Part shown: in pieces, positions 1-39,796 of the stretch
Layout: each line of letters opens with the position of its first letter
How positions within the stretch are numbered: position 1 is the first letter of the stretch
DNA from: a virus
Reading direction: 5' to 3' (one strand)
Length of the DNA: 39,796 nucleotides
IMG/VR virus record: IMGVR_UViG_3300017783_000066
Span: 1-39,796 of that record
Made by a program: the position numbers and the translations under genes
Notes under the pieces: generated by a model
The model's input: only the letters and a program-made list of their open reading frames with translations
The model's database searches: none
Told to the model about the DNA's origin: nothing

Positions 1-131
1 GAGGAGTGATATTTAAGTTCATCAAATGTATTGCCATCTGAATTAAATTTTATGGTCTCTAAGTTGTCATACCAACCCAAGTTAGTTTGTTGAAACCCCA
101 TAAATTCTGCTATAAGTTTATTGTCTTTCAT
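1..131 (-). CDS. Small phage protein, 3' end beyond window
   Basis: The reading frame begins at an ATG whose first base is at 131 and runs leftward off the window, so 43 codons are visible. The N-terminus reads MKDNKLIAEFMG. The KLIAEFMG start is one I have seen on small uncharacterised proteins of Bacteroidota phages, but I know no function. The start sits behind CTTTAAATAAA, a leader nearly identical to that of the next gene upstream, which supports this start. It is the most distal visible gene of a leftward operon, five bases after the preceding stop. The gene is incomplete, so length and domains cannot be judged. Confidence 0.7.
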   Translation of the reverse strand, partial: MKDNKLIAEFMGFQQTNLGWYDNLETIKFNSDGNTFDELKYHS

Positions 132-136
132 TTTAT

Positions 137-328
137 TTAAAGTTTTATGTTTCTTTCGTTTTCTGTTTTATACCATTCAACATGAACAACATCATTGTTG
201 AACATATTGTCTGTATCAAAATCTTCCGTAGGAACGTCATAATAATATATTCCATACAACAAACCATTGTTGTTGCCATTTTTAAATGCTCTTTCTTGTT
301 CATAATGAACTGCTAATTTTACAATCAT
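137..328 (-). CDS. Hypothetical protein, 63 aa
   Basis: This is a short acidic protein rich in Asn, Asp and Tyr, with no signal peptide, membrane segment or recognisable motif. The ATG follows the leader AAACTTTAAATAAA, which is repeated before the gene starting at 131, so the start is well supported. It belongs to the tightly packed leftward operon; the upstream gene ends one base before it. The position in an early-type cluster next to an anti-restriction gene suggests a host-takeover accessory role, but that is only context. I do not recognise the family. Confidence 0.65.
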   Translation of the reverse strand: MIVKLAVHYEQERAFKNGNNNGLLYGIYYYDVPTEDFDTDNMFNNDVVHVEWYKTENERNIKL

Positions 329-329
329 T

Positions 330-572
330 TTATTTAAAGTTTATAAATTGTTGGTGTACATACTCTTCAGGATCAGGAGATAGAATATGTACCTCCGAAT
401 CGATAACGCCATCATCGATGACTTTGGTCATTAGGCTTACATCATATCCCGTTGAGTCCATGATCGCTATCTCTTTGGTCTTGTTGTCATTGGTATACTC
501 CCATACCATATAGCTATCCCCATTGTAGGAGATAGCTTTTTCTATGACTTTCGTGTTAACTATTATTTTCAT
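330..572 (-). CDS. Hypothetical protein, 80 aa
   Basis: This small soluble acidic protein has alternating beta-prone and polar stretches (MKIIVNTKVIEKAISYNGDS at the start). There are no cysteines and no membrane segment. The start is one base from the stop of the gene above it and follows an A/T-rich leader ending TTTATAAA, in keeping with the operon. I do not recognise the family and assign no function. Confidence 0.68.
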   Translation of the reverse strand: MKIIVNTKVIEKAISYNGDSYMVWEYTNDNKTKEIAIMDSTGYDVSLMTKVIDDGVIDSEVHILSPDPEEYVHQQFINFK

Positions 573-573
573 T

Positions 574-840
574 TTATAAATTATCTAATGCGTGATCTGT
601 GATCTCATCATAATCATATCCCCACTCTCGGAGAAGTGCATAAAGGTTTTCGTAATAAAATTTTACTCCTTTAGTTTTGTCAGATTCGTGTATCCAAATT
701 GGATTGTTTCCATCTTCAGCAAATCGAATTAGAATTGATTTGTAAAAATTAAGTTCAGCATCCCCTTCCAATTTTACCTCTATCTCTCTGGTTTCGCAGT
801 TAGATATTACTTCAAAGTTGTTTTCTGTTATTGTTTTCAT
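574..840 (-). CDS. Hypothetical protein, 88 aa
   Basis: This acidic soluble protein begins MKTITENNFEVISNCETREI and ends in an acidic, aromatic stretch (LLREWGYDYDEITDHALDNL). The leader is AAATAAATAAA directly before the ATG, typical of Bacteroidota genes without a Shine-Dalgarno. It lies 19 bases after the stop of a 49-residue gene and one base before the next start. No motif is recognisable; a small accessory protein of the early operon is the best description. Confidence 0.68.
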   Translation of the reverse strand: MKTITENNFEVISNCETREIEVKLEGDAELNFYKSILIRFAEDGNNPIWIHESDKTKGVKFYYENLYALLREWGYDYDEITDHALDNL

Positions 841-859
841 TTTATTTATTTTTATATAT

Positions 860-1009
860 TTATTTTAAAGTTTCTTTTATTAATTTTATTTTTAATTCGT
901 TTGATAAATTTTTAGATTTTATAATTTCAACAATAGTATAATATTCGCCATTGTAAAAAATATTGTGTAAAGATTTATATTCGTCTGAGCATTGGTAATA
1001 TTTATTCAT
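860..1009 (-). CDS. Hypothetical protein, 49 aa
   Basis: A complete ATG-to-TAA frame of 49 codons fills the gap between two other operon genes. It begins MNKYYQCSDEYKSLHNIFYN and ends in a Lys/Leu-rich helix (KIKLIKETLK). The ATG is one base from the stop of the preceding gene, the same spacing as between other genes in this operon, which is the main reason to believe it. Without it there would be a 170-base hole in an otherwise gapless operon. No function is apparent. Confidence 0.6.
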   Translation of the reverse strand: MNKYYQCSDEYKSLHNIFYNGEYYTIVEIIKSKNLSNELKIKLIKETLK

Positions 1010-1010
1010 A

Positions 1011-1271
1011 TTATTTAATTTTAAAAATGTTTCCAAAATGATTTACTATCTCGAATGTAGTCTCAATGTTATTTAAATCATCCTTTAGAATCTCTTCTAT
1101 ACTATCATTGGTATATCGCATTACCTTTGTGGTATAAAAGTCCTCAATCGCATCCTCTGATGGATTGGTAGCCATAAACTCTCTGACCATACTTGGCAAA
1201 TCTTTCTTCCAATTCGCCAATTCCCTTTGCTCTCGTTTTTGAAGAAAGCCATGTAAAATTTTGTGTGACAT
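1011..1271 (-). CDS. Hypothetical protein, 86 aa
   Basis: This small charged protein has a basic N-terminus (MSHKILHGFLQKREQRELAN) and a largely helical, acidic middle. There are no cysteines, membrane segments or catalytic motifs. It is the first gene after the ArdC-like gene, and its start lies about 20 bases downstream of the palindrome that ends tRNA-like element A, so that element forms its 5' leader in a longer transcript. The ATG follows AGAAATT with no Shine-Dalgarno. I do not recognise it. Confidence 0.66.
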   Translation of the reverse strand: MSHKILHGFLQKREQRELANWKKDLPSMVREFMATNPSEDAIEDFYTTKVMRYTNDSIEEILKDDLNNIETTFEIVNHFGNIFKIK

Positions 1272-1291
1272 AATTTCTGTTGTTAGTTAGT

Positions 1292-1346
1292 GACAATATT
1301 GTCGATGCGAGAGAGGGAATCGAACCCTCTCATGATCCAATCTCGC
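1292..1346 (-). ncRNA. tRNA-like intercistronic RNA element A
   Basis: Read on the minus strand from 1346, the sequence gives a 5-bp outer stem (GCGAG with CTCGC), an 11-nt linker ATTGGATCATG, a 6-bp stem (AGAGGG with CCCTCT) closed by the 7-nt loop TTCGATT, then ATC and the perfect palindrome GACAATATTGTC (1292-1303). The loop with its closing G-C pair is that of a canonical tRNA T-arm, and the outer stem takes the place of an acceptor stem. The D and anticodon arms are replaced by the linker. The element starts six bases after the ArdC-like gene's stop. Element B repeats the plan with different but compensated stems, so an RNA structure is well supported. Function is unknown. Confidence 0.75.
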
Positions 1347-1352
1347 TAGTGA

Positions 1353-2306
1353 TTACTTACCTTGGATGTAAGCTACAATCTTAGTAGCTTGTTGCATCGC
1401 ATATAGGCATTCTTTTGGCTTATCCTCTAAAGCCTTACACCATCCTTTGATGTAGGCAATGCTATTCTCCTTATCATCTTTTGGATCAAGTCCCAATAAC
1501 CCTGAGATGTACATGGCTGATATCTCTGCAACCAATTCCTCCTTGGCATAGGTGTTATCACCCCAAAAGGATATCTCAGTCAGGGTTTTACGATCCATTC
1601 GATCTTTGTGACCCGTTGAATGGGCTAACTCATGAAACAGTACTTTATAGTAGGAATCTGAATCTACAAACTTATTTAGCTTAGGCATATTCACAGTATC
1701 GGTTTCAACATTGTAAAATGCCCTATCTCCGAACAGATGACATACTACCAATTTACCATCTCGATCCACATAGCTTTTACTCAACTGATCAGCTATCTCT
1801 ATTGGTTTATTGTCAGCAGGAACACCAGCATCCAATACATGAGGAACAATGCCATTGCATTGATCAACATTGTATACTTGCCAATATCGGATTGAAAATG
1901 TTTTACGATATCTTAATTGCCTTTTGCCATTGATTACAATCTTTTCACTTTGATTGATTTTTTTAACGTTTTTTGATGCTACATAACATTCTTTCTTAGC
2001 ATCATAAAATCCTATTGTCCATTTGTAAACATCAGCAGTATTACCAAATTCTCCTGATTTGATTGAACCACCCAATTCTCTACAATGATTTTCCGTTAAC
2101 CATTGGTTATGCTCATAACCCTCAGCCATCATAACTGCATTGAGCATAAATACATTAAACCCTTTGTAGTAGTATTTTTTGTTGTAACTCATAGGTTGAT
2201 TCACATCTCCTGATTTCCATGGCATGAACCATTTCATCCCATCTCGCTTTAGTCCCTCTAAAACGGCATCATTAACTTTCTGAAAAATTTTGTCTTGGTT
2301 TGACAT
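1353..2306 (-). CDS. ardC: ArdC-like anti-restriction protein with zincin domain
   Basis: The 317-residue product has the two-part layout of ArdC-type anti-restriction proteins. Residues about 1-150 resemble the ArdC N-terminal single-strand DNA-binding domain (start MSNQDKIFQKVNDAVLEGLK, with the W-x-x-P-W segment near 26-30 and KGFN near 48). The C-terminal part is a zinc metallopeptidase-like domain with HELAH at 225-229 and a downstream KEELVAE near 255-261 that should supply the third ligand. In plasmids and phages this family protects incoming DNA from host restriction. I chose the ATG at 2306: the frame is open further up to an ATG at 2375, but that stretch is tRNA-like element B, so the extra 23 residues are very probably not translated. 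It sits in the early-type leftward operon, consistent with entry-stage defence. Confidence 0.85.
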   Translation of the reverse strand: MSNQDKIFQKVNDAVLEGLKRDGMKWFMPWKSGDVNQPMSYNKKYYYKGFNVFMLNAVMMAEGYEHNQWLTENHCRELGGSIKSGEFGNTADVYKWTIGFYDAKKECYVASKNVKKINQSEKIVINGKRQLRYRKTFSIRYWQVYNVDQCNGIVPHVLDAGVPADNKPIEIADQLSKSYVDRDGKLVVCHLFGDRAFYNVETDTVNMPKLNKFVDSDSYYKVLFHELAHSTGHKDRMDRKTLTEISFWGDNTYAKEELVAEISAMYISGLLGLDPKDDKENSIAYIKGWCKALEDKPKECLYAMQQATKIVAYIQGK

Positions 2307-2327
2307 ATTTGTTGGTGTTTGTTGTTT

Positions 2328-2382
2328 GACATTATTGTCGATGCCTACCGAGGAATCGAACCTCGGTACATCCAATTAGGCA
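2328..2382 (-). ncRNA. tRNA-like intercistronic RNA element B
   Basis: On the minus strand from 2382 there is an outer 6-bp stem (TGCCTA with TAGGCA), a 10-nt linker ATTGGATGTA, a 6-bp stem (CCGAGG with CCTCGG) closed by TTCGATT, then TC and the near-palindrome GACAATAATGTC. Compared with element A, the loop, the ATTGGAT linker start and the trailing ATCGACAATA are conserved, while most changed stem bases are compensated on the other strand. It begins five bases after the stop of the 38-aa zinc-ribbon-like gene and ends 21 bases before the ArdC-like start. The placement after a stop and before the next start matches element A. Confidence 0.75.
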
Positions 2383-2387
2383 GTTGA

Positions 2388-2504
2388 TTAGTTTTCTAAA
2401 CAGTCCCCACAAATATCGCAATAGTCATGTTCTTCTGCTGTCATTAGTGAATTACATATTTCACAATTCATCACATGGTCATTTTGATTTAATCCGTTTT
2501 GCAT
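2388..2504 (-). CDS. Zinc-ribbon-like miniprotein, 38 aa
   Basis: A complete 38-codon frame starts at 2504 and ends just before tRNA-like element B. It contains CEIC near residues 14-17 and CDICGDC near 29-35, a C-x2-C ... C-x2-C arrangement typical of small zinc ribbons, with a fifth Cys. Such proteins often bind nucleic acid or partner proteins; the family itself is not recognised. The gene is two bases after the stop of the previous gene, in operon order, and its leader is AATT before the ATG. The cysteine spacing makes chance translation unlikely. Confidence 0.68.
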   Translation of the reverse strand: MQNGLNQNDHVMNCEICNSLMTAEEHDYCDICGDCLEN

Positions 2505-2506
2505 AA

Positions 2507-2692
2507 TTATTGTTTTTTTCTGTTGTTATATTCATTAGTTAATACTTGTTGAAATAAGATATTTTCCTCTGTTGAAGCTGACATACTCACAAGGAGACTT
2601 CTTATTTCGATCTCTTCCATAGTCATGTTGTCGACTACCCTTTGGAAAATTTTTCGGTTAAACTCTTGTCTTTCTGTTGTTGAAATTTCCAT
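2507..2692 (-). CDS. Hypothetical protein, 61 aa, first gene of leftward operon
   Basis: The chosen start is the ATG at 2692, giving a 61-residue, mostly helical protein (MEISTTERQEFNRKIFQRVV...). The frame stays open to an ATG at 2785, but the added residues are low-complexity and the 2692 start has the typical AACAATAAA leader. No catalytic motif or membrane segment is present. It is the most promoter-proximal visible gene of the leftward early-type operon. The function is unknown. Confidence 0.66.
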   Translation of the reverse strand: MEISTTERQEFNRKIFQRVVDNMTMEEIEIRSLLVSMSASTEENILFQQVLTNEYNNRKKQ

Positions 2693-3201
2693 TTTATTGT
2701 TGTTTTTAGTGTGTAACGTGCTGAGAGTGAGCAAGTTAGCGTTAGATTCTGTATGTTGTTTGTCTCTCATACTGCTAATATACATAGAATTTATATAAAT
2801 AACTAATAAAGTTTACATGAAGTTATTTGATCCAATGTTGGAAATGTTGTTTTGGGTTACAGTTTGAAGAAAATCATATTGCACAAATCGATTGGACTGA
2901 TCTAGTTTACTTACTTTGATTATTGTTTCTTTTTGGTTTTTGAGGTATTAAGCGAACGAAGTGAGCGTCCCCCAAAGGGATTATTTTTGCGAGATGTCAA
3001 ACAAAATACGGATCGACAAAGGGTGCTCTCCAGTTGACGACCTTGTAACTACCTGATGGTCAGTCAGATAAAACGTCAAAAAATCTGCAATGCACCGATC
3101 ATGCGTTACCCCACCCCTAAGTTTTTTTTTGAGTTTTTTTTTCGGGCCAGCTCGCGTATAGTATAGTATAATACAACAGTTCCGTGTATCTAATAAATTT
3201 G
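2693..3201. other. Divergent intergenic control region
   Basis: About 500 bases separate the leftward operon from the first rightward gene and contain no convincing gene. Visible features are a TAATATACATAG stretch near 2787 that may include the leftward promoter, GAACGAAGTGAG at about 2955, two adjacent long T-tracts each following an AG (about 3120-3142), and a short tandem repeat of GTATA ending in TATAAT (about 3155-3172). The part from 2950 to 3150 has a noticeably higher GC content than its surroundings. The region could hold promoters, an operator or an origin; nothing here proves which. Confidence 0.5.
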
Positions 3202-3209
3202 TATCTTTG
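3202..3209 (+). promoter_or_regulatory. Bacteroidota -7 type promoter box TATCTTTG
   Basis: TATCTTTG matches the Bacteroidota -7 consensus TAnnTTTG. The next gene's ATG begins only four bases after the box, so transcription would start at or very near the start codon and give an essentially leaderless message. No clear TTG element is found at the usual upstream distance. Confidence 0.6.
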
Positions 3210-3212
3210 ATA

Positions 3213-3368
3213 ATGTCTTATAGGCTAGAGTTATACAATAGATTACGAGTAGGGTTTGCATTAGGTTGGTCCTATTACTCTAGAGATATGAAACATGATT
3301 GGTCAGAGTTAAATATATATTTAGGTTTAATAGGTATAACAATAAAAGGATATGAAAAAAATGAGTAG
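3213..3368 (+). CDS. Hypothetical protein, 51 aa
   Basis: A complete frame starts with MSYRLELYNRLRVGFALGWS and ends with KGYEKNE. It is aromatic-rich with a hydrophobic patch (LNIYLGLIGITI) but no clear full membrane helix. It starts right behind an excellent TATCTTTG box, and its last 17 bases overlap the start of the next gene, an arrangement typical of phage operons. This is the first rightward gene after the divergent control region. I do not know its function. Confidence 0.62.
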   Translation: MSYRLELYNRLRVGFALGWSYYSRDMKHDWSELNIYLGLIGITIKGYEKNE

Positions 3369-3561
3369 AGACAACACTATCAGCGATATGGTTGACGGGT
3401 TGTATGTAAAGAACGGCAGGTTAATAAATGGAAGACCTGATAGTATGACGGGTATACAGCAGGCGGCAAATATGAAAAGGATCATTGATAATGATCGTAA
3501 GATTAAGATGATTGCTGATGGTATTGGTCGAGCTGAAATGATGAAGGGTTTGTTTGGATAA
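3352..3561 (+). CDS. Hypothetical protein, 69 aa
   Basis: This small basic, Met-rich protein (MKKMSRDNTISDMVDGLYVK at the start) has a middle reading GRPDSMTGIQQAANMKRI. It could start at 3352 or at the second Met at 3361; the first is preferred because it overlaps the upstream gene more tightly. It has no membrane segment or cysteine. A strong rho-independent terminator follows 28 bases downstream, so this gene closes a two-gene transcription unit. The family is not recognised. Confidence 0.68.
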   Translation: MKKMSRDNTISDMVDGLYVKNGRLINGRPDSMTGIQQAANMKRIIDNDRKIKMIADGIGRAEMMKGLFG

Positions 3562-3588
3562 TTTGTTGGTTAATTATCTTGATTGTGG

Positions 3589-3620
3589 AAAGGCTACTTT
3601 TACTTAGGGTAGCCTTTTTT
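3589..3620 (+). terminator. Rho-independent terminator
   Basis: A 9-bp perfect stem (AAAGGCTAC with GTAGCCTTT) with an 11-base loop is followed by further T residues. It ends the short two-gene unit that begins at 3213 and isolates it from the chaperonin operon. Confidence 0.85.
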
Positions 3621-3663
3621 GCGTTTAAAAACCAACACCTTTTTACAAAAAACTTTGAGATTT

Positions 3664-3935
3664 TAACACCAAAAAAAATATTAATGTTTTTTTAATATAT
3701 ATAAAATAGTTTTTCTATTTTACTACTTTTATTTTCTTGTTATGAAAACCGTTAAAGGTGTTAAAGTTCGACACGGGTAGTGTTAATATTGTGTTAGTTT
3801 TTAGTACTTAACTAACTGATAATCAACACTAGTGTTAGAAATGTTAATTCTTCTCGCATGAGAAAAGTAAAAAAAAATAATAAAAGAAATAAATATATAT
3901 ATAAGTAAAGGGGAAAAAAAACTAACATTCGACAC
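3664..3935. promoter_or_regulatory. Operator-like region with repeated GTGTTA motifs upstream of GroEL
   Basis: This A/T-rich region carries GTGTTA on the plus strand at 3758, 3780, 3791 and 3832, and TAACAC at 3664. The perfect 12-bp palindrome AACACTAGTGTT lies at 3825-3836. TTCGACAC occurs twice, at 3767 and 3928. The clustering just before the chaperonin promoter suggests binding sites for a regulator, possibly phage-encoded. No gene is supported here; a 12-codon frame at 3742-3780 is too short to call. Confidence 0.5.
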
Positions 3936-3942
3936 TTTTATA

Positions 3943-3950
3943 TATATTTG
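3943..3950 (+). promoter_or_regulatory. -7 type promoter box TATATTTG before GroEL
   Basis: TATATTTG fits TAnnTTTG and lies 20 bases before the GroEL start. The leader between them is made of AAATC units ending AAATCAAATG, a leader type also seen before the genes at 17668, 23455, 26164 and 35689. No TTG-type -33 element is evident. Confidence 0.55.
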
Positions 3951-3970
3951 TATAAATCAAATCAAATCAA

Positions 3971-5563
3971 ATGGATAATTCGGGAGGATATTCGCCAAAA
4001 GATTTACATTTTGGCAAGGACGCACAATCAAAACTTATATCGGGTATTACAAAACTATCAAATGCTGTTAAGAGCACATTGGGTCCAATGGGCAGTACAG
4101 TACTTATTGAAAGCCCGCATCACACCCACGGAATAACAGTTACAAAAGATGGGGTTACTGTAGCCAAAAGCATTCAGCTTTTAGATGCGGTAGAGAACCT
4201 ATCGGTACAGATGATGAAAGAGGCGGCAGATCGAACAGCCTCAGAAGCTGGTGATGGTACTACTACGGCAATTGTATTAACAGAGGCGCTTGTAAAGAAG
4301 GGCCTTGAGCTTATTGGGCCAAAGGACAATAAAACCACGATATTGCGTGAAGTAGCTGCGATTAGTGAAGAGGTGATTGAGAAGTTAAAAAAACAATCGA
4401 TACCTGTTACTAAGGAGCTCCTACTTGATGTTGCTACGATATCCTCCAATAATGACCCTGAGATTGGACAGATAATATCTGAGACATATAACCAGGTCGG
4501 TGATAATGGAATCGTAACGGTTGAGAAAAGCCAAACCTCTGATACCACTTTTGAAACTACGCAGGGGATAAAGATTGACCGGGGATACTCAAGCCATCTG
4601 TTTATAAACAACCACAAAAAGGATGAGTGTATACTTGAGGACACATATGTACTAGTTTCTGACTCTGAGATTAATAACATACTTTCTATTGAGAATGTTC
4701 TAAAGCCAATAATTGCCGAGAACAAGAAATTATTAATAGTAGCACCGTGTTCTCAAAACGTAACAAATACGTTGGCGGCTAACGTCATGAAGAACAATCT
4801 GAAACTTTGTACCATTATTCCTCCCAATTTTGGTTACAAACGCCACGAGTTGATGCATGACATCGCTCTTTCAGTAGGTGCTACTTATTTTTCTGAAAGT
4901 ACAGGTGATGACCTGAGCCTTATGACATTCAAAGATTTAGGCATGGCCAAGAAAATTATCGTAGGGAAAGACAGCACGATCATACTCAAGGATGACGACA
5001 AGGTCAGTAAGGATGACATTGACAAAAGGGTTGAGGAGCTGATGGATGCACATAAAATAACAAAGAAAAAAGCCGACAAGGATTTTATAATGTCTCGCAT
5101 CGCGTCACTCACAGGCGGTGTAGGCGTTATCTATGTCGGCGGGAACACTGACCTAGAGCAGAAAGAACTCTATGATCGGGTGGATGATGCTGTGTGTGCA
5201 GTACGATCTGCGATAGTTGAAGGTGTTCTTCCTGGAGGAGGCCTTGCACTGTGGGAGGCAGGTAAAGATATTATATTTTCAAAATCGATCGCTCACGCGA
5301 TTTTAGGTGAGGCTCTTCTAGCTCCTTTAATTCAAATAATTGAGAACGCTGGGGTTGACTGGGCACCTTATGGTGCCGATAAAGGCCACGGACTAGATGT
5401 AAAAACAGGAAAAGAAGGAGATATGATTGAGATGGGAATAATAGATCCTCTGAAGGTTACGCGGACGGCGCTGCAAAATGCTGTGTCTGTCGCCACCACG
5501 ATACTATCAACAAACGCCATTGTTACTATGGCTAGGAGTTATGAGCAAAAAAACATTGAATGA
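3971..5563 (+). CDS. groEL: Phage-encoded GroEL-type chaperonin
   Basis: The 530-residue protein is a group I chaperonin, close to the 548 residues of E. coli GroEL. Motifs appear in the expected order: TLGPMG near 36-41, KDGVTVAK at 59-66, the nucleotide-binding GDGTTTA at 94-100, RVDDAV before GVLPGGGLAL near 418-427, and IDPLKVTR near 490. The Asp residues equivalent to GroEL D52, D87 and D398 are all present, so ATP hydrolysis should be intact. The usual Gly-Gly-Met tail is missing; the protein ends EQKNIE. It is the first gene of an operon with a 56-aa gene and a GroES. Phage GroELs are known in a minority of tailed phages and fold capsid or other virion proteins. Its likely clients here are the capsid and the very large tail proteins, which is inference. 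Confidence 0.95.
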   Translation: MDNSGGYSPKDLHFGKDAQSKLISGITKLSNAVKSTLGPMGSTVLIESPHHTHGITVTKDGVTVAKSIQLLDAVENLSVQMMKEAADRTASEAGDGTTTAIVLTEALVKKGLELIGPKDNKTTILREVAAISEEVIEKLKKQSIPVTKELLLDVATISSNNDPEIGQIISETYNQVGDNGIVTVEKSQTSDTTFETTQGIKIDRGYSSHLFINNHKKDECILEDTYVLVSDSEINNILSIENVLKPIIAENKKLLIVAPCSQNVTNTLAANVMKNNLKLCTIIPPNFGYKRHELMHDIALSVGATYFSESTGDDLSLMTFKDLGMAKKIIVGKDSTIILKDDDKVSKDDIDKRVEELMDAHKITKKKADKDFIMSRIASLTGGVGVIYVGGNTDLEQKELYDRVDDAVCAVRSAIVEGVLPGGGLALWEAGKDIIFSKSIAHAILGEALLAPLIQIIENAGVDWAPYGADKGHGLDVKTGKEGDMIEMGIIDPLKVTRTALQNAVSVATTILSTNAIVTMARSYEQKNIE

Positions 5564-5711
5564 TGACCCTATTTTATCTGAAGAAGACGCAAATATACTA
5601 GCAGAGATAATAGCTAATAAATTAATAATTGAGAAGCTTAGTAAATCAATAAAAGGAAAATCAGTTTTTGGAGTAGTACTTGAGATATTATCTGAATATA
5701 GAAGTTTATGA
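5541..5711 (+). CDS. Small helical protein between GroEL and GroES, 56 aa
   Basis: The frame MSKKTLNDDPILSEEDANIL... overlaps the end of GroEL by 23 bases and its stop overlaps the GroES start (ATGA), so it is translationally locked into the chaperonin operon. It is a charged, helical peptide with no cysteine or membrane segment. I do not recognise it. Its position between the chaperonin and co-chaperonin genes suggests an adaptor or a modulator of the chaperonin, but there is no motif evidence. Confidence 0.72.
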   Translation: MSKKTLNDDPILSEEDANILAEIIANKLIIEKLSKSIKGKSVFGVVLEILSEYRSL

Positions 5712-5965
5712 AACCAATTGGAAAATACGTTGTGATTAAAACCATTGAGGAGGAACTCAAAACCTCTTCGGGATTATTACTTTCTGCGGAGGATGCGAAC
5801 CAGCTTCGGTATAAGAAGGGGAGGATTGTTGAGGTAGGTACTGATGTTGTAGCTATCGATAAGGATAGCCTGATATATTATGATAAGCGCGCGGGATATA
5901 CTATGCTTATTCATGATGAGCCGTATACGATTATTCGTGAGAATGACATTGTTCTTGTCGAATAG
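5708..5965 (+). CDS. groES: GroES-type co-chaperonin
   Basis: The 85-residue product has the GroES ten-stranded fold pattern: an N-terminal strand (MKPIGKYVVIKTIEEELKT), a mobile loop reading SSGLLLSAEDA near 19-29 that should dock onto GroEL, a central KGRIVEVGTD segment, and a C-terminal PYTIIRENDIVLVE matching the GroES ending. It is about twelve residues shorter than E. coli GroES. It caps the phage GroEL ring during folding. Its last 35 bases overlap the convergent regulator gene on the other strand. Confidence 0.88.
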   Translation: MKPIGKYVVIKTIEEELKTSSGLLLSAEDANQLRYKKGRIVEVGTDVVAIDKDSLIYYDKRAGYTMLIHDEPYTIIRENDIVLVE

Positions 5966-6383
5966 CTTCGTTCATTTTTAGAATTTGTTTTCTATAAACC
6001 TTATCGCTATATCCTATCTCAGCCATAAAAATTGGATTGTTAGACTTGGCTGTTGGGATCATACCACCATCCAATTTATCGTATATTGACCCTAGCATTC
6101 TGTTGGCTTTAAATGACAAACCATAAAGGGCTTTCTTTCTTTCTCGTCTGTTGTATGGTCTTATAACTTCAATCCATCCCTCTTGACGGAGTTTGTTAAA
6201 TCTATTTTTATTCCAGCCTAGCACTGAATTAAACTCTTGAAATTTATCCACGTTAAAGTATTCTTCGCTGTATAAAAATAGTAGCATGTCTAGTTCTTGA
6301 GTGTTAACTTTATACTTTCTCATGACGAAGTATCGGATGACTCTCCAGTATTTCAAGTAGTCTCTATTTCTTGAATTTTTCAT
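5931..6383 (-). CDS. Winged-helix (MarR-like) regulator
   Basis: The 150-residue protein resembles small phage winged-helix proteins. NTQELDMLLFLYSEEYF near 27-43 looks like the first helices, WNKNRFNKLRQEGWIEVIRP near 58-77 like the recognition helix and first wing, and RKKALYGLSFKANRML near 83-98 like the second wing and dimer helix. It is the only leftward gene between two rightward blocks. Its start lies at overlapping divergent promoters, so it may regulate itself and the membrane-protein gene opposite. Its 3' end overlaps the groES end. The MarR-like assignment comes from pattern recognition and is moderately certain. Confidence 0.65.
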   Translation of the reverse strand: MKNSRNRDYLKYWRVIRYFVMRKYKVNTQELDMLLFLYSEEYFNVDKFQEFNSVLGWNKNRFNKLRQEGWIEVIRPYNRRERKKALYGLSFKANRMLGSIYDKLDGGMIPTAKSNNPIFMAEIGYSDKVYRKQILKMNEAIRQEQCHSHE

Positions 6384-6397
6384 TAGATTTAATTTTA

Positions 6398-6436
6398 TAA
6401 CTTTGTATAAAGATATTTATTATTATACGCATGCAA
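6398..6436. promoter_or_regulatory. Overlapping divergent promoters
   Basis: Rightward, TAACTTTG at 6398-6405 fits the -7 box for the gene at 6431. Leftward, TATCTTTA (fwd 6408-6415) fits a -7 box for the regulator starting at 6383, with TTG 18 bases further upstream (fwd 6434-6436), a good -33 spacing. The two boxes overlap around CTTTGTATAAAG, whose arms are inverted repeats, a plausible autoregulatory site. Confidence 0.55.
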
Positions 6437-6799
6437 AAAGATATTGCCAAAGAAATTAGGAACTACGCTGGAGCGCTAGGAATATTTATAGTGGTTATTG
6501 GATTATTATTTTTCTTATCCTTTAACCAAATACCAACAGAAAACAAAGATTTATTCGTTTCAATAGTTGGTGTTATATCGGGATCCTTGTCTGTAATTTT
6601 ATTTACAATCATAGGAAGAAACCCAAATGAGGTACAAGAACTTAAAAATGCAAATGAAAAACTAAGCGGTCAAGTGCATCAATTGATAAGGCAGAAAGAC
6701 GAACTCGAAGGAATGCTTATAGAGATGCAAAAAGAAATTGTAGATAAACTATCAATTGCTGGAGTATACTTTGAATTAAAAAATAAAAAGAAAGAATAA
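6431..6799 (+). CDS. Membrane protein with coiled coil, 122 aa
   Basis: Two hydrophobic helices are visible, near 13-31 (AGALGIFIVVIGLLFFLSF) and 42-62. A charged coiled-coil segment follows at about 67-110 (ELKNANEKLSGQVHQLIRQK). This gives a hairpin in the inner membrane with a cytoplasmic coiled-coil tail. It could be a holin-like or membrane-anchored assembly factor; neither can be shown. It is the first rightward gene after the divergent promoter pair, 28 bases before the small-protein array. Confidence 0.7.
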   Translation: MQKDIAKEIRNYAGALGIFIVVIGLLFFLSFNQIPTENKDLFVSIVGVISGSLSVILFTIIGRNPNEVQELKNANEKLSGQVHQLIRQKDELEGMLIEMQKEIVDKLSIAGVYFELKNKKKE

Positions 6800-6827
6800 T
6801 AATTTAACTTAATCAAAATTAGAAATC

Positions 6828-6953
6828 ATGGCAAATAAAAAAACAGAAACAAAAAAATCTGCTCCAAAAAAAGAAGCAGCACCTCAAAAAGCCGCCGCCC
6901 CCAAAACAAGAAAACTTTGGAATGGTGAGCAGTATGTAACAGTTAATATATAA
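6828..6953 (+). CDS. Lys/Ala-rich small protein, 41 aa
   Basis: The frame starts MANKKTETKKSAPKKEAAPQ, continues with an Ala/Pro/Lys tract, and ends in a compact RKLWNGEQYVTVNI. The N-terminal two thirds look disordered and strongly basic, like a histone-tail-type segment, and the end is a short conserved-looking beta motif. It opens an array of ten small proteins with tiny or overlapping junctions. It is too short to classify; DNA or RNA binding is possible. Confidence 0.68.
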   Translation: MANKKTETKKSAPKKEAAPQKAAAPKTRKLWNGEQYVTVNI

Positions 6954-6956
6954 ATT

Positions 6957-7112
6957 ATGCCTACAGTAAAACTACCTAACGGAACAAAAAGAACTTTTCC
7001 TTACAACGCAGTAGGAAAAGCACAAGCACATTCATTTGCCAAAATGACAAAAGGTAAAATGAAAAACAACCCTGGATATGGGATGGAGAAAAAAACTAAG
7101 TCTGGTTACTAA
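6957..7112 (+). CDS. Small basic protein, 51 aa
   Basis: MPTVKLPNGTKRTFPYNAVG opens a lysine-rich 51-residue protein with a NNPGYG motif near the C-terminus. It starts three bases after the preceding stop and its TAA shares a base with the next ATG (TAATG), indicating translational coupling. The family is not securely recognised. Confidence 0.72.
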   Translation: MPTVKLPNGTKRTFPYNAVGKAQAHSFAKMTKGKMKNNPGYGMEKKTKSGY

Positions 7113-7267
7113 TGGCCGGAAGAACTAAATCAAAGGGCAACAAAATCTGCCCCGCAGGGATAGCTTGGGCCAAGCGTACTTTTGACAAGTACCCTTCAGC
7201 TTATGCTAACATGGCGGCAAGCAAATATTGCAAAGACCCTAACTATGCTAAAAAAAGCAAAAGATGA
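7112..7267 (+). CDS. Small basic protein with two cysteines, 51 aa
   Basis: The product contains KICPAGIAWAKRTFDKYPSA and a later SKYCKDPNY, an arrangement I associate with short Lys-rich domains found in phages and giant viruses. It lacks a membrane segment. Its ATG overlaps the previous stop and its TGA overlaps the next ATG by four bases. The two Cys could bind a metal together with the cysteines of neighbouring proteins or form a disulphide; this is speculation. A role as a minor virion or DNA-binding protein is plausible. Confidence 0.72.
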   Translation: MAGRTKSKGNKICPAGIAWAKRTFDKYPSAYANMAASKYCKDPNYAKKSKR

Positions 7268-7383
7268 TAGATTCAAAAAAATTAAAAACGATTTCGGCTG
7301 AGTTGAAAAAAGCCTCTGCTATGCATAAGGCACAAGCAGGAAAAATTGATCGTATGTTAAAATCTTTAAATAAGAAGAAATGA
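7264..7383 (+). CDS. Lys-rich helical peptide, 39 aa
   Basis: MIDSKKLKTISAELKKASAM begins a 39-residue amphipathic, strongly basic helix ending NKKK. The start overlaps the upstream stop (ATGA) and the stop overlaps the next start (ATGA), so it is part of a tightly coupled gene chain. No domain is recognised. Confidence 0.66.
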   Translation: MIDSKKLKTISAELKKASAMHKAQAGKIDRMLKSLNKKK

Positions 7384-7460
7384 GATATCAACCTATGTGT
7401 CAGTGTGGCAATACATCTAATTCCGATGGCCACTGCGACGGCTCACACTTAAACAAATAG
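7380..7460 (+). CDS. CDGSH-like miniprotein, 26 aa
   Basis: The 26-residue frame has a C-x-C pair (residues 7 and 9: MCQCGN), a Ser/Thr-rich spacer, then CDGSH at residues 19-23. The C-x-C ... C-D-G-S-H signature is the cluster-binding core of CDGSH iron-sulphur proteins (mitoNEET type), which bind a [2Fe-2S] cluster through three Cys and one His. The spacer between the C-x-C and the third Cys is nine residues, one more than the usual eight. Whole CDGSH domains are normally around 40 residues or more, so this is close to the bare binding loop. The start overlaps the previous stop by four bases. A metal- or cluster-binding peptide is likely; whether Fe-S is bound is unproven. Confidence 0.72.
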   Translation: MRYQPMCQCGNTSNSDGHCDGSHLNK

Positions 7461-7462
7461 AG

Positions 7463-7597
7463 ATGAGTAAAATGAATAAAAAGGCGCGAAAGTCTAAGCG
7501 TCCCGCATTTGGTATGCTTAGTGTAAAAGCAGGCATTGACAACAATCCCAATCCTACTCAAGCTGATAGAATAGCTGGAGCACAAATGAAAAAATAA
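7463..7597 (+). CDS. Small basic protein, 44 aa
   Basis: The protein begins MSKMNKKARKSKRPAFGM and has IDNNPNPTQADRIAGAQ near the C-terminus, a motif I have seen on other small phage proteins. It is highly basic at the N-terminus. It starts two bases after the preceding stop and shares a base with the next start (TAATG). The function is unknown. Confidence 0.7.
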   Translation: MSKMNKKARKSKRPAFGMLSVKAGIDNNPNPTQADRIAGAQMKK

Positions 7598-7830
7598 TGG
7601 GCGAGCTTAAAAAATGGCGCGACCAAAAGTGGGTTAGAATAGGGACCGACGGTACTATCAAAGGTCCCTGCGGAACTAGTAAGAATAAAAAAAACCCTGA
7701 CCGCTGTTTACCATTGGCTAAAGCTAAACGCCTTAGTAAAAAAGCATTGGCCTCTACAGCCAAAAAGAAAAAAGCTTCAGGCGGAAAAAAACAATTTGTA
7801 AGAAACACTTCAACCGTTAGAAATGCATAA
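7597..7830 (+). CDS. Basic protein with KWVRIGTDGTIKGPCGT motif, 77 aa
   Basis: The N-terminal half reads QKWVRIGTDGTIKGPCGTSK followed by KKNPDRCLPLAKAKRL, resembling a small Lys-rich domain with two conserved Cys seen in giant-virus and phage proteins, where its role is unknown. The C-terminal half is a Lys/Ala tail. Start and stop are coupled to its neighbours by TAATG junctions. A virion-associated or DNA-binding role would fit its charge, but this is inference. Confidence 0.75.
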   Translation: MGELKKWRDQKWVRIGTDGTIKGPCGTSKNKKNPDRCLPLAKAKRLSKKALASTAKKKKASGGKKQFVRNTSTVRNA

Positions 7831-8120
7831 TGGCAAATAAATCTAAAATGAAATGCAACGTCGTGATGAAAAGCGACAGGGCAGGAAAAAAGAAAATGGT
7901 TAAGGGTTGCCAGGGTGGAAAGGAAAAACTTATTCATTTTGGAGCTAGCGGTTATGGCCATAACTATTCAGCTGCAGCAAGAAAATCTTTTAAAGCTAGA
8001 CATAAGTGTAACACTGCTAAATCAAAACTTACCGCTAGATATTGGTCATGTAAAAAGCTATGGGCGGGGTCGGGAGGATCTACCAAAAGTTCACCTAAAA
8101 ATAGACAAGGAAAATATTAG
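7830..8120 (+). CDS. Basic protein with LIHFGASGYGHN motif, 96 aa
   Basis: The protein has a Cys-containing basic N-terminus, then KEKLIHFGASGYGHNYS near 32-48, ARKSFKARHKCN near 50-61 and TARYWSCKKLWAG near 68-80. The spacing of a (V/I)xFG motif, an R-K-S-F-x-x-R-H block and a YW-K-x-W end recalls short basic domains in phage and giant-virus proteins of unknown function. It ends directly at a promoter box for the next gene. It is probably part of the virion or nucleoid-like packaging set, with moderate confidence. Confidence 0.75.
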   Translation: MANKSKMKCNVVMKSDRAGKKKMVKGCQGGKEKLIHFGASGYGHNYSAAARKSFKARHKCNTAKSKLTARYWSCKKLWAGSGGSTKSSPKNRQGKY

Positions 8121-8128
8121 TATCTTTG
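8121..8128 (+). promoter_or_regulatory. -7 type promoter box TATCTTTG
   Basis: TATCTTTG lies immediately after the previous stop codon and 24 bases before the ATG at 8152. It would restart transcription inside the small-protein array. No TTG element is seen upstream. Confidence 0.55.
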
Positions 8129-8151
8129 TTTTATAATTTAAAATCTATAAT

Positions 8152-8364
8152 ATGAAACAAGGTTATGATGCTCGTCTAGATGAATCTTTAGGAGCAAAAA
8201 ACGGAAAGAAAACCCAAAGCTATAAAGCTAGAAGAAACGAAAGCAAAGCCATGTCAAAAAAAATATATGGACATGCTTACGGTGGAGATCATTCTATGGC
8301 CTACGAATCACATAGTGAAAAAGGCAGTGTAAAAGGTCACGTATCTTCTTTGATCAGAAAGTAA
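8152..8364 (+). CDS. Basic protein beginning MKQGYDARLDESLG, 70 aa
   Basis: The 70-residue product starts MKQGYDARLDESLGAKNGKK and ends GHVSSLIRK, with a His/Gly/Tyr-rich middle (YGHAYGGDHSMAYESH). It is basic and soluble. It follows its own promoter box and shares a base with the next ATG (TAATG). I have seen the MKQGY-x-ARLDESLG opening on other uncharacterised phage proteins; no function is known to me. Confidence 0.75.
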   Translation: MKQGYDARLDESLGAKNGKKTQSYKARRNESKAMSKKIYGHAYGGDHSMAYESHSEKGSVKGHVSSLIRK

Positions 8365-8570
8365 TGGCAGTTAGAGGCAGAACAAAAGCAGGTGCATTTC
8401 CTGAGATAAAGGAAAAAAACCAAGGTAAATTTACCCGATGGGCAAAAAATAATATGCCTGGCAAAAGCCCTTGCAGTGCTGCGTCTGCTGTAATGAAAAG
8501 TAAAAACAAATATTCAAAGAATGTCGTGGCAATGGCCAACTACGCAAATAACTTTGGCTGTAAAAAATAA
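8364..8570 (+). CDS. Small basic protein, 68 aa
   Basis: The product reads MAVRGRTKAGAFPEIKEKNQ ... and ends MANYANNFGCKK, with Cys near the middle and at the end. It is lysine-rich and soluble. The TAATG junction couples it to the upstream gene, and the next gene starts four bases after its stop. No family is recognised. Confidence 0.72.
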   Translation: MAVRGRTKAGAFPEIKEKNQGKFTRWAKNNMPGKSPCSAASAVMKSKNKYSKNVVAMANYANNFGCKK

Positions 8571-8574
8571 ATAA

Positions 8575-8730
8575 ATGAAATCAAAAGGTCTCGGGGACAG
8601 TGTTGCTAAATTTACAAAAGCCACAGGAATTAAGTATGTGGTGGATAAAGTTGCTGAAGCAACGAATAGCGATTGCGGATGCGATGAACGCCGAGACACT
8701 TTAAATCGAGTATTTCCATATAAAAGATAA
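8575..8730 (+). CDS. CGCD-motif protein, 51 aa
   Basis: The frame starts MKSKGLGDSVAKFTKATGIK, continues VVDKVAEATNSDCGCDERRD and ends LNRVFPYKR. The pattern GLGDxVxxFTKxTGI ... CGCDxRxxxLNxxFPY is one I recall from many marine phage genomes, always without a known function; the C-x-C may bind a metal. It closes the small-protein array and is followed five bases later by the first structural gene. Confidence 0.72.
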   Translation: MKSKGLGDSVAKFTKATGIKYVVDKVAEATNSDCGCDERRDTLNRVFPYKR

Positions 8731-8735
8731 TAACT

Positions 8736-9242
8736 ATGGCATATCAAAAATTACAAGCAGGAAAAGCATGGTCAGTATATCCAAGCGATAACACAGACAT
8801 TCCAGAAGTTGGAGTAGGCGGCGCAAGCGGGACAACTACAGCCGGAAGTGCAACTCAATTGATTGATGCATCAAGGACGGGTGATGATCCAGATAATATG
8901 GTTACTCTTAGTTTTTTACTTGCGGGTATAAAGCCAGGGATGATTATAGTAAATACCACTGATGGCTCACAGACAACAGTAAAGAGTGTAGTCAACGGAA
9001 CAACACTTAACGTAAGAGATAATATATTTACAAGCACCGCAAAAACATATGCTATTTATGGTGGAAACCAAGAAGGAGCTGTTTTATACATAGGAACTGC
9101 AGGAAATATTAGAGTTACAACAGTAGCTGGTGATGACGTTACGTTTATAGGTATTAATACGGGAGCTTTTTTCCCTGTACAAGTAGTGAAAGTTTGGGCA
9201 ACCGGAGGAACTACGGCGTCAAACATTATCGCTTTGTGGTAA
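8736..9242 (+). CDS. Virion structural (decoration-like) protein, 168 aa
   Basis: A beta-rich, Gly/Thr/Val-rich protein with a conserved-looking opening (MAYQKLQAGKAWSVYPSDNT) and repeats of short strands throughout, without cysteines or membrane segments. This composition is typical of head-decoration or spike proteins. The AYQKLQAG opening with a WxVYPSD motif is familiar from marine phages as a structural protein. It sits at the head of the structural block and is followed by tail-fibre-type genes. The exact role is not shown. Confidence 0.68.
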   Translation: MAYQKLQAGKAWSVYPSDNTDIPEVGVGGASGTTTAGSATQLIDASRTGDDPDNMVTLSFLLAGIKPGMIIVNTTDGSQTTVKSVVNGTTLNVRDNIFTSTAKTYAIYGGNQEGAVLYIGTAGNIRVTTVAGDDVTFIGINTGAFFPVQVVKVWATGGTTASNIIALW

Positions 9243-9267
9243 TTTAAATTTTAATTAATATTTAATT

Positions 9268-9432
9268 ATGCCAAATTTAATTGCCATAGCAAATTTTATA
9301 GGAACCAATCAATATGGTGTTAACCCACCCTATGGTGGACAAGATATAATAACAGAATTAAAAATACAAATGGTCAGTGAAAACGGAACAGATACTCCAA
9401 ATTCTGATCTTATTACAGAACAAGCACCTTAA
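9268..9432 (+). CDS. Hypothetical protein, 54 aa
   Basis: A frame MPNLIAIANFIGTNQYGVNP ... ending LITEQAP fills the gap between two structural genes. It is short, neutral and has a mildly hydrophobic N-terminus. It follows the A/T-rich leader TTTAATT and is ten bases from the next start. It is likely a small accessory to the neighbouring virion genes; the family is not recognised. Confidence 0.6.
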   Translation: MPNLIAIANFIGTNQYGVNPPYGGQDIITELKIQMVSENGTDTPNSDLITEQAP

Positions 9433-9442
9433 ATAAAAAAAA

Positions 9443-10729
9443 ATGGCAGTAAAATTTTCAGAATTCACCCAAGAGACGGTAGCAGGAAATGTTACAAGAT
9501 TAGTTGGATACACGGCGACTGGTGATTTAAATATTCAAATACCACCAGACAACCTTGACACAACTTATGCTCTATCAACATCTCAAGATGGTAGTAATGT
9601 AGACCTTACATTTACCGGTACAAAGACAGGAACAGCAAATACAACTGAGGTATTGCAATATACCGCAAGTAATGCAACCGCACTTACAGCTGGAACAGAC
9701 GAAATAACTATAGCTAGTACGGCATATGCATTAACCGCTACCGATAGTTTAATTGGTGCCAATAATGTACCAGTTGTACTAACGGGTACAGGCGGCGGTG
9801 ACTCTGGAACCGATACAGTAAGTATAGTGGGCGCTGGAACAGTTGCTGTATCATCAGCTTCAAATGTTCTAACAATCACAGGAACCTCAACTTCGGATGT
9901 AGATTCAATAAATCAAACAGCAGGATCTGCATCAACAGGAACCCCGATTACTGTCGCTGGCACGGGTACTGGTCCGTTTACAGGGACTGTAACTATTGCT
10001 GCAAATACTTATGCAGGAGCAGGTAATGTAGGAATTGTTCCTACTGGAGGCTCAGCTGGTAAATATTTAGATGGTGCATCTGGCTCTTGGATAACTTTAC
10101 CTGCCGGATATACATCATGGACACTTAGCGGGGACAGTGGCGCTAATCAAACTATCAGTGATGGAAATACAGTAGATATTTCAGGAGGCACAGGAATAAC
10201 AACAACTACTTCGGCTACAGATGTTTTAACTATTACTGCAAACACTTATGCAGGAGCAGCTAATGTAGGAATTGTTCCTGCCGGAGGTTCAGCTGGTAAA
10301 TACTTAGATGGTGCATCTGGCTCTTGGATAACTTTACCATCGGGAGACACTTATGATTTAAATGCAAGCGCATCTGGCAATAATGTTAATTTAAATCTAA
10401 CATCAGGATCTGGATCGGATAATTCTACAGTTCTATTAACTGCAGGAACAGGGATAACACTTACAAGACTTTCTGGTACAAATATTGAAATAGAATCAGC
10501 TGCAGGTGTTTCTAAAACGGTAGATACTTTTATTATAAGCGGTACTTCAACAAATTCAATTACAGTTACCTCGACAACAAATCCAACTAATAGTAACTTT
10601 ATAGATGTTTATGTGGACGGTGTGTATCAATCGAAAGTAAACTTTTCTGCTTTATCTGGTAAAACACTTACCCTAGCAAGCGGAGTCTTCCCCGATGGTT
10701 CAACTGTTGAGGCAGTAACAACTACTTAA
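9443..10729 (+). CDS. Tail-fibre-like protein with internal repeats, 428 aa
   Basis: A Thr/Gly/Ser-rich beta protein made of short repeated units. After the N-terminus (MAVKFSEFTQETVAGNVTRL), repeated blocks carry GKYLDGASGSWITLP, a motif common in phage fibre shafts where a data-like segment is followed by a W. Two copies of about 34 residues are nearly identical. There is no membrane segment. It is probably a trimeric fibre or surface appendage component. The absence of a recognisable receptor-binding tip means it could also be a shaft whose tip comes from the next genes. Confidence 0.7.
   Translation: MAVKFSEFTQETVAGNVTRLVGYTATGDLNIQIPPDNLDTTYALSTSQDGSNVDLTFTGTKTGTANTTEVLQYTASNATALTAGTDEITIASTAYALTATDSLIGANNVPVVLTGTGGGDSGTDTVSIVGAGTVAVSSASNVLTITGTSTSDVDSINQTAGSASTGTPITVAGTGTGPFTGTVTIAANTYAGAGNVGIVPTGGSAGKYLDGASGSWITLPAGYTSWTLSGDSGANQTISDGNTVDISGGTGITTTTSATDVLTITANTYAGAANVGIVPAGGSAGKYLDGASGSWITLPSGDTYDLNASASGNNVNLNLTSGSGSDNSTVLLTAGTGITLTRLSGTNIEIESAAGVSKTVDTFIISGTSTNSITVTSTTNPTNSNFIDVYVDGVYQSKVNFSALSGKTLTLASGVFPDGSTVEAVTTT
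10001..10338 (+). repeat. Two 101-bp near-identical direct repeats in fibre gene
   Basis: Copies lie at 10001-10101 and 10238-10338, in the same frame and 237 bases apart. Both encode AGxxNVGIVPxGGSAGKYLD followed by GASGSWITLP. The few differences between copies are mostly silent, showing recent duplication or gene conversion. Recombination between them would delete or add one 79-codon unit of the fibre without breaking the frame. Confidence 0.85.
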
Positions 10730-10739
10730 TATATATTAA

Positions 10740-11744
10740 ATGGCAATAACTAAAGTCAGTACCGATGTTATAGATCTTAGTGGTGATACCTCCGGTTTGA
10801 CCTGGGTGAAAGGAACATCTGCACAGGAGCCTGTAGGTGCGTTAGGAGAATTACGTGTAAACACAACTACAAAAAAAACACAGATTTATACTGACAAAAC
10901 AGGCACAGCACAGTGGCTAAATCTAAAAGAAAACAATATAGCTATTGATGTTGATTTTTTGGTTGTAGCCGGCGGCGGCGGCGGCGGCGGCGGAAGAGGA
11001 GGAAATGCCACAGTTTGGTCTGCCGGTGGCGGTGGTGGTGGATATCAATATAGTACAGGAATTAAATTATTAATAGATACTAATTACACAATAACAGTAG
11101 GTGCTGGCGGCGCGGGAGGAGCTGGTAATGGAACTCCAATATCAAGCGATGGAGAAAATTCTTCAATAGTTGCTAGTGGTATTATTAATGAAGTAGCTAC
11201 AGGTGGAATTGGAGGGGGAAAATCTCAAGGCGGTGCAGGTGGTGCTAGCGGGAGTTTACCATCAAATAGTGGAGGTACTAGTTATAGTGCAGGAAATAAT
11301 TGGGGCGCTGGTGGAGGCGCTGGTATCGGTTCTAATGGTTCTAATGGATCTAGTTCATCGGGTGGAGCTGGTGGTAATGGTTTGCAATTTTCTATAACAG
11401 GAACTGCTACCTATTATAGTGGTGGCGGTGGTGGTGGAATTTATCAAGTTAATAATGGTGGAAGTGGTGGCTTAGGCGGCGGCGGAAATGGAAAAGGAAC
11501 TACCGCAAATGGTGATAATGGATTAGTTAATACCGGAGGAGGCGGAGGAGGCGCTGGATCAAAAGGAGCGTCTGCTGGAGTAAATTTTACAGGAGGTACA
11601 GGCGGTTCAGGTATTGTAATTTTACGATATCCAAATAGTTATACAATTAATATAGGAGCTGGACTAATATCTTCAACTATAACAGATGGCTCAGAAAAAG
11701 TAACAAGCTTTACAACAGGCATTGGAACAATAACATTTAGCTAA
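10740..11744 (+). CDS. Glycine-rich putative receptor-binding protein, 334 aa
   Basis: Residues about 1-65 form a module (MAITKVSTDVIDLSGDTSGL, then GELRVNTTTKKTQIY ... W) shared with the proteins at 12707 and 13796. A long tract of Gly runs with interspersed short turns follows (about 75-280). The C-terminal cap (GGSGIVILRYP ... TDGSEKVTSF) is shared with the 12707 protein. Glycine-rich sandwich tips of this type bind receptors in T2-type and other phages; here the role is inferred. The gene contains a GGC trinucleotide run at 10971-10993. The ATG follows ATATTAA, ten bases after the preceding stop. Confidence 0.75.
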   Translation: MAITKVSTDVIDLSGDTSGLTWVKGTSAQEPVGALGELRVNTTTKKTQIYTDKTGTAQWLNLKENNIAIDVDFLVVAGGGGGGGGRGGNATVWSAGGGGGGYQYSTGIKLLIDTNYTITVGAGGAGGAGNGTPISSDGENSSIVASGIINEVATGGIGGGKSQGGAGGASGSLPSNSGGTSYSAGNNWGAGGGAGIGSNGSNGSSSSGGAGGNGLQFSITGTATYYSGGGGGGIYQVNNGGSGGLGGGGNGKGTTANGDNGLVNTGGGGGGAGSKGASAGVNFTGGTGGSGIVILRYPNSYTINIGAGLISSTITDGSEKVTSFTTGIGTITFS

Positions 11745-11745
11745 T

Positions 11746-12705
11746 ATGGGACACTACGCATTAATATCAAACCTTACAACGACAGTTATTGAGCGTCAGG
11801 AGTTAGAAGTTCTATATCAAACTAAAGATGATATTATAGCTACTAACATGAATAGCGCGGAATATCAAGCGTTACTAGCCGACTATAATTCTAAAAATAC
11901 TAGTTCTACATTAGAGGCTCTAGAAGCTGAGCTTCAAGCGCTTTATCCAGAAGATCTTCTCAGTGAAGATTTCCCCACAGCCGAGCAAGTAGATCCTATA
12001 AAAAATGCTATCGAGGTTGAAAAGGCTAGTTTAAAAAGTCAACAGGATGATCTTAAGGCCCAGATGCAAACAAAGCAGAATGAAGGCACAGAGACTGTGG
12101 ATAGTCAGATTGAAGCTAAGAATACTGAAGTACAAAACAAACCTTCTATAGTTGAAAGGGTTATAACCGGAATAGACGAAACAACAGAAGAGCGTCCAGT
12201 TGGAGACACAATAGACCTCACGCCAGAGCAAATTGCTGCCCTGCCTACAGAGACATTTGATAATACTTCTTTCCTTGAGAAAATGTACAGTCGTGAAACC
12301 CAGTCTCAAGATGCAAAAAGAACTTCATACAATACTATCGGAGGTGTACATCAATACGGTGGAACACCTTTTAGAAAAAACTATGCGGGGAAGGGTTACT
12401 TATATGATTCTGTAAGAGACGCATTTTACACACCCCAACCTTATGCAAGTTGGACCCTAAATGAGTCAACTTGTTACTGGGAGGCACCGACTCCATGCCC
12501 GGAAGAAGGCGAATGGTTTTGGAAAGAAGATACAGAAGAATGGGTGGACTATTACTGGAAACCGCCAACGGGAGATCAACCATATCCTAGTTGGACATAT
12601 AATGGAATAGATTGGGTTCCTCCGGTAGAACATCCTGATATTAATAACTTACCCGATTATATTTGGAATGAAGATAATCAGACGTGGGATCAAATAACAG
12701 AATAA
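11746..12705 (+). CDS. Structural protein with KNYAG/WTLNE repeats and coiled-coil insert, 319 aa
   Basis: The C-terminal half (about 190-319) has RTSYNTIGGVHQYGGTPFRK, then NYAGKGYLYDSVRDAF, followed by repeated PYxSWTLNExTCYWEAPTPCP-like W-rich units. This pattern is familiar from cyanophage and other marine T4-like structural proteins. The N-terminus MGHYALISNLTTTVIERQEL resembles the normal start of that family, but about 110 residues of Glu/Lys/Gln coiled coil (about 20-130) lie between it and the family-like VERVITGIDE. That looks like an insertion into a normally shorter protein. It is placed between two glycine-rich receptor-type genes, so a fibre or fibre-assembly role is likely. Confidence 0.65.
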   Translation: MGHYALISNLTTTVIERQELEVLYQTKDDIIATNMNSAEYQALLADYNSKNTSSTLEALEAELQALYPEDLLSEDFPTAEQVDPIKNAIEVEKASLKSQQDDLKAQMQTKQNEGTETVDSQIEAKNTEVQNKPSIVERVITGIDETTEERPVGDTIDLTPEQIAALPTETFDNTSFLEKMYSRETQSQDAKRTSYNTIGGVHQYGGTPFRKNYAGKGYLYDSVRDAFYTPQPYASWTLNESTCYWEAPTPCPEEGEWFWKEDTEEWVDYYWKPPTGDQPYPSWTYNGIDWVPPVEHPDINNLPDYIWNEDNQTWDQITE

Positions 12706-12706
12706 A

Positions 12707-13792
12707 ATGGCACTCACCAAAGTAAAAGCAGGAAGCGTAGATTTAAATAGAACCGACAGTGAAAATGGTTTGAGAATGCCAACGGGCGGTGCATTTTCAG
12801 GCACGGCTGTTGAAGGTATGATCAGAAACGACACCACTCAGACTTCAGGATTATCAGCTAGCACAATGCAACACTACAATGGAAGTGACTGGAAGAACTT
12901 TGTTAACACAGGCCTTGAGCTTGAAATTGAATATTTAGTTGTAGCTGGTGGCGGCGGAGGTGGTAATAGTAGTGGAAGGTCTGGAGCTGGTGGTGCCGGT
13001 GGATTACTTACTAATTACACTTCAGCTAAGATTACATTAAATGCAGGATCAGCAATAAACTTTCAAGTTGGAGCAGGAGCAGTTAATCCTGGAACAACTC
13101 AGGTAGCTGGAAATAATGGAGAAAATTCTTTTTTAAATGCCTCATCTGCGGGGTCTCAAGACATAACCGCCATTGGAGGCGGCGGCGGCGGCGGTGGAAC
13201 GAGTTCATCTACTGCAAACGGAAAATTAGGAGGTTCAGGTGGTGGAGCAGCTTATTTAAATGGCACAACCGGAGGGGCAGGCACAACAGGTCAAGGTAAT
13301 AGTGGTGGAACAGGAGGAACGCTTTATGCCGGCGGCGGCGGCGGAGGAGCCGGTGGTGCTGGCGGTAATGCTTCCAGTAGTAATATCGGGGGTGTTGGAG
13401 GAGTTGGTCTGGCTGTAAACATACTAAATTCTGTTAATGCAGGCACTGCTTCTGTGGGAGAAGTTATAGGAAGTAACGTCTTCTATGCTGGAGGCGGCGG
13501 CGGAGGATTTACAGGATCAGGTGGAGCTGGAGGAAACGGCGGCGGCGGTCAAGGAGCATCAGGGGCTGGAGGCGCAGGAACAGCTAATACCGGAGGAGGC
13601 GGCGGCGGTCAAGGAAATGACACAACCTCAACATCTGGTGCAGGCGGGTCGGGAGTTATTATATTAAGATATCCAAGTACATTTACATGTACAGTTTCGG
13701 CAGGAGAAAATGCTAATTCTCCTTTTACAGATGGTAATGAAAAAATAACTGTTATATCAGCAACAGGAACAGGAACAGTAACATTTACATAA
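12707..13792 (+). CDS. Second glycine-rich putative receptor-binding protein, 361 aa
   Basis: The product opens with the shared module (MALTKVKAGSVDLNRTDSEN ... MQHYNGSDWKNF). Then come a Gly-rich region of about 80-310 with many GGGGG runs, and a C-terminal cap GGSGVIILRYP ... TDGNEKITV matching that of the 10740 protein. It is a paralogue of that gene with a divergent central repeat region, suggesting duplication and alternative receptor tips. It starts two bases after the preceding stop. No cysteines are needed for the fold. Receptor binding is an inference from family knowledge. Confidence 0.73.
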   Translation: MALTKVKAGSVDLNRTDSENGLRMPTGGAFSGTAVEGMIRNDTTQTSGLSASTMQHYNGSDWKNFVNTGLELEIEYLVVAGGGGGGNSSGRSGAGGAGGLLTNYTSAKITLNAGSAINFQVGAGAVNPGTTQVAGNNGENSFLNASSAGSQDITAIGGGGGGGGTSSSTANGKLGGSGGGAAYLNGTTGGAGTTGQGNSGGTGGTLYAGGGGGGAGGAGGNASSSNIGGVGGVGLAVNILNSVNAGTASVGEVIGSNVFYAGGGGGGFTGSGGAGGNGGGGQGASGAGGAGTANTGGGGGGQGNDTTSTSGAGGSGVIILRYPSTFTCTVSAGENANSPFTDGNEKITVISATGTGTVTFT

Positions 13793-13795
13793 GTT

Positions 13796-16006
13796 ATGGC
13801 TATAACAAAAATTACAACACCAGAAATATTTGATTTAAGCGCTACTAATACGTCTTTAAAACTCCCTACTGGAGATACAGCATCAAGACCCACAAACCCT
13901 TCTACTGGTGAATGGAGATATAATACTACATTAAAATATGTTGAATATTATGATGGAAGCACTTGGAGACAGATACAAACCGAGGAAGAGTGCACGACTA
14001 ATATCGTAGATTATCCCACCGGCGCAACTTGTATAGCTTACTACAAACTTGACTACAGCGCTACAGATGAGACAACAAATAATCATGACGGAACTCCTAA
14101 TGACATCACCTATGTAAACGGATCTCCATACAGTCAAGCTGCTGTATTTAATGGTAGTAGTAGTAAGATAACTGCCCCATCACTTCTTTCTAACTCTTAC
14201 ACAGGTTCAGTTAGTTTTAGTCTTTGGTTTAAAACATCAAATACGGATAGTAATATAAAGACTATTATTGTTTCTGATGACACAACAGGAACCATTACAG
14301 GAAAAGTACTTTTGTTTGTAGTAAGAAATAGTGTTTTAGAGATAACAGGATACAATTTTCCAACTTTTACAAGTGTTGGAACTACTAATATATCTGATGG
14401 AAATTGGCATAATGTAGTTTTAGTTTTAGATAATTCGAATGCAACACTTAACGTATATTTAGATGGAAATTCATCTCCTGAAATCACAAAAACCTTGTCA
14501 AGTAGTAATCTAACATTAGATAAAGTTTTTTCGGAAGCTTGGACAATAGGTTCGCAAGGAACAATAAGATTTTTCGATGGCGATATAGACCAAGTACGCA
14601 TCTATTCAACTGCCCTTACAAGTAGTCAAGTAACACAACTTTACGAAGAAGTGCAATGTCCTTGTACAACTAACACAATTGGATACTCAGTAGATGCAAT
14701 TGGATCATCCACCAACTCAAATACACTAGCTTACTATAAGCTTGATGGCAGTGCTAATGACTCAACTGCTAACGCTTATAACGGAACTTGGGCTGCTGGC
14801 AAAGAAGCCTATAGTGTTGCTCCTTATGGGACAGGTGGATTATTTAATGGAAGTAGTACTAAGATAGTTTTACCCGTTTCTATAGCGCAACAAAACAACT
14901 ATACGTTTTCCGCTTGGTTTAAAACTGATTCTTCAGGTACTCAATGTCTTTATTCATATAATAACCCATCATCTCCAAGGTCTTTTATTTTTTTAACTTC
15001 TGGTGGAACTAAAAACATAAGAGTATTTTCTCAAGGAGTTAACTTCTATTCATTAGATAATGTATATAACACAAACCAATGGTATCACATTGCATATACT
15101 AAATCTTCCACTGACGGAATTTTAGTTTATTTAGATAATAATATTGTTATTGATGATTCAACTTATAACCCAAATCCGGCTGGTTCAACACTACCATCAT
15201 CTGGAACATCAAACGACACACCTACAACACAAGGAGATAATAGATTGGGTGGTTACAAAACAAGCAATGAAAGTAGTTGGTTTGATGGCGATATAGACCA
15301 AGTACGCATATTTTCAACGCCGCTTTCAGCCAGTAAAGTAACCGACCTTTACGAAGAAGTGTATTGCAATACAATAAGCACTCTTGATGTGTTTGGCGGT
15401 AGCACAGGAGTAGCGCTTTATCAGTTTGAAAATAATGCTAACTCAACAGACTCCTCGACATACAATGGAACGTGGGGTGGTACTGAAGCTTATGCTGGTG
15501 GATATTTTGATAAAGCTGCGGTGTTTAATGGAAGTAGTAGTTATATTCAAACTGCTAGTAATTCTGTTTTTATATCTCAAACATTCACAGTAAGTGCTTG
15601 GATTAATTCAAACTCTAATTCTGCTACTCAAGTTATTACATCAACTTATCACGGTTCAGGAGCTGATAGGGGTTGGTGGTTTAGACTTCAAGGAGGTAAA
15701 TTAGCATTAGCTGGTAATACTAGCGGAGGGAATGTAACATATTTATCACCTAATTCTTACTCCACGAATACTTGGTTTCACGCTATGGTTGTAAAAACTC
15801 CAACTTCTATAAAATTATATGAAAATGGGCAGGAGGTTTTTAATTCCTCTAGCACAGATTTTCAATTTAATTCTACATCATTGCCTTTAACCATTGGTAG
15901 GCTAGGAATTTTGTCTACTCAATATTTTAACGGTAAAATAGACCAAGTAAGAATCTTTAATACAGCATTGACAGAGTTTCAAGTGCTCCAACTTTATTCT
16001 GAATAA
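13796..16006 (+). CDS. Putative adhesin with three LamG-like domains, 736 aa
   Basis: The N-terminal module (MAITKITTPEIFDLSATNTS ... GEWRYNTTLKYVEYYDGSTW) matches the two glycine-rich proteins. Three lectin-type LamG/concanavalin-like units follow at about 85-285, 300-520 and 530-736. Each carries FNGSSS near its start, a W-F-K or A-W-x-N strand and a closing DGDIDQVRIF-type strand. LamG domains bind glycans or other surface ligands, so this is the best candidate here for polysaccharide attachment. Domains one and two share a 26-base identical block at their ends, indicating duplication. It is the last gene before the lysis region and could form a tail spike or fibre tip. Confidence 0.82.
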   Translation: MAITKITTPEIFDLSATNTSLKLPTGDTASRPTNPSTGEWRYNTTLKYVEYYDGSTWRQIQTEEECTTNIVDYPTGATCIAYYKLDYSATDETTNNHDGTPNDITYVNGSPYSQAAVFNGSSSKITAPSLLSNSYTGSVSFSLWFKTSNTDSNIKTIIVSDDTTGTITGKVLLFVVRNSVLEITGYNFPTFTSVGTTNISDGNWHNVVLVLDNSNATLNVYLDGNSSPEITKTLSSSNLTLDKVFSEAWTIGSQGTIRFFDGDIDQVRIYSTALTSSQVTQLYEEVQCPCTTNTIGYSVDAIGSSTNSNTLAYYKLDGSANDSTANAYNGTWAAGKEAYSVAPYGTGGLFNGSSTKIVLPVSIAQQNNYTFSAWFKTDSSGTQCLYSYNNPSSPRSFIFLTSGGTKNIRVFSQGVNFYSLDNVYNTNQWYHIAYTKSSTDGILVYLDNNIVIDDSTYNPNPAGSTLPSSGTSNDTPTTQGDNRLGGYKTSNESSWFDGDIDQVRIFSTPLSASKVTDLYEEVYCNTISTLDVFGGSTGVALYQFENNANSTDSSTYNGTWGGTEAYAGGYFDKAAVFNGSSSYIQTASNSVFISQTFTVSAWINSNSNSATQVITSTYHGSGADRGWWFRLQGGKLALAGNTSGGNVTYLSPNSYSTNTWFHAMVVKTPTSIKLYENGQEVFNSSSTDFQFNSTSLPLTIGRLGILSTQYFNGKIDQVRIFNTALTEFQVLQLYSE
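14576..15309 (+). repeat. 26-bp identical repeat at the ends of LamG-like domains
   Basis: A 26-base block beginning GATGGCGATATAGACC and ending ACGCAT occurs at 14576-14601 and 15284-15309, in frame, encoding the DGDIDQVRI strand. The third domain has a diverged version (GGTAAAATAGACC...). The spacing equals one domain unit, so recombination could remove or add a whole LamG-like domain. Confidence 0.8.
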
Positions 16007-16017
16007 AAAATTTAATT

Positions 16018-16350
16018 ATGGATGTAATAACACTAATTATAATACTAGTAATATCTTTAATAATATTTAATATAATAGGGGCTATTTGGCTTACCAAAAA
16101 AGGATTTACTAAAGATGAGAACAATAACATGATTCCTGATATCTTAGAGGAGAAGTTTGCTGAAATGAAGGCAGATGTATCTAACAAAGTAGATCGTGTG
16201 GGAGAAGAGCTTAAAGACGTTTCTAAGGCTATAAAAAATGTAGGCAAGCAGCTTTCTCATGTCCCCAAAGCAATGTCAGGGAAAAAAAGATCAGGATCAA
16301 AAGGCGCTATGGCTTTAAAAAATAGCGGTACTAAAGGTTTTAAAAAATAA
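16018..16350 (+). CDS. Membrane-anchored coiled-coil protein, 110 aa
   Basis: An N-terminal hydrophobic helix (DVITLIIILVISLIIFNIIG, residues about 2-25) is followed by a helical charged region (about 40-82) and a Lys/Gly-rich basic tail ending KGFKK. The layout fits an inner-membrane protein with a cytoplasmic or periplasmic coiled coil. It lies at the start of the lysis region, so holin-, spanin- or antiholin-like roles are possible; no lipoprotein signal is seen. No secure family. Confidence 0.62.
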   Translation: MDVITLIIILVISLIIFNIIGAIWLTKKGFTKDENNNMIPDILEEKFAEMKADVSNKVDRVGEELKDVSKAIKNVGKQLSHVPKAMSGKKRSGSKGAMALKNSGTKGFKK

Positions 16351-16356
16351 AATATG

Positions 16357-16364
16357 TACGTTTG
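16357..16364 (+). promoter_or_regulatory. Possible -7 box TACGTTTG before lysis genes
   Basis: TACGTTTG fits TAnnTTTG and lies 38 bases before the ATG at 16403. It is a weaker candidate than the TATCTTTG boxes, because a short sequence of this kind can occur by chance. Confidence 0.35.
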
Positions 16365-16402
16365 TAATACATCGGCAGGTAATATTAATATAAATTATAT
16401 TT

Positions 16403-16576
16403 ATGTTCAACCTAAAAACAGAAAGTTTGACTGATTTAAAAATCTACGGCCTGAATATAGGTGCCGTAGCCACTTCTATGACTGATATAGATGTGGCACT
16501 AAAAATTATAGCAACTCTTGTTGCTATTGGTTATACTGTTCATAAGTGGTACATAATGTATGGAAAGAATAAGTGA
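16403..16576 (+). CDS. Small holin-like membrane protein, 57 aa
   Basis: The frame MFNLKTESLTDLKIYGLNIG ... has one hydrophobic helix near residues 30-47 (DVALKIIATLVAIGYTVHKW) and a short basic tail ending YGKNK. It ends 17 bases inside the next gene, which is a peptidoglycan peptidase. A short single-span protein with a basic tail that overlaps an endolysin gene is the classic holin arrangement. The sequence is not recognised directly, so the holin call rests on size, membrane helix and context. Confidence 0.6.
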   Translation: MFNLKTESLTDLKIYGLNIGAVATSMTDIDVALKIIATLVAIGYTVHKWYIMYGKNK

Positions 16577-17024
16577 ACATGTTTCATACCGCGAAGGAGT
16601 TAAATCAAATACCGCTACAAGGCTTAATATAAGCAATACTCCTAATTCATATGCACTTAGCAACATGAGTGCTATATCAATACATTTATTTGAACCGTTA
16701 AGACGGTGGGTTGGGGGACCAATTAAAATTAATTCGTTTTATAGATCAGAAGATCTCAATCAAGCTATTGGAGGAAGTTCACGCAGCCAACATTGTGAAG
16801 GACGCGCCATGGACATAGACGATACCTTCGGCCATAAGACAAATGCTGAAATGTTTAACTACATAAAAGACACCCTTAACTTTGATCAAATTATATGGGA
16901 GTTTGGTAATGACATAAACCCAGACTGGGTACACATAAGTTTTATTTCTACAGCAGAAAATAGAGGTAAATCTTTAATAGCTTACAGAGAAAATGGTAAA
17001 ACTAAATATAAGAACTATGGGTAA
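16560..17024 (+). CDS. M15-family peptidase, probable endolysin
   Basis: The 154-residue protein carries SQHCEGRAMDID, giving zinc ligands H78 and D85, and DWVHISF with H125 as the third ligand. That is the M15 (D-Ala-D-Ala carboxypeptidase / L-Ala-D-Glu endopeptidase-like) zinc peptidase pattern. KINSFYRSEDLNQAIGG near 57-72 is the usual preceding strand. Such enzymes cut peptidoglycan cross-links to release progeny. There is no signal peptide, so export depends on a holin, and both neighbouring genes are holin-like. The start at 16560 overlaps the upstream small membrane gene. Confidence 0.88.
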   Translation: MERISEHVSYREGVKSNTATRLNISNTPNSYALSNMSAISIHLFEPLRRWVGGPIKINSFYRSEDLNQAIGGSSRSQHCEGRAMDIDDTFGHKTNAEMFNYIKDTLNFDQIIWEFGNDINPDWVHISFISTAENRGKSLIAYRENGKTKYKNYG

Positions 17025-17514
17025 GGCAAAGAAAAAATTTGGCCAAACTACTGTGGGCCGTATACTCAAAGCTTCGGTTGGTCTTATAAATCCAACTTTA
17101 GGTAAATTAATTCAAGGCGACATGTCTGTAGAACAAGTTGTATCGTCTATAAAAAATTCAGACGCTCCACCTGAAGACAAAATACGGGCTCAAGAGATGG
17201 TCCTCGAAGCATACGAGGCTGAAGTAGCGGATCGTGCTTCTGCGAGGCAAAGAGAAATGGCTGCCTTAGCATCAGGGTCTAATGATATATTATTTAAGAC
17301 AGTTGGTTGGGGTATTACTTTATGTTTTATTGGTGTTATAGCTGGAGCTATAGGGTTGTGGGAAGTACCCGAAGAATCACAAAGATTATTTGACATGGGC
17401 TTTGGTGCTGTTGTTGCAGCATTTACTCAAGTGATAGGATATTACTTTGGTTCATCAGCTGGTAGTAAACAAAAAACAGATTTGATAAATAATAACAATG
17501 TCAATGAATCTTAA
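17017..17514 (+). CDS. Holin-like membrane protein, 165 aa
   Basis: The start at 17017 (MGKAKKKFGQTTVGRILKAS) overlaps the end of the peptidase gene by eight bases and is preferred to an upstream ATG at 16993 in the same frame. After a helical cytoplasmic region with DRASARQREMA near 72-82, two hydrophobic helices lie near 95-115 and 127-144, followed by YYFGSSAGSKQK. This layout is typical of the three-transmembrane or two-transmembrane holins adjacent to endolysins in many tailed phages. It may make the lesions that let the M15 enzyme out. The exact family is not certain. Confidence 0.7.
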   Translation: MGKAKKKFGQTTVGRILKASVGLINPTLGKLIQGDMSVEQVVSSIKNSDAPPEDKIRAQEMVLEAYEAEVADRASARQREMAALASGSNDILFKTVGWGITLCFIGVIAGAIGLWEVPEESQRLFDMGFGAVVAAFTQVIGYYFGSSAGSKQKTDLINNNNVNES

Positions 17515-17629
17515 TTCTACAAACATTAAAACTAAAGTAAAGAGACCAGGTGTTCATTCTAAAAATAAGAGCTCTTCTTTAAAAACTTCTAAAAATTACC
17601 GTAAACGTTACCGAGGACAAGGGCGTTAA
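17498..17629 (+). CDS. KRPGVHSK...GQGR small basic protein, 43 aa
   Basis: The frame MSMNLNSTNIKTKVKRPGVH ... ends NYRKRYRGQGR. I recall the VKRPGVHxKxKxS ... SKxYxKxYxGQGR pattern as recurrent in Bacteroidota phages, with no known function. It overlaps the end of the holin-like gene by 17 bases and ends nine bases before a promoter box. Highly basic, it may bind nucleic acid or be a small virion component. Confidence 0.72.
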   Translation: MSMNLNSTNIKTKVKRPGVHSKNKSSSLKTSKNYRKRYRGQGR

Positions 17630-17637
17630 AATATTTG

Positions 17638-17667
17638 TATCTTTATATCTAAATTAAATCAAATCAA
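17638..17667 (+). promoter_or_regulatory. -7 type box TATCTTTA and AAATC leader
   Basis: TATCTTTA at 17638-17645 differs from TATCTTTG only at the last base and precedes the ATG at 17668 by 22 bases. The leader reads TAAATTAAATCAAATCAA directly before ATGG, closely matching the GroEL leader. It likely drives the packaging and head genes. Confidence 0.5.
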
Positions 17668-17892
17668 ATGGATATAAGAAAGATATCTGTTGGGCCTGAT
17701 TATAAGTCAGGAGCGATGCATTACTTGGTTGGCCAAGAGGTCTTAAACGGAAGTTATTTCATACATCTTATACAGTATGACCTCAACACAGATTCACTAA
17801 AAATATGGATTCAGAGAAAAGATGAAATTGTTTTGTGGAAAGAGTTTACCTCCCCTATGCCTATATCTATTGAATACAACATAAATTTTTAA
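17668..17892 (+). CDS. Hypothetical protein, 74 aa
   Basis: This small soluble protein (MDIRKISVGPDYKSGAMHYL...) has alternating beta strands and a single aromatic-rich end; there is no membrane segment. It begins behind the AAATC leader and its stop overlaps the next ATG by one base. As the first gene of the head operon it may be an accessory to the co-chaperonin-like protein that follows. No family is recognised. Confidence 0.66.
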   Translation: MDIRKISVGPDYKSGAMHYLVGQEVLNGSYFIHLIQYDLNTDSLKIWIQRKDEIVLWKEFTSPMPISIEYNINF

Positions 17893-18455
17893 TGAAATCA
17901 CCTTTTTATTTTATTGTTAAGCCTCTCAAAGGGAAAAGGTATAACAACACAAAATCAATCAGTGGTATTGAACTTATTACAAGCTCTTCAGAAGAAGACT
18001 ATACCGTAGCAAACCGAGAGGGCATTGTTACAGAAACACCATTAAACTACAACGGGCCGATTGAGATAGGTGATGTACTTTTAGTTCACCACAATGTTTT
18101 TAAATATTATAACGACATGAAGGGTCGTCAGCAAAGCGGAAAGAGTTATTTTAAAGATGATCTTTTTTTTATTGACAACGACCAGTTCTACATGTATAAG
18201 CAAGATGGTAAGTGGTACAGTCACGACAGGTATTGTTTTGTAAAGGCGATAGATAAGCAAGATTCATTTATGTTTAAACGCGGCAATGAAGAGCCTCTTA
18301 TGGGAGAGATGGTATATCCTAATAAATATTTACTTTCACAAGGAGTTGATGCGGGGTCGACAGTAAGTTTTCAACCTGAAAGCGAATACAAATTCGAGGT
18401 GGATGGGAATGAATTGTATAGAATGTTTGACCACCAAATAACAATGACACTATGA
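17892..18455 (+). CDS. Second GroES-like co-chaperonin, T4 gp31-type candidate, 187 aa
   Basis: The first 115 residues follow the GroES fold: FYFIVKPLKGKRYNNTKSIS with a mobile-loop-like SISGIELITSSS near 22-33, then NREGIVTETPLNYNGPIEIG and DVLLVHHN, and an ending of YCFVKAI near 112-118 resembling the GroES C-terminal strand. An insertion in the roof region (about 75-105) and a C-terminal extension (to 187) make it larger than GroES. Such diverged co-chaperonins are known in phages, for example T4 gp31, which supports capsid folding. It is encoded just before the terminase genes, so capsid folding is the likely use. The extension may hold a partner-binding domain. Similarity was judged by eye. 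Confidence 0.65.
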   Translation: MKSPFYFIVKPLKGKRYNNTKSISGIELITSSSEEDYTVANREGIVTETPLNYNGPIEIGDVLLVHHNVFKYYNDMKGRQQSGKSYFKDDLFFIDNDQFYMYKQDGKWYSHDRYCFVKAIDKQDSFMFKRGNEEPLMGEMVYPNKYLLSQGVDAGSTVSFQPESEYKFEVDGNELYRMFDHQITMTL

Positions 18456-18733
18456 GCTCAGAACTTTTGAAATTACAAATTATAGAAGCTGGGAGAAAAG
18501 CAGTTGAACAACTTATTAAGGTTGCTAAAGAAGATATAATAAAACCAGATCCTGAAGATGAGCTAGCCGCAGATAGATTAAAAAACGCTTCGGCCACTAA
18601 AAAGCTTGCAATATTTGATGCTTTTGATATATTGAACAAAATAGATGTAGAGAAAGAAAACATAACTATTAATCAAACTAATGGGGACAAGATCCAAACT
18701 AAACAAGGGTTTGCCGAGCGACGATCAAAATAG
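18452..18733 (+). CDS. Possible small terminase subunit, 93 aa
   Basis: This helical charged protein (MSSELLKLQIIEAGRKAVEQ...) has ADRLKNASATKKLAIFDAFD near 40-59 and ends TKQGFAERRSK. It overlaps the preceding gene by four bases and its 3' end overlaps the large terminase by 53 bases. Genes directly before the large terminase are often the small subunit that recognises DNA. Its length and all-helix character fit, but it lacks a recognisable helix-turn-helix, so the call rests mainly on position. Confidence 0.45.
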   Translation: MSSELLKLQIIEAGRKAVEQLIKVAKEDIIKPDPEDELAADRLKNASATKKLAIFDAFDILNKIDVEKENITINQTNGDKIQTKQGFAERRSK

Positions 18734-20957
18734 ATTGTTTTATGTGGTAAAAAATCTTGTTACTAATTCAGTGCTTTTAAACAAAAACAAAGCAAAGACC
18801 TGGGTGTATGGCTATAATGAGAAGTATGATATGGTTGTCATTACTAAGTCAGGTCAGATTGGAAAAATAGTAAATATTAATGGTTTAAACATTGCCCTGC
18901 CTAAAGAGCCCAATAAAGTTGAAAAAAGATCTGACACCAAAAATAAGCAGTATTGGGAAAGAAAAGAATTGCCTAAAGAACTAAATCGCATACCATCCAT
19001 ATTCCAATGGAATGAAATGGCAAGTGTTTTTAAAAACAGATGGGTTGATTATATTGAACAAGAATTTGATCGTAGAGATGATGGATATTGGTTTTATAAT
19101 AATGGCAAACCCACATACATCACTGGATCTCACTACATGTACCTTCAGTGGACTAGCATTGACGTTGGATATCCAGACTTTAGAGAAGCAAATAGAATAT
19201 TTTTTATTTTTTGGGAGGCATGTAAAGCTGACAAACGTTCTTTTGGATTAGTATATCTTAAGATTAGAAGATCTGGATTTTCTTTTATGGGATCCTCAGA
19301 GTGCGTTAATACTGGAACCCTTGTAAAAGATTCTAGGGTTGGCATACTGTCAAAGACAGGATCGGATGCAAAAAAAATGTTTACTGATAAAGTTGTTCCT
19401 ATTGCCAATAGACTTCCATTCTTTTTTAAACCAATCCAAGATGGTATGGATAAACCTAAAACAGAATTAGCTTTTAGAATACCAGCGTCCAAGATCACTA
19501 AAAAGAATATGTATGATGCGGTAGATGATGAGTTGTACGGATTAGACACCACTATTGACTGGAAAAATACTGACGAAAACTCTTATGATGGGGAGAAATT
19601 ACTATTGCTAGTACATGATGAAAGTGGTAAGTGGGTAAAGCCTAATAATATACTAAACAACTGGAGGGTAACAAAAACGTGTCTGAGGCTAGGAAGCAAA
19701 ATTATCGGTAAGTGTATGATGGGCTCTACATCAAATGCGCTTAGTAAAGGAGGAGATAACTTTAAAAAGCTATATGAAGATTCTAATATAGCAACTAGAA
19801 ATAGTAATGGGCAAACTAAAAGCGGGATGTATTCTTTGTTTATTCCGATGGAGTGGAACATGGAGGGGTTTATAGATAAACACGGAATGCCAGTATTTTA
19901 TAATCCTGAAAATAAAGTTTTGGGAGTAGATAATGAATTTATAAATAACGGTGCAATTGACTATTGGCAAGCTGAAGTAGATTCTTTAAAAAACGATGCC
20001 GATGCTTTGAATGAATTTTATAGACAATTTCCAAGGACAGAGTCACATGCGTTTAGGGATGAGAGCAAAACATCATTATTTAACTTAACAAAGATATACC
20101 AACAAATTGATTACAACGATTCTTTAATCATACAACAGCATGTTACAAGAGGTAGATTTTATTGGGAAAATGGAGTTAAAGATTCTAGAGTAATATTTTC
20201 TCCTGACCCTAAAGGAAGATTTAAGGTTTCGTGGATGCCCAACAAAAACATCACCAATAAAAAATATAAGAAGCATGGTCATTATTTTCCTTTGAATGAA
20301 CACATTGGCGCATTTGGATGTGACTCATATGATATTTCAGGAACTGTAGTAGGAAGAGGATCTAATGGTGCGCTGCATGGATTAACTAAATTTAACATGG
20401 AAGAGGCTCCTAGTAACGAGTTTTTCTTAGAATATGTAGCTAGGCCACAGACCGCAGAAATATTTTTTGAGGAAGTTTTAATGGCATGTGTTTTTTATAG
20501 TATGCCAATACTAATAGAGAATAATAAACCTAGATTACTTTATCATTTTAAAAACAGAGGGTATCGTGGGTTTTCTATGAATCGACCTGATAAACATTTC
20601 AATAAATTATCTAAAACGGAAAAAGAGTTAGGAGGTATACCAAATACTTCAGAAGATGTGAAGCAATCACACGGATCTGCAATAGAGTCTTATATAGAGA
20701 AGCACATTGGTTTGGATTTGTCCGGAGCTTATCGAGATCCTTCTGAAATGGGTAGTATGTATTTTAGTAGAACTTTAGATGAGTGGGCAAGGTTTGATAT
20801 TAGCAATAGGACTAAGTTTGATGCTAGTATCAGCTCTGGTTTAGCTATAATGGCAAACCAGAAAAACCTATATTTACCAGAACAAAAACAAAACAAAATA
20901 AATCTTAACTTTGCTAGATATTCCAATAATGGAAATTACAGTGAATTAATCAAATAG
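18681..20957 (+). CDS. terL: Terminase large subunit
   Basis: The 758-residue protein has the two-domain terminase architecture. The ATPase part shows KIRRSGFSFM near 194-203, a terminase-type Walker-A-like adenosine loop with Arg-Arg-x-Gly-Phe-Ser. LLLLVHDESGKW near 307-318 is a Walker B followed by the catalytic Glu. The nuclease part contains IGAFGCDSYD near 542-551, PILIENNK near 610-617 and FDASISSGLA near 713-722, which supply the three acidic residues of an RNase H-like headful nuclease. It packages DNA into proheads through the portal. The start overlaps the previous gene by 53 bases; a later start is possible but would cut into the conserved N-terminus. It is larger than typical terminases (about 500-600), partly through the extended N-terminal region. 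Confidence 0.93.
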   Translation: MGTRSKLNKGLPSDDQNRLFYVVKNLVTNSVLLNKNKAKTWVYGYNEKYDMVVITKSGQIGKIVNINGLNIALPKEPNKVEKRSDTKNKQYWERKELPKELNRIPSIFQWNEMASVFKNRWVDYIEQEFDRRDDGYWFYNNGKPTYITGSHYMYLQWTSIDVGYPDFREANRIFFIFWEACKADKRSFGLVYLKIRRSGFSFMGSSECVNTGTLVKDSRVGILSKTGSDAKKMFTDKVVPIANRLPFFFKPIQDGMDKPKTELAFRIPASKITKKNMYDAVDDELYGLDTTIDWKNTDENSYDGEKLLLLVHDESGKWVKPNNILNNWRVTKTCLRLGSKIIGKCMMGSTSNALSKGGDNFKKLYEDSNIATRNSNGQTKSGMYSLFIPMEWNMEGFIDKHGMPVFYNPENKVLGVDNEFINNGAIDYWQAEVDSLKNDADALNEFYRQFPRTESHAFRDESKTSLFNLTKIYQQIDYNDSLIIQQHVTRGRFYWENGVKDSRVIFSPDPKGRFKVSWMPNKNITNKKYKKHGHYFPLNEHIGAFGCDSYDISGTVVGRGSNGALHGLTKFNMEEAPSNEFFLEYVARPQTAEIFFEEVLMACVFYSMPILIENNKPRLLYHFKNRGYRGFSMNRPDKHFNKLSKTEKELGGIPNTSEDVKQSHGSAIESYIEKHIGLDLSGAYRDPSEMGSMYFSRTLDEWARFDISNRTKFDASISSGLAIMANQKNLYLPEQKQNKINLNFARYSNNGNYSELIK

Positions 20958-23393
20958 ATGGAAGACGTAAAAATTAATATTTCATCTGTAGGTTTTCCAA
21001 GTCAGTTTGTATCAGACTCAGAAAAAGCAACCAAAGAATTTGGTTTACAGATAGGACAAGCGATACAATACGAATGGTTTCGAAAAGACTCAAATGGCTG
21101 TAGATACTATAGCCAATGGAGAGACTTTAACAGATTAAGACTTTATGCTAGGGGAGAGCAGTCAATAGCTAAGTACAAGAATGAATTAGCTGTTGATGGT
21201 GACTTGTCTTATCTTAATCTTGATTGGACACCTGTTCCAATTCTTCCAAAATTTGTTGATGTTGTAGTTAATGGCATGCAAGACAGATTATTTAAAGTTA
21301 AAGCTTATGCTCAAGACGCACTATCCCAAGCAAAAAGAAGCAAGTATCAAGATATGATTGAAGGTCAAATGGCCGCCAAAGATATTTTAAATACAGTGCA
21401 AGAGAATACGGGGTTTGATCCTTTTATAATGAACCCTGATGATTTACCTTCTAGTGATGAAGAGCTTTCTCTTTACATGAATTTAAATTATAAACCCGCT
21501 ATAGAAATTGCTGAAGAGGAGGCTATTGACACAATGTTTGCCGAGAACCATTATGAGGATGTTAGAAAAAGAATAGATTATGATCAAATGGTGGTAGGCA
21601 TTGGTATTGCCAAGCATGAATTTTTACCGGGCGCTGGCGTGAAAGTTTCTTATGTAGATCCCGCTAACGTTGTTTATAGTTATACCGAAGATCCCTTTTT
21701 TAAAGATTGTTTTTATTGGGGAGAAATTAAAACAGTATCCATAACGGAATTAAATAAAATTGATACTAGCCTAACAACTGAAGATTTAGAACAAATATCG
21801 CAATATAGCCAAAGCTGGTATGACTATTTCAATACCGCACAGTATTACGAAAATGATATATTCTATAGAGATACTTGTACCCTTCTTTACTTTAACTATA
21901 AGACCACCAAAAAAATGGTCTACAAGAAAAAGATAAATGAAAGCGGTGCTACCCGTATGATCGAAAAGGATGATACCTTTAATCCCCCTGAAGAAATGCT
22001 TGAGGAGGGAAAGTTTGAAAAGATAGAAAAAACAATTGATGTTTGGTATGATGGCGTTATGGTCATGGGGACTAATATTATATTAAAGTGGGAGTTAGCC
22101 AAGAATATGGTGCGACCTAAGTCCTCATCTCAGCATGCAATGCCAAATTATGTGGCTGCAGCTCCTCGTATGTATAAAGGTGTTATTGAATCACTAGTAA
22201 GAAGAATGATTCCATTTGCTGACCTAATCCAGATGACTCATTTAAAATTACAACAAGTTATAGCTAGAGTTGTTCCTGATGGAGTGTATATTGATGCTGA
22301 CGGTTTAAACGAAGTAGATCTTGGCACGGGTGCAGCATATAATCCAGAAGATGCTTTAAGATTGTATTTTCAAACTGGTAGTGTAATTGGAAGAAGTTAT
22401 ACTCAAGAAGGAGATTACAATCAGGGGAAAGTTCCTATACAGCAGCTCACTAGTAATTCAGGCGCCTCTAAGACACAAATGTTGATAGCTAATTACAACC
22501 ATTATCTAGACATGATAAGATCCGTGACAGGACTAAATGAGGCTAGAGATGGTTCAACACCTAACTCAGACGCACTAGTGGGAGTTCAAAAATTAGCAGC
22601 CCTTAGCTCAAATACAGCTACCCGTCATATATTAGACGGAAGTCTTTACATATATCGTACTTTGGCGGAAGCCTTAACGTATAGGGTGGCTGATATTTTA
22701 GAATACGCAGATTTCAAAGAAGACTTTGTAAATAAAATAGGAAAATACAATGTTAGTATTTTGGGAGAGATATCTGATTTATATATTTATGACTTTGGCG
22801 TATTTATAGAGTTATCTCCGGATGAAGAACAAAAAGCTATGCTTGAGCAAAACATTCAAATGGCTTTATCAAAAGGTGACATTAACTTAGAAGATGCTAT
22901 AGATATAAGGGAAATTAAAAATCTTAAGCTAGCAAATCAACTACTTAAAGTTAAACGTAAATCAAAACAGGAGCGGGACGAACAAAGAGAAATGCAAAAA
23001 CAAGCTATGATTTCTCAGCAGCAACTTAAATCTCAAGAGTTAGCCGCACAAGTTGCCATGCAAAAAATAGACCTTGAAACACAAGGTAAATTGAAGTATA
23101 AGCAAGGAGAGATGCAGCTTGAGATTGAGCGTAATAAAGTTGAAGCCCAGCTTAAAAGTCAATTAATGGAGCAAGAGTTTAAGTATAACCTGCAGCTGCG
23201 CAATATGGATGGCATGGCTTTATCTAATCGCGAGCAATCTAGAGAAGATGGAAAAAGCAAAAGGATTAGTCAGCAAAACACCGAACAGTCAAAGTTAATA
23301 AATCAAAGAAAAAACAACCTTCCACCTTTAAATTTTGAATCAAATGAAGACAGTTTGGATGGTTTTGACTTAGCTGAGTTTGAGCCTAGATAG
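20958..23393 (+). CDS. Portal protein, 811 aa
   Basis: This protein follows the terminase with no gap. The N-terminal 500 residues have portal-like features: EWFRKDSNGCRYYSQWRDFN near 33-52, FVDVVVNGMQDRLF near 96-109, and TQMLIANYNHYLDMIRSVTG with LNEARDGSTPN near 510-540, a clip/wing-helix region with the GLNEARDG-type loop seen in many portals. The last 140 residues are a long Gln/Lys/Glu coiled coil (MQKQAMISQQQLKSQELAAQ...), which may form the barrel extension or bind scaffold. It forms the 12-subunit DNA gate of the head and binds the terminase. Its size is at the large end of the family, similar to crAss-like and P22-type portals. Confidence 0.85.
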   Translation: MEDVKINISSVGFPSQFVSDSEKATKEFGLQIGQAIQYEWFRKDSNGCRYYSQWRDFNRLRLYARGEQSIAKYKNELAVDGDLSYLNLDWTPVPILPKFVDVVVNGMQDRLFKVKAYAQDALSQAKRSKYQDMIEGQMAAKDILNTVQENTGFDPFIMNPDDLPSSDEELSLYMNLNYKPAIEIAEEEAIDTMFAENHYEDVRKRIDYDQMVVGIGIAKHEFLPGAGVKVSYVDPANVVYSYTEDPFFKDCFYWGEIKTVSITELNKIDTSLTTEDLEQISQYSQSWYDYFNTAQYYENDIFYRDTCTLLYFNYKTTKKMVYKKKINESGATRMIEKDDTFNPPEEMLEEGKFEKIEKTIDVWYDGVMVMGTNIILKWELAKNMVRPKSSSQHAMPNYVAAAPRMYKGVIESLVRRMIPFADLIQMTHLKLQQVIARVVPDGVYIDADGLNEVDLGTGAAYNPEDALRLYFQTGSVIGRSYTQEGDYNQGKVPIQQLTSNSGASKTQMLIANYNHYLDMIRSVTGLNEARDGSTPNSDALVGVQKLAALSSNTATRHILDGSLYIYRTLAEALTYRVADILEYADFKEDFVNKIGKYNVSILGEISDLYIYDFGVFIELSPDEEQKAMLEQNIQMALSKGDINLEDAIDIREIKNLKLANQLLKVKRKSKQERDEQREMQKQAMISQQQLKSQELAAQVAMQKIDLETQGKLKYKQGEMQLEIERNKVEAQLKSQLMEQEFKYNLQLRNMDGMALSNREQSREDGKSKRISQQNTEQSKLINQRKNNLPPLNFESNEDSLDGFDLAEFEPR

Positions 23394-23419
23394 TGTTAAA
23401 AGTGTATATAAATATTATA

Positions 23420-23427
23420 TAACTTTG
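23420..23427 (+). promoter_or_regulatory. -7 type box TAACTTTG before capsid operon
   Basis: TAACTTTG fits TAnnTTTG and lies 27 bases before the ATG at 23455. The leader contains AAATCAAATCTAAATCTA, the AAATC-type leader found before GroEL. It would give the scaffold-like and capsid genes their own high-level promoter, independent of the terminase and portal. Confidence 0.5.
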
Positions 23428-23454
23428 TAATTAATAAAATCAAATCTAAATCTA

Positions 23455-24612
23455 ATGGAAATTAAAGTAAGAGAATTAACTGACGTTGAAGAAAAGTCAG
23501 TACAAGAAGTAGAGCAAGAATTGTTAGACAAGCATGAAGCTCAACAAGAATTGAAGTTTGATGATGAAACTAAGGTAGAATCAAAAGACGAACCTGCGGC
23601 TGAAGTATTAGAAGAAAAGCAGGATGAAGTAGAAAATACAGCAAGTGAACCCCAAGAGGATTTAGCTGAAGAACAGATTGCTTCTAAAGAATTATCCGAA
23701 GAAGAAGTTCTTTCATATATTGGAAATAGATACGGTAAGGAAATCAATTCTATTGATGAATTGGTTACCGCAAGAGAAGAGGCGCCAGAAATGCCTGAAG
23801 ATGTTGCGGCTTACTTTAAGTATAAAAAAGAAACAGGAAGAAGCATCGAAGACTTTGTAAAGTTACAGAGAGATTATTCAGATGTTAATCCTGATACTTT
23901 GGTAAGAGAATATTTGACAATTACTGAGGAAGGTTTAGATCCTGAAGACATAGATTCCTTAATGGAAGATTATAAATACGATGAGGAAATAGATGATGAT
24001 TCAGCAATTAAAAAAATTAAATTATCAAAGAAAAAAATTACTGCTAAAGCAAAAAAGTTTTTTAAGGAACAGCAAGAACAATACAAGTTGCCCCTTGAGT
24101 CAAGGGAAAAACCGTTCACTGATACTGAAGAATATAATGCTTATAAGCAGTATGTTAATACGGCTCAAAGTCAACAGGAAGAGGCTAAACGCAAAAGCGA
24201 ATGGTTTGTCAAAAAAAGCGACGAAATATTCAACAATGAATTTAAAGGTTTTAAGTTCAATTTAGATCAAAGCGAATTATTCTTTACACCTGGTAATGCT
24301 TCTGAATTAAAAAAAGCTCAAGAAACACCAATGAATTTTGTAAATAAATTTGTTGACGATCAAGGTCTTTTACAAGATGCAGAAGGATACCATCGATCTT
24401 TAGCTATTGCAATGAATCCCGAAAAGTTTGCTCAGTTTTTTTATGAGCAAGGTAAATCAAGTGCAACAGAAAATGTGATGCGTAAGACAAAAAACATTGA
24501 CATGTCTGAACGCTCAACTCCTGAAGCAGTTGCTAAATCTGGGTTTCAAGTTAAATCAGTATCATCGCCTTCAAGCAATGGTCTGAGAATTAAAAGTGTA
24601 AAAAGAACTTAA
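23455..24612 (+). CDS. Probable scaffolding protein, 385 aa
   Basis: The N-terminal 90 residues are a very acidic Glu-rich tract (MEIKVRELTDVEEKSVQEVE...). Helical segments follow with EEVLSYIGNRYGKEINSIDE, and the protein ends basic (SNGLRIKSVKRT). An acidic, helical, largely disordered protein between portal and capsid genes is the typical place and composition of a scaffold. The positive tail could bind the capsid lattice. No protease motif was found. Confidence rests on position and composition rather than a recognised family. Confidence 0.62.
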   Translation: MEIKVRELTDVEEKSVQEVEQELLDKHEAQQELKFDDETKVESKDEPAAEVLEEKQDEVENTASEPQEDLAEEQIASKELSEEEVLSYIGNRYGKEINSIDELVTAREEAPEMPEDVAAYFKYKKETGRSIEDFVKLQRDYSDVNPDTLVREYLTITEEGLDPEDIDSLMEDYKYDEEIDDDSAIKKIKLSKKKITAKAKKFFKEQQEQYKLPLESREKPFTDTEEYNAYKQYVNTAQSQQEEAKRKSEWFVKKSDEIFNNEFKGFKFNLDQSELFFTPGNASELKKAQETPMNFVNKFVDDQGLLQDAEGYHRSLAIAMNPEKFAQFFYEQGKSSATENVMRKTKNIDMSERSTPEAVAKSGFQVKSVSSPSSNGLRIKSVKRT

Positions 24613-24634
24613 TATTAATTAAAAATTTATTATC

Positions 24635-26098
24635 ATGGCAGGACAAGTCAAAAGTACTCCTACTTTTGCGCTAACGCCAAGTTCAGAAAGAACTCCGACA
24701 GCGCAAAATTATCTAACCAATGCAGATTTCGATTGGTTAAATCAATATTTACCTGACACTTACGAAAAAGAATTCGAGCGTTACGGTAACAGAACTATCT
24801 CATCTTTCCTACGTATGGTGGGTGCTGAGATGCCTACTAACTCTGACTTAATCAAATGGGCAGAGCAAGGTAGACTACATACTAAATACACTAATGTTGG
24901 ATCAGCAGGAGCTGGTGCGGCAGACCAAGTTGTATTTCAAGTTAATGATGTACTAGATCCTACAGCTGCAGAGCAAGTTATTAGAGTTGGACAGACAGTA
25001 GTTGTTGTACAAAACGATGGCTCAGGTTCAAACAAAGCTGTAGTAAGTGCGGTTAATAATGCTGGTGGTGGAAGAGGACAGTTTACTGCTGACTTCTACG
25101 AAGCTGGAGGTTTAGTAACTGCTGGTACAGGTGTTGGTAATGCCGACGTTACTGTATTCATCTATGGATCTGAATTTAAAAAAGGTACTGCTGGAATGGC
25201 TGGATCTCTTGAATCAAATGATTTCATCTTTGACAATAAGCCTATTATCATCAAAGATACTTACAATGTATCTGGATCTGATATGGCTCAAATCGGATGG
25301 ATTGAGATTACTACTGAAGACGGTGGAACAGGATACCTATGGTATCTAAAATCTGAGCATGAAACAAGACTTAGATTTGACGATTATCTAGAAACAGCAA
25401 TGATTGAAGCTGTACCCGCTGAGACAAACTCAGGTGCTGCTGCCATTCTTGGTAGTGCAGGTGGTGCTGCTGATCCTGGAGCTGGATCTGATGGTATTTT
25501 CTATGCTGTACAACAAAGAGGTAATATCTGGGACGGTGGAAACCCAACAGTGTTAGCTGACTTTGATAATGTAATTAGTCGTCTAGACAAGCAAGGAGCA
25601 ATTGAAGAAAACGTATTATTTGTTGACAGACAATTTGCCTTTGACATTGATGATATGTTAGCTGCCCAAAACTCTTACGGAGCAGGTGGTACTTCATATG
25701 GTCTTTTTGACAATGACGAAGAAATGGCGTTAAATTTAGGATTCTCAGGTTTCAGAAGAGGTTATGACTTCTACAAGACTGACTGGAAATACTTAAATGA
25801 CCCAACTATGAGAGGTGGACTTCCAACAGGAGCAGGATCAGGACGTGTAAACGGACTACTTGTACCCGCTGGATCAACTAGTGTTTATGACCAAATCCTT
25901 GGTAAAAACGCTAAGAGACCTTTCCTACATGTTAGATATAGAGCTTCAGAAACTGAAGACAGACGTTACAAAACTTGGATTACTGGTTCAGCTGGTGGTG
26001 CAAGAACAAGTGATGTTGATAACATGCAAGTAAACTTCTTGTCTGAGAGAGCTGTTTGTACTTTAGGTGCTAACAACTTCTTTATCTTCCAAGAATAG
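24635..26098 (+). CDS. Major capsid protein
   Basis: The 487-residue protein begins MAGQVKSTPTFALTPSSERT, then NYLTNADFDWLNQYLPDTYE and KEFERYGNRTISSFLRMVGA. Its codon use is notably regular and rich in Ala/Gly, typical of a very highly expressed gene. It sits after the scaffold-like gene and before a strong terminator, the classic place for a capsid gene. An insertion domain, roughly residues 85-200, is made of Ala/Gly/Val beta repeats. The fold is presumably HK97-like, but this is not evident from motifs alone. It is a likely client of the phage chaperonins. Confidence 0.85.
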   Translation: MAGQVKSTPTFALTPSSERTPTAQNYLTNADFDWLNQYLPDTYEKEFERYGNRTISSFLRMVGAEMPTNSDLIKWAEQGRLHTKYTNVGSAGAGAADQVVFQVNDVLDPTAAEQVIRVGQTVVVVQNDGSGSNKAVVSAVNNAGGGRGQFTADFYEAGGLVTAGTGVGNADVTVFIYGSEFKKGTAGMAGSLESNDFIFDNKPIIIKDTYNVSGSDMAQIGWIEITTEDGGTGYLWYLKSEHETRLRFDDYLETAMIEAVPAETNSGAAAILGSAGGAADPGAGSDGIFYAVQQRGNIWDGGNPTVLADFDNVISRLDKQGAIEENVLFVDRQFAFDIDDMLAAQNSYGAGGTSYGLFDNDEEMALNLGFSGFRRGYDFYKTDWKYLNDPTMRGGLPTGAGSGRVNGLLVPAGSTSVYDQILGKNAKRPFLHVRYRASETEDRRYKTWITGSAGGARTSDVDNMQVNFLSERAVCTLGANNFFIFQE

Positions 26099-26108
26099 TA
26101 CACTACTT

Positions 26109-26141
26109 TAATGGGGGTGTAACAGCCCCCATTATTTTTAT
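26109..26141 (+). terminator. Rho-independent terminator after capsid gene
   Basis: TAATGGGGG pairs with CCCCCATTA (9 bp) around an 8-base loop, followed by TTTTTA. It lies 11 bases after the capsid stop and would separate high-level capsid transcripts from the neck genes. Confidence 0.85.
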
Positions 26142-26163
26142 TATAAACTTTAAATCTAATCAA

Positions 26164-26916
26164 ATGAATACCAGTACAAAATATGTAGATAAAATCTACA
26201 AGCTTACAAGAGAAACAGCACCTTTATCCTTAATCTTAGCGTCAAGACATACACAGAGATTTCCTCTGTTGTGGTTTGATGAAGAAACAGGATCCAACAA
26301 AGCATTAAGGTATGCTAGAAATCAGAACTCACCTTTTCAAGACGAACAAGATAACAATGCTATTTTAGAGCCTATTGTTTTTGAAAATGGTTTTTTAACA
26401 GTTCCTAAAAATAATCAAGTACTTCAGAAGTTTTTAGAATACCACCCTGGTAAAGGGCGTGTATATGTAGAAGTGGACAAAGCTAAAGATGCTGCACAAA
26501 TTGTAGAAGAGTTAAATGCTGAAGTTGATGCACTTATAGAAGCTAGACAACTTAGTGTTGATCAAGTGGAAAACATAGCTAGGGTTATATTTCAAATAGA
26601 TATAACAACAGTAACAACAGCGGAGCTAAGACGAGATATATTAGTCTTTGCTAAAAATCAACCACAAGATTTTTTACTTTTATTAAAAGATCCAGCGTTA
26701 AAACTAAATTCTAAAATACAGTTATTCTTTGACAAAAAGTTACTTCAATTTAGAAATAGCAATAAAGAGGTTTGGTTTAATACTCCATCCAATAAAAAGA
26801 AAATGCTAAACGTTCCTTATAAGGAAGATCCCTACTATATCATTGCATCTCATTTTCAATCAGATGAGGGATTGGAAGCGTTAAAGCATCTATCTAATCT
26901 AGCAAAAAACGTATAA
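26164..26916 (+). CDS. Conserved phage protein downstream of capsid, 250 aa
   Basis: The product (MNTSTKYVDKIYKLTRETAP...) has SRHTQRFPLLWFDEETGSNK near 28-47, RNQNSPFQDEQDNNAILEPI and VFENGFLTVP near 54-80. The second half contains KDAAQIVEELNAEVDALIEA and a region ending EALKHLSNL. I recall similar proteins downstream of capsid genes in marine phages, always as hypothetical. It starts behind an AAATC-type leader after the capsid terminator. It is likely a virion or assembly protein such as a head completion factor, but its role is not shown. Confidence 0.75.
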   Translation: MNTSTKYVDKIYKLTRETAPLSLILASRHTQRFPLLWFDEETGSNKALRYARNQNSPFQDEQDNNAILEPIVFENGFLTVPKNNQVLQKFLEYHPGKGRVYVEVDKAKDAAQIVEELNAEVDALIEARQLSVDQVENIARVIFQIDITTVTTAELRRDILVFAKNQPQDFLLLLKDPALKLNSKIQLFFDKKLLQFRNSNKEVWFNTPSNKKKMLNVPYKEDPYYIIASHFQSDEGLEALKHLSNLAKNV

Positions 26917-26937
26917 TTCTAGCGTTTTTATTTTTTG

Positions 26938-26945
26938 TATATTTG
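26938..26945 (+). promoter_or_regulatory. -7 type box TATATTTG
   Basis: TATATTTG lies 29 bases before the ATG at 26975 in a short intergenic gap and fits TAnnTTTG. The gap contains no gene. It would drive the small structural gene that ends in the strong terminator at 27288. Confidence 0.5.
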
Positions 26946-26974
26946 TTTTTTGTTTAACCCATAAATTTTTTAAC

Positions 26975-27262
26975 ATGGCAAAATATATTACATTCGATAC
27001 TGCAAGTAACGGAAATGTCCACCTTGCAACAGATGATATTCTTTATGCAGAAACTACAAGTTCAACTGCTGGAACAATCTTTTTAAAAGGCGGTAGCCAC
27101 AAATTTACTGTTACTGGTACAGGTTTAACTTCAGGTTTTGCAGCAAATGTAAACGCCGCATTAGTTAACGCAGCTGAAACAAGTTGGACTAACGCAGTAG
27201 TTCCTGTAAGTACCTCAGGCGGGCTTTTGGTATTTACAAGCGTAGCAGTAGCGACTATTTAA
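26975..27262 (+). CDS. Small Ala/Thr-rich structural-like protein, 95 aa
   Basis: The protein (MAKYITFDTASNGNVHLATD...) is rich in Ala, Thr and Val, with beta-like patterns, no cysteine and no membrane helix. It has its own promoter box and its own strong terminator, making a single-gene unit, which implies high and separately controlled expression. This fits a decoration or minor head protein. No family is recognised. Confidence 0.65.
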   Translation: MAKYITFDTASNGNVHLATDDILYAETTSSTAGTIFLKGGSHKFTVTGTGLTSGFAANVNAALVNAAETSWTNAVVPVSTSGGLLVFTSVAVATI

Positions 27263-27287
27263 TACTACCTTTTTATTAGGTACTAGA

Positions 27288-27320
27288 GAGAGGTCAGGTA
27301 AAACTGACCTCTTTTTTTTT
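27288..27320 (+). terminator. Strong rho-independent terminator
   Basis: GAGGTCAG pairs perfectly with CTGACCTC across a 6-base loop (GTAAAA), with extra pairs at the base, followed by nine T residues. It lies 26 bases after the preceding stop and just before the promoter box at 27325. Confidence 0.92.
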
Positions 27321-27324
27321 TACT

Positions 27325-27332
27325 TATCTTTG
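27325..27332 (+). promoter_or_regulatory. -7 type box TATCTTTG before neck genes
   Basis: A perfect TATCTTTG box lies 15 bases before the ATG at 27347 and only five bases after the T-run of the terminator. The terminator-promoter pair resets transcription for the neck and tail genes. Confidence 0.62.
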
Positions 27333-27346
27333 TAAAAAGACTACTA

Positions 27347-28075
27347 ATGATAAATTCTGTAAGAAATACAGTTTTAGCAATAATCAACAAAAACAATTAC
27401 GGTTATTTATCACCTAATGATTTTAATTTATTTGCTAAACAAGCGCAATTAGATTTATTCGACGAATATTTTTTTCAATATAACCAACAGATAAACGAAG
27501 AAAACGCAAGACTTTCTGGTACAGGATATGCAGATATAAAAAAGGGATATGAAGAGGTTATTGATACTTTTTCAGTAACCAGTACCTTAACGCAGAATGC
27601 TGCTAATGTATACTTCTTACCATCTGCAGCTACAACCGGATCTGATTATTATCTAATAAATGAAGTTAGATGTTCTAGTGGCGGTATTTTTAAGGGTATT
27701 TCGGAGCTAGTTTCTAATAATAAAATAACTTCACTTAATGCTTCGAACTTAACTGCACCTTCTGTTATGTTCCCAGCATACACGCAAGAAGCGGGGTCTA
27801 TTACCATATACCCATCAACATTCAATGGAGCGAATGATGTCGCCGCACAATACATAAGATACCCTAAAGACCCTAAATGGACTTATCAAACTATATCAAA
27901 CGGGGAACCATTATTTGATCAAAGTCAATCTGATTTCCAAGACTTCGAACTTCCTTTAGACGATGGAAATGATTTAGTTTCTAAAATATTACAATACGCT
28001 GGAATATCAATAAGAGAGGCAGATGTATTCAAATTTGGTCAAGTAGAGGAACAAACACAAAACCAAGAACAATAA
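27347..28075 (+). CDS. Head-tail connector-like protein, 242 aa
   Basis: The protein (MINSVRNTVLAIINKNNYGY...) has LSPNDFNLFAKQAQLDLFDE near 21-40 and a Ser/Thr/Asn-rich beta middle, ending in a Gln/Glu tail. It opens an operon of consecutive neck and tail genes with one- to three-base spacers. A neck or adaptor role after the capsid block is plausible and is common for proteins with this N-terminal helical, then beta layout. It cannot be assigned to a family with certainty. Confidence 0.6.
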   Translation: MINSVRNTVLAIINKNNYGYLSPNDFNLFAKQAQLDLFDEYFFQYNQQINEENARLSGTGYADIKKGYEEVIDTFSVTSTLTQNAANVYFLPSAATTGSDYYLINEVRCSSGGIFKGISELVSNNKITSLNASNLTAPSVMFPAYTQEAGSITIYPSTFNGANDVAAQYIRYPKDPKWTYQTISNGEPLFDQSQSDFQDFELPLDDGNDLVSKILQYAGISIREADVFKFGQVEEQTQNQEQ

Positions 28076-28077
28076 TT

Positions 28078-28992
28078 ATGGCATACGTAGATCAGAAAAA
28101 ATATTATACTAATGATGGAGTTGCACCAACAGATTTAAATTGGGGGTCATATCAGTATGTAAGTTTGACGGATATTGTAAACAATTTTTTATTGATGTAT
28201 AGCGGAAATCATTCGTTAATAAATAATGTTAATCGATTTAAAATATTATTTCACGCTAAAAGAGGCATACAAGAATTAAACTATGATGCATTTAAAGAAA
28301 TAAAATCATTACAACTTACAGTGTATTCAGATTTGAGATTTGTTTTGCCTTCGGATTACGTTAACTGGGTTCGTATATCTTTATTTAAAAATAACACCAT
28401 AAGACCTTTGCTTGAAAACATTCAAGTTCAATCTGCACTATCATACGTTCAAAGCGCTACATCTACTTTTACTTACGATGCGGATGATAATGTTAACACT
28501 CAAGCATCAAGCTTAGATACGGCTAGAACTGATGGTTCATTAAATAGTATATACCTAAACCAAGCAAATCTTGATCAAGATAATAATCCACCTTACAATG
28601 AAGATTTTTATGATACGCATATAGGAGCTCGCTACGGCCTTAATACCGAGACAGCAAACATGAACCCTACCTTTACTATAGATAAGAAGGCAGGGGTCAT
28701 TAACTTTAACTCTACAATGGCGAATGAGCAGTGTATATTGGAATACATATCTGATGGAATGGAGGGAGGAGATGATTCTTTAATTACTGTAAATAAATTA
28801 TTTGAAGATTATATCTACGCGTATATTAAATATTCTTTATTAAACGGTAAGTTTGGAGTGCAAGAATATATTGTTAATAGAGCACGAAAAGATAAAACCG
28901 CACTACTTCGTAATGCAAAAATACGCTTGAGTAATATTCACCCCGGTAGGTTATTGATGAATATGAGGGGTGAAAATAAGTGGATAAAATAA
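28078..28992 (+). CDS. Tail tube/adaptor-like protein, 304 aa
   Basis: The product (MAYVDQKKYYTNDGVAPTDL...) includes RFKILFHAKRGIQELNYDAF near 59-78, then LRFVLPSDYVNWVRISLFKN near 90-109. Such adaptor proteins (podovirus tubular or crAss-type neck proteins) often begin with a helical bundle including AKxGIQEL. It follows the connector-like gene by two bases. This gene and the next two would form the proximal tail or neck complex. It was identified by position and pattern, not by an exact motif. Confidence 0.62.
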   Translation: MAYVDQKKYYTNDGVAPTDLNWGSYQYVSLTDIVNNFLLMYSGNHSLINNVNRFKILFHAKRGIQELNYDAFKEIKSLQLTVYSDLRFVLPSDYVNWVRISLFKNNTIRPLLENIQVQSALSYVQSATSTFTYDADDNVNTQASSLDTARTDGSLNSIYLNQANLDQDNNPPYNEDFYDTHIGARYGLNTETANMNPTFTIDKKAGVINFNSTMANEQCILEYISDGMEGGDDSLITVNKLFEDYIYAYIKYSLLNGKFGVQEYIVNRARKDKTALLRNAKIRLSNIHPGRLLMNMRGENKWIK

Positions 28993-28993
28993 G

Positions 28994-30031
28994 ATGGCAC
29001 GGACACAACGAAATTTTATTGCTGGCCGAATGAATAAAAGCCTTGATGAAAGGCTTATACCAAATGGCGAATATGAAGATGCTCTCAATGTAAGATTGGG
29101 ATCGACTGAAGCATCAGAAATTGGTTCTGTAGAAAACGCCAAAGGGAACACCTTACTTACCAATTTATTTTTTTTAGATATACAATCATTAAGTACAAAA
29201 GCTCGTTGCATAGGAGCATTTGAAGATAGTGCTAATGAAACTATTTATTGGTTTGTCCATGATCCAGAATTTACTCTTTCAGATACGGGTAAATGTGATA
29301 TGATTTGCTCATTCAATACCACTACAACAAATGTAAATTATCACGTGGTAAGTACCGATGATGGAAGTGGTGTATTAACAACATTAAACTTTAGCCCTAC
29401 AAATTTAATGACGGCTGTAAGCAGAGTGGGAAACTTTTTGTATTTTACTGATAATTTCAATCCCCCTAGATTTATAAACGTCAACAATAGCTACCCAGAA
29501 CCTTTATTGAATGGAACGCCACCAACAAACTCTACGGCATTGTTTAAATTTAAAGCGCAAAAAATATTAGTTGCACCAAATGAATTTATAGGTTTTCATC
29601 AAGGTACTCTATCTGGATGCCCAACAAGTACGCCAGGTTTTGGCCTAGGCATAACCCCCACCACTACACAAATCCCATTACCAGGAGTTGATTGCTATAC
29701 TGCAGGGGCCGATAGTGTTACAAAAGGATTTGCAGTACAAGGAAATAATACAGCAAATGGTTTAGCGTTTACACAGTTTTCAACTAATAAAAGTACAGGT
29801 ATCACCACTATAGGGTTAATCAATGCAAGCACTCTGACAAACCCTGGAACCTCTTCAATATCAGGCACCATTAGTGGTGATGACGGGAATTCAGGAACTT
29901 ATACAGCTAATTATTCTGTATCTACTTCTTATACAGATGGTAACGGCGATACCCAACAGCCTGAATCGACAGGTGCAGTAACAATAAATGGAATAACATT
30001 AACGGAAAACGTAACATATACACTCACATAG
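28994..30031 (+). CDS. Tail/stabilisation protein, N-terminal part before in-frame amber, 345 aa
   Basis: The product begins MARTQRNFIAGRMNKSLDER, then PNGEYEDALNVRLGSTEASE and ENAKGNTLLTNLFFLDIQSL, with FTDNFNPPRFINVNNSYPEP near 154-173. I recall these as the N-terminal segment of a large marine-phage tail protein in which IKPPGF-type and AFRYQYENGEYSATS segments follow in the same chain. Here the frame continues through a Gly/Ser/Thr-rich stretch and ends in TAG (30029-30031). Only ATT separates that stop from the next gene's ATG, and both genes are in the same frame. The C-terminal 150 residues look like an inserted beta domain. It may be a genuine two-gene fission or a readthrough pair. 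Confidence 0.75.
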   Translation: MARTQRNFIAGRMNKSLDERLIPNGEYEDALNVRLGSTEASEIGSVENAKGNTLLTNLFFLDIQSLSTKARCIGAFEDSANETIYWFVHDPEFTLSDTGKCDMICSFNTTTTNVNYHVVSTDDGSGVLTTLNFSPTNLMTAVSRVGNFLYFTDNFNPPRFINVNNSYPEPLLNGTPPTNSTALFKFKAQKILVAPNEFIGFHQGTLSGCPTSTPGFGLGITPTTTQIPLPGVDCYTAGADSVTKGFAVQGNNTANGLAFTQFSTNKSTGITTIGLINASTLTNPGTSSISGTISGDDGNSGTYTANYSVSTSYTDGNGDTQQPESTGAVTINGITLTENVTYTLT

Positions 30032-30034
30032 ATT

Positions 30035-33000
30035 ATGGCTGCTTATATAGATCAATTTTCTGCAGAATCTTTACTGGTTATTAAAAAACCACCGGTAGCA
30101 GCACCTGTTATTGTTCCGTTTAAAGCAGTTAGTGAAAATAATTTTTTAGAAGATAGGTTTGTATGCTTTGCTTATAGATACCAATACGAAAACGGTGAAT
30201 ACTCAGCAACCTCTCAGTTTAGTAATGCTGCATTTACAGCAAAACCTTTTAAGTTTAGCGTTGACAGTTATCTTAATGAAGGAATGATTAATGCATCTAA
30301 TGCTGTCACAATTACTTTTAATTCTGGAGGCTCTCTTGTAAAAGGAATAGAGTTGTTATTTAAAGAGTTTAATGACCCTACAATAAAAGTTATAGAAAAT
30401 TTAAATAAATTAAACTTAGGGATAGGTAATAATGAATTAACAACGTATACGTTTGATAATCAAAAAATATTTACTGTACTACCAGAGTATGAAATATTAA
30501 GGATTTATGATAACGTTCCATTATTAGCAAAGGCCCAGACACTGATGGGCAATAGATTAGTCTATGGTAATTATGTAGAAGGATATAATTTAATTGACCG
30601 ATTTAGCAACCCTATTCGATTAAACTATGAAACCACTCTAAAGTCAAGTTCTATTGATGTTGAAGAGATATCTTCATCTCTAGTTAATGGGGGATTTGAT
30701 TTTGGCGGCTACTTAGTTGTTCCAGACTCAGAAGTTTTGTTGGAGATAGACCCTACGCTTTTAGTAGCTGGCTCTTCCATTACTTGGAGTATACAAATAG
30801 AACATTCTTCTTTTCAAGGTCAAACACCTTTTCCTGCTGAAACAACTACATCTCGAAACTTAAGTTTTACATATGTCCTGCCACAAGCATTTTCATCCGT
30901 TTACGAATTATCACAAAGTACTGATTTTGTTTCAAAAATAGGATCTTCTACTAATATTCAAACAGTGGCTAATTCATGTAATGGCACGACCTTTACTGAT
31001 ATATTTAATTGTGCAATACCAAATCAATTAGATGCGTATTTCAAAAAAGAAAGTGGAATATCAGCGGCTGATCAACCCTTTCAAATATTTGCTTCTACGA
31101 ATAATAACTTTTTAGGTATTCAGATTTTAGCAATGCAGTTTGTGGATAATATAAATACCCCTACACAAACTTTCTATGAGTACTATACTATCTTATCTTC
31201 TTCAGTATCTTACTCAAGCTCCTCTAATAATTTTTCTTTACATAGCAATAGAGGATATGAGATCGGCATTGTTTACATGGACGATTTTAATCGATCATCA
31301 ACCGCCCTTGTAAGTCCTGATAATACTGTTCATGCATCATGTGCAGATTCTGTAACAAAAAATACTATTCAAGTTACAATACCAGGAGGGTTAACAACTC
31401 CCCCTCAAATAGCGCCTTTTTGGGCGACAAGGTATAAGTTTGTTATTAAGCCAGATAAAACAACTTATGAAACTATATATACAAATGTATATTTTGAGGA
31501 TCCCGATACCTTCGCAGCATATTTTTTATTAGAAGGAGAAAATGCAAATAAAGTTCAAGCGGGCGATAGACTTATAGTTAAAGTCGATACAGTTGGACCA
31601 ACAAACACATGTACATTTACCACTGTTTTAGAGAAGGAAAATAAAGCATCTCAGTTTCTTGAGATAGATAATCCTTTAGATCCTACGGGAAATAAAGTAG
31701 CAGTTCCATCTGGAACATACATGAAGTTAAATCCAAACAATTTTTCAATTCAAAACAGTGAGGAAGTTGGAGGTAACTTTATCTCATATCCTTCAATAGT
31801 TGCGATCAGTGGAAATAGTAATGGTTATCCATGCGCAAATTTTCCCGTAACTGTAAAAAACCCTGTAACCACCGGATCTCCAATTGCTAATGTTGACTAT
31901 ACCATTCCAGAAGGAAGTACTATTAGGTTTAATTATACTAATTTTAGGGCTGGAAGCTCAGAGCAAAATCCAAGAATAGATTATAAATATGAAGATGAAA
32001 TAGTAGCGACGGCTTTATATTCTAATTTTAAAGCATTTTTTGAAGGAGAGAATGTGATAGATAGAATTAATTCTGTTGGCGTTTCGTGTAATGGTTGGCC
32101 GCCAAACGAGTGTAATGATCCAGAAAATACTAATATTTATGTTAATACTTTATATGAGCCTTCCCCAGCAGCCGATCCTGTAAACTTTCTAACAGGAACT
32201 ACTAATACACAAATAAGTAGTGCTGAAAACATAAATTACTGGAGATTTGCAAAAAACACCGATACAGGTGAAACCTTTTTAATGGCTACAGGAACAGTAG
32301 GTTCTAGTCCTAGTACTGCAGTAGTTGCACTGCAAATAGAAGTGGTTCGACGTGAAACAAGTATTGTTTTTGAAACTCTACCTCAAGACGCATTACCTGA
32401 CGTATGGTACGAAAATGACAAGTCATTTGCCATTGACAACCAAGGGCAACATTCGGGAGATGTGCAAAACCAAGTTATAAACTTTCAAAATTCTGTTCAG
32501 CCGATTACACCTCAAGATGCAATAGTAGACACTGGTTTTAGTAATTGTATTTCTTTTGGTAATGGGGTTGAAAGTTATAAGATTAGAGACTCTATAACAG
32601 GTAAGGAAATTAATTTTGGAAATCGTGTCAGCACAACCTCATCTCAAGTATACAAAAAAGCTCATAGGTTTGCAGATTTAACTTACAGTGGTGTATTTAA
32701 TGATGAATCCAATGTAAATAAACTTAACGAATTTAACCTTGGTCTGTTAAACTTTAAGCCTTTAGAGGAGTTGTATGGACCTATAGAAAGGTTACATGCT
32801 AGAAGAACTGATATACTTACCTTACAAGAAGACAAAATATCATATGTACTCCAAGGTAAAGACCTACTTACGGATGCTGGAGGAGGCGGAGCTTTAACTT
32901 CCGTGCCGACAGTTTTAGGTCAGCAGATTGCTAGAGATGAAGAGTTTGGTATTAGCAATAACCCTGAAAGTTTTGCTGTTTTTGGATCAGATAAATTTTT

Positions 33001-34525
33001 TACAGATTCAAAAAGAGGGGCAGTACTGAGACTTCGAGGAGGAGAATCAGGTACAGAATCTCTTTCAGTTATTTCTGAAGCGGGGATGCGTAGTTGGTTT
33101 AGAGACTTTTTTGTAGATACCATAGGTAATCAAAAGCTTGGCGGTTATGATCCTTACATGAATGAGTATGTATTGGCTACAAACGGACAGTCAATACCAG
33201 CCTTTGAAAACTGTTTATTATGTGGAGTTACAGAAAATGTATTGGTAAGTCCAGGAGAAGAAACTATCTACTGTGTAAATGTCACTCAAGAGGTAGGAAC
33301 AGTTCGTGTTGATTATGTAATACCTAATGCAGAAGAAAGCGGTATAATAACAGAACCTAATACTCCAAGTGTTGGAAATGGCTTACAAGATGTCATAACA
33401 GAACAAGGATTAAATATGGTTACACAACGCACTAGTTCAGGTGTTGGATATGTAATTGAGGCTATATACAATAATGTAACGTATACTACGGGTGTGGTGT
33501 ATGTTAGTGGTTTTATAGATATTCCTAAAAATAACGTTGATGCAACGGAAGTTACAATAATTGTTACGACTACCTCGGTGACTCCCGATACAATTCAAAT
33601 CACAACATCATGTCCAATACAAAATATTTTGAATGTATATAATATAGCTATAACAAGTAGTAATGAAGCTGGGCAGTTTATTCATAATCAATATTCATGG
33701 ATTGACGGAACCTTCTCTTCTCCACTACATTCAAATCAAATAACATTTTCTTCAGATACTTCTTCTGACCCTATTGTATCTCAATATAGCAAGGTTTCGG
33801 GAGCAATTGGTTCTGGAGTTGTACCTAGTGAAGGCGCTACAGTAAATATAATAAGTAATAAGTTAGCGACAGATGACTATGTTTTTGATAATTCTACAAA
33901 TCAATTTAGATATTTAAGAACAGATACATCTTATTCAAATAACTCAATTGAAATACTAGGCCTAATTAATGACTCTAATTTAGCTTCACCAATTGTAACA
34001 AGTGGTGATGAAAATTATGCACAATTTACTATGCCTAATAACACGGGTAGTAACTTGTATTTAATTTGGGATTATAGAAACCCCACACAAGCATTATTAA
34101 ATTTCAATACATCCTCAGCTAGAAATGCGTGCTGTGATTCATTGCCTGTAGGTCCAGTTATTCCATGTAATACTGCAACAGGTTACAGTGGAGGTCCAGC
34201 ATTCCCAGATGTACAGGTCATTGAGTTAGGGGCGACCACAGGCGTGGTTGAAGTGACATGTGAAGCATATGATGTCCCAGATAAGTTTATTGTTGAGTTT
34301 GACGGTGTAGAGGTTATAAACACAGGATATCGAGGACTTACAAGTCTTCAAGGCCAACTAAATACAGCTTTGGCTGATAAAGGTCTTCCACCAGAAACCA
34401 TCACATCACCTGGTTTTGTTGTCGCAACATTTAATAAAACAACATCAACAACAACAGCAATATTAAAAGTTTTTGCACCTTTGTCGGGCACAGCTTGGCG
34501 AGTAACAGCCGGATGCCCAGTATAA
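30035..34525 (+). CDS. Very large tail/stabilisation protein, 1496 aa
   Basis: This is the largest protein in the window. The N-terminal part has VCFAYRYQYENGEYSATSQF near 47-66, then KGIELLFKEFNDPTIKVIEN and YDNVPLLAKAQTLMGNRLVY near 163-182. That is the family core I would expect to follow the 28994 gene product. A distal block reads RRTDILTLQEDKISYVLQGK near 927-946, then YDPYMNEYVLATNGQS near 1042-1057. The remainder is a long chain of Ser/Thr/Val-rich beta domains. It probably forms the central or distal tail apparatus. Its N-terminus lies three bases after an in-frame TAG, so initiation at 30035 or amber readthrough are both possible. The length suggests reliance on chaperonin or assembly factors. 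Confidence 0.8.
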   Translation: MAAYIDQFSAESLLVIKKPPVAAPVIVPFKAVSENNFLEDRFVCFAYRYQYENGEYSATSQFSNAAFTAKPFKFSVDSYLNEGMINASNAVTITFNSGGSLVKGIELLFKEFNDPTIKVIENLNKLNLGIGNNELTTYTFDNQKIFTVLPEYEILRIYDNVPLLAKAQTLMGNRLVYGNYVEGYNLIDRFSNPIRLNYETTLKSSSIDVEEISSSLVNGGFDFGGYLVVPDSEVLLEIDPTLLVAGSSITWSIQIEHSSFQGQTPFPAETTTSRNLSFTYVLPQAFSSVYELSQSTDFVSKIGSSTNIQTVANSCNGTTFTDIFNCAIPNQLDAYFKKESGISAADQPFQIFASTNNNFLGIQILAMQFVDNINTPTQTFYEYYTILSSSVSYSSSSNNFSLHSNRGYEIGIVYMDDFNRSSTALVSPDNTVHASCADSVTKNTIQVTIPGGLTTPPQIAPFWATRYKFVIKPDKTTYETIYTNVYFEDPDTFAAYFLLEGENANKVQAGDRLIVKVDTVGPTNTCTFTTVLEKENKASQFLEIDNPLDPTGNKVAVPSGTYMKLNPNNFSIQNSEEVGGNFISYPSIVAISGNSNGYPCANFPVTVKNPVTTGSPIANVDYTIPEGSTIRFNYTNFRAGSSEQNPRIDYKYEDEIVATALYSNFKAFFEGENVIDRINSVGVSCNGWPPNECNDPENTNIYVNTLYEPSPAADPVNFLTGTTNTQISSAENINYWRFAKNTDTGETFLMATGTVGSSPSTAVVALQIEVVRRETSIVFETLPQDALPDVWYENDKSFAIDNQGQHSGDVQNQVINFQNSVQPITPQDAIVDTGFSNCISFGNGVESYKIRDSITGKEINFGNRVSTTSSQVYKKAHRFADLTYSGVFNDESNVNKLNEFNLGLLNFKPLEELYGPIERLHARRTDILTLQEDKISYVLQGKDLLTDAGGGGALTSVPTVLGQQIARDEEFGISNNPESFAVFGSDKFFTDSKRGAVLRLRGGESGTESLSVISEAGMRSWFRDFFVDTIGNQKLGGYDPYMNEYVLATNGQSIPAFENCLLCGVTENVLVSPGEETIYCVNVTQEVGTVRVDYVIPNAEESGIITEPNTPSVGNGLQDVITEQGLNMVTQRTSSGVGYVIEAIYNNVTYTTGVVYVSGFIDIPKNNVDATEVTIIVTTTSVTPDTIQITTSCPIQNILNVYNIAITSSNEAGQFIHNQYSWIDGTFSSPLHSNQITFSSDTSSDPIVSQYSKVSGAIGSGVVPSEGATVNIISNKLATDDYVFDNSTNQFRYLRTDTSYSNNSIEILGLINDSNLASPIVTSGDENYAQFTMPNNTGSNLYLIWDYRNPTQALLNFNTSSARNACCDSLPVGPVIPCNTATGYSGGPAFPDVQVIELGATTGVVEVTCEAYDVPDKFIVEFDGVEVINTGYRGLTSLQGQLNTALADKGLPPETITSPGFVVATFNKTTSTTTAILKVFAPLSGTAWRVTAGCPV

Positions 34526-34537
34526 AATAAATTAATT

Positions 34538-35668
34538 ATGGCAGTAGGAACATATTTTTTTGATACCGCAACGTTTACGAACGCATCAACTGTATATACA
34601 GATCAAGGATTAACGCAAATTGCACCTGATGGTTATTATTCTGATGATATAATTGTAAGAGAGCAACTAAGCGGTAAATTACAAGTAGCTGAGACGTGTG
34701 ATTGTGCTACTACACCTGCTCCAACAGCTACGCCTACACCGACAATTACAGCAACACCAGTTCCGACCCCTGCTCCGACTCCATTTCCAACTCCGTCGCC
34801 AGGGCCAACCTCTGCACCAACCCCTTTACCAACACCGCCGCCGCCGACGCCAGCGCCGACGCCAGCGCCGGTTGCCGGGTATTACTATAGATTAGTGCCA
34901 TGTGTGCCTTGTAATATTACAGAGATTAGGTACATGTTCTCTCTAACAGCACTTACTAATAATCAAAGGTATTTAGAAGCACAAACCGGGTGTTATTATA
35001 CTTATACAGATGATGTAAATTACCCTCCTTTAGTTTCAGTTAATTCTAATTTAATTATTAGCCCATCTGAACTCGAGGGTGAAACATTATGTCCTCCAGT
35101 GCCTACAGGTCCTCCAGTAAACAATTACATTATTCGTAAATGTACAACCAATGTAGTCTCTGTATTTTCTACAACTACAAATTATGATCTTTTTACTAGG
35201 ATGGGTGGGGCTTCTGGTACTTATCGAATAACGGGATCTACTACTGATCCTAATTCATTCCCTAATATAACTGGATTACAGTGTGTTGATGATCAAGGCA
35301 GATTAGAATCAAATTCTAATTTTAGTGGGTGTACAATAAATTGTCCTGACAACCAATCATATTTTACCCTTAGGAGATGTAACGACCCTATAAACGCTAA
35401 TATAGGATCACTTATAACCATGAATACATCTGATTATTTGGAAGCTAGTCCATTCGGTTATCAAACAGGCGATGTAGTTTACGCGCCTTCTACTGGCAAA
35501 TGTTATACGATAGGACCAGCACAAACAGGAACAGGAGGCGCAGATGTAGTAAATCTAACTGGGTCTAATAAATTACAAAGTTGTTATGAATGTTCTAATT
35601 TTGAAAGTCCTGATTCGGGAATAGAGCAGCCCAATAGCTTTACAGATTTTGACATCCGGCCTTTTTAA
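34538..35668 (+). CDS. Structural protein with Pro/Thr-rich linker, 376 aa
   Basis: Residues 1-50 (MAVGTYFFDTATFTNASTVY ... DGYYSDDIIVREQLSGKLQV) form a beta module resembling tail-fibre attachment domains. Residues about 58-112 are an almost continuous Pro/Thr tract of PTPAP-type units, and about 115-376 is a Cys-containing beta domain with several Cys pairs (for example CVPCN near 121-125 and CPDN). The long Pro/Thr tract is mucin-like and a natural substrate for O-glycosylation. The gene is followed directly by a GlcNAc-type transferase. It is a likely surface appendage of the virion; no exact family is known to me. Confidence 0.7.
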   Translation: MAVGTYFFDTATFTNASTVYTDQGLTQIAPDGYYSDDIIVREQLSGKLQVAETCDCATTPAPTATPTPTITATPVPTPAPTPFPTPSPGPTSAPTPLPTPPPPTPAPTPAPVAGYYYRLVPCVPCNITEIRYMFSLTALTNNQRYLEAQTGCYYTYTDDVNYPPLVSVNSNLIISPSELEGETLCPPVPTGPPVNNYIIRKCTTNVVSVFSTTTNYDLFTRMGGASGTYRITGSTTDPNSFPNITGLQCVDDQGRLESNSNFSGCTINCPDNQSYFTLRRCNDPINANIGSLITMNTSDYLEASPFGYQTGDVVYAPSTGKCYTIGPAQTGTGGADVVNLTGSNKLQSCYECSNFESPDSGIEQPNSFTDFDIRPF

Positions 35669-35688
35669 ATTAAATTAAATGAAATCAA

Positions 35689-36900
35689 ATGGAATCTATA
35701 TTTATTCAAATCGCGAGTTATCGCGACCCAGAGCTAATACCCACAATTGATGATTTATTAGCTAATGCAAGTAATCCAGATGCATTAACTATATGCATTG
35801 CACATCAGCACAGCGAGGAAGATCAGTGGGATACACTAGAAAAGTATGCTGATGATGGAAGGTTTATTATTATTGACATACCCCACAATGAATCACTCGG
35901 AGCGTGTTGGGCAAGAAATCAAATACAGCAACACTACGACGGTCAAAAATATACCCTTCAGTTAGACTCACACCACAGATTTATAAAAGGGTGGGATAAG
36001 GAGTGTATAAAAATGCTCAAAGATTTACAGAAAAAAGGCCATGAAAAACCTTTGCTTACAAGTTATATTTCTTCTTACAATCCAGAGAATGACCCTGAAG
36101 AAAGGCAACAAACCCCATGGGGGATGTCTTTTGATAAATTTACTCCTGAAGGTGTAGTGTTTTTTTTACCTTATCACATGGGTAATGATTACACTGAACC
36201 AATAAAAGCTCGGTTTTATTCAGCTCATTTTGCTTTTACGGTAGGAGATTTTTGCAAGGAAGTTCCTCATGATCCAATGTTATATTTTCACGGTGAAGAA
36301 ATAACTATAGCAGTTAGAGCTTACACTCATGGGTATGATTTGTTTCACCCCCATAAAATTATTGCATGGCATGAGTACACTAGAAACGGAAGAACAAAAC
36401 ATTGGGATGACGACAAGACGTGGGGGGAAAAAAATAATATAGCTCACCACCGCACGAGGAATTTACTTGGAGTTGATGGAGCCGTGTGTTCACCGTGCAA
36501 TAAAAAAAGTTTTGAAGGTTATAATGTAGGGGAAGTTAGGTCTATTTCAGATTATGAGCTTTATGCTGGATTAAGATTTAAGGACAGATCTGTAACTGAA
36601 TCTTGTAAATCTAATAAATTGCCTCCCGGAAACTCCACCGAAATCTATATGCCTAGATTTAAGCAAATTATTAATTTTGACGCATCAGTATATAAACAAA
36701 ATGATTATGATTTTGCAGCTCTTATACTTAAAGATTTCGAGCATAAGGAAATATATAGAAAAGATTATGTTGATTTTCAAAACATTTTAAATAAACCTAC
36801 TATAGAAATTAAAGAAAATATAAAAACTCCAAGCCATTGGTTGTTGTGGGGCTATTCCAAAAATAAGGGTTGGGCAGAAAAGATAGAGGGTTCTTTATGA
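35689..36900 (+). CDS. GlcNAc-type glycosyltransferase, 403 aa
   Basis: The N-terminus FIQIASYRDPELIPTIDDLL (5-24) and the block SLGACWARNQIQQHYDGQKY (69-88), followed by LQLDSHHRFIKGWD (90-103), are the signature of the GT family that includes eukaryotic Skp1 GlcNAc-transferases. The Asp-Ser-His motif at 93-95 acts as the metal- and donor-binding DxD-like site. DPMLYFHGEEITIAVRAYTH lies in the middle of the domain. The donor is probably UDP-GlcNAc or a related sugar; the acceptor is unknown. The start follows the AAATC-type leader ending GAAATCAAATGG. The gene lies between two structural proteins with Pro/Thr tracts, the likely acceptors, although a cell-surface or DNA modification role cannot be excluded. 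Confidence 0.86.
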   Translation: MESIFIQIASYRDPELIPTIDDLLANASNPDALTICIAHQHSEEDQWDTLEKYADDGRFIIIDIPHNESLGACWARNQIQQHYDGQKYTLQLDSHHRFIKGWDKECIKMLKDLQKKGHEKPLLTSYISSYNPENDPEERQQTPWGMSFDKFTPEGVVFFLPYHMGNDYTEPIKARFYSAHFAFTVGDFCKEVPHDPMLYFHGEEITIAVRAYTHGYDLFHPHKIIAWHEYTRNGRTKHWDDDKTWGEKNNIAHHRTRNLLGVDGAVCSPCNKKSFEGYNVGEVRSISDYELYAGLRFKDRSVTESCKSNKLPPGNSTEIYMPRFKQIINFDASVYKQNDYDFAALILKDFEHKEIYRKDYVDFQNILNKPTIEIKENIKTPSHWLLWGYSKNKGWAEKIEGSL

Positions 36901-36924
36901 AAATTAACTTAACAAATAAAATCG

Positions 36925-36932
36925 TATTTTTG
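36925..36932 (+). promoter_or_regulatory. -7 type box TATTTTTG, near-leaderless
   Basis: TATTTTTG fits TAnnTTTG and its last base is five bases before the ATG at 36938, so the transcript would have almost no leader. The 37-base gap contains no gene. Confidence 0.5.
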
Positions 36933-36937
36933 CTAAC

Positions 36938-38335
36938 ATGGCTGTAGTACAATATTGTGGGCAAAGAATAGAAAATCCAGAAAGAACCGGGGAGAGATAT
37001 GAATCGGCGGTTGGGACTTATGTTGTAGGAAATAGAACCTCAATTAATATACCTACAGATTTAGTTTTTAGTGGAACCAATAGACCATATGTAAATGCTA
37101 GGTGGGATTCTGGGGGTCAATACAGTTCACAAAGTACAGGTCAAATAAGTGTAGCAGGAGTTTTGCTAGACGCCAATGGTATTGAGGCTATAAGATTTTA
37201 TCCTGAAAGACCTTTTGGTGCAACCGCCACACAATATAATAATGACGTCACTGAGTATAGTTATACCACTGGAGGAACTTTGCCCGCTGGTAATTATGAC
37301 ATCTTAACTTTTGAGATTGATGATCCCACCAATAATTCTTATGGAAGTGGGCAGATATGTATAAGGGGAGAAGAAGCTGCTACGTCCCCGCCTTTACCAA
37401 CAGCTACATTTGTTCCCACCCCTTCACCAACAGCTACGCCTGTACCTACTCCAACAGCTACACCAGAACCCACACCAACACCTTCTCCCACTCCCATACC
37501 CGCCAACCCTGTTCCTGTTCCTCTTTTGCCATTGGGGCCTCAGTATACCTTGACCTATAGCGAAAACTCTAAGGGATGGCCATCTTTTTATTCTTACAAT
37601 CCTGACTACATGATTGGGATGAATAATTTCTTTTACACATTTAAGGGTGGGAATTTATATAGACACAACACAAACAACCTAAGAAATAACTTTTACGGAA
37701 GACAATACAACTCAACAATTACAAGTGTAATAAATGAACTTCCCATCGTAACTAAACTGTTTAAAACAATAAACCTACAATCAGATGAACCTTGGACGGT
37801 GACATTAAAAACAGATATTCAAGGTGGCGGATTCATAAGCAACGAATGGTTTGAGTTAAAGGAAGGCTCATGGTATGCAGATATTAAAAACACAACACAA
37901 GCCCCTACCGTAATTTCAAATTTTGCATCTAGAGCGATTAATGGCATAGGTCGTGCAAGCGCATTCAGTGGTTTACCATCAGCTAGACAATTTGATTTCT
38001 TATCAAGCCCAACAATTAATATTGGATCTATACTTAGCGTTGGAGACTTTTTGTATTGCAACAATGAAGTTACTAATACCCCACAATTCGCAGGTAGAGT
38101 GACACAGGTAAATATAGATTTAACCCAAAACATAAATAATATTATTATTGATGCTACTATTAATGGAGCCGAAGACCCTACGATTGGAAACCCTTACGTA
38201 ATAGGAGTAAAGAATAACACGGCTGAGTCTTATGGTCTTCTCGGACATTTCTGTAGATTTCAAATCGTAAACACGGGACCTTCCCCAACGGAGCTCTTTG
38301 CTGTACAAGCTGAGATCATGAAAAGCTATCCATAA
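36938..38335 (+). CDS. Second structural protein with Pro/Thr-rich linker, 465 aa
   Basis: The N-terminal region (MAVVQYCGQRIENPERTGER) is a beta module, then a Pro/Thr tract spans about 149-202 (TPSPTATPVPTPTATPEPTP and similar). A larger Asn/Tyr/Phe-rich beta C-terminal domain follows. The overall design, module, mucin-like linker, C-terminal domain, matches the 376-aa protein on the other side of the glycosyltransferase, although the domains themselves differ. It is probably another fibre- or spike-type protein exposed on the virion. Confidence 0.68.
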   Translation: MAVVQYCGQRIENPERTGERYESAVGTYVVGNRTSINIPTDLVFSGTNRPYVNARWDSGGQYSSQSTGQISVAGVLLDANGIEAIRFYPERPFGATATQYNNDVTEYSYTTGGTLPAGNYDILTFEIDDPTNNSYGSGQICIRGEEAATSPPLPTATFVPTPSPTATPVPTPTATPEPTPTPSPTPIPANPVPVPLLPLGPQYTLTYSENSKGWPSFYSYNPDYMIGMNNFFYTFKGGNLYRHNTNNLRNNFYGRQYNSTITSVINELPIVTKLFKTINLQSDEPWTVTLKTDIQGGGFISNEWFELKEGSWYADIKNTTQAPTVISNFASRAINGIGRASAFSGLPSARQFDFLSSPTINIGSILSVGDFLYCNNEVTNTPQFAGRVTQVNIDLTQNINNIIIDATINGAEDPTIGNPYVIGVKNNTAESYGLLGHFCRFQIVNTGPSPTELFAVQAEIMKSYP

Positions 38336-38342
38336 AAAATAG

Positions 38343-38350
38343 TATCTTTG
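38343..38350 (+). promoter_or_regulatory. -7 type box TATCTTTG
   Basis: TATCTTTG lies seven bases before the ATG at 38358 in the short gap after the preceding stop, so the message would be nearly leaderless, as at 3202. No -33 TTG is apparent. Confidence 0.55.
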
Positions 38351-38357
38351 TTAATGT

Positions 38358-38768
38358 ATGGAGTTTGATATACGAAAACTAAATTCTACTGACTACGAAG
38401 AGGTATTAGTTGGTTGGTGGAAGGACTGGGGATGGGAGCCTCCAGCCAAAGACTTTCTACCAGATGACGGCGAAGGAGGGTTTTTAGTATTAGACGAAGA
38501 AATTCCTGTATGTGCAGGATTTATATATGTAACAAATTCAAAAGTAGCTTGGGTGGACTGGATTATATCAAATAAAAATTACGACAACAAAAAGAAAAAG
38601 CATAACGCTGTAATCCTATTAGTTGACACTTTAACTAATCTAGCTAAGAACTCAGGAAAAAAATATTCATATGCTCTTATAAAACATAAGGGCTTGATTA
38701 GAACATACGAGAGGCTTGGATATATTAAAGCAGACAACTACACACAAGAAATGATTAAAGTATTATAG
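38358..38768 (+). CDS. GNAT-like acetyltransferase, 136 aa
   Basis: The protein (MEFDIRKLNSTDYEEVLVGW...) has a GNAT-like order: an N-terminal W-rich helix region, GGFLVLDEEIPVCAGFIYVT near 47-66, a WVDWIISNKNYDNKKKKHNA stretch near 71-90 that could carry the acyl-CoA loop, and a C-terminal RTYERLGYIKADNY near 116-129. The classic R/Q-x-x-G-x-G/A loop is only loosely present (KKKKHNA), so activity is not certain. Similar phage proteins are annotated as N-acetyltransferases. The acceptor is unknown; nearby virion proteins are possible. It precedes the internal virion protein by one base. Confidence 0.65.
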   Translation: MEFDIRKLNSTDYEEVLVGWWKDWGWEPPAKDFLPDDGEGGFLVLDEEIPVCAGFIYVTNSKVAWVDWIISNKNYDNKKKKHNAVILLVDTLTNLAKNSGKKYSYALIKHKGLIRTYERLGYIKADNYTQEMIKVL

Positions 38769-38769
38769 T

Positions 38770-39570
38770 ATGGCAGGATTTACAACAATAGCAACAGGCG
38801 TAGGATTAATATCAAACGTGGCATCAACAGTCGGGAGTTTTTCACAAGCTGCAAAGCAAAGAGAAAGACAAAAGCAAGCTGAGATAGATGCTCAAGAAGC
38901 AATGGACGCGGCCAAAGCTAAATTGGAAGTTAATTATATGGAAGGTAGATCAATCCAAAAAGAGGCGTACGAACAAGCTAGAGAAGCTGGCCTATCTGGT
39001 ACCTCTCAAATCGTACAAGCTGCTAGAGAGGGAGAGCAAAGAGGTGCGGCAGTTGGCGCTGGTAGAGCGGCAGTGTTTAATCAAGCAGCTCAAGCACAAG
39101 CTCGAACAGCTATGGCCCAAGACCTTCAGAACTTTGAGACTGCAGCGCTAAAAGAAGAGTCTCGACTCCGTGATGCTAGGGCTAATTTAGACTTACGTGA
39201 AGTTGCAGGACAACAACAGATTGCCGCTGACGCAAGAGCAGCGGAGCAAGCCGCTAATATGGCAGCCGTCGGCGGATTAGTAAATCTAGGTACACAGGCA
39301 ATGCAGCTTCCTTCATTGTATGGAAAAGCTGACCCATCTTCTGTTATGGTTGATAATAAAATGGTTTCAAGAAACTTGATTGATCAAGAGGGGCCTGGAA
39401 TGTCTAGATATTTGACAGGAAATTCAGGCAGTATTATTGATACCCAAACTATATTTCAGGATCCTTTTAAACCTGTTGTGCCGGGTATCTACGGGAACTT
39501 CACATACCCAGAAGTAGGTTCTACTTCTTTATCTAGTCAATACGACAGCGTAACAGGCAGACTTAAATAA
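38770..39570 (+). CDS. Internal virion / ejection-like protein, 266 aa
   Basis: This Ala-rich, coiled-coil protein (MAGFTTIATGVGLISNVAST...) has long Gln/Ala/Arg-rich helices at about 25-175, followed by a less helical C-terminal part. Short hydrophobic segments occur at the N-terminus (about 3-22) and around 165-175. It resembles the small internal core or ejection proteins of T7-type podoviruses, which are ejected to help DNA cross the envelope. The next gene also starts with a helical, Gln-rich region. The assignment is by composition and location. Confidence 0.6.
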   Translation: MAGFTTIATGVGLISNVASTVGSFSQAAKQRERQKQAEIDAQEAMDAAKAKLEVNYMEGRSIQKEAYEQAREAGLSGTSQIVQAAREGEQRGAAVGAGRAAVFNQAAQAQARTAMAQDLQNFETAALKEESRLRDARANLDLREVAGQQQIAADARAAEQAANMAAVGGLVNLGTQAMQLPSLYGKADPSSVMVDNKMVSRNLIDQEGPGMSRYLTGNSGSIIDTQTIFQDPFKPVVPGIYGNFTYPEVGSTSLSSQYDSVTGRLK

Positions 39571-39575
39571 TTAAT

Positions 39576-39796
39576 ATGGCACTAGGATACGGGTACGTTA
39601 GGGATGCAAAGCCAATGCAAATAAATTGGCAAGAGGTTGGTAAACAAATGACCGACAACATCCAAGCTGAAATAACAGATCGTCAAAACAGAAAAGACGA
39701 TATTGATAAACAACTAACACAATATAACAAAGACCTCTTAGATCAACCACAGGGGACAAATGCCGAGGTTAACAGGTTTATGGGGGATTTCTCTGC
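39576..39796 (+). CDS. Hypothetical protein, 3' end beyond window
   Basis: The frame starts MALGYGYVRDAKPMQINWQE five bases after the previous stop and is open to the end of the window (73 codons). The visible part is helical, Gln/Asp/Asn-rich and reads DRQNRKDDIDKQLTQYNKDL. Its position directly after the ejection-like gene suggests another internal virion or core protein, often very large in podoviruses. Only the N-terminus is visible, so no family can be given. Confidence 0.7.
   Translation, partial: MALGYGYVRDAKPMQINWQEVGKQMTDNIQAEITDRQNRKDDIDKQLTQYNKDLLDQPQGTNAEVNRFMGDFS

Follow-up and report, generated by a model that had tools for sequence, protein, structure and literature searches.

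We identified a class of tRNA-like RNA elements without an anticodon arm (mini-tRNAs) in phage genomes, and we think it probable that they act as mRNA processing signals cut by host tRNA-maturation nucleases, most likely RNase P. What we observe is a covarying structure, a signature in tRNA register, sense placement between genes and the sharing of genomic slots with hammerhead ribozymes; cutting by RNase P or RNase Z is an inference, which rests on hammerhead slot replacement and on C74/A76 in tRNA register. Two copies, A and B, lie in the virus record under study (IMGVR_UViG_3300017783_000066; 39,796 bases, the whole of which we call the window). Element A separates an ardC-like anti-restriction gene, whose stop codon precedes it, from an 86-aa gene, and element B lies between a 38-aa ORF and ardC. 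The parts of both elements and the neighbouring genes are as follows.

1292–1347, minus strand: element A as a whole, mini-tRNA plus 3′ tail hairpin (covariation; found by an independent model)
1342–1347, minus strand: A, 5′ strand of the acceptor-like stem, AGCGAG, pairing with 1306–1311, outermost A-A unpaired (subfamily covariation)
1334–1342, minus strand: A, mini D-arm GAU-UGG-AUC, with the UGG triloop at 1339–1337; G1342 of its outer G-C pair is also used by the acceptor stem (D-stem covariation in the class)
1312–1330, minus strand: A, T-arm AGAGGG-TTCGATT-CCCTCT (folding; subfamily covariation)
1306–1311, minus strand: A, 3′ strand of the acceptor-like stem, CTCGC(A) (subfamily covariation)
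1302–1305, minus strand: A, TCGA as N73-C74-N75-A76, counted from the T-loop (class register)
1292–1303, minus strand: A, tail hairpin GACA-ATAT-TGTC (comparison with relatives)
2328–2382, minus strand: element B as a whole, mini-tRNA plus 3′ tail hairpin (covariation; found by an independent model)
2377–2382, minus strand: B, 5′ strand of the acceptor-like stem, TGCCTA, pairing with TAGGCA at 2342–2347 (subfamily covariation)
2370–2376, minus strand: B, mini D-arm AU-UGG-AU (D-stem covariation in the class)
2348–2366, minus strand: B, T-arm CCGAGG-TTCGATT-CCTCGG (relatives show compensatory A-U to G-C changes)
2342–2347, minus strand: B, 3′ strand of the acceptor-like stem, TAGGCA (subfamily covariation)
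2338–2341, minus strand: B, TCGA as N73-C74-N75-A76, counted from the T-loop (class register)
2328–2339, minus strand: B, tail hairpin GACA-ATAA-TGTC (comparison with relatives)
1353–2306, minus strand: ardC-like anti-restriction gene (ArdcN and MPTase-PolyVal Pfam domains), with B upstream and A downstream
1011–1271, minus strand: 86-aa gene downstream of A, no Pfam match
2388–2504, minus strand: 38-aa ORF upstream of B, no Pfam match

The first-pass annotation had described A and B as tRNA-like elements on the minus strand, a few bases after a stop codon and about 20 before the next start, and we confirmed both the positions and the spacing: each 5′ end lies 5 nt past a stop codon and each 3′ end 20–21 nt ahead of an ATG. 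The exact T-arm string GGTTCGATTCC occurs twice in the whole record, in A and B only. ARAGORN called 0 tRNA genes in the window, recognising neither element, and Rfam 15 returned no family at or above its gathering score there, leaving both unrecognised. The window also encodes, on the plus strand, a phage chaperonin pair (Cpn60/GroEL-like, 3971–5563; Cpn10/GroES-like, 5708–5965).

That the stems of A and B differ while remaining paired had been taken as strong evidence of RNA structure. The structure proved real in relatives, but two copies alone are no proof of it, nor is folding of one sequence: compared with shuffles, A and B showed only a weak advantage (z −1.7 and −3.0), and for B the thermodynamic prediction alone favours a different pairing. 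An IMG/VR pattern scan combined with an ArdC protein search recovered close relatives with the same elements in the same slots, and these establish the fold. In the window subfamily (7 distinct members), 98.8% of stem cells are paired and 8/12 pairs show double compensatory changes; paired cells and covariation score were matched by 0/500 shuffles. For the wider class, a 27-member gap-free alignment gave 99.5% paired cells, changes on both sides in 14/15 pairs and a covariation of 1.05 versus 0.20 ± 0.02. The further copies with compensatory changes whose absence would have refuted the first-pass idea were thus found, and a model that excluded the window's own copies recovered both elements, with E=1.1e-11 for A and 7e-7 for B. 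A descriptor requiring the T-loop, two stems and TGG between them, with no demand for D-stem pairs, matched 22 copies over 23 phage records, all within records G000–G005, G010, G014, G015 and G021, versus 0.0 in five dinucleotide shuffles. A second scan using a different linker string returned 68 contigs; 66 loci were newly retrieved from it, and 61 of them had the same fold. The whole collection comprises 199 distinct copies, Gordonia and Mycobacterium phages included. Nitrincola phage 1M3-16 matched the pattern without the fold and was left out of these counts.

Pairing in the main stems is partly built in by how the copies were selected; that of the D-stem is not. The stretch ATTGGAT, first read as a linker, is instead a covarying mini D-arm in which a UGG triloop is closed by 2–3 bp, with stems GCA/UGC, GCU/AGC, GUU/AAC, GUA/UAC, GAA/UUC and GAU/AUC seen across the class. 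For the first D-stem pair, the open IMG/VR scan held A-U at least 47 times and U-A at least 45 times, versus at least 6 A-A and at least 3 U-U mismatches; among copies with the full fold, A-U and U-A each occurred at least 44 times, versus mismatches at least once each. The second pair, in full-fold copies among the matches listed, is mostly C-G, A-U or U-A. We dropped a pseudoknot between linker and tail (ATTGGAT with ATC-GA-CAAT), since in the wider class changes in one are independent of changes in the other, and the linker forms its own pairs as the D-arm. An HDV-like reading was also rejected, its P2 and P1.1 partners both being missing.

Members of the class thus have three parts: the acceptor-like stem, the mini D-arm, and a T-arm whose 7-nt loop has the form TTCGANT. 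The acceptor-like stem and T-stem total 11–13 bp; in tRNA they total 12 bp. The T-loop is TTCGANT in 65/69 copies, U55-C56 being nearly invariant, and a few copies have positions 54 and 58 swapped (ATCGTNT). Counting past the T-loop, nt 14 (the place of C74) is C in 64% of copies and in every member of the 27-member set, and nt 16 (A76) is A in 51%, whereas nt 15 (C75) is C in only 14%, so that C75 is avoided; the window copies read T-C-G-A at N73-C74-N75-A76. The elements therefore meet the tRNA criteria of an acceptor plus T-stem of about 12 bp, a 7-nt T-loop and C74. Two further criteria are not met: the 10–15 nt between the main stems are occupied by the mini D-arm alone, leaving no anticodon arm, and CCA occurs within the first 5 nt in only 14/199 copies. 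For the tmRNA model (RF00023), whose gathering score is 47, the window gave 8.6 bits and L003 gave 15.4, on the T-arm only. The earlier idea that the linker GG mimics the D-loop contact with the T-loop is strengthened, because UGG makes up the loop of the mini D-arm, which covaries, and U55-C56 is nearly invariant; the docking itself is inferred.

The GACAAT-ATTGTC palindrome next to the elements had been proposed as a second processing or protein site. It is present and conserved in the window subfamily, but as a short 3′ hairpin; it also recurs in some other phages (e.g., L207) and is not universal. In relatives the hairpin is of RNA type and has changed stems, so GACAATATTGTC need not be read as a DNA operator, although such a site is not excluded. 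We noted several other variable structures. In L207, eight mini-tRNAs occupy about 4 kb (2942–6960); each has a tail hairpin of its own behind it, strongly varying, and most also share a GTAAACCAA-type leader. A leader hairpin with a conserved CACTCTC loop precedes the operon's first gene in the window (2715–2760, minus strand) and in L003 (885–920), its stems differing between relatives with pairing mostly kept. In L056, L057 and L061–L064, an unidentified recurrent element of roughly the form CACC...CCTCGCTA-loop-TAGCGGGG-TTTTGGTGGTAGAAA lies 3′ of ardC, and its stems vary.

Across the class, the elements lie in sense orientation with a stop codon just before and the next start after. A same-strand stop just upstream together with an ATG ORF just downstream was found for 48/69 distinct copies, compared with 8% of random positions and 5/69 in antisense. 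In 54/155 copies the first stem shares bases with the upstream stop codon, the overlap being 4–12 nt in 12 of these. The class is recurrent in phages of several bacterial phyla: Gordonia phage Octobien14 carries elements between genes 140/139 and 137/136, and the Wildcat-group mycobacteriophages MaryV and Cosmo are also carriers. Annotated start codons overlap elements in MaryV (2662–2706 and 5612–5657) and Octobien14 (3341–3389), so the true gene starts may lie downstream. Among 198 bacterial genomes from the phylum of a Cytophagaceae MAG, only 2 contained a match at E≤1e-5, one of them the seed, and the class therefore looks phage-borne. BLAST of windows against named phages mostly gave no match, and tblastn of ArdC found remote ArdC only.

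One pointer to function is the sharing of these positions with ribozymes. The slot upstream of ardC holds a mini-tRNA in the window, G001 and G002, a type I hammerhead in G003 and L085, and a type III hammerhead in G019 and G021; in G004 it holds a likely type II hammerhead, not a certain one, since stem II is short and bulged and the Rfam threshold was not reached. The slot downstream of ardC is filled by a mini-tRNA in the window and G001–G005 and by a type III hammerhead in G019 and G021. A hammerhead descriptor gave 11 hits versus 0–1 in shuffles, and one type III hammerhead scored E=1.2e-5 in Rfam, under the gathering cutoff. Other mini-tRNA loci contain 16 more hammerhead candidates, not all equally convincing. 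The hammerhead core (CUGANGA...GAAA with three stems) is missing from A and B, and none was found in the window. Where type I hammerheads overlap a stop codon, the cut lies on the 3′ side. The type III hammerheads start about 22–27 nt past the stop codon behind a strong hairpin whose stem varies between phages (L086/L081, L006, L003 and L014/L048, in G021/G019, G003, G001 and G004), so both cut ends would carry structure. On either side of ardA, in an Agrobacterium region that contains phage genes, lie hammerheads that cleave polycistronic RNA both in vitro and upon transcription in E. coli (PMC3088659). By the simplest interpretation, mini-tRNA and hammerhead both cut the transcript between genes; for the mini-tRNA this cleavage is inferred, and its position, common with that of self-cutting ribozymes, makes it a probable cut site that splits long messages.

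In the proposed mechanism, the acceptor-like stem would stack on the T-stem to form an 11–13 bp helix, the UGG loop of the mini D-arm would dock on the T-loop to give a tRNA-like elbow, and the 3′ flank, N73-C74-(not C)75-A76, would present part of a tRNA end. Recognition of the element by host tRNA-maturation nucleases may then lead to cutting of the polycistronic transcript where two genes meet; the most likely cutter is RNase P, acting on the 5′ side, and a 3′-side cut is optional. Neighbouring messages would thereby be separated, with at least one new end keeping a structure, and hammerheads would fill the same role in the same slots of related phages. The enzyme, the side of the cut and any effect on expression are all inferred, there being no RNA-end data. 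Bacterial RNase P cuts model substrates consisting of acceptor and T-arm; it relies on the T-loop, uses 12 bp as a ruler and pairs with the RCC end (PMC11143913). A C74-to-G change abolished cleavage of a pseudoknot substrate (PMC12710915). The phage elements have the T-loop and T-stem, the ruler and, from the 3′ RCC, C74. Against RNase P, C75 is avoided although the enzyme pairs with both C74 and C75, and the first stem position is not strongly G. We lean slightly towards a broader interpretation, that mini-tRNAs are a widespread phage mRNA punctuation interchangeable with hammerheads, in which junctions of early operons carry their own cutter or borrow a host tRNA-processing enzyme, sometimes with many cuts per genome.

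Where the first stem overlaps the stop codon, a 5′ cut would leave a non-stop message; C74 favours RNase P and the 5′ side, but this overlap in about a third of copies leaves 5′ versus 3′ undecided, and both cuts may occur. An RNase Z-like cut on the 3′ side only, with the mini-tRNA staying as a protective 3′ end of the upstream message, would spare a stop codon that the first stem often abuts or overlaps, would match the type I hammerheads at such positions and would suit the rarity of an intact CCA. Conserved C at position 74 is unexpected at an RNase Z site, C74-C75 being disfavoured by that enzyme, and we regard this reading as unlikely while keeping it in mind. It is more doubtful still that the element stays uncut and serves, as a stable structure or a binding site for protein, to protect mRNA ends or insulate translation: the constant location between stop and start and the tail hairpins of a subset would fit, but simple hairpins would suffice for this, and the full tRNA mimicry and the replacement by ribozymes would be left unexplained.

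The slots in common with hammerheads and the presence of invariant unpaired bases could also point to a new small self-cleaving ribozyme. We give this little credence, as the invariant bases coincide with the tRNA elbow plus C74/A76 in tRNA register, and no known ribozyme family in Rfam was matched. Action in trans, with an excised mini-tRNA occupying RNase P, T-loop-modifying enzymes or tRNA-targeting defence factors, draws on the complete set of elbow parts and on the many copies in some phages (8 in L207), yet the anticodon loop, the usual target of tRNA-cutting toxins, is absent and the fixed intergenic position suggests a role in cis, making this very improbable. Decayed tRNA genes or attachment-site (attP) remnants are scarcely credible: the T-arm does resemble tRNA genes, and some phages of the class have tRNA arrays, but strong covariation, constant architecture and many copies with different stems, none arising in shuffles, speak against decay, and the records with ardC elements lack tRNA genes, bar one apparently spurious call overlapping element A in G002.

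Processing by host tRNA-maturation nucleases, our preferred reading, suggests that phages use tRNA mimicry for cutting their own messages. Because slots alternate between ribozyme and tRNA mimic, mini-tRNAs also bear on why self-cleaving ribozymes sit between phage genes. Wildcat-group phages (Mycobacterium smegmatis mc2 155) and Octobien14 (Gordonia terrae 3612) are laboratory-tractable carriers of what is apparently an undescribed, widespread class of structured RNA. No such element in phage mRNA had been known to the first-pass annotation, and our search of the open-access literature, with subscription papers outside its scope, found no description of one.

Several known systems resemble the mini-tRNA in part. 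The RNase P minihelix substrates AT1 and pMini share its coaxial acceptor and T-stem, 7-nt T-loop and 3′ C74, but are synthetic (PMC11143913), whereas the phage element occurs naturally within mRNA, with a mini D-arm and with C75 avoided. In organellar t-elements and tRNA punctuation, a tRNA-like structure likewise marks a message end for tRNA-processing enzymes; these belong to organelles and have another architecture, in contrast to the fixed anticodon-less fold in phage operons. The tRNA-like domain of tmRNA has an acceptor stem, a T-arm and a reduced D-region with GG, but tmRNA possesses a CCA end and an mRNA-like domain. The hammerheads of phage-like operons (Rfam Hammerhead families; PMC3088659) occupy the same intergenic slots, including those beside ardC in close relatives, with a self-cleaving three-way core that lacks any tRNA resemblance. 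The P1/P7 C4 antisense RNA and T4 gene 32 mRNA are phage RNAs reported as RNase P substrates (cited in PMC11143913); these are single cases with other folds, unlike the recurrent, covarying mini-tRNAs. tRNA-like processing signals are therefore already known, and what appears to be new is an anticodon-less class with a mini D-arm in phage mRNA.
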